Source: Sulfurovum sp.
GTDB taxonomy: Bacteria; Campylobacterota; Campylobacteria; Campylobacterales; Sulfurovaceae
NCBI GenBank assembly: GCA_027062365.1
Contig: JAMOTK010000017.1
Span: 1 to 53,355, forward strand
Direction of reading: 5' to 3'
DNA length: 53,355 nt
Made by a program: the position numbers and the translations under genes. Positions 1 through 53,355 of the stretch are shown here, piece by piece (the first letter of the stretch is position 1; each line of letters begins with the position of its first letter). Under the pieces are notes generated by a model that was given only the letters and a program-made list of their open reading frames with translations, was not told the DNA's origin and searched no databases.

Positions 1-525
1 AAACAAGTAAGTGAAGCCTTTGAAGAGGAGTATGCAAAAGAGGTGCATACTATAGTAGAAGAGAAAGATGAAAGAGAGTCTATTGAGGGGAACAAATGGG
101 TAAAAAGAGAGACTTATGTTTTAAGTGAAAAAAGTGATAAATTACTGATAGATAATAGTTCTTTTAGCCATATAAAATCAATCATCAAGCAGGTAAAACA
201 TATAAATGATATGAAGGGCAAAACAACAGTAAAAGAGCAATATTTAATTGCAAATTTCATAGAAAGCCCCAGCTACTTTAAAGAGGGAATCAAAGACCAT
301 TGGTGTTGTGAAACCTACCATTACTATAAAGACAGATTAACAAAAGAGGATGATTGTAAAATATCAGTTAATCCTTTTGGATTAGCTATTCTAAGGAGTT
401 TTGTTATTAATTGCATACAACTTCACCTAAACAAATATAAGCCTAAGAACAAAAGCCTCAATATGTCTGGTATTTTTAAAAGTTGTGGAAATAATCCTGA
501 TTTTTTGGGTAGATTAGTTACATAA
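1..525 (+). CDS. ISAs1-type transposase, C-terminal part (cut by window edge)
   Basis: The reading frame is open to base 1, so the 5' end lies outside the window; the GTG at 43 is only an internal codon. The visible 174 residues resemble the C-terminal half of ISAs1-family (H-repeat) DDE transposases. They contain an IKDHWCCE...YHYYKDRLTKEDD stretch matching the family pattern R-H-W-x-I-E-N-x-L-H-W-x-L-D-V-x-F-x-E-D, followed by a P-x-x-x-A-x-L-R-x-x-x-I-N segment. The usual N of IEN and W of LHW are replaced, so this is a diverged copy, and whether the whole protein is functional cannot be judged. It lies beside another transposase remnant (595-840), which suggests a site of repeated IS insertion. 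Confidence 0.6.
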   Translation, partial: KQVSEAFEEEYAKEVHTIVEEKDERESIEGNKWVKRETYVLSEKSDKLLIDNSSFSHIKSIIKQVKHINDMKGKTTVKEQYLIANFIESPSYFKEGIKDHWCCETYHYYKDRLTKEDDCKISVNPFGLAILRSFVINCIQLHLNKYKPKNKSLNMSGIFKSCGNNPDFLGRLVT

Positions 526-594
526 TGGAATTTATATTGTATGAAAATGACCTACTTGGTACTCTAGCACCCCAAGGGCATTTCCTCGCTTCGC

Positions 595-840
595 TTACAG
601 CACATTTAGATAACATTCGTGTTCAAAGAAGTTTAAATGTTTCCATGTTTTATCACTTGTATCATAAGCTTTTAATCCCACAAGTTCTTGCTCTTCTTCC
701 TCATCAAAAAAATCAAAGACACTTCCTTTTTTAAAGTCCAAATAGACATCTAATCTTTTGGACTCTACATCAAACTTCAAGTCACTTACAAACCACGGTT
801 CTGTTACATTTAATGCCATTTGGAATAATTCTTTTGTCAT
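595..840 (-). pseudogene. ISL3-family transposase remnant (N-terminus only)
   Basis: The 81-residue minus-strand frame begins MTKELFQMALNVTEPW and continues through RLDVYLDFKKGS, YDTSDKTWKHLNFFEHECYL. This is the N-terminal zinc-finger-like leader of ISL3-family transposases (pattern LTxPWyVxxvxFdxexkrLdiyiDFkrGs...K-T-W-r-H-l-n-F-F-q-h-e-C-Y-l). The frame ends just after CYL, where a complete ISL3 protein would continue for about 300-350 more residues. The Cys pair expected between FDFF and the KTW motif is also missing. It is therefore a truncated, inactive fragment. The bases between 526 and 594 show no gene. Confidence 0.7.
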
Positions 841-929
841 CTCTTCTCTTTTAGTGAATTTTATATTTTGATTATAGCTGATTTTGGATTACCCACAGTT
901 TTTTAGAAGGAACCTTCTTTTTACTTTTA

Positions 930-1913
930 CTAGAAAGAGATTACTCGCTCTATAAGCCAAAAAGAGGACAGCCCACCTATTATGTAGACTACATTACTTT
1001 CTAGCTTATTTAGCAAAGCTGGATAGTTTAAACGCTGTAGTATCACGATTATCAATACAATCGTTGCCACAAACATGAGTTGTCCTAACTCTACACCGAT
1101 GTTGAAAAATATAAGGGCTAGGCTAATAGCGTGTTGTGGTAAGCCTATTTCAGCCAATGCCCCTGCAAAACCAAAGCCGTGTAATAATCCAAAAATGAAT
1201 GCTATAAGCCACGGATACAGTGAGGTTAATCCTACTTTTCCTTGCTTCTCATGTATAATCTCCATAGCCAAGAAAACGATACTTAAGGCAATAACTGCTT
1301 CTACAGGGGCTTGAGGGACAGTGATTATTCCAAGTGTTGCTACTGCCATGGTGATAGAATGGGCTAAGGTAAATGCAGAAATTGTCCAAAGTAAACGACG
1401 TACACTTTTGACGATAAGGAGCAGTGCAAAGACAAAAAGAAGATGGTCAAACCCTAATAAAATATGTGTAACCCCTAACCATGTATAGGTTTGGACTATC
1501 TCAAAAGAAGAGGTGTTTTGAGGGATATGATAGGATGGCTTTGAAGGACCTAATAGTATCGAATGAGAGATACCAGAAAGAAGCTCAATACGTAAGAGTA
1601 GCTCGGTATCGGTACTTTTTAGACCTTTGATAACAATGCTTTTATTTGTTAATCCCTTGTCACACTTTGTCTCCCAACGGTCTAAATAGGTACTTTTAAG
1701 TAAGTGACTTATTTTACCTAAGATTGGCATACATTCCTTTGGCATGATGAGCTCAATAGGTAACTTTTGATTTTTTCTTGAAGAGCGTTTTAGTAACATG
1801 GAGTAGTGATGGGGAGTACTCTCTTTGATTTCTAAATAGGACAGTTTAATCTCATCTGCGATACAAAAGAGACTTGACAGGAGGATAAGGAGTAAAGAAA
1901 ATTTTATTTTCAT
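930..1913 (-). CDS. HupE/UreJ family membrane protein
   Basis: A 327-residue exported membrane protein. Residues 1-19 form a signal peptide (MKIKFSLLLILLSSLFCIA). A soluble periplasmic part of about 120 residues follows, then about seven hydrophobic segments. The C-terminal half carries HupE/UreJ-type histidine motifs: G-V-T-H-I-L-L-G-F-D-H-L-L-F, T-L-A-H-S-I-T, L-H-G-F-G-F-A-G and N-I-G-V-E-L-G-Q. The family is associated with nickel or other transition-metal permeation near hydrogenase and urease genes, but many members of this longer type lie elsewhere and have no proven substrate. It starts 2 bases after the stop of the upstream PpiC-like gene, so the two are almost certainly cotranscribed. 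No hydrogenase or urease genes are in the window. Confidence 0.8.
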   Translation of the reverse strand: MKIKFSLLLILLSSLFCIADEIKLSYLEIKESTPHHYSMLLKRSSRKNQKLPIELIMPKECMPILGKISHLLKSTYLDRWETKCDKGLTNKSIVIKGLKSTDTELLLRIELLSGISHSILLGPSKPSYHIPQNTSSFEIVQTYTWLGVTHILLGFDHLLFVFALLLIVKSVRRLLWTISAFTLAHSITMAVATLGIITVPQAPVEAVIALSIVFLAMEIIHEKQGKVGLTSLYPWLIAFIFGLLHGFGFAGALAEIGLPQHAISLALIFFNIGVELGQLMFVATIVLIIVILQRLNYPALLNKLESNVVYIIGGLSSFWLIERVISF

Positions 1914-1915
1914 GC

Positions 1916-2485
1916 TTAAAGAACACGCATATTTAATGATTTTCGTACGTCATTGTCTATCATAATTTTATAATGGCTTTTTAAATTTTCATAAAATATT
2001 TCATTCTCTTTTTTGAGTTCTTTACTTATCCATTCATTTTTGAGTTGATATTTAATTTCATCAAATGGTTTGTTAAATTTTTTAGGATTTTCTTGAAGGT
2101 ATTTCTTTAAGACTTCATCCTCTGGTTCATCGATGATACTAATATCTTCAAAAAGATATTGCATTTTTTGTGCTAGATGATGTCGTATGACAATATTGTC
2201 TTTATCGAGTCCTAGGGCTAAGGCTTCATGATACAATATCTCTTCTTTGATGTCTCTCTTTACACGCTCTTGTAGCTCTATGTCTGTGCCTTTTCTCCCA
2301 TTTTCTTCTATAAAAGCACGACTAATCCTATCTAATTTAGAGGTATTAATAATGATTTGTTGCATAGTGTTTTCATCTTTTTCTTTATTTAATTGTGAAG
2401 AAAGATAGAATAGCCCAACGCCAATAAGTAAAAAGTGTAAAAGAGGTTCTTTGAGTAGTTTTGAAAATATACTATTTTTATACAT
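1916..2485 (-). CDS. PpiC/SurA-like membrane-anchored protein lacking the parvulin domain
   Basis: A 189-residue protein with one N-terminal membrane anchor (about residues 15-31), then a charged helical region like the chaperone arms of SurA/PpiD-type peptidyl-prolyl isomerases (IIINTSKLDRIS..F.EENGRKGTD.EL, RDIKEEILYHEALALGLDKDN). Relatives of this type, commonly encoded next to HupE, are about 270-290 residues and carry a rotamase domain after a motif like KYLQENPKKF. Here KYLQENPKKF is followed directly by FDEIKYQLKNEW, the C-terminal arm, so the catalytic domain is missing without breaking the frame. It probably acts as a chaperone or assembly factor for the adjacent HupE protein; this is an inference from position. 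Confidence 0.6.
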   Translation of the reverse strand: MYKNSIFSKLLKEPLLHFLLIGVGLFYLSSQLNKEKDENTMQQIIINTSKLDRISRAFIEENGRKGTDIELQERVKRDIKEEILYHEALALGLDKDNIVIRHHLAQKMQYLFEDISIIDEPEDEVLKKYLQENPKKFNKPFDEIKYQLKNEWISKELKKENEIFYENLKSHYKIMIDNDVRKSLNMRVL

Positions 2486-2632
2486 GAATAAAGTGTCCTT
2501 GATGAGGGGTAAAATATACGTTAAAAAAGAAAATTATACTACAGTGAACTTAAAGATAAGAGTACTCTTATAAACCAAAGATAATAGTATTTTAGCTATG
2601 ATAGCCCATTAAAATAAAGATAAGGAAGTAAA

Positions 2633-3547
2633 ATGAATTTTAAAACTTTAGTAGTCGTACTCGTCTTGGTGTTTGGATTAAATGCAAATGCCTCACAAGA
2701 TATTCGTATATTTACAGCAGACAATAATGGAGGCAAAATTACAGCCAAAACCATTCAAAAAGCATTTAAAGATGCAGGATTTAGAACGATAGCCAATAAC
2801 AATATGAACAAAGCATTTGACGCTAAGTTCAAAAAACACACACATGATGCGTATAACTTAATGATACTCTATAAAGAAAACAGAGTACAAAACTTGCTCA
2901 AAAAGTATCCAAAAATTGCATTGTTCACCCCTCTAAGTATGTCAATTTATACAAAAAAAGGTGAAAAAACTATTTCTGTATCATCTATGGATGTAGCAGG
3001 TATTGCTAAAGTGACAGGTATCCCTGTAGATAATGTGGAACTTATTGCATATATGAAAGATGTCGCTGATGTTTTTGCAAAAGCACTGCCTCATGGAAAA
3101 TTTGAAAAAGTAAATTATACAATAGCAAAAGCAGAAGGGGAGCTTGTTAATTATTTTACCATGAGTATGGATGTAAAAGATGAAGAGATAGAAGACGAAG
3201 TTGAGGGGATTCAAGAAGAGATAGAAGCTGGACTTGCTACTTCAGGATTTGTAATGGCAGGGTTTAGTAGCATTGGAAATAAGACCTATGATTTTTTTGA
3301 TGTCTATTCTATTTGTAAAGTAGCGGTCATCTTTGAAGTCTCTAAAACCCACCCAGAAGCAGGAGCATTTGCCCCATGTTCATTTTATATGTATAAGAAA
3401 AAAGGTGAAAAAGTAGTACACCTTGCCTATCCATCAACCTATAACTGGTTTAGTTCTATTGATGTAGTAGACAAAGAGTCCAAAGCTGTTCTTGTCAAAG
3501 CACAAAAAGATATGAACGCTGTGATTAATGAAGTGACTGAGGAGTAA
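2633..3547 (+). CDS. Exported DUF302 domain protein
   Basis: A 304-residue protein with a signal peptide (residues 1-20, MNFKTLVVVLVLVFGLNANA). It holds two halves of similar fold, an N-terminal DUF302-like part (about 22-150) and a C-terminal part (about 160-300). Typical elements are AFKDAGFRTIANNNMNKAF, YNLMILYKE, ALFTPLSMSIYTKKGE, then FAPCSFYMYKKKGEKVVHLAYPSTYNW. The family is frequent in sulfur-oxidising Campylobacterota and its function is unknown. A ribosome-binding site (AAGGAAG) precedes the ATG. It is monocistronic: the defence island begins 173 bases downstream with its own promoter-like sequence. Confidence 0.75.
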   Translation: MNFKTLVVVLVLVFGLNANASQDIRIFTADNNGGKITAKTIQKAFKDAGFRTIANNNMNKAFDAKFKKHTHDAYNLMILYKENRVQNLLKKYPKIALFTPLSMSIYTKKGEKTISVSSMDVAGIAKVTGIPVDNVELIAYMKDVADVFAKALPHGKFEKVNYTIAKAEGELVNYFTMSMDVKDEEIEDEVEGIQEEIEAGLATSGFVMAGFSSIGNKTYDFFDVYSICKVAVIFEVSKTHPEAGAFAPCSFYMYKKKGEKVVHLAYPSTYNWFSSIDVVDKESKAVLVKAQKDMNAVINEVTEE

Positions 3548-3693
3548 AAAGAACAGGATACTTTTACACATCTTTTCTAGGTCTTCCTCTCTGATTTAGT
3601 GTAGATAGCATAGCATATTTTGTAGTAATCTATACTTGCCACTCCATGTAAAGATGATACGATTACGTTCACCTGAACCATATGCCTCATTAA

Positions 3694-3715
3694 TATGATA
3701 ATATTTAAAAAGGAG
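3694..3715 (+). promoter_or_regulatory. Promoter -10 and ribosome-binding site of the defence operon
   Basis: TATGAT at 3694-3699 resembles a -10 box. It is followed by a strong AAGGAG ribosome-binding site at 3710-3715, five bases before the ATG at 3721. With such a short distance the leader would be only about 10-15 bases. No clear -35 box is visible, as is usual for Campylobacterota. Confidence 0.4.
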
Positions 3716-3720
3716 TTACT

Positions 3721-4023
3721 ATGCAATTAACTATAGATATACCAAATCAACCACTATATGATAAGATATTATGGTTTTTAAATAAGCTTAGAGATGATAG
3801 AGTAGAGATAGTTACAACGAGTAAAGAGAAATCTAATATTGATGATTTTAAGAGTTTAGATAAAAATTTAGAGCTAGACCCATACTTCTATAAACGCCAA
3901 GATAGAGTAGTGAAACTAAGAGAAGATATAAAATCAGATAATATGCCTTTGGTTGATTTTGATAATTCTATAGAACATTTTAAGACACTTCAAGGAGTGG
4001 GAAAAGAGTTGAGAGATGAGTGA
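3721..4023 (+). CDS. Small protein leading the ABC-3C operon (antitoxin-like N-terminus)
   Basis: A 100-residue acidic protein beginning MQLTIDIPNQPLYDKILWFLNKL. This resembles the beta-strand plus helix openings of small antitoxin-like proteins common in Campylobacterota, which normally sit before RelE/ParE toxins. No toxin follows. Instead its stop overlaps the start of the ABC-3C effector by 8 bases, giving translational coupling. It has no Cys, membrane segment or other recognisable motif. It may be a regulator or an inhibitor of the effector, or a remnant of a toxin-antitoxin pair; the function is unknown. Confidence 0.7.
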   Translation: MQLTIDIPNQPLYDKILWFLNKLRDDRVEIVTTSKEKSNIDDFKSLDKNLELDPYFYKRQDRVVKLREDIKSDNMPLVDFDNSIEHFKTLQGVGKELRDE

Positions 4024-5206
4024 TAAAAAGGATAATCTTAATTTCTCAGCGAAAGAGCCATCTTTAGGGTATTTATATCAAATACAATATGGATTATTAT
4101 TGTTATTAAATTCAAAACAAGAAAGTAATTCTAAACTTTTGATAGAAGCTTTAGATGATATAGAATTACAAATAGAAAATAGAGCTCAATTATATCAAAC
4201 AAAATATCATTTAAAACGAAGTACAAATCTTAGTGATAGAAGTTCAGATTTTTGGAAAACTATACGCGTTTGGTGTGAGCAAATTAGTGAGAATACTATT
4301 GATATAGATAATACAATTTTTACATTAATAACTACCGAAAATATTTCTAAGGATTCTGTTCTTTTTAATATAAAAAATAAAACAGATATTAACACTATCA
4401 TAGAAAAATTAAATTTCATAGCAAAAGAAACAGAAAATAATGCAACAAATAAAAAAGGTTATATAGCATTTAAAGCACTATCTTTTTCTCAACAAAAAAT
4501 ACTTATTGAGAATATACATATTATAGATTCTTCTTTAGATTTTAAAGATATAGAAGAAAAAATACAAAAGGAATTACGATTATCAACAGAACCATCTAAA
4601 GTAAATGCTTTGTTTGAAAGACTTGTAGGGTGGTTTTTAAATAATTCTATTTTACACCTGCAAGGTAAAAAAGAATTTATTAGTTTCAGTGAACTAGAAA
4701 TACAAGTGAATACTATTAGCTATACTTTAAAAAAAGATAATTTACCAATGGATTTTTCTGAGAAAATTTCACTTACTACCGAAGAATTAAAAAAAGTAAA
4801 ATCCTTGAATTTTATTAAACAACTTCAACTTATAAATATTTCATCAAGAATGGAGAACACAGCTATTAGTGATTATTATAGAGCATTTAATCAAAAATCT
4901 AAATGGTTAAGAGAAAATTTATTAAATCCACAAGAAGAGATAGATTATGATAACAGATTAATTGATGATTGGGATAGAAAGTTTGATTTACTACTAGATG
5001 ATAGTGAGACTGTATCTGATGATGAAAAGAAAATTAAAGGCAACAAGTTTTATAAAAAATTTTACATTGAAACAAAACCAAGAGTTTTTATTAGAGAAAG
5101 GTTTGAGGAGACTTATTTGATAATTGGTAGTTGTCATATGTTAGCAAACAGATTAAAAATTGGATGGCATCCTAATTTTGAAAACTTATTGAAGGTTGAA
5201 AAATGA
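4016..5206 (+). CDS. ABC-3C system effector with PD-(D/E)XK-like N-terminus
   Basis: A 396-residue soluble protein. Residues 15-90 read GYLYQIQYGLLLLL...IEALDDIEL...QLYQTKYHL...LSDRSSDFWKT, the form of the Cap4/DUF4297-like nuclease domain that opens many ABC-three-component effectors. Candidate active-site residues are E44, D47/D48 and Q61-T-K63. From about residue 195 (ALFERLVGWFLNNSILHLQGKKEFISF) it looks like the C-terminal domain that couples ABC-3C effectors to their ATPase. It is translationally coupled on both sides (8-base overlap with the gene before, 4-base overlap with the middle component). Nuclease activity is an inference from the residue pattern. The gene is clearly AT-rich compared with the core genes. 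Confidence 0.75.
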   Translation: MSDKKDNLNFSAKEPSLGYLYQIQYGLLLLLNSKQESNSKLLIEALDDIELQIENRAQLYQTKYHLKRSTNLSDRSSDFWKTIRVWCEQISENTIDIDNTIFTLITTENISKDSVLFNIKNKTDINTIIEKLNFIAKETENNATNKKGYIAFKALSFSQQKILIENIHIIDSSLDFKDIEEKIQKELRLSTEPSKVNALFERLVGWFLNNSILHLQGKKEFISFSELEIQVNTISYTLKKDNLPMDFSEKISLTTEELKKVKSLNFIKQLQLINISSRMENTAISDYYRAFNQKSKWLRENLLNPQEEIDYDNRLIDDWDRKFDLLLDDSETVSDDEKKIKGNKFYKKFYIETKPRVFIRERFEETYLIIGSCHMLANRLKIGWHPNFENLLKVEK

Positions 5207-5697
5207 TACCTAAGTGGGAAGATAGACCCGTAGTCGTCGCAAATCTTTTAAATCCTGCTTTTTGTGGAGAGATTCTAAGGATTGCTATTAAAGCATATAC
5301 AAAAGAAACAAAGCAAGGATTACCTTTTAGCCTTACATTTTTATTTTTACCCATATTATTACATGAAGAGACAAGAAATAGACTCCCTAAATCAGTAAGT
5401 AAAAATTTTTATGAATGGTTTGAAGAGAATGCTATTGTGAAAATTTTCATAGGAAATAGAATCAAAAATTTTGTGCCATATACAAGAGAAAGTCTCCAGT
5501 TTTTGATTTATTATGAAGCTATTAAAATAAATAATCAAGCAGAATTAGAACTAGTTCCCTATAGCAGAAGAAAAATAGGATATAGAAATAGTAATGAAAT
5601 AGATGATATATATAAGAAAGCAGAAATGCTCGGTAAATGGCTTGGAAGAAGTGGAAATATCAAGACAATTTATTCTTTACTTGGAATAAAGCCTTAA
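5203..5697 (+). CDS. ABC-3C system middle component
   Basis: A 164-residue protein matching the middle component of ABC-three-component systems. Family hallmarks are RPVVVANLLNPAFCGEILR near the N-terminus, PFSLTFLFLPILLHEETRNRLP, the later R-x-x-x-F-V-P-Y-T-R-E-S segment, and the ending A-E-M-L-G-K-W-L-G-R-S-G-x-x-x-T-I-Y-S-L-L-G-I-K-P. The family is thought to bridge the effector and the ATPase. It overlaps the effector gene by 4 bases (ATGA) and is followed 13 bases later by the ATPase gene, which has an AAAGGAAAG ribosome-binding site. Confidence 0.85.
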   Translation: MIPKWEDRPVVVANLLNPAFCGEILRIAIKAYTKETKQGLPFSLTFLFLPILLHEETRNRLPKSVSKNFYEWFEENAIVKIFIGNRIKNFVPYTRESLQFLIYYEAIKINNQAELELVPYSRRKIGYRNSNEIDDIYKKAEMLGKWLGRSGNIKTIYSLLGIKP

Positions 5698-5710
5698 AAG
5701 GAAAGTTAGT

Positions 5711-7639
5711 ATGCAAATAAAAAATATAGTGCTTTATAAAGATGAGTTTTTTGACCCAAGAGTATTAAAATTTAATATAGGTAAAACAAATATTATCAGT
5801 GGAAAGTCAAGAACAGGAAAAACAGCGTTAATTGAGATTATTGATTACTGTTTAGGGCGTAGTAAGTTTAATGTAAAAGGTACAGAAATCAGAGCAAGTG
5901 TTACTTGGTTTGCAATAACAATACAACTTAAAAATAATCAAGTTTTTATAGCAAGAAAAAATCCTATATTGATAGGTCAAAAAACTACAAAAGATATTTT
6001 CTTTTTAAATAATGATAATGTAGGTATTCCTAATTTTAATGAACTAAAAGAAAATAGTAATACTGTAGCATTAAATCACTTTTTTTCTAATATGTTAAAT
6101 ATAAGTGATAATTTACATATAGCAGATAATAATACTCGGAGTTCAGTAGAAGCAACATTTAAGCATAGTAAATATTATTGTTTTCAACCACAATATATTA
6201 TTGCTCAACCTAAAAACTTATTTTTTAAACAAGATGAACCTTTTATTCCTCAAAGTATCAAAGATACATTACCTTATATTTTAGGTGCAATTCGAGAAGA
6301 TGAATTATTAATTCAAGAAAAAATTAGAATAAAAAAGAGGAAATTAAATAAATTTTTAAGAGAAAAGAAACTTGAAGAATCTATTTATTCTCAAAGTATT
6401 AGACAATTAGCTTTAATATTAGAAGAAGCTAAAAATTTAGATTTAATTAAACAAGATTTTACTTATATAGAAGATTCAGAAGCTATAGTAGAATTGAAAA
6501 GAATTTTAGAACATATAAAAACACCTCAATATATATCCTCTGAAAATCAATTACTAAAACAACTAATTGAAGAAAGAATAGGATTGAAGAAAAACCTTAC
6601 TTTACTTCAAAATGAGATTAATGCAATTAAAGACTTTAGTAAGGATAGTAATGATTTTACAAATGAGGCAGAAAATCAATATAATAGATTGTCATCAATA
6701 GGATTATATAAAAAACCAACTGAGCATAAATATTGGAACTCTTTACTCGGAGAAGAAGTTAAGAGTATTACACCTACTATAGAATTAATTAATCAATCAT
6801 TGATAGAGTTAGAAAATAGTTTACATTTTACAGAAAAAGAAAAGCCAAAAATTAATAAATTATTAATTGAGTTAGAAGATAAAAAAGATACGATTAAAAA
6901 CAAAATTAATGAGAGAAGAACAAGTATAGAAAATATTTACAAGCAAGATGAAGAGTTAAAAAAATTGAAAGATATAAGTGATAAGCAAAATCGTTTACTT
7001 GGAAAAATTACTTTATTTTTAGAAAGCTTAGATACAACAAAAGATAATTCTAATTTAAATATTCAGATAGAAGTATTATACAATGAGATTGAAGAGTTAG
7101 AATCTCAAATTAGTAAAGATGAAAAAGAAAATAAACTTAGTGCTATATTAAATAGGATTAATATTTTAATGAGTTCTTGGAGTGGTAAATTAGAGTGGGA
7201 ATATACAAATCATAATTTAAGATTTGATAGTAATAAATTAACTGTTTTTGCAGATTCTATAGATGGAGAAACAGAAGCTTTATATGATATGGGAAGTGGT
7301 GAAAATTGGTTAGCTTGTCATCTCTTTATTCATCTTGCATTACATCAATATTTTATAGAAACAAAACGACCTGTCCCTAATTTTATTATTTTTGACCAAC
7401 CAACGCAAGTACACTATCCTACTGGTACAAAAAACTTTGATAATTTAAAAAGTGATGATGAAAAATCTGATGAAAAAATGTTTGAGTTTATTTTTGAAAT
7501 TGTAAGATTGCTTTCTCCAAATTTACAAGTTATTATTACAGACCATGCAAACTTTGATAATGACAATTTTCAAGATGCTCTTATAGAGGTTTGGAATGAT
7601 GACAAGAAGCTTATTCCTCTTGAATGGATTAAATCATGA
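5711..7639 (+). CDS. ABC-3C SMC-like ATPase (DUF3732)
   Basis: A 642-residue SMC/Rad50-like ATPase. The Walker A P-loop is GKSRTGKT (31-38), followed by IEIIDYCLGRS, the DUF3732 signature. A long charged coiled-coil region spans roughly 195-480. The C-terminal head has a signature-like YDMGSGENWLACHLFIHLALH, a Walker B strand FIIFDQPTQ with DQP in place of DEP, and an H-loop IITDHAN. The length is normal for the family. In ABC-3C systems the ATPase is thought to sense foreign or damaged nucleic acid and to control the effector. Its stop overlaps the restriction endonuclease start by 4 bases, so the nuclease gene is in the same transcription unit. Confidence 0.9.
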   Translation: MQIKNIVLYKDEFFDPRVLKFNIGKTNIISGKSRTGKTALIEIIDYCLGRSKFNVKGTEIRASVTWFAITIQLKNNQVFIARKNPILIGQKTTKDIFFLNNDNVGIPNFNELKENSNTVALNHFFSNMLNISDNLHIADNNTRSSVEATFKHSKYYCFQPQYIIAQPKNLFFKQDEPFIPQSIKDTLPYILGAIREDELLIQEKIRIKKRKLNKFLREKKLEESIYSQSIRQLALILEEAKNLDLIKQDFTYIEDSEAIVELKRILEHIKTPQYISSENQLLKQLIEERIGLKKNLTLLQNEINAIKDFSKDSNDFTNEAENQYNRLSSIGLYKKPTEHKYWNSLLGEEVKSITPTIELINQSLIELENSLHFTEKEKPKINKLLIELEDKKDTIKNKINERRTSIENIYKQDEELKKLKDISDKQNRLLGKITLFLESLDTTKDNSNLNIQIEVLYNEIEELESQISKDEKENKLSAILNRINILMSSWSGKLEWEYTNHNLRFDSNKLTVFADSIDGETEALYDMGSGENWLACHLFIHLALHQYFIETKRPVPNFIIFDQPTQVHYPTGTKNFDNLKSDDEKSDEKMFEFIFEIVRLLSPNLQVIITDHANFDNDNFQDALIEVWNDDKKLIPLEWIKS

Positions 7640-8487
7640 CAAAATCCCAAATAGGTTCACTTACAGCAAAAGGTGGTTTTCTAAATGAAGCTGATATTTG
7701 TCAAAAAATAATAGACTTTAAAAATGACAATGAATCTAGATTGTGGTTAGAGATAATGGGATACAGTCCTGAAAAAATTGATTCTATAGAAGCTATCCAA
7801 ATACCAGTACGCATCAATAAGAGAAAAGCTATAGGTTTGGGTGTAACAGAAGATAGGTATGAAGAGACTATTAGATATAAAAAAGCTGATGTTCAAGTAC
7901 GCATAAATATAATTATTGATAATGTAGTTTATATAGAAAATATCTCACTCAAAAAAGCCAATCGTTCGGCAGGATTTAATCAAATAGATAAGCGACCCAT
8001 ATCTACTTATAAAAATATGTGGGGATTTGATGATGAGATAGAGTATTGGCTCAAACTCTTTACTGGTGAGATTTTACCAAAAGATATTTTGGGTGAAAAA
8101 GAGTTATCAATTTTAAAAGACAAAGATAAAAGACGACTTTTTTTGTATGAGATGCCTAGTAAGATTGTAGAGAAGATAAAGAGATTTTTTGAAGAGAACA
8201 AATTTTTGATTATCTCTGATATGATAAAGGGTAGAGGTGGACTCTGTGCAGAGTGGTTTTTGGTGACACGCAAAGATACTAAAGATAGGAATAAGATAGA
8301 TTGGATTTTGAAAGATATAAATACCACTTGTAACTTTTATGCAAAAGGAGAGGTGCAGATGAGTCCAAGAGGAAGTCTAAAAATAGGCAAAATAACAATG
8401 CAACGAAAAGGTGGTACTCCTGACCCAACAAGTTTGCAGTTTAAATTAAATCCACTAGAGATATTTGAAATCGATGAGCTTAACTAA
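7636..8487 (+). CDS. HinP1I-like type II restriction endonuclease (predicted GCGC)
   Basis: A 283-residue protein that, from memory of the HinP1I sequence, aligns along most of its length: IGSLTAKGGFLNEADI, GFNQIDKRPISTYKNMWGFDD, FTGEILP, KDKRRLF, ISDMIKGRGGLCAEW, MSPRGSLKIGKITMQRKGG and the end LQFKLNPLEIFEIDE. HinP1I is about 247 residues and cuts G^CGC; here an insertion of about 25 residues lies near 57-80. The HinP1I catalytic pattern SD-x18-Q-x-K appears here as A84-D85-x18-S104-L-K106, so the Gln and the Ser next to the Asp are changed. The gene overlaps the ATPase gene before it and the methyltransferase gene after it. Specificity is inferred from homology. Confidence 0.85.
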   Translation: MTKSQIGSLTAKGGFLNEADICQKIIDFKNDNESRLWLEIMGYSPEKIDSIEAIQIPVRINKRKAIGLGVTEDRYEETIRYKKADVQVRINIIIDNVVYIENISLKKANRSAGFNQIDKRPISTYKNMWGFDDEIEYWLKLFTGEILPKDILGEKELSILKDKDKRRLFLYEMPSKIVEKIKRFFEENKFLIISDMIKGRGGLCAEWFLVTRKDTKDRNKIDWILKDINTTCNFYAKGEVQMSPRGSLKIGKITMQRKGGTPDPTSLQFKLNPLEIFEIDELN

Positions 8488-9466
8488 TATAAAATATATA
8501 GACCTCTTTGCAGGTATAGGTGGGTTTCATCAGGCTATGAGTAGCTTTGGGGCGCAGTGTGTTTTTGCTTCGGAGTGGGATAAGGATTGTCAAGATACTT
8601 ATGAGGCTAACTATGAGATGAGACCGTTTGGAGATATTACACAGATAGAGGCTGATGAGATACCCTCTCATGATATAATCTGTGCAGGTTTTCCTTGTCA
8701 GGCGTTTAGTATATCAGGTAAACAAAAAGGCTTTGAGGATACTAGAGGTACGCTCTTCTTTGATGTGGTGAGGATAGCTTCTTATCATAAACCCAAAGTG
8801 ATGATACTTGAAAATGTAAAAAATTTTGAGAAGCATGATGGAGGGAAGACTCTATCTGTGGTCAAAGAGACACTACAAGAGTTGGGATATACAATCTTTC
8901 ATAAAGTCCTTAATGCCTCACATTTTGGAGTGCCTCAAAAACGAGAAAGGATATTTATAGTAGCATTTAGAGAAGATTTGGGTATTCGTGATTTTACTTT
9001 TCCTAGCTCTTATGGTGGGGCTACGACTCTAAGTGAGTTCCTATTATCAGCAGCTGAGACAGAGAGTTTAGTTATCAATAGAAAGGATATTATACTTAAA
9101 GAAAAAGTAGCGATAGGCACAGATATGTTTGGAGAGTATCCACAAAAACCAATAAGAGTAGGTATAGTCAATAAAGGTGGTCAAGGTGAGAGGATTTATA
9201 ATCCACTCGGTCACGCTATTACTCTGTCTGCTTATGGTGGAGGAGTGGGTGCAAAAACAGGGCTATATATGGTAGATGGAGTGATACGACGACTTGCACC
9301 TAGAGAGTGTATGAGGATTACTGGGTTTCCTGAAGATTTTATCTTGCATCTAAATCGTAATGTATCTTATAGGCAGTTTGGTAATAGTGTAGTCGTAAAT
9401 GTACTTAAGGCTATTATACAAGAGTTATCTAACACACTAAGGCTAGCCAAACAAAATAACCCATAA
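8474..9466 (+). CDS. DNA (cytosine-5) methyltransferase, HhaI-like (predicted GCGC)
   Basis: A complete C5 methyltransferase, 330 residues from the ATG at 8474; a TTG at 8465 would add three residues. Motif I is DLFAGIGGF, motif IV is GFPCQAFSISGKQKGFEDT with catalytic Cys75, motif VI is ENVKNF, motif VIII is QKRERIF and motif X is QFGNSVVVNV. The target-recognition region (VGIVNKGGQGERIYNP then AITLSAYGGG) is nearly that of M.HhaI as remembered, supporting recognition of GCGC. The gene starts within the last 14 bases of the endonuclease gene, so the nuclease is translated first. It protects host DNA from the HinP1I-like enzyme and is the last gene of the island. Confidence 0.93.
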   Translation: MSLTNIKYIDLFAGIGGFHQAMSSFGAQCVFASEWDKDCQDTYEANYEMRPFGDITQIEADEIPSHDIICAGFPCQAFSISGKQKGFEDTRGTLFFDVVRIASYHKPKVMILENVKNFEKHDGGKTLSVVKETLQELGYTIFHKVLNASHFGVPQKRERIFIVAFREDLGIRDFTFPSSYGGATTLSEFLLSAAETESLVINRKDIILKEKVAIGTDMFGEYPQKPIRVGIVNKGGQGERIYNPLGHAITLSAYGGGVGAKTGLYMVDGVIRRLAPRECMRITGFPEDFILHLNRNVSYRQFGNSVVVNVLKAIIQELSNTLRLAKQNNP

Positions 9467-9642
9467 ACTTAATCATATAGGGTATGAGCTTGATGTGAAG
9501 GTTTTAAATCCATTTGTTGGCTAAACTTTTAATAGACTTCTTGTAAAACACGTAAATAATTCTTTAGCATCACCTTTTGACGAGGCTAAAGTCATCGGGT
9601 CAGATAGATTTACAAGATGTATAATATTCGATAAAATCGAAC
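9467..9642. other. Intergenic region between methyltransferase and core genes
   Basis: These 176 bases between convergent genes hold no gene I can support. A short perfect inverted repeat with 6-base arms (TTCGAT / ATCGAA, 3-base loop) lies at 9627-9641, directly beside the stop of the minus-strand gene. Neither side has a clear T-run. The region marks the right boundary of the defence island. Confidence 0.4.
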
Positions 9643-10104
9643 CTACAAGTCACTCACCTCAAAATAATAAACCACCTCACGCACAAGCGTAGCCTCTTCT
9701 CTTCTTTTAAAGTGCTCACTCAAATCTAAGCCATTTTCATAGCCTTCTTTATATTCTTTGATGAATGCATTATAAAGGTCTTCTTTCATGGCTGTGATTT
9801 TGTAGGTGACTTTGTCATAGAGGTGTGTATCTTTTGTGATGCTTTCTCTTGCTACTTCATTAGTATTGATTGCTCCATATCTTTCTTCTTCTTTTCGTGT
9901 GATATTCATCTCTAAGTGGCTACGCATGGTGATGAGCATGTGTTGGAGTTGGTTGCGTGGCATGTTGTTGGCTATAGCTTTTATGAGGGTAGCTTCTTCT
10001 TGGGTATATCCCCATGCACCTTCTATGGTTAATTCCATATCAAAAAGGTCATGGATGCTTTGCGAAATATTTTTTGGTTTTTCTAGGTTTTGAAAATCTG
10101 TCAT
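9643..10104 (-). CDS. Conserved hypothetical protein in the prfA operon
   Basis: A 153-residue soluble, mostly helical and charged protein that I do not recognise. Visible features are LFDMELTIEGAWGYTQEEATLI, NMPRNQLQHMLITMRSHLEM and a C-terminus with VREVVYYFEVSDL. No signal peptide, membrane segment or Cys is present. Its ATG overlaps the stop of the thioredoxin-like gene (ATGA), so it is translationally coupled in the prfA-thioredoxin transcript. The tight coupling and good codon structure argue for a real gene. The function is unknown. Confidence 0.75.
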   Translation of the reverse strand: MTDFQNLEKPKNISQSIHDLFDMELTIEGAWGYTQEEATLIKAIANNMPRNQLQHMLITMRSHLEMNITRKEEERYGAINTNEVARESITKDTHLYDKVTYKITAMKEDLYNAFIKEYKEGYENGLDLSEHFKRREEATLVREVVYYFEVSDL

Positions 10105-10514
10105 TTGTTGTCACCTTCTTGGAGTAATTCTACTTCGTCTAGTATATCATACCAGCCCTCTAGCTCTCTGCTTCCTTGTCCATCGGCGATAATCTCCCCT
10201 TTGGCATTGAGGAAATAGTGCCGAGGTGCACCTTCTACTTCAAATTTCTTTGGTACAGGGTGACGGTCTCTTGACATATAAAGAAGCACATAGTCTTCTT
10301 TCATTGTAGTGATAAGCTCTTTATTGGAAAGGGTTTGTTTTTTAAATCGTTCACAGTGCCTACACTTATCAGCCCCAATCATGAGATAGATGAGTTTTCC
10401 CTCTTTTTGGGCTTGGAGGAGGGCTTTGTTGTAGTCATGTTCCCAATTCAATTCTATGGCATGAAGAGGAATAAAAAGAGAAAGAAGCATAAAAATTTTG
10501 AGTAAAACTTTCAT
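10101..10514 (-). CDS. Exported thioredoxin-fold protein
   Basis: A 137-residue periplasmic protein. The start is placed at the ATG at 10514, one base after the prfA stop, because it yields a proper signal peptide (MKVLLKIFMLLSLFIPLHA); a longer frame would run back into prfA. The mature part begins ELNWEHDYNKALLQAQKEGKLIYLMIGADKCRHCERFKKQTL, with a C-x-x-C active site (CRHC) as in thioredoxin_7/SoxW-like reductases. It also contains a cis-Pro-like EGAPRHYFLN strand. It probably reduces or shuffles disulfides of periplasmic or membrane proteins. It is cotranscribed with prfA upstream and the hypothetical gene downstream. Confidence 0.8.
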   Translation of the reverse strand: MKVLLKIFMLLSLFIPLHAIELNWEHDYNKALLQAQKEGKLIYLMIGADKCRHCERFKKQTLSNKELITTMKEDYVLLYMSRDRHPVPKKFEVEGAPRHYFLNAKGEIIADGQGSRELEGWYDILDEVELLQEGDNK

Positions 10515-10515
10515 C

Positions 10516-11583
10516 TTAGAGTCCTGCTTCTTTAATCGCCTCTGTTTTTGCATGTGCCATGAGAGGTTCAAATACGAGTTTGAGATTACCATTTTGCATA
10601 ATATCATCTAGGGCATAGAGTGTTAGACCTATACGGTGGTCTGTGAGTCTATTTTGTGGGTAGTTATAGGTACGAATTTTCTCTGAGCGTGAACCTGAAC
10701 CAACTTGTAATTTACGTTGGGTAGATGATGCATCTAGGCTTTCTTGTAATGCAGCTTCATAGACTCTAGCTTTGAGTACTTTCATCGCTTTGGCTTTGTT
10801 TTTATGTTGTGACTTTTCATCTTGAATGGCGGCCACTATCCCCGTAGGAATATGCGTAAGCCTTACAGCAGAATCGGTGGTATTGACCGATTGTCCACCA
10901 CAGCCACTCGAACGATAGGTGTCCATTTTGATTTCATTGGGCTTAATATCAATCTCTACATCATCTACTTCTGGGATAACGGCTACGGTGATGGCAGAAG
11001 TATGTACGCGTCCTTGTGTCTCTGTATCTGGGACACGTTGGACTCGGTGAATACCTCCCTCGTATTTGAGGATGGCATAGACATTTTCTCCTGATATTTG
11101 GGCAATAATTTCTTTGTATCCCCCTGCTGTACCATCAGAAGAAGACATAATCTCTATCTTCCAACTGACTTGTTCTGCGTAACGTGAATACATACGAAAG
11201 ACATCTGCGACAAAAAGAGCAGCTTCATCGCCCCCTGCACCTGCACGAAGTTCTAAGATAATATTTTTGTCATCATTTTTATCCGTAGGTAGCATGAGTA
11301 CTTTTATCTCTGCTTCGAGTTGAGGAAGCATCGGTTCAAGCTCTAAAAGCTCTTCTTTGGCAAGGTCACCCAACTCTTCATCGCCTAAGAGTTCTTTATT
11401 TTCCACGATAGCATCAGCTGTTTCTATATAAATAAGGGCTTTTTCTACCAATTCATTAAGTCCAGACTGCTCTTTGCTTAGTTTGGTCATTCTCTCAATA
11501 TCAGAAGCAATATCTGGTGCACTCAAAAGGGTAGTAATTTCATTGTGTCTATTTATAAAAGGTTGTAGTTTTTCTTTGAACAT
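10516..11583 (-). CDS. prfA: Peptide chain release factor 1
   Basis: A 355-residue class-I release factor of normal length. The GGQ tripeptide that triggers peptidyl-tRNA hydrolysis is in [20 protein letters not shown]. The RF1-specific stop-codon recognition region contains a P-x-T tripeptide (PDT in [14 protein letters not shown]), which assigns it to RF1 (UAA/UAG) rather than RF2. The start [16 protein letters not shown] is typical. It is the first gene of a three-gene unit, with its own -10 box at 11614-11619. Confidence 0.97.
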
Positions 11584-11613
11584 AGGCGTTCTTTGTGTTG
11601 GATTGTTTGGGAT

Positions 11614-11619
11614 ATTATA
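11614..11619 (-). promoter_or_regulatory. prfA promoter -10 box
   Basis: On the minus strand this reads TATAAT, about 30 bases before the prfA start, which allows a short leader. It lies just downstream of the rpsT hairpin, so prfA can be transcribed independently. Confidence 0.5.
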
Positions 11620-11624
11620 AGATA

Positions 11625-11644
11625 ACTAGCCTTTGAAGGCTAGT
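11625..11644 (-). terminator. Hairpin after rpsT
   Basis: Perfect 9-base arms (ACTAGCCTT / AAGGCTAGT) separated by two bases lie 21 bases after the rpsT stop on the minus strand. The bases following on that strand are T-rich (TTATCTTATAATATC) but not an uninterrupted T-run. It probably acts as a terminator or attenuator for rpsT. Confidence 0.5.
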
Positions 11645-11665
11645 AGGTATGGAGAAATAGAGAGA

Positions 11666-11932
11666 TTAAGCTTCTATTTTGTTTACCATTTTGTGAAGAC
11701 GGCTTACTTTTCTAGCTGCAGTTGTTTTTTTGATGAAACCTTTGCTTACTAGTGAGTGGATACTTTTATTTGCTGTTGCCAATGCAGTTGTTGCTGCTGT
11801 TTTGTCAGACGCTTCTACTGCCTCATGTACTGATTTAACAATATTTTTGATTCTTGTTCTATAATATCTGTTTCTTTCTGTTTTCTTAGCAGTTACTAAT
11901 ATACGTTTTTTAGCTGACTTGTTGTTTGCCAT
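11666..11932 (-). CDS. rpsT: 30S ribosomal protein S20
   Basis: An 88-residue, very basic protein starting [30 protein letters not shown] and ending in [18 protein letters not shown], the standard S20 pattern of a three-helix bundle that binds 16S rRNA. The ribosome-binding site is AAGGAAA before the ATG. The gene is transcribed divergently from glmM and toward prfA, as is common in Campylobacterota. Confidence 0.97.
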
Positions 11933-12109
11933 GGTCTTTCCTTTTGTGTAGGTTATGTTGTTATCATTCTGTTTAGAGTGAAAATAGTTCGCGAATAATA
12001 GCTAAAAGAAAATTAAAAGGGTATTAATTTATAGATAGAAAGGGTATTTAGTCTTATATATTAGCAATATTTAGTTAAAATGAACATAATTTATTTTAGA
12101 GGAATGACC

Positions 12110-13447
12110 TTGGAACTTTTTGGAACAGATGGTGTACGTGGTAAAGCAGGGAAGAAAGTAAGTGCGATGAATGCAATGCGTTTAGCAATGGCTACAGGAA
12201 TTTATTTTAAACAATTTGCAAAAAATAATAAAATTTTAGTAGGAAAAGATACAAGACGCAGTGGCTATATGATAGAAAATGCTATTGTGTCAGGACTTAC
12301 TGCTGTGGGGTTTGATGTGATACAAATTGGCCCTATGCCTACCCCTGCGATTGCATTTTTGACTGAAAATATGCGTTGTGATGCTGGTATCATGATTTCG
12401 GCATCACATAACCCTTATTATGATAATGGTATTAAGTTTTTTGATGGCAATGGTAATAAGCTAAATAGAAAAGAAGAAGAGCAGATTGAGCTTATTTTTA
12501 AAGATACCGAAGCATTAGAATCAGCACAAGCGACCGATAAATCTATAGGTAAATCAAAACGTATTGATGATGTGATAGGACGTTATATTGTACATATCAA
12601 AAATTCTTTTTCCCAAAATATTAGTCTCGCAGGAAAAAGAGTGGTCATTGATTGTGCCAATGGTGCTGGATATATTGTAGGTCCTACCATACTACAAGAA
12701 CTCGGTGCTGATGTGGTGGTCATTGGGGATACTCCTAGTGGGTTTAATATCAATGAAGGATGTGGTGCGATGCATCCTGAAAACCTAGCCAAAGTGGTAC
12801 TAGAATATCGTGCTGATATTGGTATCGCTCTTGATGGTGATGCTGATAGAGTGGTCATGGTCGATGAAAAAGGGGATGTCATAGATGGAGATAAGCTTAT
12901 GGCAGTACTGGCAGTCCACCTTAAGAATGAGGGGACACTCAAAGGTGGTGGGATGGTGGCTACTGTCATGAGTAACCAAGGATTGGATGAATACCTTGAG
13001 AGTGAAGGACTCACCTTGCACCGTGCTTCGGTAGGGGATAAAAATGTCGTAGAGATGATGCACAAACATGGTATTAACTTTGGAGGTGAGCAGAGTGGGC
13101 ATGTGGTATTCTCCGATTATGCGAAGACAGGAGATGGTATCTCTTCAGCGTTACAAGCATTGGCATATTTGGTCTCGACTGGCAAAAAAGCCAGTGAAGT
13201 TTTTAATCCTTATCACTCTTATCCACAACTTCTTGTCAATATCTTAGTCGATGAAAAACGTGATTTAGAAAGTATTGAAGGGTATGATACACTGATAAAA
13301 AAGATAAAAGATGCCAACATGAGACATCTTTTTAGATACTCTGGGACTGAAAATAAAATGCGTCTTTTATTAGAAGGTAAAAATGAAAAATCCTTAGAAG
13401 CTATGATGCAAGAGTGTAAAATATTTTTTAAAAGTGCTTTAGCCTAA
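12110..13447 (+). CDS. glmM: Phosphoglucosamine mutase
   Basis: Converts glucosamine-6-phosphate to glucosamine-1-phosphate for peptidoglycan and LPS synthesis. The protein contains [13 protein letters not shown] at the start, the phosphoserine loop [15 protein letters not shown], the metal loop ALDGDADRV, the sugar loop GGEQSGH and the phosphate-binding [11 protein letters not shown] place the start at TTG 12110, which gives the family-typical M-E-L-F-G-T-D-G and lies six bases after an AGAGGA ribosome-binding site. In-frame ATGs at 12104 and 12080 are possible, but 12104 abuts the AGAGGA. About 445 residues is normal. Its stop overlaps the lspA start by one base. Confidence 0.96.
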
Positions 13448-13896
13448 TGAGAATGTTTGCTATTTTCTTTTTTGTCCTTTTAGGGACATTTATTATTGAC
13501 CAAAGCATCAAGTCACTTTTTGTGGATGGATATTATAGAGCAGGAGAATGTATAGACCTTGTGCTTCATTATAACAAAGGCGTGGCATTTTCGATGTTTG
13601 CTTCTTTGGGTATCTATCTTAAGTGGATACAAGCTATGTTGGTTGCTATCATCTTTTATGTGGTTCTAAAAGAGGGTTATATCAAGCGTTATGCTTTTCC
13701 TATAGGGTTACTATTGGGTGGAGCATTGGGCAATGTCTATGATAGATTTGTACATGAGGGCGTGGTTGATTATGTAGCATGGCATTGTGGCTTTAACTAT
13801 GCAGTTTTTAATTTTGCTGATGTGGCTATTGATATTGCCGTGGTTTGGCTCTTAATCATGCTTTTTTTCTTTTCTGAAGATGAAAAAATCACATAA
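13447..13896 (+). CDS. lspA: Lipoprotein signal peptidase (signal peptidase II)
   Basis: A 149-residue inner-membrane aspartyl protease that removes the signal peptide from prolipoproteins. Four membrane segments are visible. The two catalytic aspartates are in GNVYDRFVHEGVVDY (D99) and FNFADVAID (D125), and the conserved HYNKGVAF strand is present. The ATG overlaps the glmM stop by one base. One likely client in the window is the lipoprotein at 33308-33817. Confidence 0.95.
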   Translation: MRMFAIFFFVLLGTFIIDQSIKSLFVDGYYRAGECIDLVLHYNKGVAFSMFASLGIYLKWIQAMLVAIIFYVVLKEGYIKRYAFPIGLLLGGALGNVYDRFVHEGVVDYVAWHCGFNYAVFNFADVAIDIAVVWLLIMLFFFSEDEKIT

Positions 13897-13913
13897 AAAT
13901 AGAAGGGTAGCGA

Positions 13914-14495
13914 ATGAAAGAAATATTTGAAAACAATAAAAAATGGGCAAAAGCTGTGATAGATGAAGACCCTAATTTTTTTAAGAGGTTAGTTTTACAA
14001 CACGCACCCAAATATCTTTGGATAGGCTGTTCTGATAGTCGTGTTCCTGCCAATCAAATTGTAGGCTTACCCCCTGGGGATATTTTTGTACATCGTAACA
14101 TTGCCAATGTTATTGTACATACCGATCTCAATGCCCTTTCTGTGATAGAATATGCTGTTGAGGTACTAGAAGTTGAACATATTATCGTGAGTGGGCATTA
14201 TGGCTGTGGAGGTGTCAAAGCGGCGATGGGGACAAAAGAATATGGTCTTATTGATAATTGGCTAAGACATATTAAAGACGTGCAACGATTTCATAAAGAT
14301 ACACTCTGTAAAATCCAAGATGAAGAAGCATATTTTGATAGATTATGTGAACTTAATGTTCAAGAACAGGTGAGCAATGTTCTCAATACTACCACTGTGA
14401 AAAATGCAATGAAAGCAGGAAAAAAACTTGCTGTACATGGTATGATTTATAATATCAATGATGGAATACTCAAAGATTTGAAGATTACAGAATAA
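13914..14495 (+). CDS. Beta-class carbonic anhydrase
   Basis: A 193-residue beta-carbonic anhydrase interconverting CO2 and bicarbonate. The zinc ligands are C39 and D41/R43 of WIGCSDSRVP, and H95 and C98 of SGHYGCGGVKAAMG. The VHRNIAN and LSVIEYAVEVL motifs are also present. The length is typical of the cytoplasmic form. It follows lspA by 17 bases with an AGAAGGG ribosome-binding site, so it is probably the third gene of glmM-lspA-can. In an autotrophic sulfur oxidiser it could supply CO2 or bicarbonate for the reverse TCA cycle; that last point is inference. Confidence 0.95.
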   Translation: MKEIFENNKKWAKAVIDEDPNFFKRLVLQHAPKYLWIGCSDSRVPANQIVGLPPGDIFVHRNIANVIVHTDLNALSVIEYAVEVLEVEHIIVSGHYGCGGVKAAMGTKEYGLIDNWLRHIKDVQRFHKDTLCKIQDEEAYFDRLCELNVQEQVSNVLNTTTVKNAMKAGKKLAVHGMIYNINDGILKDLKITE

Positions 14496-14507
14496 TCTAT
14501 AATATAT

Positions 14508-14527
14508 GCGAAAGTCTTGACTTTCGC
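14508..14527 (+). terminator. Hairpin after the carbonic anhydrase gene
   Basis: Perfect 9-base arms (GCGAAAGTC / GACTTTCGC) are separated by TT, 12 bases after the stop codon. No T-run follows, so rho-independent termination is uncertain. It separates the glmM unit from the rpsL operon. Confidence 0.45.
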
Positions 14528-14575
14528 TCAATGCCTACCCTAAGAAAAATCAAAGACTATTTAGGTATAATGTTC

Positions 14576-14581
14576 CCCAAA
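14576..14581 (+). promoter_or_regulatory. Promoter -10 box of the rpsL operon
   Basis: TATAAT preceded by AGG lies 115 bases before the rpsL start, leaving a leader of about 105 bases. No good -35 box is visible. The leader contains short inverted stretches around 14650-14675 but no structure I can name. Confidence 0.5.
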
Positions 14582-14695
14582 AATATTGGTGTTTAAATCA
14601 GATAAAAGTATTTGTAATAAATATTTTTATGTGGTGTAAGAACCCAGATTCAAGAGAGATGATCTCAATTCAAACTAACTGACAAAGGAAAGAAT

Positions 14696-15070
14696 TTGCC
14701 TACAATTAACCAATTGATTCGTAAAGAACGTAAAAAGCAAGTGAAAAAATCAAAATCACCTGCACTTGTAAAATGTCCTCAAAGAAGAGGCGTATGTACG
14801 AGAGTATATACAACAACTCCAAAGAAACCTAACTCGGCACTTAGAAAAGTTGCTAAAGTAAGATTAACTTCTGGATTTGAAGTAATTTCATACATCGGTG
14901 GAGAAGGTCATAACCTTCAAGAACATTCAATCGTACTTGTACGTGGAGGTAGAATTAAAGATTTACCTGGTGTTAAATACCATATCGTTCGTGGTGCATT
15001 AGATGCTTCAGGTGTTCAAGGTAGAACAGTTGCTAGATCTAAATATGGTACTAAAAGACCTAAAAAATAA
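14696..15070 (+). CDS. rpsL: 30S ribosomal protein S12
   Basis: A 124-residue S12 of the decoding centre. It starts at TTG ([12 protein letters not shown]), six bases after an AAAGGAAAG ribosome-binding site. The loops where streptomycin resistance mutations occur are wild type: [12 protein letters not shown] with K43, and [13 protein letters not shown] with K88. It is the first gene of the rpsL-rpsG-fusA operon. The tuf gene, which follows fusA in enterobacteria, is absent here, as is usual for this phylum. Confidence 0.98.
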
Positions 15071-15688
<618 letters not shown>

Positions 15689-15699
15689 GGGATTAAGTT

Positions 15700-17790
15700 A
15701 TGGCAAGAACGCATAAACTTGGAGATGTAAGAAATATTGGTATTGCTGCACATATTGATGCTGGTAAAACAACAACAACAGAAAGAATTCTTTTCTATAC
15801 TGGTGTTGAGCATAAAATCGGTGAAGTTCACGATGGTGCTGCAACAATGGACTGGATGGAACAAGAGCAAGAAAGAGGTATTACAATTACTTCTGCGGCT
15901 ACTACTTGTGAGTGGAACAAAAAGCAAATTAACATTATAGATACTCCAGGACACGTTGACTTTACTATTGAAGTTGAACGTTCTATGAGAGTACTTGATG
16001 GTGCTGTATCTGTATTCTGTGCTGTTGGTGGGGTTCAACCACAATCAGAGACTGTATGGAGACAAAGAAACCGTTATGGTGTACCTTCAATCGTATTTGT
16101 AAACAAATATGATAGAACTGGTTCTGACTTTTATGAAGTTGAAAGACAAATTAAAGAAAGACTCAAAGGGAATCCTGTACCTATTCAACTTCCTATCGGA
16201 GCTGAAGAAGACTTTGCTGGTGTTGTTGACCTTGTCAAGATGAAAGCAATCGTTTGGGACAAAGATGCCGAAATGGGTTCTAATTATCATGTAGAAGAGA
16301 TTTCTGAAGATATGCAAGAACTTGCTGAAACATACCGTGAAAAAATGATTGAAAGCATCGCAGAAGTAGATGGTCAAGAAGAGCTTATGGAAAAATTTTT
16401 AGAGGGTGAAGACATCTCTGAAGAAGAAATCATGGCTGGGATTAAAGCTGCTACTATTGGTATGCATATTGTTCCTATGACTGTGGGTTCTGCATTTAAA
16501 AACAAAGGTGTTCAAACTTTACTTGACGCTGTTGTTGCTTATCTTCCATCTCCTCTTGAATCAGCTGCTATCAAAGGTACGATGATGGATGATGAAGAGA
16601 AAGAAGTCATTGTTGAATCTACAGATGATGGTGCATTTGCATCATTGGCATTTAAGATTATGACTGACCCTTTTGTTGGACAGTTGACATTTATCCGTGT
16701 ATATCGTGGTTCTTTAGAATCAGGGTCTTATGTGCATAACTCAACCAAAGACAAAAAAGAAAGAATTGGTCGTATCATGAAAATGCACGCGATTAAAAGA
16801 GAAGAAGTAGCAGAGATTTACGCAGGTGAAATTGGTGCTGTTGTTGGTCTTAAAAATACTACTACAGGAGATACACTTTGTGATGCTTCTGATAAAGTAG
16901 TCTTAGAAAGAATGGATTTCCCAGATCCAGTTATCTCTGTAGCAGTTGAGCCAAAAACAAAAGCTGACCAAGAGAAAATGGGTGTTGCACTTTCTAAACT
17001 AGCAGCCGAAGATCCATCTTTCCGTGTCTCTTCTGACGAAGAAACGGGTCAAACTATTATTTCAGGGATGGGTGAACTTCACTTAGAAATCCTTGTTGAT
17101 AGAATGAAAAGAGAATTTTCTGTAGAAGCTGAAGTTGGTGCGCCACAAGTTTCTTACCGTGAGACGATTAAAGATGCTGTCAATCAAGAATACAAATATG
17201 CAAAACAATCAGGTGGTCGTGGACAATTTGGACATGTTTATCTTAAGATTGAACCACAAGAACCAGGATTTGGTTATGAATTTGTGGACGCAGTTAAAGG
17301 TGGGGTAATTCCAAAAGAATTTATCAAACCAATTGACAAAGGTATTCAAGAAGCCATGGCTAGAGGTATTCAAGCAGGGTATCCTGTAGAAGACTTAAAA
17401 GTCACAGTGTATGATGGTTCTTACCATGATGTCGATTCATCTGAAATGGCATTTAAACTAGCAGCGTCAATGGGTCTAAGAGAGGGTTGTAGAAAAGCAA
17501 ACCCAATTATCTTAGAGCCTATGATGAAAGTTGAAGTAGAAACTCCTGAAGATTACATGGGTGACGTGATTGGTGATATCGCCAAAAGACGTGGACAAGT
17601 ATCAGGAATGGACGAAAGAGCAGGAAGCAAAATTGTGGATGCATTCGTACCACTTTCAGAAATGTTCGGATACTCTACAGACCTACGTTCAATGTCTCAA
17701 GGACGTGCAACGTACGCTATGGAATTTGACCATTACGAAGAAGTGCCACAAAACGTAGCAAAAGAAATTATCGAAAAGAGAAATAGCTAG
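15700..17790 (+). CDS. fusA: Elongation factor G
   Basis: A 696-residue translocase GTPase. G1 is [20 protein letters not shown]2 lies in [11 protein letters not shown]3 is DTPGHVDFT and G4 is NKYDR. The G4 motif has Y where the usual form is NKMD/NKLD, a change of the variable residue only. Domain IV contains [16 protein letters not shown] and GYPVEDLKV, and domain V contains [21 protein letters not shown]. It is the last gene of the rpsL operon, followed by a strong terminator at 17811. Plain full-length EF-G, with no sign of a second paralogue nearby. Confidence 0.98.
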
Positions 17791-17810
17791 TCTTAGCTTT
17801 TTTCTTTTTA

Positions 17811-17840
17811 GGCAAAGGGTTCTTGCCCTTTGTCTCTTTT
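17811..17840 (+). terminator. Rho-independent terminator of the rpsL-rpsG-fusA operon
   Basis: A 9-base stem (GGCAAAGGG / CCCTTTGTC, one G-T pair) with a TTCTTG loop is followed by TCTTTT. It lies 20 bases after the fusA stop. Confidence 0.85.
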
Positions 17841-17896
17841 ATCCCTTAATTTATCCTCCCTCTCATTCTTTTTAATATACGTGTAAGGAATTTATT

Positions 17897-18190
17897 ATGA
17901 CCAAAGATAAAATAGAAGTACATTGCTACTGTGGTGAACGAGACAAGCCAAACATGAAGAAATTCTTTGAAGATATACCTATGGGGTATTGTGGATTTTG
18001 TGATATATGTGGGGAAGCAGGGCATTTACAAGCTCACCCACGTTCTCCTACTTCAGGTGTATGGTGTGACACACACTATAAAGAGCTTGTTTCGTATAAA
18101 ATTTTTACACTAGGTGATATTATCCCTCCTCTTTTTATGTTTATTATTGTAGGGAGTTTTATCTATAATATATTTACACTTTTATGCTAA
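17897..18190 (+). CDS. Small Cys-rich protein with C-terminal membrane segment
   Basis: A 97-residue protein that I do not recognise. The N-terminal 65 residues have seven Cys and several His arranged as C-Y-C-G-E-R-D, C-G-F-C-D-I-C-G-E-A-G-H and G-V-W-C-D-T-H-Y, consistent with a metal-binding (zinc-ribbon-like) module. Residues about 73-95 form a membrane helix. The ribosome-binding site is AAGGAA before the ATG. It sits 9 bases before the hydrolase gene and probably shares its transcript. Function unknown. Confidence 0.7.
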   Translation: MTKDKIEVHCYCGERDKPNMKKFFEDIPMGYCGFCDICGEAGHLQAHPRSPTSGVWCDTHYKELVSYKIFTLGDIIPPLFMFIIVGSFIYNIFTLLC

Positions 18191-18199
18191 AATAATAAA

Positions 18200-18736
18200 A
18201 TGAATAAAACATTAATCTTACACGGTTGGGGTGGGTCAGATGCACCTCATTGGCAAGCTCAATTGGCTTCTGAAATAGCTCAAAATTATGGTACAGTTTG
18301 CTTTCCTTTGCTTGATAATTGTCATTTTCCTTCTAAAAATAGATGGCTTAAGCAAGTTAGACAGATACTTCAAGAATTTAAGCCAGATACAGTGGTGTGT
18401 CACTCTTTGGCTAATACACTGTGGTTTTGGCTATGCCAAGAGGAAGATATGATAGAGATAGAACGGCTTTTTATGGTATCTATCCCTAGCCTTAATACCA
18501 AAGAAAAGATGATTAAGACCTTTTTCCCTTGTCCTAAACCTAGCAATATCCATGCCAAAGAGGTACATATCTTTGTCTCAGACAATGACCCATGGGTCAA
18601 GATAGCAGAAGTAGAAGAGATAGCACAGTATTATGATGCTTCACTTGATGTCTTAGAAAATGCTGGGCATATCAATGCTGATAGTGGGCATGGTAAATGG
18701 GATATGATAGAAAAACGAATAAGGGAAAAAACATGA
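18200..18736 (+). CDS. RBBP9/YdeN-type alpha/beta hydrolase
   Basis: A 178-residue alpha/beta-hydrolase of the RBBP9/YdeN (DUF1234-like) serine hydrolase family. The N-terminal [15 protein letters not shown], the nucleophile elbow VCHSLANTL (Ser in C-H-S-L-A instead of the usual G-H-S-L-G), the acid FVSDNDPW and the base [16 protein letters not shown] are all visible, so the Ser-Asp-His triad is complete. The natural substrate is unknown for this family. Its stop overlaps the tsaD start by 4 bases (ATGA). Confidence 0.88.
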
Positions 18737-19746
18737 TACTAAGCATCGAATCAAGCTGTGATGATAGTGCTATTGCTATTACAGAAATAGACACCAAAAA
18801 GATACTATACCATAAGAAAATTTCACAAGAAGCAGAGCATTGCGTCTATGGAGGGGTTGTGCCTGAGTTGGCTTCTAGGCTTCATGCTGTGGCATTGCCT
18901 GAGATACTAGCTGAGACAAAGCCTTACTTTTCCCAACTCAAAGCTATCGCTGTGACCAATCAACCAGGTCTTGGCGTGACACTTTTGGAGGGGATTGCTA
19001 TGGCGAAGACATTGGCTGTGCTGCTAAATATCCCTTTACTTCCTATACACCATTTAAAAGGGCATATTTACTCGTTATTCATCGAGAAAGACTCACTCTT
19101 ACCTTTGCTCGTGTTGCTCATCTCTGGGGGGCATACACAGGTAATACGTGTGGAGAGCTTTGAGCGTATGGAAATCCTTGCTACGAGTATGGACGATTCT
19201 ATAGGAGAGAGCTTTGATAAATGTGCCAAGATGATGGGATTGGGTTACCCTGGTGGACCATTGGTGGAAGCCCTTGCCAAAGAAGGAGATGAAGATCGTT
19301 TTGATTTACCTGTACCTTTGCGTAATTCTCCTCTCATTGCCTTTTCTCTCTCTGGGCTAAAGAATGCTGTACGTCTCAAAGTAGAAGCCTGTGGAGGTAA
19401 AGAAAACATGAGTCATCAAGATAGGGCTGACCTCTGTGCTTCATTTCAAAAAGCAGTGAAGCTTCATCTACTCCAAAAAAGCAAAAAAATCTTTGAAAAA
19501 GAGGATATAAAAGACTTTGCTATCGTTGGGGGTGCTTCTGCCAATCAGTATATACGTGATGCCTATCAAGGGCTATGTGCTAAGTTTGGAAAGACGCTTC
19601 ATGTAGCACCGTTGGAATACTGTTCTGATAATGCTGCGATGATAGGACGTTATGCCCTTGATGCGTATGCCAAAGAGCTGTTTATAGACCCTGATATAAT
19701 AGACATTGTAAGTACCAAAAAACAGTGTTCAGGGATGCTTTTGTAG
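18733..19746 (+). CDS. tsaD: tRNA N6-adenosine threonylcarbamoyltransferase
   Basis: A 337-residue Kae1/TsaD protein that, with TsaB and TsaE, makes t6A37 in ANN-decoding tRNAs. The start at ATG 18733 ([16 protein letters not shown]) is preferred over an upstream in-frame ATG at 18697 that runs through the hydrolase gene. The metal-binding histidines are in [12 protein letters not shown], and the ATPase motifs are [32 protein letters not shown] and [14 protein letters not shown]. The metal Asp is in CSDNAAMIG. Translation is coupled to the hydrolase gene. It is an essential tRNA-modification gene in most bacteria. Confidence 0.97.
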
Positions 19747-19860
19747 GTACTTATCACAAGAGAGTATTGTAGTTTATATCTATCTCTTTTTAGACACCCA
19801 TTTCTAAGCCAATTTTGGGTAAAATAGTTACCTTATAGAAACCACAAAATGGAGTAAATC

Positions 19861-22176
19861 ATGGCAGAATATGGTGCTAGTAATATTAAAGTCCTCAAAG
19901 GGCTAGAAGCAGTTAGAAAAAGACCAGGAATGTACATTGGTGATACTTCGATAAGAGGGCTTCATCACCTCGTTTATGAAGTGGTAGATAACTCGATTGA
20001 TGAGGCTATGGCAGGATTTTGTGACACGATTAAAGTCACACTTACCAAAGCAGGTTCAGCAATTATTGAAGATAATGGTCGTGGTATCCCTGTGGCACTG
20101 CATCCTACAGAAGGTATTTCAGCAGCAACGGTGGTTATGACTGTCCTTCATGCAGGTGGAAAGTTCGATAAAGATACCTACAAAGTCTCTGGTGGACTTC
20201 ATGGTGTGGGTGTTTCTGTGGTCAATGCCCTTTCTAAAGACTTACATCTTACTGTCTTTAGAGATGGCTCTTCTTTTGAACAAGATTTTAAAGGAGGTAT
20301 CCCCCAAGAGCCATTGGCTACCACAGGAAACTCTCGTAAAAAGGGTACAAAAATAGAATTTTGGCCTGATGATTCTATCTTTACCGAAACGACAGATTTC
20401 AAAAAAGAAATCTTGATGAAACGTTTTAAAGAACTCTGTTACCTTAATCCTAAAATTAGCATTGACTTTAGAGATGAGCGTGATGGTACAAAAGAGGTCT
20501 ATCACTTTGAGGGTGGGATTAAACAATTTGTAGAAGATATGAATAGTAAAGAAGCGCTTACCTCGGCACAGTTTTTTCAAGGTAAATCTGATGATATAGA
20601 AATTGATATTGCCTTGATGTATTGTGACGCTGATACTGAAAAATCTCTCTCTTTTGTAAACAATATCAAAACAGCCGATGGTGGTACACATGAAGCAGGG
20701 TTTAGAGCAGGTCTGACACGTTCTATGTCTAGCTATATCTCTAAAAATGCTTCTGCCAAAGAAAAAGGTACAAAGATTACAGGGGATGACTGTAAAGAGG
20801 GTCTGATTGTCATTGTTTCTGTACGTGTACCAGAACCACAGTTTGAAGGTCAAACCAAAGGAAAACTAGGTTCTAGCTATGTACGTCCGTTGGTACAAAA
20901 GTTTTTCTCTGAAAACTTCAATAAATATTTAGAAGAAAATCCGATTGAAGCCAAAGCAATTATGGCACAAGTTCTCCTTGCTGCTCGTGGACGTGATGCT
21001 GCCAAACGTGCCAAAGATTTGGTCAAACGAAAAGACTCTATGAGCATCGGTACCCTACCAGGGAAATTGGCTGATTGTCAGAGTAAAGACCCTGTTCTTT
21101 CTGAAATATATCTGGTCGAAGGGGATTCTGCTGGGGGGTCTGCCAAACAAGGACGTGACCGTGTTTTTCAAGCCATTTTACCACTAAAGGGTAAGATTCT
21201 TAATGTTGAAAAAGCAAGATTAGAGAAGATACTTAAATCTGATGAGATTAAAAATATGATTACAGCATTAGGGTGTGGTATTGGTGAAGAATTTAACGAA
21301 GATAAATTGCGTTATCACAAAGTAATTATCATGACCGATGCCGATGTAGATGGTAGCCATATCCAAACACTTCTTATGACGTTCTTTTTTAGGTTTTTGA
21401 AGCCTATTATCGAAAAAGGGTATCTCTATTTGGCACAGCCTCCACTGTATCGTTATAAAAAAGGTAAAAATGAGATTTATCTCAAAGATGAAAAGTCTTT
21501 AAATGATTATCTTATTGAAAATGGTATTTCTGCCATTGAAAGTACGAGTATGGGGCATAATGACCTTGTCGAACTCTTTAAGCTTGTAGCCTATTACCGT
21601 ATGACACTCAAAGAGATTGAAAAGCGTTTTGCTTTGCCTGAGATTTTGCGTTATATGATAGAAAACCCTGACATCGCTGGTCAAGAAATATCGGTACTTT
21701 CTCAAACGATTGAAGCATATATTGCACAACTAGGGTACAATATTTTAAATAAAAGCACCACCGAAGAGAGTATTCATCTTTTTGTCCAAACCAATGATGG
21801 GCTTGAAGAATTGATTGTAGATGATATACTTTTTAGTAATCCTCATTTTAATGAAGCGATTCATATCCATAAAAAAATACAAAAATATATTACCGATGAG
21901 TTTAAAGACCAAGATTTGATTGCTCTGTTTGAGCGTGTGGAAGCTTCTGCTAAAAAAGGTGCATATATCCAACGCTACAAAGGGCTAGGAGAAATGAACC
22001 CAGAACAACTTTGGGAGACTACCATGACACCTGAAAACAGAAGACTCTTACAAGTGAAGATTGGAGATGATGAAGAAGCCTCTGATACTTTTGTCTTATT
22101 TATGGGAGATGAAGTAGAACCTCGAAGAAACTACATAGAGAGCCATGCCAAAGATGTCAAGCATTTGGATGTCTAA
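19861..22176 (+). CDS. gyrB: DNA gyrase subunit B
   Basis: A 771-residue ATPase subunit of gyrase. The GHKL ATP site is present (EVVDNSIDEAMAG, EDNGRGIP, GGLHGVGVSVVNALS). The Toprim metal site is EGDSAGGSAKQGRDR with DADVDGSHIQTLL, and the C-terminal QRYKGLGEMNPEQLWETTM motif is standard. A TAAAAT -10-like sequence lies near 19820, and the ribosome-binding site is TGGAG before the ATG. The stop overlaps the start of the degenerate GGDEF/EAL gene by one base, an unusual partner for gyrB. The length is that of the epsilon type, without the gamma-proteobacterial insert. Confidence 0.98.
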   Translation: MAEYGASNIKVLKGLEAVRKRPGMYIGDTSIRGLHHLVYEVVDNSIDEAMAGFCDTIKVTLTKAGSAIIEDNGRGIPVALHPTEGISAATVVMTVLHAGGKFDKDTYKVSGGLHGVGVSVVNALSKDLHLTVFRDGSSFEQDFKGGIPQEPLATTGNSRKKGTKIEFWPDDSIFTETTDFKKEILMKRFKELCYLNPKISIDFRDERDGTKEVYHFEGGIKQFVEDMNSKEALTSAQFFQGKSDDIEIDIALMYCDADTEKSLSFVNNIKTADGGTHEAGFRAGLTRSMSSYISKNASAKEKGTKITGDDCKEGLIVIVSVRVPEPQFEGQTKGKLGSSYVRPLVQKFFSENFNKYLEENPIEAKAIMAQVLLAARGRDAAKRAKDLVKRKDSMSIGTLPGKLADCQSKDPVLSEIYLVEGDSAGGSAKQGRDRVFQAILPLKGKILNVEKARLEKILKSDEIKNMITALGCGIGEEFNEDKLRYHKVIIMTDADVDGSHIQTLLMTFFFRFLKPIIEKGYLYLAQPPLYRYKKGKNEIYLKDEKSLNDYLIENGISAIESTSMGHNDLVELFKLVAYYRMTLKEIEKRFALPEILRYMIENPDIAGQEISVLSQTIEAYIAQLGYNILNKSTTEESIHLFVQTNDGLEELIVDDILFSNPHFNEAIHIHKKIQKYITDEFKDQDLIALFERVEASAKKGAYIQRYKGLGEMNPEQLWETTMTPENRRLLQVKIGDDEEASDTFVLFMGDEVEPRRNYIESHAKDVKHLDV

Positions 22177-23603
22177 TGTTAACATCACAAACAGAAGAAC
22201 GAGGTAGAAGGTTTATCCTTTCTCTTCGTGCAGGGATTCCTGTGCTTACCCTTATATTTTTGGTATTTATCACCACTATTTATAAAGGTGACATTCTTGT
22301 CCTTAGCATTAAAGATGGGGTGTTACTCACAGCACTTACCTTTATCACTATTTACTTTATCTATTTTTTGATGAACCTTTCTGTACAAGAGACTATCTTG
22401 GATGCAGCCACCCAAGGCTTTAATAAAAGAGCATTTGTCGCCAGACTTCCACAGTATAAACCCTCCTCTTTGGCGTGTCTTAGTATCGAAAATTTACCAA
22501 CACTCAATGAAAATTATAGTATTGAACAAATTGATAACTTGCTCTATACACTGACCCAAAAGCTTCATCTGCTGTTTAAGCAACATGGCTTTGAAAAGAC
22601 ACTCATCGGACGAAACAGAGGGTCTGAGTTTTTAATCGCATTTAAAGAAGAGCCTCAGGATATCCTGAGTATCTTAGAAAAAATGGTCAAAGACAATAGC
22701 CATATTAATGATTTGGAAGTGGAGTATAAATTTTCACTCATTACCAATAGCAACAATGATTTTGATAAAATGATTGCACAACTTAGGGATTTGATTCATA
22801 GTCAATCCATAGATAAAAATAAAAAAATACTTACAGACAGTAAAAAAGATGCCAAAGAACTCTCTCTTTTAGAAAAAGATATTATTACTTCTATCCAAAA
22901 TAAGAATTTATTATTGTCATTTCGTCCTTTACTAAATACTCATAGTGATACTATTGATACCTATGAAATTGCAGTCAAATTAAAATCAGCAGGTAATCCA
23001 GATATCTTACCCCGTGTATTTTTGCCTATTGTCAACCGTTTAGGATTAGGAAGAGAGTATGATTTTATGCTGATGGAGCATGTGATAGCCTTACTTCCAC
23101 TTATAGATGAAAACATCTCTTTTACCTTTAATCTTTCCCCTTTTTCGCTCAGAGATAAAGGGTTTCAAAAAAATCTCTTTACACTACTCAAAGCAAAATC
23201 TGTGAATCCTTCTAGGCTCGTGATACAACTCTATGAGAGAAAAACACACCATGATTTGAGTGGATACCTCAAAACTCTCAAAGATTTTAGAAGCAAAGGA
23301 ATGCGTATTTGTATCGATAACTTTGGTTCATCCAATGCTTCTATGGAGTATATCAAACATTTTAAGTTTGATATGGTGCAATTTGATAGAGATTATGTGA
23401 CCAATTTAGAAGATAAAACAACGTATGCTATGCTAGACTCCCTTATCAAAATGTCTAAAGATTTAGAAGTAAGTACCGTAGCCAAATGGGTAGACAATGA
23501 CCCTCAAAAGAAAAAGTTACGTCAATTAGGTATAGACTATATACAAGGGTTTGGTGTGAGTAATCCTATCAATGAAACCGAACTTATCAACAGATACAAC
23601 TAA
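22176..23603 (+). CDS. Membrane protein with degenerate GGDEF and EAL domains
   Basis: A 475-residue inner-membrane protein with two membrane helices (about 16-36 and 44-66), a degenerate GGDEF domain (about 75-210, G-S-E-F in place of G-G-D-E-F) and an EAL-type domain (about 225-475). Most catalytic positions of the EAL domain are altered: EAL reads Y-E-I-A-V-K, the DDFG loop reads DNFGSSN, the catalytic Lys strand reads V-Q-F-D, and the A-E-G-V-E loop reads A-K-W-V-D-N. The protein is therefore unlikely to make or degrade c-di-GMP and could be a receptor or scaffold. Its ATG overlaps the gyrB stop by one base, and queF follows 9 bases later. Confidence 0.8.
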   Translation: MLTSQTEERGRRFILSLRAGIPVLTLIFLVFITTIYKGDILVLSIKDGVLLTALTFITIYFIYFLMNLSVQETILDAATQGFNKRAFVARLPQYKPSSLACLSIENLPTLNENYSIEQIDNLLYTLTQKLHLLFKQHGFEKTLIGRNRGSEFLIAFKEEPQDILSILEKMVKDNSHINDLEVEYKFSLITNSNNDFDKMIAQLRDLIHSQSIDKNKKILTDSKKDAKELSLLEKDIITSIQNKNLLLSFRPLLNTHSDTIDTYEIAVKLKSAGNPDILPRVFLPIVNRLGLGREYDFMLMEHVIALLPLIDENISFTFNLSPFSLRDKGFQKNLFTLLKAKSVNPSRLVIQLYERKTHHDLSGYLKTLKDFRSKGMRICIDNFGSSNASMEYIKHFKFDMVQFDRDYVTNLEDKTTYAMLDSLIKMSKDLEVSTVAKWVDNDPQKKKLRQLGIDYIQGFGVSNPINETELINRYN

Positions 23604-23612
23604 AGGAAGAAT

Positions 23613-23990
23613 ATGAAATACGGAGAAAAAGAGATACAAGCATTTGACATTCATGCCAAAGAAAATTTTTGGCCCAATGAGCATAAAAAGAATTATACTA
23701 TTAAGATAGAATTACCTGAATTTATGTGCCTTTGCCCACGTTCAGGATACCCTGATTTTGCCACACTACGGCTCTCTTATGAGCCTGATACATTGGTTAT
23801 AGAACTCAAAGCCCTCAAACTCTATATCAACTCCTTTATGATGAGGCATGTCTCTCATGAAAATGTTGCCAATGAGATTTATGATGCACTCTATACAAAG
23901 CTCTCTCCTAAGTCTATGAAGCTTGTAGCAGACTTCAATCCTAGAGGGAATGTCCATACCGTGATAGAGATAGACAGCACCGACAACTAA
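23613..23990 (+). CDS. queF: NADPH-dependent 7-cyano-7-deazaguanine reductase (preQ0 reductase)
   Basis: A 125-residue type-I QueF, a T-fold enzyme reducing preQ0 to preQ1 for queuosine tRNA modification. The catalytic Cys41 and Asp48 lie in CLCPRSGYPDFAT. The QueF signature ELKALKLY and the following FMMRHVSHEN segment (substrate Glu83) are present. The ribosome-binding site is AAGGAAGA. It is the last gene of the gyrB unit, with a long palindrome one base after its stop codon. Confidence 0.95.
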   Translation: MKYGEKEIQAFDIHAKENFWPNEHKKNYTIKIELPEFMCLCPRSGYPDFATLRLSYEPDTLVIELKALKLYINSFMMRHVSHENVANEIYDALYTKLSPKSMKLVADFNPRGNVHTVIEIDSTDN

Positions 23991-24017
23991 AAAAGTATGT
24001 CAATATGACATACTTTT
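23991..24017. repeat. Perfect 12-bp inverted repeat (terminator or operator)
   Basis: The arms AAAAGTATGTCA (23991-24002) and TGACATACTTTT (24006-24017) are perfect complements separated by ATA. The hairpin is AT-rich, ends in TTTT and begins directly after the queF stop, so it could be a terminator in either direction. It also lies 55 bases before the CI-like regulator gene, and the symmetrical TATGTCA...TGACATA core looks like a dimeric repressor site. Similar TGATATAC and TGACATAT words recur between 24020 and 24065 and upstream of the second CI-like gene (near 31850). Confidence 0.6.
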
Positions 24018-24071
24018 GAGCTTTATCCCAAAAATATACTATGATATACTTTACCATATCAAAGGATATCC

Positions 24072-24311
24072 ATGATAGATTTCGTAGAAGTCATGCAACG
24101 AATGAAAAGTATTTTACTACCCCAAAGTACCAGCAAAAAAGTCTTAGACAAAGATGTAGCCATCGCACTTGAACTCGACCCACTCTATTATGCTGTCATG
24201 AAAAAACGCAAAAAAATCCCTTATGAGTCATTGGCGTATTTTTGTAAAAAAGAAAAGATTAGTATCAATTGGATGCTGTTAGAACAAAAACCTCAATATT
24301 TGACTTCATAA
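24072..24311 (+). CDS. Short CI-like DNA-binding protein
   Basis: A 79-residue protein equal to the N-terminal helix-turn-helix domain of phage CI-type repressors: VLDKDVAIALELDPLYYAVMKKRKKIPYESLAYFCKKEKISINWMLLEQ. It is a clear paralogue of the first 75 residues of the S24 repressor at 31905-32561, with the same order of motifs, but it lacks any peptidase domain. The ribosome-binding site is AAAGGA. It may compete for the same operators as the full-length regulator or have its own, for example the palindrome upstream; both are inferences. Confidence 0.8.
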   Translation: MIDFVEVMQRMKSILLPQSTSKKVLDKDVAIALELDPLYYAVMKKRKKIPYESLAYFCKKEKISINWMLLEQKPQYLTS

Positions 24312-24322
24312 CCCTTTCTAGC

Positions 24323-24328
24323 TATAAT
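24323..24328 (+). promoter_or_regulatory. Promoter -10 box of the DUF2853 gene
   Basis: TATAAT lies 32 bases before the ATG at 24360, followed by a strong AAAAAGGAAAA ribosome-binding site. No obvious -35 element is present. Confidence 0.55.
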
Positions 24329-24359
24329 AAAGCTCAATCAAAATTAAAAAGGAAAAAAC

Positions 24360-24701
24360 ATGGGAAAAAGAGATGATAAAATTGCACAGTATATCACTGT
24401 AGCAAAAGAATTAAAGCTAAATCTGTCTGATGAACTTATCAACAAAGTAACGGTAGGATTAGGCCCTTCTATCTATAAAAAAGATTCAGAAACAGTTTCT
24501 TGTACACAAAGTTCAGAACTTGACACAGTTAAAAAGAACTTTTTACAAAAAAAGCTTGGATTAGAGTTGAGTGAAGAAGAGATGAATACAGCCATCAAAA
24601 AAGTATGTGAAGCAATGGGAAAATCAAACCGAAACAAATACAGAGCATTGTTTTATGCCCTCCTTGCACAAGAGTTTAACAAAGAATCTATCTACACATA
24701 G
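24360..24701 (+). CDS. DUF2853 family protein
   Basis: A 113-residue soluble protein matching the DUF2853 pattern: KRDDKIAQYITVAKELKL, KVTVGLGPSIYKKDSETV, SELDTVKKNFLQKKLGL and MGKSNRNKYRALFYALLAQ. It is a small all-helical family of unknown function, found widely in proteobacteria and Bacteroidetes. It is monocistronic, with its own promoter and a terminator at 24719-24748. Confidence 0.88.
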   Translation: MGKRDDKIAQYITVAKELKLNLSDELINKVTVGLGPSIYKKDSETVSCTQSSELDTVKKNFLQKKLGLELSEEEMNTAIKKVCEAMGKSNRNKYRALFYALLAQEFNKESIYT

Positions 24702-24718
24702 TCTCGATATATCTCAAA

Positions 24719-24748
24719 ATAGAGTGTAAGCAAAGCACTCTATCTTTT
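24719..24748 (+). terminator. Rho-independent terminator of the DUF2853 gene
   Basis: An 8-base stem (ATAGAGTG / CACTCTAT) with a 9-base loop is followed by CTTTT, 17 bases after the stop codon. Confidence 0.75.
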
Positions 24749-24864
24749 ACCCTACAAATCCATACTTTTTTAAGATAATCTTTAACGCAGCCTTTTGATA
24801 GGCACCTGTATGTTAAAAAATATGTGTAGACATCTCTAATTTGACGAAAAAACTATAATAAACC

Positions 24865-24893
24865 TTGACTTATTTCATCAATATGGCTACAAT
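24865..24893 (+). promoter_or_regulatory. Sigma70-type promoter of the recombinase-like/ccoG operon
   Basis: TTGACT (24865-24870), a 17-base spacer, and TACAAT (24888-24893) form a near-consensus sigma70 promoter, rare in this phylum for having a good -35 box. Transcription would start near 24900, leaving a leader of about 17 bases. A second TTGACG (24841) and TATAAT (24854) are too close together to form a promoter, but could provide overlapping elements. Confidence 0.7.
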
Positions 24894-24916
24894 GACGAGA
24901 TAAACAAAGGATTTTA

Positions 24917-25594
24917 ATGGTGTATTCATATTCATATCGGCGACAAGTCCCTGGGTTTCCTTCTTTGGTGACACAACAACACGAGATTCATCTTTTAGCA
25001 AGAGAGCATTCCTTGACTATAGATAAAGAGGTGGTAGAGTATGCTACCAAAAATTTACAGCTTGAAGATAGGACAGGCTTTGAAGAGTTTTTGGCTTCTA
25101 TGAAAGAGGGAAATACTGTAATTGTCTCTGACTTAGCTATATTGAGTGATCGAGCAGAAGAACTTATCAAAGTGATTAACTGTATGTTGACACACAATAT
25201 AGATTTGTGGATAGCTTCTAATGGTATGTGTATCAATAGAGAGACAAGTATGGTAGAGATTTTTCCTTTGCTCAATACCCTTAGAGAAGAAGGGAAAGAG
25301 AAAAGTACCAATATTGGTAGACCTAAAGGGAGCAAATCGACTTCTAAGTTTGATATTTATCATGGAAAGATTATTAATCTTTTGTCAGAGGGGATGTCAG
25401 TATCGGCTATCTCTCGTGAATTAGAGGTGAGTAGAAGCTCTTTGAAAGATTATATTGAATCTCGTAATATTAAAGAATTAGCAGAGAGTATGGGGCATGT
25501 TATCTCTTCGGAACATGTAGAAAGAGGTTTGGATAATATCGTATTGATATGTCCCTTTGAAGAAGCATCTAAACACAATCAAATGAAGGCATAA
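24917..25594 (+). CDS. Serine-recombinase-like protein with dead catalytic site, putative regulator
   Basis: A 225-residue protein with the layout of a resolvase/invertase: a catalytic-like domain (1-125) followed by a helix-turn-helix region (about 130-185) with GRPKGSK, LLSEGMSVSAISRELEVSRSSLKDYI, typical of Hin-type recombinases. The catalytic domain has lost key residues: the Y-A-R-V-S-T start reads SYRRQVP with no Ser, and the L-D-R-L-S-R-S loop reads L-A-I-L-S-D-R, so both active Arg are displaced. It therefore probably binds DNA without recombining it. It is the first gene after the promoter at 24865, two bases before ccoG, which suggests that it controls this operon. Confidence 0.7.
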   Translation: MVYSYSYRRQVPGFPSLVTQQHEIHLLAREHSLTIDKEVVEYATKNLQLEDRTGFEEFLASMKEGNTVIVSDLAILSDRAEELIKVINCMLTHNIDLWIASNGMCINRETSMVEIFPLLNTLREEGKEKSTNIGRPKGSKSTSKFDIYHGKIINLLSEGMSVSAISRELEVSRSSLKDYIESRNIKELAESMGHVISSEHVERGLDNIVLICPFEEASKHNQMKA

Positions 25595-25596
25595 TC

Positions 25597-27018
25597 ATGG
25601 AAAATAAAACAAGCAAAATAGCATATCTCAAAGACTGGGTACCGTATCGAATCAAGAGATATTGGGCCTATGTTATTGCTACTGTGGTATCACTGGCTTT
25701 TCCATGGATTACCATAGGAGGAAATCATCTTTTCTTACTTAGTTTTGACCAAAAAAAGCTACACTTAGCAGGGGTAGCATTTGATATGCAAGAGCTGTAT
25801 CTTATGCCATTTTTACTTATGCTTCTTTTTTTAGGGATATTTGCTGTGACAGCTTTAGGTGGTAGAGCGTGGTGTGGTTGGGCTTGTCCTCAGACTATCT
25901 TCCGTGTGATTTTTAGGGATGGGATAGAGACAAAGCTTTTGGGCTTACGCAAACGTATCAAAAACAAGCAAAAAGACCCCGATATGTCTAAGATGGAAAA
26001 CAAAATGAAATACCTTGTGGCTATTTTACTTTGGTCGGTATTGGCTTTTGTTGCATCGGCTAACTTCTTGTGGTTCTTTGTGCCTCCTGAAGACTTTTTT
26101 GTATATTTATCAAACCCAGAAGAACACATGACCTTGGTCTTGATGCTTGTAGGTGTAGCACTGTTTATCATCTTGGATGTGGTATTTATCAAAGAAAACT
26201 TTTGTGTGTATATCTGTCCTTATAGCCGTGTTCAGTCGGTACTCTATGATGAAGATACTATTATGGCAGTCTATGACCCTATCCGTGGTGGTGATATTTA
26301 TCAAGGAAAAGGGTATGATAGAGAGAAGAAATTTGAGAAAAAGAAAGCACTTCTTGAAGTTGATGCCTCAGCTGAATGTACGACCTGTGAGTCTTGTGTA
26401 ACGGTTTGTCCTACGCATATAGATATTCGTAAAGGGTTACAGCTTGAGTGTATCAACTGTTTGGAATGTGTGGATGCGTGTACGACAGTGATGGGTGCGT
26501 TAGGCAAACCTTCGTTAGTGCGTTGGTCATCAGAAAAAGAAGCTTTACGTCATGAGGGGAAGACCAATTACTTTAGAGGAAAGATTATCTCTTATGGGGT
26601 TGTTTTATTGATAGTGCTTATTTCACTGTTTGTCATGGGAAGCAAAAAAGAACACATGTTACTAGATATTAACAAGTCTCCTAGACTTTATAAAGTCTTA
26701 GACCATGGTGTGGTACAAAATGATTATATCTTTATGTTTGCCAACACAGACAGAAAAGCCCATAGCTATTATTTTGAGATTGTAGGCAATGATAAGATTA
26801 AGATTAAAAGACCATCTGAAGAATTTAAAATTGGTGCAGGGAAAAAGAAGAAAAAGGTTGTGGTCTTAGAATCTACTGAAGCATTGAGTAAAGATGCTCA
26901 AAAAGATACGCCCGTACCTGTCAAGATTTTGGCGTATGCAACAGATGAAAAAGAGACTATTATTATAGAGAGACAAGCAGTGTTTATCTACCCTAGAGCA
27001 GACTTGCTTAAAAAATAG
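25597..27018 (+). CDS. ccoG: Cytochrome c oxidase accessory protein CcoG (FixG/RdxA-like)
   Basis: A 473-residue membrane iron-sulfur protein with about five membrane helices. One heme/cluster-proximal motif is GGRAWCGWACPQTIFR, and another is CVYICPYSRVQSVL. Two ferredoxin-type 4Fe-4S motifs are C-T-T-C-E-S-C-V-T-V-C-P and C-I-N-C-L-E-C-V-D-A-C. A C-terminal Ig-like periplasmic domain (about 360-470) is present. CcoG is a copper-reducing assembly factor for cbb3 oxidase. It is cotranscribed with the recombinase-like gene before it (2-base gap) and the flavoprotein after it. No ccoNOQP genes are in this window. Confidence 0.95.
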   Translation: MENKTSKIAYLKDWVPYRIKRYWAYVIATVVSLAFPWITIGGNHLFLLSFDQKKLHLAGVAFDMQELYLMPFLLMLLFLGIFAVTALGGRAWCGWACPQTIFRVIFRDGIETKLLGLRKRIKNKQKDPDMSKMENKMKYLVAILLWSVLAFVASANFLWFFVPPEDFFVYLSNPEEHMTLVLMLVGVALFIILDVVFIKENFCVYICPYSRVQSVLYDEDTIMAVYDPIRGGDIYQGKGYDREKKFEKKKALLEVDASAECTTCESCVTVCPTHIDIRKGLQLECINCLECVDACTTVMGALGKPSLVRWSSEKEALRHEGKTNYFRGKIISYGVVLLIVLISLFVMGSKKEHMLLDINKSPRLYKVLDHGVVQNDYIFMFANTDRKAHSYYFEIVGNDKIKIKRPSEEFKIGAGKKKKKVVVLESTEALSKDAQKDTPVPVKILAYATDEKETIIIERQAVFIYPRADLLKK

Positions 27019-27035
27019 ATTATTAAGAGGATAAA

Positions 27036-28208
27036 ATGATGGCTAAAGTATTGGTATTAGGTGGTGGGTTTGCAGGTGTGGAAGTGGCTATTTATTTGCG
27101 TAAGCAAAAGATAGACGTGACCTTAGTGAGTGATAGAGATTATTTTTATATCTATCCTACTTCTATTTGGATACCTACAGGAGAAGTGACACGAGAAGAT
27201 ATTTCTATCCCTCTTGTTACCTTGGCAAAAAATCATGGTTTTGAGTGTATTATCGATGCTGTTGAGGCAATAGATGCCACTCAAAAGTCTGTGAGATTAG
27301 AGAGTGGATGTATTTTAGAGGACTTTGATTATATCGTAGTGGCATTAGGTCAAGACAAAATAGCACTCAAAGGGATGGAACACACACTGTCTATTTGTGG
27401 TAAACCCCAAGAAGCTACAGAGCTTTATGAACGATTAGACAAGCTCATCAACGAAGGTAATGGAAAGATTGCCATGGGCTTTGGGGGCAATCCTAAAGAC
27501 TCATCAGCTGTGCGTGGTGGTCCTGCTTTTGAAGTACTGTTTAATGTGGATACCTATCTAAAAAAAAGAGGTGTACGCGAGAACTTTGAACTTACCTTTT
27601 TTGCACCGATGGAAAAACCAGGTCAAAAGATGGGAGACAAAGCCCTTGTAATGATGGATAAAATGTTTAAAATGACCAATATTACCAAAAAAGTAGGCTC
27701 TAAAATTACCTCATTTGTAGAAGATGGTATCACCTTTGTAGATGGGAGTAAAGTAGAATCAGATTTGACTATGTTTATCTCAGCAGGGACAGGTCATCGT
27801 ATCGTAGCTGATTCAGGATTACCTTTGAGTGAAGCAGGATTTATCCTAACCAATGAATACAATGAGATAGAAGGCTTTGAGGGGATATATGCCATCGGAG
27901 ACACAGCCTCTCTCATGGGTCCAGAGTGGAGAGCCAAACAAGGGCATGTTGCTGAGGTCATGGCAAAAAATGTAGCCTATAATATCGCTATGGATATACA
28001 AAAAAATCCTAAAAAGAAAAGCTATATGGAACATCTCAATATCTTGTGTGTCATGGATACAGGCAATGGAGCTGCTTTTGTCTATAGAAGCAAAAAAGGT
28101 GGGGTCATGATACCTATGCCATGGGTCGGTCACTGGATGAAAAAAGGGTGGGGCTGGTATTGTCGCCACTCTAAATTAGGACATATCCCACGTATCCCAG
28201 GGATGTAG
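27036..28208 (+). CDS. SQR/NDH-2-like FAD-dependent oxidoreductase
   Basis: A 390-residue flavoprotein of the sulfide:quinone oxidoreductase/type-II NADH dehydrogenase superfamily. The FAD site is VLVLGGGFAGVEVAIYLRK, a second motif is DYIVVALGQD, and a late FAD motif is YAIGDTASLMGP. A membrane-associating C-terminus (PMPWVGHWMKKGWGWYCRHSKLG) is typical of SQR-like proteins. In true SQRs a catalytic Cys lies in a K-C-A-G-A-P motif; here the same place reads AVRGGPAFE, so that Cys is missing. Sulfide oxidation is therefore not assured. It is in the ccoG operon (17-base gap). The exact substrate is unknown. Confidence 0.75.
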   Translation: MMAKVLVLGGGFAGVEVAIYLRKQKIDVTLVSDRDYFYIYPTSIWIPTGEVTREDISIPLVTLAKNHGFECIIDAVEAIDATQKSVRLESGCILEDFDYIVVALGQDKIALKGMEHTLSICGKPQEATELYERLDKLINEGNGKIAMGFGGNPKDSSAVRGGPAFEVLFNVDTYLKKRGVRENFELTFFAPMEKPGQKMGDKALVMMDKMFKMTNITKKVGSKITSFVEDGITFVDGSKVESDLTMFISAGTGHRIVADSGLPLSEAGFILTNEYNEIEGFEGIYAIGDTASLMGPEWRAKQGHVAEVMAKNVAYNIAMDIQKNPKKKSYMEHLNILCVMDTGNGAAFVYRSKKGGVMIPMPWVGHWMKKGWGWYCRHSKLGHIPRIPGM

Positions 28209-28271
28209 GTAGAGATGTAGGTTTAATAGGTTTATGCTATATTGTATTTTTACTTCTTCTAAAGGCAGATT

Positions 28272-29117
28272 ATGAATACACTTAAAAACTATATCTTATA
28301 TGCACTACTCTCTTTTTTGTTGATAGGAATGGTGTTTTTTGGTATCAAAGCCTATAGCCATGCGATTACGTATGAAAATATCACCACCGAAATAGTCGCC
28401 CTTCAAGGGGCAGAAGAACAAGCCAAACGACAATTAGAGATATTTGCTATGAATCTAGTAGGAGATGTCTTTGGTACAGAAAGACAGCACAATTTTACAG
28501 CCCTAAACACTAAAAAAATCCATGCCATGCAAGAAGCCCAAGCCTATACACGCTACTTTATGTATCTTTTGGGTGGGGTACTTTTTTCTTTTTTCTTTCT
28601 CTCTTTACAAGCCTATACCTTTTTTGGTGCAATGTCTGCGATGATTACGCTCATTTTTGGGCTAATTACCCCTCTTTTGATGGTGACTATCCACAAAGAA
28701 GTAGACTATCTAGGCGATATAGTCCTCTCTTTTGAGTCCAAAGGAGTCCTAGGCTCTATCCTCAAACTTTTTGAAAATGGGGATATTGTTGTAGCCTTAG
28801 TAATCGTACTCTTTTCTGTCTTTGTCCCTATACTCAAAGTAAGCACACTACTTTTTGTCTCTATCTTTATGAAAAGTGATTTTGCCCATAGTCTGGTAAA
28901 ATTTTTTAAATTTATTGGCAAATGGTCGATGGTCGATGTCTTTGTAGTAGCTGTTTTCTTGGTCTACCTGACTGCCAACAAAGGAGACGTAAGCCGTGCC
29001 GAAATAGAAGTAGGGCTTTACTTTTTTCTAGCGTATGTGTTGGTCTCTATGCTCGTAAGTTTGAGTGCAGATAAAATGTTACATCAAAAAAATAATAATT
29101 TAGGCTTAGCTCTTTAA
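28272..29117 (+). CDS. PqiA-like integral membrane protein
   Basis: A 281-residue membrane protein with five or so helices. The C-terminal half (about 150-275) matches a paraquat-inducible protein A domain, including VFVPILKVSTLL and the signature GKWSMVDVFVVAVFLVYL. The first helix and a following periplasmic loop (about 28-95) are not part of that family. PqiA proteins are usually linked to outer-membrane lipid transport through MCE proteins, but no mce gene is adjacent. Its 3' end overlaps that of mqnA by 12 bases on the opposite strand. Confidence 0.8.
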   Translation: MNTLKNYILYALLSFLLIGMVFFGIKAYSHAITYENITTEIVALQGAEEQAKRQLEIFAMNLVGDVFGTERQHNFTALNTKKIHAMQEAQAYTRYFMYLLGGVLFSFFFLSLQAYTFFGAMSAMITLIFGLITPLLMVTIHKEVDYLGDIVLSFESKGVLGSILKLFENGDIVVALVIVLFSVFVPILKVSTLLFVSIFMKSDFAHSLVKFFKFIGKWSMVDVFVVAVFLVYLTANKGDVSRAEIEVGLYFFLAYVLVSMLVSLSADKMLHQKNNNLGLAL

Positions 29118-29741
29118 AAACTTTTTTAACCCTCTTTTGGCTTTCCAATCTAATTTGTAATGGATGTATTGTAAGTACCATGTGAGTTGAGCAGGGGTGA
29201 TATTTCTTTTTTTTGCTTCTTTTTTGAGGATATATTGAGGGATTTTTACTTTTTTTTGGGTAAAGTTTTGGGCTAGTTTTTTGATGGCCTTGCCGTGTTT
29301 ATTGTAGCATAGTCTAGCAAACACAAAGGGTAATCCTGTTTTTTCATGCCATGCTTGGGCTAAGTCGATGCCTTCTCCTCCTTCTAGGTAATATTTTAAA
29401 GCTGTATCGCCTATGAGAACCTTGCCTTCTAATTGCAATACTTTGGCTAGTTGATTGGAGGTGGCTGAAGCTGGGTCACTTTGGGCTTTGCCTTTGAGGA
29501 GTAAGACGCTATAGACTTTTTGGTGGGCGATAATCCCTGCGTTGGTACATTGATGTTTTTTAGAAGCAATAGAAGAGATGAATCCTGCGTTGATGGCTCT
29601 TCTTTTGAGGGCTTTATTGATTTGTGAGGGGACAGCACGTTTGTAGTGTAGGGACATCTTAAAGGCATTGTTAGAGATGGCTTTTTTGAGGAAAACTTGA
29701 AACGGTAAGAGGTTAAGATAACGAATACTTCCAAATAACAT
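29106..29741 (-). CDS. mqnA: Chorismate dehydratase of the futalosine menaquinone pathway
   Basis: A 211-residue MqnA-like protein with the family opening MLFGSIRYLNLLPFQVFLKK, the substrate-binding GFISSIAS, and the GDTALKYYLEG strand. MqnA converts chorismate to 3-enolpyruvylbenzoate, the first step of the futalosine route to menaquinone used by Campylobacterota. The start at 29741 is preferred because the 14 extra N-terminal residues of the longer frame are not family-like. It is slightly shorter than many MqnA (about 230-280 residues). Transcribed divergently from moaD. Confidence 0.82.
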   Translation of the reverse strand: MLFGSIRYLNLLPFQVFLKKAISNNAFKMSLHYKRAVPSQINKALKRRAINAGFISSIASKKHQCTNAGIIAHQKVYSVLLLKGKAQSDPASATSNQLAKVLQLEGKVLIGDTALKYYLEGGEGIDLAQAWHEKTGLPFVFARLCYNKHGKAIKKLAQNFTQKKVKIPQYILKKEAKKRNITPAQLTWYLQYIHYKLDWKAKRGLKKFLKS

Positions 29742-29813
29742 GACACAACCCCTTTGTATATTAAGCGTAATTATACCAAACAAGAATTATAATCGCGTAA
29801 AGGATTTATATAG

Positions 29814-30035
29814 ATGATAAAAATAGAATTTTTAGGCCCTATAGGGAAAGCATCCATTCAGATGGAAGCCGATACGTTAGCAGATGTTTCTGCGAAGCTA
29901 AAAGAAGATGCTAGTTTGACTCAATGGCTAGATAAATGTGCTGTAGCACTCAATGATACGATGGTCAATGATTTAAGTATTGTTCTAAAAGATGGAGACA
30001 AAGTCTCTATCTTACCTCCTGTGTGTGGTGGGTAA
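29814..30035 (+). CDS. moaD: Molybdopterin synthase small subunit
   Basis: A 73-residue ubiquitin-like sulfur carrier ending in VCGG, the C-terminal Gly-Gly that is thiocarboxylated and gives sulfur to precursor Z. KDGDKVSILPPVCGG is diagnostic. Ribosome-binding site AAAGGA. First gene of a moaD-moaE-moeA unit. Confidence 0.93.
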   Translation: MIKIEFLGPIGKASIQMEADTLADVSAKLKEDASLTQWLDKCAVALNDTMVNDLSIVLKDGDKVSILPPVCGG

Positions 30036-30037
30036 AG

Positions 30038-30472
30038 GTGGAGCTTTATCAAGGGTCACTCGATACCAAAGAGATTTTTGGTAGGTGGCTAGACGAACAA
30101 GCGTCTTCTAACTATGGAGCATATATCCCTTTTGTGGGTACAATACGTGCCGAAGATGGGATAGAAGCACTCAGCTTTGACATTTATGAACCTGTGCTTC
30201 AAGCATGGTTTGACAGATGGCAAGAGAAAGCTCAGGCATTGGGTGCTGTGGTGAAGATGGCACATGCCCTAGGAGATGTACCTGTACATAGCTCTTCGTA
30301 TATCTCGGCTGTGTTTTCGCCCAAGCGTAGAGTTGCATTGGAGTTGATAGATACTTTTGTAGAAGATTTTAAAGCCAATGCCCCTATATGGAAATATGAT
30401 GTAATCAATGGAGAACGTATGTATGCAGAAAATAGAAGTACACCAATGGATGGTTCAGGATTGTTAGCATGA
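30038..30472 (+). CDS. moaE: Molybdopterin synthase large subunit
   Basis: A MoaE catalytic subunit of 144 residues, taking the GTG at 30038 as start (ELYQGSLDTKEIF). It lies two bases after the moaD stop, with GGTGGG as ribosome-binding site; the GTG at 30023 would add five residues. Conserved motifs are GAYIPFVGTIRAEDG, LSFDIYEPV, VHSSSYISAVFSPKR and the active-site lysines in FKANAPIWKYD. With MoaD it converts cyclic pyranopterin to molybdopterin. Its stop overlaps the moeA start by four bases. Confidence 0.95.
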   Translation: MELYQGSLDTKEIFGRWLDEQASSNYGAYIPFVGTIRAEDGIEALSFDIYEPVLQAWFDRWQEKAQALGAVVKMAHALGDVPVHSSSYISAVFSPKRRVALELIDTFVEDFKANAPIWKYDVINGERMYAENRSTPMDGSGLLA

Positions 30473-31665
30473 TACATTTTGATACATCCATACAAATGAT
30501 ACAAGATTTAGAGATAAAAGAGTACCAAACAAAAATGCTTTATCTCGTAGATGCTTTGGGGTATGTATTGGCTGAAGATGTGATAGCCGACCACAACTCT
30601 CCTGCTTTTCCTACCTCGGCGATGGATGGTTATGCCATTATACATGAAGATATGGCTTTGGGTACACTCCATGTGGCTAGTGTCAATCCTGCTGGTTCAG
30701 CGTTGCAAGAAGAGGTCATAGGAGGTACATGTATCAAAACCTTTACAGGCTCATTGATGCCCCATGGTGCTGATACGCTTATCCCTATTGAAAATGTAGA
30801 GATACAAGGCGAAGACATACTCATCAAAGAAGAAGTACCACAAGGGTTTTCTATCCGTGAAATAGGTGAGAATTATGCCAAAGGACAATTACTCATTGCC
30901 AAAGGCACAAAGATAGACTTTGCTCAAATTGGGGTCATGAGTTCTCTAAATATTTCTCATGTCTCTGTCTATGAGAAGCCTATTGTAGCCATCATTTCTA
31001 CAGGTTCTGAACTCCTTCAACTAGGCGAAGAGCAAACCAATGATGCACAAATTCGTTCTTCTAATAACTATATCTTAGAAGCAATGGTACGCAAATATGA
31101 TGGGACTGCTTTACAATTGGGTTGTATTAAAGATGACAAAGCCACTATTACCAAAGAGATTTCACAGGCATTAGAGAAGTCTGATATTGTTGTGACTACA
31201 GGTGGGGTAAGTGTGGGTGATTTTGACTTTGTCAAAGATGTTATTGATGCATTAGATTGTGAGATTATCTTCAAAGGGGTACGTGTAAAACCAGGTCAGC
31301 ATATCATGGTTGCACGAAAAGATGATAAATTTATCATAGGATTACCAGGATTTGCTTACTCTTCTACGGTGACAGCACTGTTGTATCTTGTCCCCTTGAT
31401 AGCAAAACTCCAACATGGCAAATGTTCTTTACGCAAAGTCAAAGCCAAACTCACAGAAGCCTTTGTAAAACGTGCCAAAAAAGCAGAATTTACAGCCTGT
31501 AATATATCTTTGGTTCATGGAGAATATTATGTAGACTTCAAAGACAAAAAAGTAGGTTCTTCTGCAATTTTGACCAATATGTTAGGAGACATCGCACTAC
31601 TAGTCACTTCTGAAGATGATACGTCTAAAGAGGTAGGAGATGAGGTTACTCTCTTACTTTTGTAA
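30469..31665 (+). CDS. moeA: Molybdopterin molybdenumtransferase
   Basis: A 398-residue MoeA that inserts molybdate into adenylated molybdopterin. Characteristic motifs are SPAFPTSAMDGYAI, FTGSLMPHGADTLIPIENV, IISTGSELLQLG, VVTTGGVSVGDFDFVKDV and FKGVRVKPGQH. The C-terminal beta-barrel domain (about 325-398) is present. The ATG overlaps the moaE stop (ATGA). A terminator at 31695 closes the operon. Possible molybdoenzyme clients are not in this window. Confidence 0.95.
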   Translation: MIHFDTSIQMIQDLEIKEYQTKMLYLVDALGYVLAEDVIADHNSPAFPTSAMDGYAIIHEDMALGTLHVASVNPAGSALQEEVIGGTCIKTFTGSLMPHGADTLIPIENVEIQGEDILIKEEVPQGFSIREIGENYAKGQLLIAKGTKIDFAQIGVMSSLNISHVSVYEKPIVAIISTGSELLQLGEEQTNDAQIRSSNNYILEAMVRKYDGTALQLGCIKDDKATITKEISQALEKSDIVVTTGGVSVGDFDFVKDVIDALDCEIIFKGVRVKPGQHIMVARKDDKFIIGLPGFAYSSTVTALLYLVPLIAKLQHGKCSLRKVKAKLTEAFVKRAKKAEFTACNISLVHGEYYVDFKDKKVGSSAILTNMLGDIALLVTSEDDTSKEVGDEVTLLLL

Positions 31666-31694
31666 AAAGAAAGCTCTTTTTAGCGTGATGATTT

Positions 31695-31724
31695 AGAGTG
31701 AGAGGATAGACTCTCTCACTTTTA
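31695..31724 (+). terminator. Rho-independent terminator of the moaD-moaE-moeA operon
   Basis: The stem AGAGTGAGAG / CTCTCACTTT, with one G-T pair and an 8-base loop, ends in TTTT, 30 bases after the moeA stop. The remaining bases to 31904 are very AT-rich (promoter-like, with a TTATAATTATAA palindrome near 31824), and I see no gene in them. Confidence 0.75.
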
Positions 31725-31904
31725 AAAACATTGCAAAATCAGAGACGGCTTTGCATCCCATTTTTATCGCACAACTTAATAACTCTTTGTTTAAAACTTT
31801 CATATTATATATTTTATTTGTACTTATAATTATAAAATATTCTAAATTGACATATTTTAAGATTTTTTATCTATAATAAGATATAAAATTTAAAAGGATT
31901 CATT

Positions 31905-32561
31905 ATGATAGGACTGAATGATATTGTCGATAAACTAAAAGATGTACTCTCTCAAACTACCATTAGCAAAAAAGTCTTTGACAAAGATGTAGCCAAAGCA
32001 CTCAATATCCCTCAAGGGACATTTGCTTCTATGAAAAAAAGAAATTCTATTCCGTATGAAGAGATATTAGAATTTTGTGCGATTAAAAAGATTTCGGTTA
32101 ATTGGCTCTTTTTTGACCAAGCTGTAGATATGCTCAAAGAGGAGACTGAAAAGTTTTTTCATGTGCGTTATTTTTCTGATATTCGTGCTTCAGCTGGTGG
32201 AGGTGCGTATGGATTTGATGAAAAAGCATACCAAACACTTCGGATAGATAGGACTATTATGGACAATATGGTAGGACTAGGCAATACGAAACTAGAAGCC
32301 ATTCATGTCAATGGAGAGTCTATGGAACCTACGTTACGAGATGGTAGTATAGTATTTTTGGATAGAGAACAAAGAGATATTACAAAAGATGGTATTTTTA
32401 TTGCTGCAACTACCACAGGGCTTTTTATCAAACGTATTAGACAACGAGCCGATGGGATGGTAGAATTGATTTCTGATAATACCATCTATACCCCCGAACT
32501 CATCTCATCAGATGAGATAAGCATCGTAGGTAAGGTAGTAGGCAATATCGAGAGTATTTAA
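31905..32561 (+). CDS. CI/LexA-like repressor with S24 autopeptidase domain
   Basis: A 218-residue regulator. The N-terminal helix-turn-helix (about 20-70, KKVFDKDVAKALNIPQGTFASMKKR...ISVNWLFFDQ) is of the phage CI type. The C-terminal S24 domain has the nucleophile Ser139 in NGESMEPTLRDGS and the general base Lys176 in GLFIKRI. A candidate self-cleavage site is Ala97-Gly98 in RASAGGGAYG. Such proteins are inactivated by RecA-stimulated cleavage in LexA relatives; whether this one is SOS-responsive is unknown. A paralogue lacking the peptidase lies at 24072. The gene is followed after 6 bases by the convergent FTR-rhodanese gene. Confidence 0.88.
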   Translation: MIGLNDIVDKLKDVLSQTTISKKVFDKDVAKALNIPQGTFASMKKRNSIPYEEILEFCAIKKISVNWLFFDQAVDMLKEETEKFFHVRYFSDIRASAGGGAYGFDEKAYQTLRIDRTIMDNMVGLGNTKLEAIHVNGESMEPTLRDGSIVFLDREQRDITKDGIFIAATTTGLFIKRIRQRADGMVELISDNTIYTPELISSDEISIVGKVVGNIESI

Positions 32562-32567
32562 AAGGGA

Positions 32568-33308
32568 TTAGCCTTTTTGTGTCTCTCCTGAGAATCCAAT
32601 GATACCAGGGCGTAGGTTAGATACATGTTGGAAACCTAGACCTTTCATCGCATGTTGGACTTGAAAGCTTCTACTTCCTGAGTGACAGTATACGATGATA
32701 GCTTCATCTTTTTTACCTGCTAACTCTTCTTCTACTTTGTTATAAAACTGTGAGGTAGGTACAAGGGTATCTGTCCCTACAATATGACCCATTTGAAATT
32801 CCATAAACTCTCTAGTATCTACAAGTGTAAAGTGTATCATTCCTAGTTTTTTGGCTTCGATGAGTGCTTCTAATTCATCTCCATCTAATTGCTCTTCTTT
32901 GAGAAGGACTTCGGCTTGTTCTTTAGAGAGTCCTTTGGAGTGTGTATGCACCACTTCTTCTATCGTATCATGTTCATCTTGTGATGCTGCATACTCTGGA
33001 GTACAAAAGATACCACAGTGACAAAGACCATCTTCTGGTATCTCTTTTTCTATGGCAGGTTTACAAGGACATATACGGTTGTCTGCTGCTTTTTGCTCTT
33101 CTTTTGTTTCACCAATCACCATAAAACAAGGACAAAACTGTTTGCCGTAGATAAGCTTATTTCTAGCCAATCCCATGGTCACACCTTCGTTTACCTCTTC
33201 ATTAGGGTTTTGTACCCAACCAAATTGTTTATTGACTTTTTTTACAAAAGCGGATGTTTTTTCAAGCTGGGCTTGAAACTCGTCTGAATTCATATCTATT
33301 TGTTGCAC
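32568..33308 (-). CDS. Ferredoxin-thioredoxin reductase catalytic domain fused to rhodanese
   Basis: A 246-residue fusion. Residues 40-105 carry the FTR beta-subunit cysteines: C59-P-C61, C80-P-C82, C96-H-C98 and an additional C102, enough for a 4Fe-4S cluster and a redox-active disulfide. Residues 150-245 form a rhodanese domain (VDTREFMEFQMGHIVGT, YCHSGSRS with active Cys208). The fusion suggests iron-sulfur-mediated reduction coupled to sulfur transfer, attractive for a sulfur-oxidising bacterium, but no FTR alpha subunit or ferredoxin is nearby. Its start shares one base with the stop of the lipoprotein gene upstream. Confidence 0.87.
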   Translation of the reverse strand: MQQIDMNSDEFQAQLEKTSAFVKKVNKQFGWVQNPNEEVNEGVTMGLARNKLIYGKQFCPCFMVIGETKEEQKAADNRICPCKPAIEKEIPEDGLCHCGIFCTPEYAASQDEHDTIEEVVHTHSKGLSKEQAEVLLKEEQLDGDELEALIEAKKLGMIHFTLVDTREFMEFQMGHIVGTDTLVPTSQFYNKVEEELAGKKDEAIIVYCHSGSRSFQVQHAMKGLGFQHVSNLRPGIIGFSGETQKG

Positions 33309-33817
33309 TAGTTTTCCTTACTTATGTTACTGTCTGTATTTTGTGTGATACTATCAAACTCTTTTACAAAGTTTTTTATTTTTTTATCCCATGTTTTGAG
33401 AAGATTTTGTGTTTGATTCAAATCAATATGAATAGTTTCGCTATTGATGTCAATACTTGTCTCTATATCATGAGAGATTTTTTTCATTTGTACTTGCATT
33501 TGTTGACTAAGATTATTGAAAAACTTTTTGGTTTTATTGGTATCAATAACTATCGTACCATTCTCCATGTCAATACCTAATTGATTTAACTTAGTCATCG
33601 GCTTTTCTGAAAGTTTATTTTCAGATGCTTCTACACGTGCTTTTGCAAATATTACTGCATCTTCAGCTTTTTTGGCTTCAAATTCTGCTAAAACTTTGGC
33701 ACGTGTTTGGGCCACTATTTTTGCATCATGTTCTTTTTGCCTTTGAGCATCATGTTCTTTATCTTGACATCCTGTAAAGGCAAGAAGTAACATAAATGTG
33801 ATAAGTAAATATTTCAT
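33308..33817 (-). CDS. Lipoprotein with coiled-coil region
   Basis: A 169-residue protein with a lipoprotein signal peptide (MKYLLITFMLLLAFTGC; lipobox F-T-G-C with Cys17). The mature part is hydrophilic and helical, rich in charged heptads (EHDAQRQKEHDAKIVAQTRAKV and so on), so it is probably a coiled coil. It is translated just before the FTR-rhodanese gene on the same strand (1-base overlap). I do not recognise a family; function unknown. Confidence 0.75.
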   Translation of the reverse strand: MKYLLITFMLLLAFTGCQDKEHDAQRQKEHDAKIVAQTRAKVLAEFEAKKAEDAVIFAKARVEASENKLSEKPMTKLNQLGIDMENGTIVIDTNKTKKFFNNLSQQMQVQMKKISHDIETSIDINSETIHIDLNQTQNLLKTWDKKIKNFVKEFDSITQNTDSNISKEN

Positions 33818-33875
33818 AATTTATCCTTTGTGCTTATATTTTATTAGGTACAGTATACAATGATTGATAAAAAGA

Positions 33876-33910
33876 AGGTAAAACTCCTATATCTTTAGAT
33901 ATATAGGAGT
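33876..33910 (-). terminator. Terminator after the small GKC-peptide gene
   Basis: The stem ACTCCTATAT / ATATAGGAGT (33883-33910) has an 8-base loop. On the minus strand it is followed by TTTTACC, giving a terminator about 44 bases after the stop of the 69-residue peptide gene. On the plus strand no T-run follows. Confidence 0.65.
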
Positions 33911-33953
33911 ATAAAAGGAGGGTATTGAGTAAATTATCTACAGTTTAAAAGAA

Positions 33954-34163
33954 CTATTCACTTTTTGCTGGTGTTTCTTTTGTATCTTTTGTAGCAGTTT
34001 CGCATTTCCCAGCGTTACATTTTTTATCTGTAGCTTTAGAAGCATTACATTTTTTCTCAGTTTTTTTAGCATCTCCACATTTTCCTTCTCCACATTTATC
34101 TGCAGCAGTCGCAAGAGTAAGTGTAAGTGCGATAGCACCTAATAATGTAAGTAGTTTTTTCAT
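33954..34163 (-). CDS. Small exported Cys-rich peptide with GKC motifs (HvfA/bufferin-like)
   Basis: A 69-residue protein. Residues 1-21 are a signal peptide (MKKLLTLLGAIALTLTLATAA). The mature part, DKCGEGKCGDAKK..., contains six Cys in short repeats (KCGEGKCG, KKCNAS, KKCNAGKC) and is otherwise rich in Lys, Glu and Thr. The EGKCG motif is the hallmark of HvfA-type precursors (bufferins), whose Cys are modified by DUF692/HvfC enzymes to make copper-binding peptides. No such enzymes are in the window, so it could equally be an unmodified metal-binding peptide. The ribosome-binding site is AAGGAAA before the ATG. Confidence 0.7.
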   Translation of the reverse strand: MKKLLTLLGAIALTLTLATAADKCGEGKCGDAKKTEKKCNASKATDKKCNAGKCETATKDTKETPAKSE

Positions 34164-34249
34164 AGTTTATTTCCTTAATTGTATAAAGTATAAGCTTCAA
34201 ATGAAGCAAAGAATGTCAAGTAGTCTCTGTCTAGCAGTGTAACTATACT

Positions 34250-34293
34250 ATGAGGTTTGTGTACTCTATGTGTACTCAATACACAAATCTCAT
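34250..34293. repeat. Long inverted repeat between the two GKC-peptide genes
   Basis: The 14-base arms ATGAGGTTTGTGTA (34250-34263) and TACACAAATCTCAT (34280-34293) pair with one G-T wobble across a 16-base loop. The loop itself repeats TGTGTACT. No T-run follows on the minus strand, so it could be an operator or a processing hairpin rather than a terminator. A TAGTATAGT -10-like element of the 69-residue peptide gene lies right beside it. Confidence 0.5.
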
Positions 34294-34309
34294 CTAAATA
34301 AAAATATGT

Positions 34310-34489
34310 TTACTTACCTCCACATTTCCCTGTACTACATTTCCCTGCTTCACATTTCATAAAAGGTGCAAGTTTTTCTTGTGTGTATGTTTCTTTGCTA
34401 TCAAATGCCCCTTCGCTATAAAGAAGGTATGCCAAGAGTGATAAAAGTATTAAAAGAGTGACCAAAGTCCAAAGTAGAAATTTTTTCAT
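34310..34489 (-). CDS. Membrane-anchored small peptide with GKC motifs
   Basis: A 59-residue protein. Residues 4-23 form an N-terminal membrane helix (FLLWTLVTLLILLSLLAYLL) with no obvious cleavage site. The C-terminus is KCEAGKCSTGKCGGK with three Cys in GKC repeats, like the neighbouring 69-residue peptide. The ribosome-binding site is AAGGAAA, ten bases before the ATG, and a TATACT -10 box lies at about 34527 on the minus strand. The two peptides appear to form a small metal-related gene pair. Function unknown. Confidence 0.65.
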   Translation of the reverse strand: MKKFLLWTLVTLLILLSLLAYLLYSEGAFDSKETYTQEKLAPFMKCEAGKCSTGKCGGK

Positions 34490-34570
34490 AATAATATATT
34501 TCCTTAGAGAAGTGAGTTAAAAAGAAAGTATAACATAAAAGTAAAAGAGTAGGCACTCCTCAAAAAAAGA

Positions 34571-34608
34571 GTGTAGTCTCATCCTCTTATGGTACACTTA
34601 GACTACAC
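34571..34608. repeat. Inverted repeat upstream of the GMC oxidoreductase operon
   Basis: GTGTAGTCT (34571-34579) and AGACTACAC (34600-34608) are perfect 9-base complements 20 bases apart, in the divergent promoter region between the GKC-peptide genes and the GMC operon. The spacing fits a dimeric regulator binding two DNA faces or a hairpin in the leader. Confidence 0.5.
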
Positions 34609-34654
34609 AAAGTATGACTATGATACGTTAAATCTAAGCCCAAGGATATGTAAG

Positions 34655-35161
34655 ATGAAAATAAAAAGAAGAGCATTTTTAGTATTAGGTTCTTTATTGG
34701 GGTTGTCTCCTTATCTCAATGCCCAAGTCATAAATGGCTTTCAAAAAGAGTTTAAAGAAGTAGAGAAGACCCTGTATGCTGTCCAAGACCACATGTTTCC
34801 TGAGGGTTGTCCTTTACCGTCTGCTCAGGCTATGTATATGACACAATTTTTATATGATACCATGCAACATCATAGTTTTGATAAAGATATAAAAGCCTTT
34901 GTGATAGAGGGGGCAAAAGAGTTACAAAAGAGAGAAAAAGGAAAATTTAACACTATGTCAAGCAAAGAAAAAGAAAAAGCCTTACGTGCGTATGAAGAGA
35001 CACGATATGGAAGTTCATGGTTATCACGTATTATGACACTCAGTATGGAGGGGATGTTTTCTGACCCTATTTATGGTTCTAATACCAAAGAAGCAGGGTG
35101 GAAAGCATTGGGTAGTTATGGCTCATTTCCTCGCCCAAAAACAAAGTATTTGGAGTCTTAG
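34655..35161 (+). CDS. Tat-exported gluconate 2-dehydrogenase subunit-3-like protein
   Basis: A 168-residue protein. The start is placed at ATG 34655 (ribosome-binding site AAGGA), giving a twin-arginine signal peptide MKIKRRAFLVLGSLLGLSPYLNAQ (K-R-R-A-F-L). The mature part, EVEKTLYAVQDHMFPEG...AMYMTQFLYDTM, is like the small subunit of gluconate 2-dehydrogenase-type GMC complexes. It ends where the GMC gene begins, so the two form an operon, and the Tat signal of this subunit may export the folded flavoprotein as a pair. The substrate is unknown. Confidence 0.8.
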   Translation: MKIKRRAFLVLGSLLGLSPYLNAQVINGFQKEFKEVEKTLYAVQDHMFPEGCPLPSAQAMYMTQFLYDTMQHHSFDKDIKAFVIEGAKELQKREKGKFNTMSSKEKEKALRAYEETRYGSSWLSRIMTLSMEGMFSDPIYGSNTKEAGWKALGSYGSFPRPKTKYLES

Positions 35162-36841
35162 ATGTATGATGTAGTGATTATAGGTTCAGGAGCTAGTGGT
35201 GGTGCTGTGGCATATACTTTGTGTAAAGCAGGGTACAAAGTCGCTGTATTAGAAAAAGGTCGTTTGATGCGACGTGAAGCATTTTCTAAAGATGAATTGG
35301 CATATTGTCGCAGAGACTTAGTCACGCCCAATCTCTTTGATGAGTATCATACCATAGAAGAAAAGGTTGAGGGTAAGTGGGTGGCTACCCCTACACATGA
35401 ATCAGGATGGAGCTTTTGGAATGGCAATATCGTGGGGGGGTCTTCTAACTTGATGTCAGGGATGTTTCATCGTTTACATCCTGATGACTTTCGGCTCAAA
35501 AGTAAGTACGGAGCGATAAAAGGAGCCAATATCGAAGATTGGCCTATCTCTTATGATGATTTGGAGCCGTATTATACTTTGGCAGAAGAGCTAGTAGGTA
35601 TATCAGGACATCATATACCCCATCGGTATGAACCTAAACGAAGTACCCCAAACTTTAGCCAACCTCCTACAAAAGAAAATGCCGTAGTGAAGCTTCTTGA
35701 TAAGAGTTGTGAAAATTTAGGATTTACCCCTTTGGTCACGCCTCGTGCTGTGCTGTCTAAAGATAGCAATGGACGCAAGGCTTGTTATTATTCCAATTTA
35801 TGTGGTAGCTATGGCTGTAGCTCAGGAGCAAAAGGTAGTGCAAGAGAATCACTTATCAACCCTGCTTTAGCCACAGGTAACTTGACCCTTCTTACGAACA
35901 GTCATGTCAAGAGACTACAGAGTGATAGCCAAGACAAAGTCCACGCAGCACTCGTAGTCGATACCATTACAGGCAAAGAAAGATATATCAAAGGCAAGAT
36001 TTTTGTGGTGGCGGCTCAATCGCATGAGAGTGCAAGACTACTCTTAAACTCTAGCAATCAATACCACCCTAAAGGACTGGGTAATAGTTCTGGAGAATTA
36101 GGTAAAAACCTTATTTTTTCAGGGGGAGGGGCAGGTCAAGGAGAATTACAAAAAGAGAATTTAAAGCAGATAAAGTTTGAAGACCTCATGACCACGGGGC
36201 TTTTTGTTAACCGTTCTATTTTAGATTGGTATTTTATTGACCATTGGTGGGATGGAAAGTTTAAAGGAGGTTCTGTAGAATTTATGTTTGAACACCAAAA
36301 CCTCATAAGTAGAGCCAGAAAAGACAATGAAGTAAAAGGCAAACTCGTATGGGGAAAAGCGTTAGGCGAACGTGTGGAAAAACGTTTTCAAGAGCAAAAA
36401 AGTATACGTTTTGAGATTTTTAATGATTGGCTTCCCAATGATGATTGTTTCGTGAGCTTAGACCCTACACATAAAGACAAATACGGGATGCCTGTGGGTA
36501 AACTACGTGTAGAGGGACATCCTCAAGATATAAAAGTAGGTAAATATATCGCAAAAAAATGTGAAAAGATATTGGTAGAAATGGGTGCAAAAGAAGTCTA
36601 TTCTAGTATTTCTTCGTCACCTTCTACCAATCTAGTGGCAGGAGGATGTCGTTTTGGAAATAATCCAAAACATTCTGTACTCAATAAGTATTGTCAATCA
36701 CATGATGTCAAAAATCTCTTTGTGGCAGATGCTAGTTTTATGCCTACAGGAGGTTCGGTAGCCTATACATGGACGATTTATGCCAATGCTTTTAGGGTAG
36801 CAGACCATATCATAGAGCAGTTAAATATCACAAAAATATGA
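35162..36841 (+). CDS. GMC-family FAD-dependent oxidoreductase
   Basis: A 559-residue GMC oxidoreductase of the gluconate/2-keto-gluconate dehydrogenase type. The FAD-binding start is VVIIGSGASGGAVAYTLCKAG, and the second motif is GGSSNLMSGMFHRLHPDDF. The C-terminal GMC domain has VAGGCRFGNNP, and NLFVADASFMPTGGSVAYTWTIYANAFRVADHI. It has no signal peptide of its own, consistent with export by the Tat partner encoded just before it. The usual cytochrome c subunit is missing from the window, so the electron acceptor is unknown. The sugar or alcohol substrate cannot be read from the sequence. Confidence 0.88.
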   Translation: MYDVVIIGSGASGGAVAYTLCKAGYKVAVLEKGRLMRREAFSKDELAYCRRDLVTPNLFDEYHTIEEKVEGKWVATPTHESGWSFWNGNIVGGSSNLMSGMFHRLHPDDFRLKSKYGAIKGANIEDWPISYDDLEPYYTLAEELVGISGHHIPHRYEPKRSTPNFSQPPTKENAVVKLLDKSCENLGFTPLVTPRAVLSKDSNGRKACYYSNLCGSYGCSSGAKGSARESLINPALATGNLTLLTNSHVKRLQSDSQDKVHAALVVDTITGKERYIKGKIFVVAAQSHESARLLLNSSNQYHPKGLGNSSGELGKNLIFSGGGAGQGELQKENLKQIKFEDLMTTGLFVNRSILDWYFIDHWWDGKFKGGSVEFMFEHQNLISRARKDNEVKGKLVWGKALGERVEKRFQEQKSIRFEIFNDWLPNDDCFVSLDPTHKDKYGMPVGKLRVEGHPQDIKVGKYIAKKCEKILVEMGAKEVYSSISSSPSTNLVAGGCRFGNNPKHSVLNKYCQSHDVKNLFVADASFMPTGGSVAYTWTIYANAFRVADHIIEQLNITKI

Positions 36842-36896
36842 CAACGTGTTAGTCATGTGTTAACCAAATATTGATGTTGTATTAATCGTCAATTGT

Positions 36897-36902
36897 TATA
36901 AT
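36897..36902 (+). promoter_or_regulatory. Promoter -10 box of the LysM hydrolase gene
   Basis: TATAAT lies 60 bases before the ATG. TTGATG at 36871 is 20 bases upstream, which is long for a -35 spacing. A further TATACTATAAAG follows, so the true start could be slightly downstream. Confidence 0.5.
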
Positions 36903-36961
36903 ATACTATAAAGACATAGCCTTTAATTACGAAGGGTATAGATAGTCGTATAGGAGTATAT

Positions 36962-39055
36962 ATGAAAAAATTTTATCAGTCACTGCTGGCATTGTCTCTC
37001 ATGGCAGTATTTTTAAACGCAGAGGCAACAAAATTACAAAAAAAGAGTGCTGTGGTTGAACATAGTATTCAATCAGGGGATACACTTTTAAGCTTAGCAC
37101 AACAGTACCACAGTACAGTGTTAGAGATTAAAGCCAAAAATCATTTAGAAGAAAATGAAATATTGAAACTTGAGCGTGTTTTAAAGATACCTACAAATAC
37201 CTATGTTCCAAAGAAAAAAAAGGTGATTACTTTGGCTAAAAATGCCAAAAGTAAACATTCTAATGCCAAACTTGTAGTCCATACGATAGGCGATGGAGAG
37301 ACACTTTTTACGGTAGCCAAAAAATACCATAGTACTTCAAAAGAGATTCAAAAAGAAAATGGTTTGGAAAAAGACCAAATGTTAAAGATTGGGCAAATGA
37401 TTGTAGTGCCTATTGATATTTATTTTCCTAACAAGAAAAAAGTGATGACATTGGCAAAAGATGCCAAAAGTAAACATTCTAATGCAAAGCTTGTGGTGCA
37501 TACCATAGGCGATGGAGAGACACTTTTTACTGTAGCCAAAAAATATCACAGTACTTCAAAAGAGATTCAAAAAGAAAATGGTTTGGAAAAAGACCAAATG
37601 CTCAATATTGGGCAAATGATTGTCGTGCCTATCAATACATACTTTCCTAAAAAAGACAAAGTCGCTACTGTTACTAAAAAGACCAAGAGTAAATACTCTA
37701 ATGCTAAACTTATCGCCCATACGATAGGGGAGGGAGAGACACTTTTTACTATTGCCAAAAAATACCATAGTACTTCAAAAGAGATTCAAAAAGAAAATGG
37801 TTTAGAAAAAGACCAAATGCTCAATATCGGACAAATGATTGTCGTGCCTATGGATACCTATTTCCCTACAAAAAAAGAAGTCATTACTTTAGCCAAAAAT
37901 GCAAAGAGTAAATATTCTAATGCTAAACTTGTCACGCATACAATAGAAGATGGGGAAACACTTTTTACTATTGCAAGAAAACACCATACAACTATGGATG
38001 AAGTAGCCAAAGAAAATAGTCTAAAAGAGGGAGAGGTTTTGAAACTAGGACGTGTACTCATCGTACCTACCAATACCTATTCACGTATCAATAAAAAGTC
38101 TCTTATCGTAAAAAAGAGTAGCAAATCCAATCCTAAAAAAATAAAATTAGTCAAACACTCTATTAAAGATGGGGAAACACTTTTTATTATTGCTAGAAAG
38201 CATCATACAACGATAGCTGAAATTCAAAAAGAAAATGCCTTAAAAAAAGGTGAAGTACTAAAACTAGGACGTATCCTTATCGTACCAAAAGATACCTATT
38301 CACCTAAAAAAATAGCAAGTATCAAAAAAGCTAAACAAAAACCTAAACTAAAGATAGTCAAACATAAGATTAAAGCTGGAGAGACACTGTTTACTATCGC
38401 ACGTAAGCACAAGACTACCATATCTGCTGTAAGAAAGAAAAATAATCTCAAACAAGGGGCTGTTTTAAAATTAGGTTATATATTAAAAGTCCCTAGCAAT
38501 ACGTATAAAGTACCCAAAATAAGAATTGCTAAAAAAACCCATACAAAAAGAAAAACCAATAATAAAATAACAAAAAGAAAAACAACAAAAAGAAAAGTAA
38601 CTTCACTGGCTAAAATAGATAAGATTATTGTGAAGAAGAACAATATAATCATACATAAAAGAAAAAATTCATACCGTTCAAGACAATCTAAAATTACATC
38701 TATCGCCAAGAAAAAGCTAGGACGAAGATATGTATGGGGTGCATCAGGTACTAAAAATACCTATGATTGTTCAAGTTTTACAAAATATGTATATCGTAAA
38801 AATGGGATAACCATACCACGTACTTCTATCAATCAATCTAAGTTTGGTAAACATATAAAAAGAAATAACCTTAAAAAAGGTGATTTAATTTTCTTTGATA
38901 CTTCTAAAAGACACAAAGGATATGTCAATCATGTTGGGATTTATCTAGGTAATGGAAGGTTTATTCATGCAAGTTCAGCCAAAAAGAAAGTAGTTATCTC
39001 TAACTTGTCAAGATTTTATGGTAAACGCTATAGGGGTGCAAGAAGACCTTCATAG
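36962..39055 (+). CDS. Exported peptidoglycan hydrolase: seven LysM repeats and NlpC/P60 domain
   Basis: A 697-residue exported protein. Signal peptide 1-20 is followed by seven LysM domains starting near residues 34, 107, 180, 253, 326, 399 and 468; the first six are exactly 73 residues apart. Repeats 2-4 are nearly identical in protein and DNA. A very basic linker (about 515-575, many K/R) precedes a C-terminal NlpC/P60 domain with catalytic Cys603 in YDCSSFTKYVY, His657 in NHVGIYLG and His669 in FIHASS. It probably cleaves peptide cross-links in the cell wall, for instance at division. The LysM repeats anchor it to peptidoglycan. Monocistronic. Confidence 0.93.
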   Translation: MKKFYQSLLALSLMAVFLNAEATKLQKKSAVVEHSIQSGDTLLSLAQQYHSTVLEIKAKNHLEENEILKLERVLKIPTNTYVPKKKKVITLAKNAKSKHSNAKLVVHTIGDGETLFTVAKKYHSTSKEIQKENGLEKDQMLKIGQMIVVPIDIYFPNKKKVMTLAKDAKSKHSNAKLVVHTIGDGETLFTVAKKYHSTSKEIQKENGLEKDQMLNIGQMIVVPINTYFPKKDKVATVTKKTKSKYSNAKLIAHTIGEGETLFTIAKKYHSTSKEIQKENGLEKDQMLNIGQMIVVPMDTYFPTKKEVITLAKNAKSKYSNAKLVTHTIEDGETLFTIARKHHTTMDEVAKENSLKEGEVLKLGRVLIVPTNTYSRINKKSLIVKKSSKSNPKKIKLVKHSIKDGETLFIIARKHHTTIAEIQKENALKKGEVLKLGRILIVPKDTYSPKKIASIKKAKQKPKLKIVKHKIKAGETLFTIARKHKTTISAVRKKNNLKQGAVLKLGYILKVPSNTYKVPKIRIAKKTHTKRKTNNKITKRKTTKRKVTSLAKIDKIIVKKNNIIIHKRKNSYRSRQSKITSIAKKKLGRRYVWGASGTKNTYDCSSFTKYVYRKNGITIPRTSINQSKFGKHIKRNNLKKGDLIFFDTSKRHKGYVNHVGIYLGNGRFIHASSAKKKVVISNLSRFYGKRYRGARRPS
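37223..37879 (+). repeat. Three tandem 219-bp repeats inside the LysM hydrolase gene
   Basis: The DNA encoding LysM repeats 2, 3 and 4 and their linkers repeats with a period of 219 bases. For example, the GCCAAAAGTAAACATTC word recurs at 37244 and 37463. The copies differ by scattered substitutions only, implying recent in-frame duplication, so repeat number may vary among strains. Confidence 0.8.
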
Positions 39056-39081
39056 TAGACCTTCCTAATAGACCTTCCTAA
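39056..39081. repeat. Tandem 13-bp duplication
   Basis: TAGACCTTCCTAA occurs twice in a row immediately after the LysM hydrolase stop codon, followed by a partial TAGCCCTT copy. Confidence 0.6.
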
Positions 39082-39089
39082 TAGCCCTT

Positions 39090-39124
39090 TCATAGAAGAG
39101 AGTCATAAAGACCCTCTTCTATGA
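39090..39124. terminator. Hairpin between convergent LysM hydrolase and ilvD genes
   Basis: Arms of 11 bases, TCATAGAAGAG (39090-39100) and CTCTTCTATGA (39114-39124), lie directly beside the ilvD stop codon. There is no strong T-run on either side, so it may be a bidirectional terminator of weak strength or simply a stable 3' hairpin. Confidence 0.5.
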
Positions 39125-40813
39125 CTATTCTGCTTCGAGTACAGCCCCTGCACTTGCATTGGTGACCAATGCTCTATATTGTCTAAGCCATTTACTTTTT
39201 AAAGGCTTTACAAGAGGGCTAAAGTCTTTACTTCTTTGTGCAATGATAGTATCACTAAGTTTTGCTTCTAAGATATATTGGTCTACATCTATATGTATCT
39301 CATCTCCATCTTCTAGTAATCCAATAAGCCCACCTTCAGCTGCTTCAGGACTCACATGACCGATACTCGCCCCTCTTGTAGCTCCTGAGAATCTACCATC
39401 GGTAATCAAGGCTACTTTATCACCTAATCCCATCCCCATGATAAGACTTGTAGGACTAAGCATCTCTTGCATACCAGGCCCTCCACGAGGTCCTTCATAA
39501 CGAATCACGACTACATTACCTGCGACTACTTTTCCTGCTAAGATACCTTCTATACATTCATCTTGTGAGTTGAAACATACAGCAGTCCCTGTAAAGACTC
39601 TCTCTCCGATAATCCCTGCTGTTTTTATCACAGCACCTTGCTCTGCTAAGTTCCCATAAAGAATAGCCAATCCTCCTACTTCTGAGTAAGGGTTTTCAAT
39701 GGTGTGAATGATATTGGTATCAAGTATCTTTGCATCTTTTACTTTCTCATACAATGTCTCCCCTGTCACAGCCAAAGCATCAGCCAAGATGTCATCTCCA
39801 CGCTTCATCATCTCATGCATCACAGCGTTTACCCCACCTGCTTTGTTGATGTCTTCCATGTGTACTGTTGAGAGTGATGGAGAGATTTTGGCGATATGTG
39901 ACACACGTTTTGAGATAGCATTAATGTCACTAAGATTAAAGTCAACATCAGCTTCTTTGGCGATTGCCAACATGTGAAGCACCGTATTCGAGCTTCCACC
40001 CATTGCCATATCAACAGCAAAGGCATTGCGTACAGCACTTTCATTGAGGATATTTCTCATTCTATATTTTTCACGTTCAGAGGCTTCCATTTTGGCTATC
40101 TCACAAATGCGTCTTGCTGCTTGTCGATAGAGTTCGTGTCGTTCAGGGGTGAGTGCCAATATAGTACCATTACCTGCTAGGGCAATACCCATAGCCTCCA
40201 TGAGCGTATTCATAGAGTTTGCCGTAAACATACCAGAACATGAGCCACCACTAGGACAAGCATTACACTCAATGTCTAATAGCTCTTCATCGCTTATCTC
40301 CCCTGTCTCATGTTTGCCAACGGCTTCAAATGCTGTAGCCAAATCAATCGGTGTACCATCTTTGGTATATCCTTTTTCCATAGGCCCCCCAGAGACAAAG
40401 ACAGTAGGTACATCCACACGCAATGCACCCATTATCATCCCTGGTACGATTTTGTCACAGTTTGGTATGGCTATCATCGCATCAAGTTTATGTGCATTCA
40501 TCACCGTCTCGATAGAATTGGCAATAATCTCACGTGAAGGCAAAGAATAAAGCATCCCATCATGCCCCATAGCAATCCCATCATCCACCCCAATGGTATT
40601 AAACTCAAAAGGCACACATCCATTGGCACGTATCTCATCTTTGATAATTTCTGCTACTTTATTGAGAAAAAAGTGACCAGGGATAATTTCGATAAAAGAG
40701 TTGGCTACCCCAATAAATGGTTTTGCAAAATCTTCATCTTTTACACCAGTGGCTCTCAATAGGCTTCTATGAGGGGCTCTTGAAAATCCCTCTTTTATTT
40801 CATTACTTCGCAT
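39125..40813 (-). CDS. ilvD: Dihydroxy-acid dehydratase
   Basis: A 562-residue iron-sulfur dehydratase of valine, isoleucine and pantothenate synthesis. Motifs are [49 protein letters not shown] and the C-terminal [31 protein letters not shown] and [11 protein letters not shown]. Cys residues expected to bind the cluster are all present. The start [19 protein letters not shown] is typical. It converges on the LysM hydrolase gene and is divergent from the tRNA cluster. Confidence 0.97.
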
Positions 40814-40906
40814 CTTTTCTTTTCCTTTTTATAGATAAATTTTTAAGAATTTAAGAATTTTAAAGATTATATCACAAATATTATTTACTTCTAAAGAATT
40901 TTAGGA

Positions 40907-40912
40907 TATAAT
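40907..40912 (+). promoter_or_regulatory. Promoter -10 box of the tRNA cluster
   Basis: TATAAT, preceded by GGA, lies 46 bases before the tRNA-Gly gene; transcription would start near 40919. The upstream bases are T/A-rich with periodic T-tracts, as in Campylobacterota sigma70 promoters. Confidence 0.5.
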
Positions 40913-40957
40913 CTCATTCCGATTTTAAGTGAATACTTAGAAGAGGGATATGGATGC

Positions 40958-41032
40958 GCGGGCGTAGCTCAGCGGTAGAGCATAACCTTGCCAAGGTTGG
41001 GGTCGACGGTTCGAACCCGTTCGCCCGCTCCA
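40958..41032 (+). tRNA. tRNA-Gly (GCC)
   Basis: 75 bases including an encoded CCA. The acceptor stem GCGGGCG / CGCCCGC pairs perfectly. The anticodon loop TTGCCAA gives GCC. The T-loop GGTTCGAACCC is present. Confidence 0.95.
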
Positions 41033-41067
41033 TATATACCAAAGTTGTAAAAACTTACATAACCCAT

Positions 41068-41154
41068 GCCCGGGTGGTGGAATGGTAGACACAGGGGACT
41101 TAAAATCCCCCGGTCATTGCGACCGTGCCGGTTCAAGTCCGGCTCCGGGTACCA
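41068..41154 (+). tRNA. tRNA-Leu (UAA)
   Basis: 87 bases including CCA, with a long variable arm as in class II tRNAs. The anticodon loop CTTAAAA gives UAA between GGGGA and TCCCC. The acceptor stem has G-U pairs at positions 1-72 and 7-66. Confidence 0.95.
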
Positions 41155-41209
41155 CCTTGATAAAACATCAATAAATTATTTTTTATGTTTCATCAAACCA
41201 TTTATTCAT

Positions 41210-41285
41210 GGAGCCATCGCCAAGTTGGTAAGGCCGTAGATTGCAAATCTGCTATTCACCAGTTCGAGTCTGGTTGGCTCCTCCA
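41210..41285 (+). tRNA. tRNA-Cys (GCA)
   Basis: 76 bases including CCA. Acceptor stem GGAGCCA / TGGCTCC, anticodon loop TTGCAAA (GCA), U73 discriminator as expected for Cys. Confidence 0.95.
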
Positions 41286-41314
41286 TTATTCAGTTAAGAT
41301 TTATCTTTTTGAGA

Positions 41315-41320
41315 TATAAT
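41315..41320 (+). promoter_or_regulatory. Possible promoter -10 box of tRNA-Ser
   Basis: TATAAT lies 17 bases before tRNA-Ser. It may give the last tRNA an extra promoter inside the cluster. Confidence 0.35.
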
Positions 41321-41336
41321 TTCAACGCTTCATTGT

Positions 41337-41424
41337 CGGGAGATGTCAGAGTGGTCGAATGTGCCGGTCTTGAAAACCGGTGAGGGTCATACCTCCGGGG
41401 GTTCGAATCCCCCTCTCCCGGCCA
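41337..41424 (+). tRNA. tRNA-Ser (UGA)
   Basis: 88 bases including CCA, with a long variable arm. Acceptor stem CGGGAGA / TCTCCCG, G73 discriminator, anticodon loop CTTGAAA giving UGA between CCGGT and ACCGG. Confidence 0.95.
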
Positions 41425-41578
41425 TACCTTAATTCAATAACATCCAAAACAATCCAATAACCCCCTTAAATACGATACTTAATATTTGCTTATGCATCTA
41501 AACGTAGTTGATTATTATCGTTTAACTAAAGAAAATGTATAGTGTTTTACTAAAAATATTTATGATAAAAGAGGTTAT

Positions 41579-43048
41579 ATGTCAAACACACAATATGTAT
41601 TTATGAAAAAAGAAAAGGTACCAAATAGAGAAGCTCTCCAAGCTACAATAAATAAGCTTGGCTTTGACCTTCAATTAAATTCAGGGTTTACTCCATTTAT
41701 TGATGAAGGCTTTTCCCCATGTAACTTTTATGGAGAAAATGATATTGGGTTTGAAATATATTATTTTTCGGCAGATGAAATAACTGAAGATGATGAAGAT
41801 TTCAAAAAAATATCTGATGGTAATGATTTCTGTATAAGTATGTCTTGGGGTGGGAGTATGAAAGATTATGCATCTGTTATGATTGTATGTTCTGCACTTG
41901 CTAAAGATTTTGGAGCTATAATATCTTATGAAGGTGACAACGCTGATTCTTTAGAAAAAATAATTTCTGATACAAAATTAATTATAAAGGATACTACGGT
42001 AAAAAAAGTAAAACGAGTAAATGTTTATAATAAATTTCTAAAAAAAGTCAAACTTAACTTAGCAGAATATTTGAAACCTTATGGCTTTAGATATATTAAA
42101 AGGGACAAAATATTCATTAGTTTTTATAATGAATTAGTTTTTACAATCTCTTTTGATAAAGCAGGATATGGTTCCCGAATAGAACTTCAGTTTAATGCGT
42201 ATATCCCACTACTTGGAATAACTTACAATATTTATTCTGGGAATAGTATGTATGGTGGAGGCGAGATAACAAACTTCAAATGGAAGATTCAGCAAACAGA
42301 AATGAAAGATGTAAATAAAGAACTAGATGAATATATTCAAAATATACAATATCTTTTCAAACACTACATATATCTTTTCAATTCAGAGATAATTAATTCC
42401 TACAATCTCGATGATTGTATTTTTCAGGAGTATAATAATCGGTATCATTGTGACTCTAAGGGTGCAAGTGAATATTTATTAGAATTTTTGGACAGTGGCA
42501 AACCTCAAGAAGATTGGGGAGATGAAGATACAAAAATATGCCAACAATTTGACAAAATAGCTATGGAAAAAGAGTTTCCTTTTGCTCCTATAAAGCAAGA
42601 ACTCTTGAATAACATTGAAAAGTATAGACATGAGTATAAAAAATCAATAAGTGAACATTTACAACTTGGCTATACGCAACTACAGTTTGATGCAGATGTA
42701 CTATCAGTTAATTTACACAATCTTCTTTTTATTAATTTGGAAGGTAAAAAAATTACAAAATTATTAACTTCATGGGGATATGTATATACTGATGATAAAA
42801 ATATGATGGGAGCTTATCAAGCAGCAAACTTCAAACATAATTTAAATAATGAAAAAGTAATTAGAGTATTATTACAAGACAAACTTTTTATAAAATTTGA
42901 AGTATATGATAAGAATGATTATTATAAAAGGGTATTGTTTTATAATGAAAGTCCTTTACGCTTTGGTTGGTTTGTAGGCACAAATAGTAAGCTTCAAGCT
43001 AATATTGAACTGGCTATTGAAAAACTTAAACTGACCCTAAAGCTTTAG
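41579..43048 (+). CDS. Orphan 489-residue protein downstream of the tRNA cluster
   Basis: A soluble, acidic protein that I do not firmly recognise. Residues 1-135 (KVPNREALQATINKLGFDLQ, SPCNFYGENDIGFEIYYF) look like a separate alpha/beta domain. Residues about 150-235 (VYNKFLKKVKLNLAEYLKPYGFRYIKRDKIFISFYNELVFTISF) resemble DUF4304-type domains found among immunity and phage-defence-associated proteins. The C-terminal half may contain another such copy (KKITKLLTSWGYVY...). It lies between a tRNA cluster and an insertion sequence and is AT-rich, suggesting recent acquisition. No integrase is visible. Confidence 0.55.
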   Translation: MSNTQYVFMKKEKVPNREALQATINKLGFDLQLNSGFTPFIDEGFSPCNFYGENDIGFEIYYFSADEITEDDEDFKKISDGNDFCISMSWGGSMKDYASVMIVCSALAKDFGAIISYEGDNADSLEKIISDTKLIIKDTTVKKVKRVNVYNKFLKKVKLNLAEYLKPYGFRYIKRDKIFISFYNELVFTISFDKAGYGSRIELQFNAYIPLLGITYNIYSGNSMYGGGEITNFKWKIQQTEMKDVNKELDEYIQNIQYLFKHYIYLFNSEIINSYNLDDCIFQEYNNRYHCDSKGASEYLLEFLDSGKPQEDWGDEDTKICQQFDKIAMEKEFPFAPIKQELLNNIEKYRHEYKKSISEHLQLGYTQLQFDADVLSVNLHNLLFINLEGKKITKLLTSWGYVYTDDKNMMGAYQAANFKHNLNNEKVIRVLLQDKLFIKFEVYDKNDYYKRVLFYNESPLRFGWFVGTNSKLQANIELAIEKLKLTLKL

Positions 43049-43100
43049 CTAAAAGCAGAGAAAGGAATAGAAAGTAAAGATGGGGACTTAAGTCTATCAT

Positions 43101-43125
43101 CACTCTTAATGAACAAGAGTGTTTA
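43101..43125 (+). terminator. Probable terminator after the 489-residue gene
   Basis: The stem CACTCTT / AAGAGTG has a 7-base loop and is followed by TTTAAAA. It is 53 bases after the stop codon. No gene is seen in the rest of 43049-43234. Confidence 0.5.
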
Positions 43126-43234
43126 AAATTCTGTGTCAGTCAGAGAGAGTAACTTCATTAAGGTGATAGGAATATCTATCAATGACCTACAAACTTATTT
43201 TAGCTAGGGTTTATTTTAACCATTTAGTATAATC

Positions 43235-43251
43235 ACTACACTTTAGACAAA
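43235..43251 (+). repeat. Left inverted repeat of the IS element
   Basis: 17 bases, perfect match to the complement of 44598-44614. Confidence 0.9.
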
Positions 43252-43298
43252 AAAGAGGAAACAGCTAGAATTTAGGAAAAAGATGATTCTTATGAAGT

Positions 43299-44597
43299 AT
43301 GCATATACACATAAGAATCATAGAGATTATACTAAGAAGTATCCAATATAAAAATAAAGAGTTGCTACTAAATTTAATAAAAGCAGAATTGATAAGTAGA
43401 AGTGGGTATTTAACGGAACTAGCAATGCTAGTAAATCCGAAAAAGTACCATAGTATCCATAAGCTATTTAGTCGAGTTAAATTTGATTATGTAGGCATAC
43501 AGATAGAAATCATTGTGATGATACTATTATTTTTTAAAATCAAAAAAGTATCAGTATCTATAGATGACAGTATCGTGTATCGAAGCCGAAAGAAGAAAGT
43601 GCCTCATGGACATAAACAGTTTGACCATGCACAAAAGGCGAATCGTTCAAGCTTTGTGTTTGGACAGAAGTGGTTAGCGTTTGGATTGATTATTAAAATT
43701 GGTAAAGTGAGCATAACACTACCTCTCTTTATCTATTTAGTCAAACCCAAAAAAAATCTTATCTCAATGACCATTGTGATTCAAAAGATGATAAGAGATG
43801 TTATCACAAAGAGAGGGCTACAGATAGAAGTAGAGATGCTAACAGACAGTTGGTTTGCACGAGGAAGACTAATATTAAGGGCAAAGCATCGATATAATTT
43901 TTCAACTATTAGCATGGCAAGAAAAGATTTAGTTATTTGCGAAATACCTAAGATTTCAAAACAGAAAAAAGTGGGAAGACCTAAAAAGTATGGAGCGAGA
44001 ATCAAGCCCAATTTGGAAGATTTAACAAGTGAGACAACCTTGTGTATTTATGGAAAAGAGGTAAAGATTAAATATAAAGAAGCCGTAGTTAAAGCAAGAT
44101 TTCTAAAAGGAGAGGTAGTAAAAGTTCTATGGTTAACCTTTGATGATAGTCAATCTATACGCTTACTTATTGCAACAGATATAGAACTTTCAGCCGAGGA
44201 GATTATTAGAAGGTATTCCAAAAGATGGGATATTGAATCCATGTTTAATGAGCTAAAAAATCGTTTTAGATTCAAAGATATTATGATGCATACTTCACAG
44301 AGTTATTATCGCTTTCTCTATTTTAAAATTTGGTGTTTCATCATCATAAAACTCTCCTCTATCCAATTTGAAAAGAAAATTATGGACTATATTGAAGATT
44401 TTTTACCTTGGAGGATTCATTATAAAAAAGGAATCATTATTACCGCTGGAAGTACTAAATTAGCCTTACAAGGAGTTTTTAGCACTTTACATATTCGCTC
44501 ATTCTTCCCTAAAGTCACTATAAATAGACTGAAGAACTTTGGGGATGATGGTAATTTGGGCTTTGATTTAGATACTGGATGTAAAATTATGGGGTAA
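43299..44597 (+). CDS. IS4-superfamily transposase
   Basis: A 432-residue DDE transposase. The first catalytic Asp is in VSIDDSIVYRS, the second in EMLTDSWFARG, and the Glu in the IS4 signature YSKRWDIESMFNELK, which matches the Y-x2-R-x3-E-x6-K pattern. A basic segment GRPKKYGARIK lies between them. The exact subgroup (IS4, IS701 or IS1634-like) cannot be fixed by eye; the 6-bp target duplication should help. The frame is intact, so the element could be active. Confidence 0.88.
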   Translation: MHIHIRIIEIILRSIQYKNKELLLNLIKAELISRSGYLTELAMLVNPKKYHSIHKLFSRVKFDYVGIQIEIIVMILLFFKIKKVSVSIDDSIVYRSRKKKVPHGHKQFDHAQKANRSSFVFGQKWLAFGLIIKIGKVSITLPLFIYLVKPKKNLISMTIVIQKMIRDVITKRGLQIEVEMLTDSWFARGRLILRAKHRYNFSTISMARKDLVICEIPKISKQKKVGRPKKYGARIKPNLEDLTSETTLCIYGKEVKIKYKEAVVKARFLKGEVVKVLWLTFDDSQSIRLLIATDIELSAEEIIRRYSKRWDIESMFNELKNRFRFKDIMMHTSQSYYRFLYFKIWCFIIIKLSSIQFEKKIMDYIEDFLPWRIHYKKGIIITAGSTKLALQGVFSTLHIRSFFPKVTINRLKNFGDDGNLGFDLDTGCKIMG

Positions 44598-44614
44598 TTT
44601 GTCTAAAGTGTAGT
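44598..44614 (-). repeat. Right inverted repeat of the IS element
   Basis: 17 bases, perfect complement of 43235-43251; directly followed by the ATAATC target duplication. Confidence 0.9.
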
Positions 44615-44706
44615 ATAATCAAAAGATGGTAGCTTAATATTTGATGATAAATACCTAAGCTAAATTAAACAAAAAGTGAGGCTAAAGCCATCGTTTTACA
44701 GTTATT

Positions 44707-44925
44707 TTATCTCTCTTTTACCTGCCAATAGTCCAATCCTTTGTATAGCATGGATAATAGTGTAAAAATAATCATGGTGCTTCCCATACAGTAGGGGGCT
44801 TGTTCTGCAAATGGGGCTTTGGATTGTGCTATATTAAAAATGATAGTGAGCCATGAGATGGTAGCTATGATAGCGAGGATTCTTTTGAGCCAAGTGATAA
44901 TTGTTGTGTGTGTTTTTGTATTCAT
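44707..44925 (-). CDS. Small membrane protein
   Basis: A 72-residue protein with two membrane helices (about residues 9-28 and 45-62) and a C-terminal charged tail (YWQVKER). It is transcribed divergently from ispA. I do not recognise a family. Its hydrophobic pattern and position outside other genes support a real gene, but no other evidence is available. Confidence 0.5.
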   Translation of the reverse strand: MNTKTHTTIITWLKRILAIIATISWLTIIFNIAQSKAPFAEQAPYCMGSTMIIFTLLSMLYKGLDYWQVKER

Positions 44926-44981
44926 AGCGTCATTTTATCCAAATTCGCTATAATTTTACCAATAAAAATCATAAGGTTATC

Positions 44982-45830
44982 ATGCAACGGTTTGAAACAT
45001 ATTTATCAGAAAATTTACCCAAAGCACCAAGTTTTCATCCTGTCTATGAAGATGCCTTAGGGGTCATGCTTTTAGCAGGAGGAAAGCGTTTTCGTCCTTT
45101 GTTGCTTTTGAGTATCGTTGACGCATATCAGCCTTTGCTTTATGAGGGTGCATTACCTGTGGCACTCTCTTTGGAAATGTTTCATACTTATTCTTTGATT
45201 CATGATGACCTCCCTGCGATGGATAATGCTGATTTACGCCGTGGGCATACAACGTTACATAAGCGTTATGATGAGGTCACGGCGATACTTGTAGGAGATG
45301 CACTCAATACCGATGCCTTTTTACGTATCGCCCAAGCACCTTTTCGTGAAGATGTCAAGATACAGTTAATTACACTTTTGGCAATAAATGGAGGAAGTGC
45401 TGGGATGGTTCTAGGTCAGTCTATTGACTGTTATTTTGAAAACAAACCTCTTACTCTTGCTCAAGTTAAAACATTACACCAAAATAAAACAGCCAAACTT
45501 ATTGCCACTTCTTTACAAATGGGTGCCGTTATCGTAGGACTCGATACCCCTACCCAAAAAGCCCTTTATGATTTTGGTATTGATTTGGGCTTACTTTTTC
45601 AGATACAAGATGATATTATAGATGAGACACAAAGTGAAGAAGAAGCAGGAAAACCCACAGGCAATGATGGCGATAAAAATAGCTTTGTCAATCTTTTGGG
45701 ATTAGAGCAAACTGTGATAGAAGCAGATACTTTGGCAAAAGATTTACAAAGACGATTTGAAGACTTTGATAAAAAGCTACAGATGGCTTTAGACCCCTTG
45801 ATGAATAGATACTTAAACAGACACAACTAA
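44982..45830 (+). CDS. ispA: Polyprenyl synthetase (farnesyl/geranylgeranyl diphosphate synthase type)
   Basis: A 282-residue trans-isoprenyl diphosphate synthase of the short-chain type. The first aspartate-rich motif is HDDLPAMDNADLRRG (D75, D76, D81), and the second is QIQDDIIDETQSEEEAGKPTGNDGDKNS. GGKRFRP near the N-terminus binds diphosphate. This makes farnesyl diphosphate for menaquinone, undecaprenol and similar products; the chain length cannot be proved from sequence. It is followed 10 bases later by tkt. Confidence 0.93.
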   Translation: MQRFETYLSENLPKAPSFHPVYEDALGVMLLAGGKRFRPLLLLSIVDAYQPLLYEGALPVALSLEMFHTYSLIHDDLPAMDNADLRRGHTTLHKRYDEVTAILVGDALNTDAFLRIAQAPFREDVKIQLITLLAINGGSAGMVLGQSIDCYFENKPLTLAQVKTLHQNKTAKLIATSLQMGAVIVGLDTPTQKALYDFGIDLGLLFQIQDDIIDETQSEEEAGKPTGNDGDKNSFVNLLGLEQTVIEADTLAKDLQRRFEDFDKKLQMALDPLMNRYLNRHN

Positions 45831-45840
45831 AGGAAAAAAG

Positions 45841-47829
45841 ATGGTAATGACAGAACAAAACAAAATGCGTAGAAAAATGGCAAATACCATTAGATTTTTA
45901 GCAGCAGATATGATTCAACGTGCAAATTCAGGACACCCTGGCGCACCTATGGGGTTAGCTGATATTGCAGTGGTATTGGGCGAAAAATTAAGCCACAATC
46001 CCAAAAATCCAAAATGGCTAAACCGTGACCGTTTGGTTTTTTCTGGTGGGCATGGGTCTGCGTTGATTTATTCGCTTTTACACCTTTGGGGCTATGATTT
46101 GAGTATAGAAGACTTAAAACAGTTTCGTCAATTGGACTCCAAAACCCCAGGGCATCCTGAATATGGGCATACCGAGGGCATAGAGATTACAACTGGTCCA
46201 TTGGGGCAAGGGATTGCCAATGCTGTTGGTTTTGCTATGGCAGAGGCATATACAGCCAATCAAGTCAACTCTGAGACCTGTGAGCTTATCGACCACAAAG
46301 TTTATTGCCTTTGTGGTGATGGCGATTTACAAGAGGGTATTAGCTACGAAGCTTGTGCGTTGGCAGGACACTTAGGACTCAAAGATATGGTACTTATCTA
46401 CGATTCTAATCATATTACGATTGAGGGTGATACGAGTATCGCATGGAGTGAAGATGTACAAAAGCGTTTTGAAGCACAAAATTGGGATGTAAAAAAGATA
46501 AATGGTCACTGTTATGATGAGATAGAAAAGGCTCTTGATGAAGTAAAGTCTGCTACGAGACCTACGATAATCATCGCCAATACTATCATTGGTAAAGGGG
46601 CTATGGAGCTAGAGGGGACGGCGAGTACACATGGTTCGCCACTAGGAGAGAGAATCATTGCTGAATCTAAGGCAAAAGAGGGCTTTAATCCTGATGAGAC
46701 ATTCCAAATCCCTGAAGATGTATTGCTTCGATTTAGATGTGCATTAGAAGAGGGAGAATTGGCTGAAAAAGAGTGGATTCATAGACAAAAAGAAGCCCCA
46801 CTTGTAGAACAAAATGTGGCTTTGGAAAAACTACTCAATCCAGATTTTACAGCGATTGAATTTCCTGACTTTTCTAATGATAAAGCCATGGCTACAAGAG
46901 ATTCTAACGGTAAAATCCTCAATGCCATTGCCAAGGCTATTCCAAGCTTCATCGGTGGGTCTGCTGACCTTTCTCCGTCCAATAAAACCGAACTCAAAGG
47001 CTTAGGAGACTTCCCAAAAGGAAGAAACCTGCACTTTGGTATCCGTGAACACGCCATGGCAGGTATTACCAATGCGATGGCTCTTTATGGTACGACCATT
47101 CCTTTTAATGCGACATTCTTTGTTTTTTCTGATTACTTAAAGCCCTCAGCACGTATCGCTGCCTTAACAGGTATCCAAAATTTCTTTGTATGGACACATG
47201 ACAGTATCGGTGTAGGAGAAGATGGCCCAACACATGAGCCAATAGAGCATATTAGCCAATTTAGAGCCTTACCAAACTTCTATGTATGGAGACCAGCTGA
47301 TGCCACTGAAAATATCGAAGCATGGAAAACAGCCCTTAACATCAAAGCACCACATGGTTTTGTATTGAGTCGTCAAAAACTAACAACACTCAAACCAAAA
47401 CGTGACTTTGGAGAAGTAAGTAAAGGTGCATATATCGTAAAAAAACGTAAAAATGCAAACTTTACTCTCATGGCAAGTGGTTCTGAACTTATGCCATGCC
47501 TTAAAGCTGCCTGTCATTTAGCCGTACTTGGCATCAAAGCAAACGTGGTCTCTGTACCTTGTCTTGATCTCTTTAATGAACAAGACAAAGCCTATAAACA
47601 AACAGTCATTGACCCAAGCACCAAAGTTCTCGCCGTAGAAGCAGCGACAGCTACGGAGTATTACCGTTATGCAGATGATGTACTAGGCATGGAAAGTTTC
47701 GGAGCATCAGCCCCAGCAGATTTACTCTTTGAAAAATTTGGATTTACACAAGTTGGCATCATGAAACGTGCTTGTGCATTGATGGATGTGGAGTATAGAG
47801 AAGTGACTCTTGGAGAATGCAAACTTTAG
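45841..47829 (+). CDS. tkt: Transketolase
   Basis: A 662-residue thiamine diphosphate enzyme of the pentose phosphate pathway. The TPP motif is CLCGDGDLQEGISYEACALAGHL...YDSNHITIEG. Substrate residues include RANSGHPGAPMG and STHGSPLG. The central domain has GGSADLSPSNKTELKG and FGIREHAMAGITNAMALYG, and HDSIGVGEDGPTHEPIEH carries the conserved H-D-S-I. The C-terminal domain is complete. ATG 45841 follows AAGGAAAAAAG. The last 13 bases overlap the next small gene. Confidence 0.97.
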   Translation: MVMTEQNKMRRKMANTIRFLAADMIQRANSGHPGAPMGLADIAVVLGEKLSHNPKNPKWLNRDRLVFSGGHGSALIYSLLHLWGYDLSIEDLKQFRQLDSKTPGHPEYGHTEGIEITTGPLGQGIANAVGFAMAEAYTANQVNSETCELIDHKVYCLCGDGDLQEGISYEACALAGHLGLKDMVLIYDSNHITIEGDTSIAWSEDVQKRFEAQNWDVKKINGHCYDEIEKALDEVKSATRPTIIIANTIIGKGAMELEGTASTHGSPLGERIIAESKAKEGFNPDETFQIPEDVLLRFRCALEEGELAEKEWIHRQKEAPLVEQNVALEKLLNPDFTAIEFPDFSNDKAMATRDSNGKILNAIAKAIPSFIGGSADLSPSNKTELKGLGDFPKGRNLHFGIREHAMAGITNAMALYGTTIPFNATFFVFSDYLKPSARIAALTGIQNFFVWTHDSIGVGEDGPTHEPIEHISQFRALPNFYVWRPADATENIEAWKTALNIKAPHGFVLSRQKLTTLKPKRDFGEVSKGAYIVKKRKNANFTLMASGSELMPCLKAACHLAVLGIKANVVSVPCLDLFNEQDKAYKQTVIDPSTKVLAVEAATATEYYRYADDVLGMESFGASAPADLLFEKFGFTQVGIMKRACALMDVEYREVTLGECKL

Positions 47830-48044
47830 AACATTATATGGGAGTGAGTATATGGATTATTTTTGTCTTTATTTTTCTTTCTCTCGTAGCGATTGTCTAT
47901 TCATTTATCCCTAAAAAACAGGATAAATGGAGATGTGAAACGTGTGATATTACATTGGTACGCAGTCAAATTAAATTTGGATTATGTCCTCAATGTGCTA
48001 AGAGAGTCAAAGGTTTTCGAGGACTTCATCCAAATCGTTTTTAA
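47817..48044 (+). CDS. Small membrane protein with zinc-ribbon tail
   Basis: A 75-residue protein with a membrane helix (about 10-31) followed by a four-Cys zinc-ribbon-like tail, W-R-C-E-T-C-x14-C-P-Q-C. The start ATG at 47817 has a good GGAG ribosome-binding site inside tkt and overlaps the tkt stop by 13 bases. An internal ATG at 47838 would shorten it by seven residues. Unknown function, perhaps cotranscribed with tkt. The 3' end overlaps the convergent DUF2339 gene by four bases. Confidence 0.65.
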   Translation: MQTLEHYMGVSIWIIFVFIFLSLVAIVYSFIPKKQDKWRCETCDITLVRSQIKFGLCPQCAKRVKGFRGLHPNRF

Positions 48045-50554
48045 GTATCACTCTCCGTATTTGCTTCCTCCTCTTTATTAGGAGGCAATGGTACAAGATA
48101 TCCGATGATTAAGAGCAGTACGCCTACTACGATAAAAGAGACAATCCTTTGAATACTTCCAGAGTGAGCGAGTTCTATGACAAAGAGTTTAAGTACCACA
48201 ACAATCAGCGATGAAAAGCCGATTATCCATAGAGGGCGACTTTCATAGCGTTTGGAGAGGAGCATGATGAAGATTGCCATTAGCGTCCATAAGATAGAAA
48301 GCCCTGTTTGGAAGTAGCTGTTATGCCATAGGCTAGAGAACGCATAGTCTATGCCTATCATACTTTGTATGCTTCTTGCCCAAAGGACATTGACAAAGAG
48401 AAATATGAGTAGGGCAAAAATGCCTAAGTATTTTTGACGGGTGCTTTTTGTGAATGTATGAGAATTTTTATGTATCCAATAATAAAGATTGGCTAAGATT
48501 AGCACTTGGGTAAAGTCTAGGATATTCAAAAGAGGCATTTGTGTGGGGGTATATGGTGTAGCAAAGGTGACAAGAGTCCAAAAGAACATAAATAGCACAA
48601 GCCCAGCAGAGGCAATATATTGGTAGGTGCTTCTATACTCTTCTAGCCATCCTTTGTAAGAGGAGGGAATGAGAATGAGCAGATTAAGAAATAATGGGAA
48701 TAAAACCATCATGATAAGACGAAGAGACTCCTCTATTTGCCAAGTATGGTGAAGAGAGAGTACTTCTATAATACCTACTCTTGCGATAATCCATAAAGAA
48801 AGAATATGAAGCAGAATAGGGGCTTTCCATACTTTTCTATAGGAGTAGAGGAGAGCATAATTTCCAAGGATAAAGAGGCTAAATATACCTAAATTTATGC
48901 CATTTTCTAGTAAAAATGCTGTAATATATCTTGGCATATACAAGAAAACACCTAAATAGAAATAGCCTTCTAGGACTTGTGTGAGAAAGTGCCAATGGCT
49001 AAAGCGTATAATGAGTAAAAGTATAGGGGTCAGCACTAGCAACGCTCCAAGCATCATATCGCTATGAGTCATGCCCAAGAGAAGCAGTTGGCTAGAGGTA
49101 CTATAAAACCACAATACAAAAGCAATGAGCAAGAAAAATTTACCATAAAACCTATCAAAACTAGGGAGTTTAGGGCGATGGGTATCTAAGAGAAAGCTTG
49201 TGATAAAGAGGGATGAGATGAGAACAATATATCCGAAATATTCACTCCATAAAAGTGTCTCTCCTGATAGGGATGAAGGATAATTTACCGTGGCAATCGC
49301 CAAGAGAAGCATAGCAAAATAACGGCTTATCGTTTTGTTTTGTTTCAGTGCCAACCAAATAATCCCTGTACTTTCCAATGCCCATAAGACAGAAGCGACA
49401 TTTGCATCAAAGATATAAGGCACAGAAATAGTCAAAAATACCACAGCCAAAGCCAAGAAAGATTGGGCGAGGAGTTGGGTTCTTTGGATATTTTTGAGCC
49501 TAAAGAAGAGCAAGAGATAGAGCAGACCAAGAGCCACAGCAGAATAGGCATCGCCGTAGTCGTAGAAGGCTACGAGTTTGAGTTGTAAAGGAAAGGCGAT
49601 GACGGGTAAGCCAAAAACCAAGGTGGCATCTACGAGGTTTTTGGGTTCGTAAGGGTGTTTGATGGTGAAGAGTATAGAAATGCTGAGATACATAGCAAAG
49701 TACAAGAGCAAAAAAGGCTCTGTACTGGCAAAGAGTTCAGGGCTATAGCGAACAATGCCCCAAAATCCTGAAATCATAAAGGTAAAGACAAAGCCCACGA
49801 TATTGAGCATTCGCCAAGACCGATACCATGCAATAGAAAATATCCCAAGGTTCAAGAGGGCATAATAGGAAAACAAAACAATATGCGACCCCTCAGGACT
49901 AGCAGTCAAGATAGGCACACAAAAGCCTCCAATCGTAGAGAAGAGAGCTAAAGCAAAGGCATCTTCTATCACGGCGAGTATTGAGCCTAAAATCAACACC
50001 CCAAGCATCAAGACAAAGGCTATATCCAAAGAAAAGAGCGTATAAAATTTGGCAGAAGCATAAATCAATAGGTAGAGTATAGCAATGCCCAATCCTTGCA
50101 AGACCTGCCCATACGCCCCTTCTTTATCTTTTAGTTTCCACCCAAGTATAATCAAAAATCCTGCCACCACAGCCACAGAAAATAAGCGTACTTCTATACT
50201 GATGACGGTGTGAGCGATAGTATATTTGACCAAAAATGCCAAGCCAAAGAAGAGAATAACAGCCCCAATACGCACAAGAGGGTTTCCTTGAGTGAAATAG
50301 TTTGTGATAAAGTGTAGGATTTTGGAGGGTTCTTTAGGCTGTTTAGGTTTTGGAAGTTTAGGGGGCTTTGAATACTTTGGAAGTGGTGTTATAGGTATTT
50401 TTTGTTCTTGTTTTGTGGGTACTTCTTGCATAGGGGTAGGTTTTTCTTTTTGGGGTTTTAGCCCCTCTACAATTTTTTCAAGATGTTTAACTTTACTTTG
50501 TAAAAAGAATATCCATAAGGCTAAGAGGGCTATCCAAAATGCTGTGCTGTTCAT
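48041..50554 (-). CDS. DUF2339 large integral membrane protein
   Basis: A very hydrophobic protein of 837 residues with roughly 25 membrane helices. After one N-terminal helix comes a Pro/Lys-rich linker (about 25-75: QKEKPTPMQEVPTKQEQ...PKLPKPKQPKEPSK), then the DUF2339 membrane part starting with FTQGNPLVRIGAVILFFGLAFLVKY. I choose ATG 50554 because AAGGAAAC lies just before it; an upstream in-frame start at 50584 overlaps the ceramidase-like gene by 17 bases. The function of the family is unknown, although such proteins are thought to act in envelope processes. The ceramidase-superfamily gene is directly upstream on the same strand. Confidence 0.85.
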   Translation of the reverse strand: MNSTAFWIALLALWIFFLQSKVKHLEKIVEGLKPQKEKPTPMQEVPTKQEQKIPITPLPKYSKPPKLPKPKQPKEPSKILHFITNYFTQGNPLVRIGAVILFFGLAFLVKYTIAHTVISIEVRLFSVAVVAGFLIILGWKLKDKEGAYGQVLQGLGIAILYLLIYASAKFYTLFSLDIAFVLMLGVLILGSILAVIEDAFALALFSTIGGFCVPILTASPEGSHIVLFSYYALLNLGIFSIAWYRSWRMLNIVGFVFTFMISGFWGIVRYSPELFASTEPFLLLYFAMYLSISILFTIKHPYEPKNLVDATLVFGLPVIAFPLQLKLVAFYDYGDAYSAVALGLLYLLLFFRLKNIQRTQLLAQSFLALAVVFLTISVPYIFDANVASVLWALESTGIIWLALKQNKTISRYFAMLLLAIATVNYPSSLSGETLLWSEYFGYIVLISSLFITSFLLDTHRPKLPSFDRFYGKFFLLIAFVLWFYSTSSQLLLLGMTHSDMMLGALLVLTPILLLIIRFSHWHFLTQVLEGYFYLGVFLYMPRYITAFLLENGINLGIFSLFILGNYALLYSYRKVWKAPILLHILSLWIIARVGIIEVLSLHHTWQIEESLRLIMMVLFPLFLNLLILIPSSYKGWLEEYRSTYQYIASAGLVLFMFFWTLVTFATPYTPTQMPLLNILDFTQVLILANLYYWIHKNSHTFTKSTRQKYLGIFALLIFLFVNVLWARSIQSMIGIDYAFSSLWHNSYFQTGLSILWTLMAIFIMLLSKRYESRPLWIIGFSSLIVVVLKLFVIELAHSGSIQRIVSFIVVGVLLLIIGYLVPLPPNKEEEANTESDT

Positions 50555-50567
50555 GATGTTTCCTTTT

Positions 50568-51335
50568 TTATAGTTTACACTCAAACTTACGACAGATAAA
50601 ACTTCTCACCAAAAGAAACAAACCCAATGAAGCAAAGAGGTGTTTTAGTGAATGTCCAGAAATGACGCTGAGTAGCCCATAGAGAGCCTCATCAAAATGT
50701 TCACATAGTTTAGCCAAAAGGTAGCACAAAAGTAAAGACCAATAGGCACGATAGAGTGTAAAACTAGGGCGAAACTTCCATAACAAGAGGGGAATAATTA
50801 TCATAGGAAAAAACTGTACAAAAAGATAGATACGCAAATCCCCCTGACCTATAGACTCCGTATATGCCCAATATATCACGGATAAAAGACCCAAAAACAA
50901 CAGTGGATACAAAGTATATTTCCCTTCTTTCACACCTACAAACTCTGTAATCACAATAGAAAAAAGAGCCATAAACGCCACAGCCATAGGAAGCCTATCC
51001 CACAAAAGCGTATCATTATTGGGGTTAAGATGATAATACCCCGACCCCAAAGAGACCAAAGCAATACCTAAGAAAAAAAGAATATACGCACTTTTCATCT
51101 CTTTGTGATAACAGAGTCTATGCGTTTTAAACAAAGCATCTAAGGCATATATCCCTACAAAGAAAAAAGGCAAATTTGAGATAACATTCCAAAAATTTGA
51201 TATAAAGAGAATTGTCCGACCATCTGCGAAATGATGGTAAGTATTATCTTGTGGAATAGGCGAAAGAGAACCCAAAATTAAAATGATAGGCATAGCGATG
51301 AGTAGCATGGATTTTATGGGGTGGGTTTTTATCAT
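50568..51335 (-). CDS. Ceramidase-superfamily (CREST) membrane protein
   Basis: A 255-residue protein with seven membrane helices. Conserved metal-site motifs of the CREST/alkaline ceramidase group appear in order: YHHFADGR...NFWNVISNLPFF, SGYYHLNPNNDTLLWDRLPM and SGHSLKHLFAS, giving Asp/His residues for zinc. Bacterial members are membrane hydrolases of unknown lipid or other substrates. It has a strong AAGGAG ribosome-binding site and a TATACT -10 box around 51379 on the minus strand. It is likely cotranscribed with the DUF2339 gene, which starts 13 bases later. Confidence 0.85.
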   Translation of the reverse strand: MIKTHPIKSMLLIAMPIILILGSLSPIPQDNTYHHFADGRTILFISNFWNVISNLPFFFVGIYALDALFKTHRLCYHKEMKSAYILFFLGIALVSLGSGYYHLNPNNDTLLWDRLPMAVAFMALFSIVITEFVGVKEGKYTLYPLLFLGLLSVIYWAYTESIGQGDLRIYLFVQFFPMIIIPLLLWKFRPSFTLYRAYWSLLLCYLLAKLCEHFDEALYGLLSVISGHSLKHLFASLGLFLLVRSFICRKFECKL

Positions 51336-51457
51336 TTTTTATCTCCTTATTTAAAGATAGATATATTTCTAAATGACAGTATAGATAAAATAAACTTAAA
51401 GTGTACAGTGTTACTTCACGCTTTGATAATATAATCTTTAAATTCAAAAAAACTTGC

Positions 51458-51463
51458 TATACT
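51458..51463 (+). promoter_or_regulatory. Promoter -10 box of the DUF5011 protein gene
   Basis: TATACT lies 27 bases before the ATG, with an AAAGGA ribosome-binding site in between. The -35 region is only AT-rich. Confidence 0.45.
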
Positions 51464-51489
51464 AAAAGAATATATTAAAGGATATATAA

Positions 51490-53265
51490 ATGCTTTCCAA
51501 AAAAAACGATTTTATATTTTTACTTATCATACTTTTTTTTACTACCATAGCAATAAATGCTTCCAAGATGGTTATTATTTATCTTGATGATTATTTTATC
51601 CCTATTAATACATTTTCAGCACCAACTATCACTAAACTTCCTCCTTGGGAAACTTATGAGGAAGAGGTTGTGATAGAAATATCAGGAGAAGCAAATAATA
51701 TAGTGTATCTAAATGGTGTTATCTATGGTGTTTTAGACAGTCATGGAAAGCTTAGTATTTCTTTGGATACTTCAGGTGAAAATGGTATTAAAAATTTTAT
51801 AATTTTTTTAAAAGATAATGAAGGTAATAGCAGTGTCGTTACAAAAGTTTCAATTAATAAAATTACTAATCCTCAATTAATCCCACCTATTATCATATTG
51901 AATGGGGAAATGAACATGAGTATTAGCAAGGGACAAAGGTATGAAGAATTAGGGGCTAGGGCTATTGACCTTATAGATGGAAATGTATCAGTAGAGATAA
52001 TAGGAGATGTAAATAGCTCTCTTGTGGGTACTTATCTCATTCTCTATATAGCTAAAGATAGTGTTGGTAATGAATCTAATGCTACAAGAAGGGTAAGCGT
52101 TTTAGATACGAATCCAATACTCAAAAGCTTAGTGTTAAATCAAAATTCTATAAATCTTATCAAAAAGAAAAAGATTTTCCGAAACTATTACTTTGGAGAA
52201 CGATATAGTGTTAAAGTGATGGGTGTGTATAGTGATGGACATAGTGAAGAACTCACCGACCATGTCACATGGACAAGAGAGTCTGATAGCAAAGATATTG
52301 GTATTTTATCGTATTATCTACAAAATGTAGGAAACTCAAAACTAAGGGCTTCTATAGGGGACATTCAATCAGATATTTTAGATGTGAGTGTGCAAAAAGA
52401 GAGTGGTAGTAGATTCTTAGTTTATAGTATCGTTAAGGATAAAAACCTTTATTCTTATAGAGGTACGCGTGTAGATATGAAATTAAGATTAAAAACTACA
52501 GTAAATGTAAGGTTAAAGCTTACACTGGATGAAGATGACAAAGTAAAATTTCAAGATGGTAGTCTTAGGAGAGAAATTACTTTTAAGCCTTCTACTTATT
52601 CTTATCCTTCAAACAGTGTAGTAATTGTAGATAATGATATAAATAATACTCTACCTTACACGATTACCATAGAACCCTTTGAAAGTGATGATACACGATA
52701 CGATGGTCAAGACCCTAGTGATATTGAAGTGACTACAAGTGAAATAGTATTAGCTCCACCACCGATAGAACAAAGAAGAGGTGCAATAAGAGGCGTATCT
52801 ATACAGTTTAGAGTTTTATCCGAAAGTACAAATTTAGAGTATAAACTTATCAATCCACTTGAAGGTATGACAATACTTGGGCATTCTGATTTAGGAGAAA
52901 GATATGCGATACAAGGGGTAGATATACAGTGGGATGTACCTATGGATATGGAGGAAATAGAACATGAAATTACTGTAGAAGCAATAGATAGAGAAGGAAA
53001 TAAGGGTGAAGTAAGTTTTTTTATCAAAGTCCCTAAAACCAAAGAAGTAGAAACTAAAATAGTCAATAATGAACTGATTGTTACTGATAAAAACTCAACG
53101 CTTTATGGTATGAAAATGAAAGGACATAGTGGGGAAGATATATCGGACTTGAAGATTCGGATTGTGGATTATTTGGATGTATGGAGGAAGAGAGTAAAAC
53201 CTTTAGATAAAAATAAGAAAATAGACTATATTCATACCTTTCTACACAACTTAAATCAGGAATAA
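51490..53265 (+). CDS. Surface-anchored Ig-like/DUF5011 protein
   Basis: A 591-residue protein with an N-terminal membrane segment or signal peptide (about 10-26). It is built from beta-sandwich repeats. Residues about 135-207 (PPIIILNGEMNMSISKGQRYEELGARAIDLIDGNV...VGTYLILYIAKDSVGNES) form a DUF5011/HYR-like domain. A bacterial Ig-like domain (about 235-310, VKVMGVYSDGHSEELTDHVTWT) and later fibronectin-like parts follow. The C-terminal 60 residues are short and charged. Such proteins are cell-surface or periplasmic adhesion or scaffold factors; the specific role is unknown. No sortase or other anchoring motif is visible. Confidence 0.8.
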   Translation: MLSKKNDFIFLLIILFFTTIAINASKMVIIYLDDYFIPINTFSAPTITKLPPWETYEEEVVIEISGEANNIVYLNGVIYGVLDSHGKLSISLDTSGENGIKNFIIFLKDNEGNSSVVTKVSINKITNPQLIPPIIILNGEMNMSISKGQRYEELGARAIDLIDGNVSVEIIGDVNSSLVGTYLILYIAKDSVGNESNATRRVSVLDTNPILKSLVLNQNSINLIKKKKIFRNYYFGERYSVKVMGVYSDGHSEELTDHVTWTRESDSKDIGILSYYLQNVGNSKLRASIGDIQSDILDVSVQKESGSRFLVYSIVKDKNLYSYRGTRVDMKLRLKTTVNVRLKLTLDEDDKVKFQDGSLRREITFKPSTYSYPSNSVVIVDNDINNTLPYTITIEPFESDDTRYDGQDPSDIEVTTSEIVLAPPPIEQRRGAIRGVSIQFRVLSESTNLEYKLINPLEGMTILGHSDLGERYAIQGVDIQWDVPMDMEEIEHEITVEAIDREGNKGEVSFFIKVPKTKEVETKIVNNELIVTDKNSTLYGMKMKGHSGEDISDLKIRIVDYLDVWRKRVKPLDKNKKIDYIHTFLHNLNQE

Positions 53266-53340
53266 AACAGTAAAATACTGAAAAAGACTATGCATGAATA
53301 AAAGACTAAAAAAAGATATGAGAAATTAGTAAGAGGTGAG

Positions 53341-53355
53341 ATGAATACTAAACAT
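53341..53355 (+). CDS. Start of a further gene, cut by the window edge
   Basis: ATGAATACTAAACAT (M-N-T-K-H) follows a GAGGTG ribosome-binding site, and the frame is open to the end of the window. The product cannot be identified from five codons. Confidence 0.35.

Follow-up and report, generated by a model that had tools for sequence, protein, structure and literature searches.

HvfA-like peptides of Sulfurovum are kept without MNIO enzymes and accompanied by a non-canonical GMC-family flavoprotein

Introduction

Two small adjacent genes on a Sulfurovum contig, here called pepA and pepB, encode peptides with GKC motifs, and the question that they raise is which partner such peptides have where the MNIO (DUF692/HvfB; PF05114) and HvfC (DUF2063) genes of the known systems are missing from the neighborhood. 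The first-pass annotation had pointed out this absence, and it is correct that neither gene lies near pepA and pepB. Related peptides were described in Haemophilus and Fontimonas as HvfABCX/oxazolin, fontiphorin and Buf_EGKCG peptides (PMC13419390, PMC13097082, PMC12452194). In a survey, EGKCG precursors without MNIO were found in 67 of 2583 genomes, and it was proposed that in these cases the modification is not needed or the function has been lost (PMC12452194).

Results

pepA and pepB are genuine genes

The window, by which we mean the whole stretch of 53,355 nucleotides analyzed, corresponds to contig 17 of a Sulfurovum genome of 2.3 Mb with a completeness of 99.8%. The earlier claims of two adjacent small GKC-peptide genes and of an HvfA-like motif were both borne out: the two open reading frames lie side by side on the minus strand, with DKCGEGKCG in pepA and a KCExGKC-type motif in pepB. 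The pepA gene (33954..34163, minus strand) encodes a 69-aa HvfA-like peptide with a Sec-type export signal and five Cys, in which DKCGEGKCG occurs once, in addition to KKC and KCNAGKC (the latter overlapping the NAGKCE stretch). The pepB gene (34310..34489, minus strand) encodes a 59-aa membrane-anchored peptide, in which a single N-terminal hydrophobic helix, with no obvious signal-peptidase site seen, is followed by MKCEAGKCSTGKCGGK with three Cys; its tail reads MKCEAGKCSTGKCGG. Signal, anchor and Tat assignments were made by eye from the sequence.

Of 80 related genomes, 28 gave matches to pepA and 24 to pepB, the weakest of them having the motif alone in common. The Cys residues are near-invariant in both alignments; PF..MKCExGKC is invariant in the 15 aligned pepB proteins and the third GKC nearly so. 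The pN/pS ratio was about 0.40 for either family, with synonymous change near saturation. At the DNA level, a GKCxxGKC coding pattern was present in 58 of the 78 Sulfurovum genomes with well over 100 matches, while the reversed pattern, used as a control, gave 2 matches in all 78. These results indicate that pepA and pepB are genuine genes under purifying selection.

Against the NCBIfam HvfA model NF050137 (cut-off 19.5 bits), pepA itself scored 12.8 bits, its orthologue in genome G007 21.6 bits, and GMC-linked peptides elsewhere 20.0-43.0 bits. No bufferin signature was detected in pepA or pepB with DUF2282 (Pfam) or the bufferin models (NCBIfam), and their five and three Cys differ in number from those of the 6/12-Cys bufferin group. 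A third kind of peptide, a GKC-repeat lipoprotein, frequently accompanies peptides of the pepA and pepB types in relatives. Therefore, these cells own soluble, helix-anchored and lipid-anchored GKC peptides.

MNIO and HvfC are absent from the genus

Modification in trans had been left as an option by the first-pass annotation. In the search for its enzymes, neither MNIO nor HvfC was found in the genome itself, nor in any of the 78 Sulfurovum genomes (0/78 for each). The identical PF05114 search detected MNIO over the cut-off in 25 of 397 Campylobacterota genomes, with E values of 1e-81 or better, so the negative result in Sulfurovum is meaningful. The MNIO genes of the phylum adjoin KCG-type peptides and often HvfX too, and clusters of the canonical hvfA-MNIO-HvfC-HvfX type are present in other Campylobacterota. 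Because MNIO and HvfC are both lacking throughout the genus, modification in trans is excluded within the limits set by a genome 99.8% complete; the other suggestion made at first, that of a distinct system, holds as a possibility.

HvfX is retained elsewhere in the genome

The sole HvfX (DoxX) of this genome, none being present in the window, is located on contig C29 (95.8 bits, cut-off 80), next to a truncated glutamate-synthase-like gene. In relatives, a DoxX gene lies beside pepA and scores 122 bits against the NCBIfam HvfX model (cut-off 80); the window locus lacks both this DoxX and the lipoprotein peptide that relatives carry there. HvfX was found over the cut-off in 59 of 78 genus genomes. 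It can be seen that HvfX and GKC peptides go missing together in the genus: 17 genomes were without HvfX, 20 without the GKC pattern and 14 without both (p 2e-8; Fisher p values overstate independence because genomes share descent, and are indicative only). At six loci (L195, L200, L202, L213, L215 and L216) a membrane-anchored FMN glutamate-synthase-domain protein (PF01645) adjoins HvfX, and such a neighbor occurs in MNIO genomes and MNIO-free genomes alike. This protein (family c28) was rejected as a core part, as it stands beside HvfX in only some loci.

The conserved unit is larger than the two peptide genes

Divergent from, and upstream of, pepB-pepA lie two plus-strand genes. The one nearer to the peptides encodes a Gluconate_2-dh3 family small subunit (34655..35161; PF13618, 34.8 bits) with a Tat-like KRRAFL signal; its start in the list of open reading frames, 34589, is probably too early, 34655 being the best. 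It is followed by a GMC-family flavoprotein (35162..36841; PF05199/PF00732), a homologue of 6a2u/7w2j. The nearest named relatives of this GMC locus are Sulfurovum genomes, and Gluconate_2-dh3 adjoins GMC in 78 of 80 loci. Beyond the pair, at 36962-39055, the window encodes a 697-aa protein that combines seven LysM repeats with an NlpC/P60 domain and contains long near-identical repeats.

On the other side, a terminator-like hairpin (33883..33910, minus strand) is found 3' of pepA. Downstream of it are, both on the minus strand, a lipoprotein without Cys repeats (33308..33817), conserved in Sulfurovum (cluster c2, 18 loci; 41 of the 80 named GMC loci), and a fusion of a ferredoxin:thioredoxin reductase (FTR) beta-like domain with rhodanese (32568..33308; PF02943 + PF00581), which Sulfurovum likewise keeps as a downstream neighbor of the peptides (18 loci). 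A role of the fusion in the peptide system is doubtful. Both the FTR-rhodanese protein and the coiled lipoprotein were discarded as core parts, since neither stands beside peptide/HvfX loci outside Sulfurovum.

In relatives the operon runs GKC lipoprotein(s), DoxX, pepA, lipoprotein and FTR/rhodanese, divergent from Gluconate_2-dh3 and GMC. In other genomes, pepB mostly sits at a separate locus, flanked by genes for a response regulator and an MBL-fold hydrolase. Only the window and G007 (loci L060/L290) have pepB inside the pepA operon, that is, one of the 80 named GMC loci besides the window. A functional pair of pepA and pepB was therefore rejected, pepB having a conserved locus of its own, and the earlier idea of an anchored partner as a new arrangement finds no support as a conserved two-peptide unit. 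The adjacency of pepA and pepB is a local rearrangement, and the conserved unit is larger, comprising GKC peptides, HvfX and the Gluconate_2-dh3 and GMC pair.

The GMC pair takes the place of MNIO and HvfC across the phylum

HvfX and MNIO were scored in 397 Campylobacterota genomes, and proteins at least 48% identical to the window GMC were counted as its orthologues. HvfX was over the cut-off in 59 genomes, of which 16 had MNIO and 43 had none. Of the 43 MNIO-free HvfX genomes, 41 had the GMC orthologue, compared with 4 of the 16 with MNIO. Similarly, among the 39 of 332 genomes with a KCGxGKCG coding pattern, GMC was found in 27 of 28 lacking MNIO versus 1 of 11 possessing it. Judged from gene coordinates, HvfX and GMC are less than 5 kb apart in 28 of 41 genomes, and their order varies, being divergent in Sulfurovum and genus g20 and co-directional in g16, g36, g50 and g64. 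This adjacency, kept through rearrangement, is a stronger argument than the p values. Genomes G125 and G337 have a minimal unit of peptide, Gluconate_2-dh3 and GMC without HvfX, and in G125 the peptide stop overlaps the start of the next gene. Within genus g64, one species is of the MNIO type and another of the GMC type. GMC orthologues without HvfX were also found (24 of 338 genomes), some of them with no adjoining GKC peptide. Taken together, the above results show that the Gluconate_2-dh3 and GMC pair takes the place of MNIO/HvfC across the phylum.

Some individual records deserve mention. The GMC genes of G128, G223, G290 and G415 have an in-frame stop or are split, which may reflect ongoing loss or sequencing error. 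Locus L341 (SAAU01000011.1), titled as an Alphaproteobacteria MAG, contains a Sulfurospirillum-like GMC locus and is probably mis-binned. At L366 and L367, peptides of MNIO-free genomes bear the NCBIfam name 'oxazolone/thioamide-modified RiPP metallophore', an annotation trap.

The GMC protein lacks the canonical catalytic residues

The FAD and C-terminal domains of the GMC protein (PF00732 and PF05199) are both over the cut-off, and the solved structures closest to it by sequence belong to FAD-glucose and fructose dehydrogenases (6a2u, 7w2j). In all compared orthologues, however, the catalytic segment HNTGGTTMG is replaced by LVAGGCRFG and YNPT by SV[AP]Y, so that a Leu stands for the His and a Val for the Asn, the two residues that would be catalytic by analogy with GMC enzymes in general. 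In contrast, five of five same-phylum paralogues (about 30% identical, Cj0415-like) keep both; these presumably resemble the gluconate dehydrogenase Cj0414/Cj0415 of Campylobacter. With both residues replaced, the window protein probably does not act as a standard dehydrogenase of sugars or alcohols. The orthologues, other than the g36 and g50 sequences, conserve the Cys of AGGCRFG, and of the four Cys in the Fe-S region the group retains three. No cytochrome c gene was found beside GMC in the window. An AlphaFold2 model built from 13 sequences had a mean pLDDT of 64, with the active-site region under 50.

An operator-like sequence is shared with an efflux operon

The sequence TGTGTAN5WGTGY is a direct repeat whose 11-base period is that of OmpR-type regulator sites. 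The 53 kb window has two matches to it, where 0.14 would be expected: TGTGTACTCTATGTGT (34258..34273, plus strand), 94 bp before pepA, and TGTGTAGTCTAAGTGT (34594..34609, minus strand), 45 bp before Gluconate_2-dh3 in the divergent region between it and pepB. In 18 Sulfurovum divergent regions, 33 half-sites were counted, compared with 2.5 in shuffles. In g16 genomes, the operator-like site was also found 43-100 bp before genes for HvfX and the peptides. In the window's own genome, a CusCBA-type operon opens with a TolC-like gene that has the site 53 bp upstream. Some MNIO-type hvfA genes are preceded by it with 0-1 mismatches, whereas most are without it. OmpR-type two-component genes adjoin some clusters of both the MNIO and the MNIO-free kinds. 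The shared site therefore suggests that both kinds of system are tied to one metal-type stress response, for which copper would be the likeliest signal.

The closest model for the RND adaptor of this CusCBA-type operon is CusB (101.5 bits, below the cut-off of that model); the adaptor bears an N-terminal MKCSDGKCG, and the last gene of the operon encodes a KCGAGKCG lipoprotein. The adaptor, a CusA/CzcA RND pump and this lipoprotein lie together at L365 (G000 contig 50, 188-4766) of the window's genome. Modules of the KCGxGKCG type were further seen fused to other proteins, N-terminally to ones labeled by eye as FixH-like, NosL-like and CusB-like and C-terminally to a membrane protein labeled as DUF4395-like (loci L047, L051, L052, L053, L055, L057, L094 and L095); the module looks like a mobile metal-binding tag.

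Discussion

It seems probable to us that pepA and pepB belong to a regulon for copper buffering by HvfA-like peptides that does without MNIO, with a non-canonical GMC protein replacing MNIO/HvfC as the dedicated partner. We infer the following course of events. A two-component system of the OmpR type would respond to an excess of copper (or silver) by turning on efflux pump, peptides and GMC pair alike. The Cys thiolates of the peptides would hold Cu(I), pepB at the outer face of the inner membrane and pepA in the periplasm, and may pass it on to the pump for efflux; a similar KC motif is present on the CusB-like subunit of this pump. The GMC protein would reach the periplasm together with its Tat-exported small subunit and serve there as redox partner of the peptides or of their metal.

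The GMC protein may modify the peptides, handle copper redox or be co-regulated and no more. In the last case, the pair would work in the periplasm as a dehydrogenase on a substrate of its own, and metal would be buffered by the free thiols of the peptides alone. Some GMC loci have no GKC peptides or HvfX, and the ~30% identical paralogues of the same phylum are similar to gluconate dehydrogenase (Cj0414/Cj0415), both of which are in line with this possibility. However, the mutual exclusion of GMC and MNIO, the adjacency retained despite changes of gene order, the coupled reading frames in G125 and the loss of both canonical catalytic residues speak more for a dedicated partner; co-regulation alone is thus a possibility of some substance, although not the one to be expected. 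A tentative and more speculative idea is that Gluconate_2-dh3 and the non-canonical GMC constitute a second enzyme by which EGKCG peptides mature, independently of MNIO. The Tat-exported GMC would then oxidize peptide Cys (or Lys-Cys) in the periplasm, with electrons passing to HvfX and the quinone pool. If true, this would be a flavin-dependent, post-export RiPP modification and a new maturation route.

The same architecture might instead answer to a stress other than copper, such as zinc, nickel, silver, mercury, sulfide or oxidative stress. Not all RND pumps of the CusA/CzcA family are copper pumps, protection from oxidative or sulfur stress is described for a DoxX homologue (PMC12452194), rhodanese and FTR are neighbors, and the operator-like site could answer to another signal. 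Nevertheless, the adaptor is nearest to CusB, if under the model cut-off, known EGKCG peptides bind copper (PMC13097082), and the KC motif is found on CusB-, NosL- and FixH-like proteins (NosL and FixH being labels by eye), which makes a different stress rather unlikely. That pepA and pepB are relics, precursors left idle after the loss of MNIO, corresponds to one of the two options raised before (PMC12452194) and agrees with the presence of MNIO in relatives elsewhere in the phylum; it seems very improbable in view of purifying selection, near-invariant Cys, several peptides per genome and conserved operators. Even less credit, practically none, can be given to an MNIO acting in trans: the HvfA-like motif and the HvfX of the genome would suit it, but MNIO and HvfC are absent from a 99.8% complete genome as well as from the 78 genomes of the genus.

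The phylum data thus speak against the 'not functional' option and add a consistent alternative partner. In Campylobacterota, the MNIO-free kind of EGKCG/HvfX system is the commoner one, selected and tied to another redox protein. No paper linking a GMC protein to HvfA-type peptides was found in the literature searched. With such MNIO-free systems, it becomes directly testable whether copper buffering needs Cys modification, what HvfX does apart from MNIO, and which reaction is carried out by a GMC protein without the catalytic pair.

Compared with known systems, the peptide locus has an operator-like sequence in common with the CusCBA-type Cu/Ag efflux operon, yet it is a separate locus, and the CusCBA-type locus is without GMC. 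The flavoprotein shares the GMC family and a Gluconate_2-dh3-type small subunit with FAD-dependent glucose, fructose and gluconate dehydrogenases (6a2u, 7w2j; Cj0415), from which its group differs by the lack of the catalytic His and Asn. Bufferins 1 and 2 (DUF2282; Buf_6/12Cys) are likewise Cys peptides that are exported and buffer copper, and they include lipoproteins, but they have another Cys pattern and fold and are made with MNIO/DUF2063. Closest are the HvfABCX/Buf_EGKCG systems, with a short Sec-exported (E)GKCG peptide, an HvfX (DoxX) partner and a metal-stress context; unlike them, Sulfurovum has lipidated and helix-anchored sister peptides and, instead of MNIO and HvfC, the GMC and Gluconate_2-dh3 pair.
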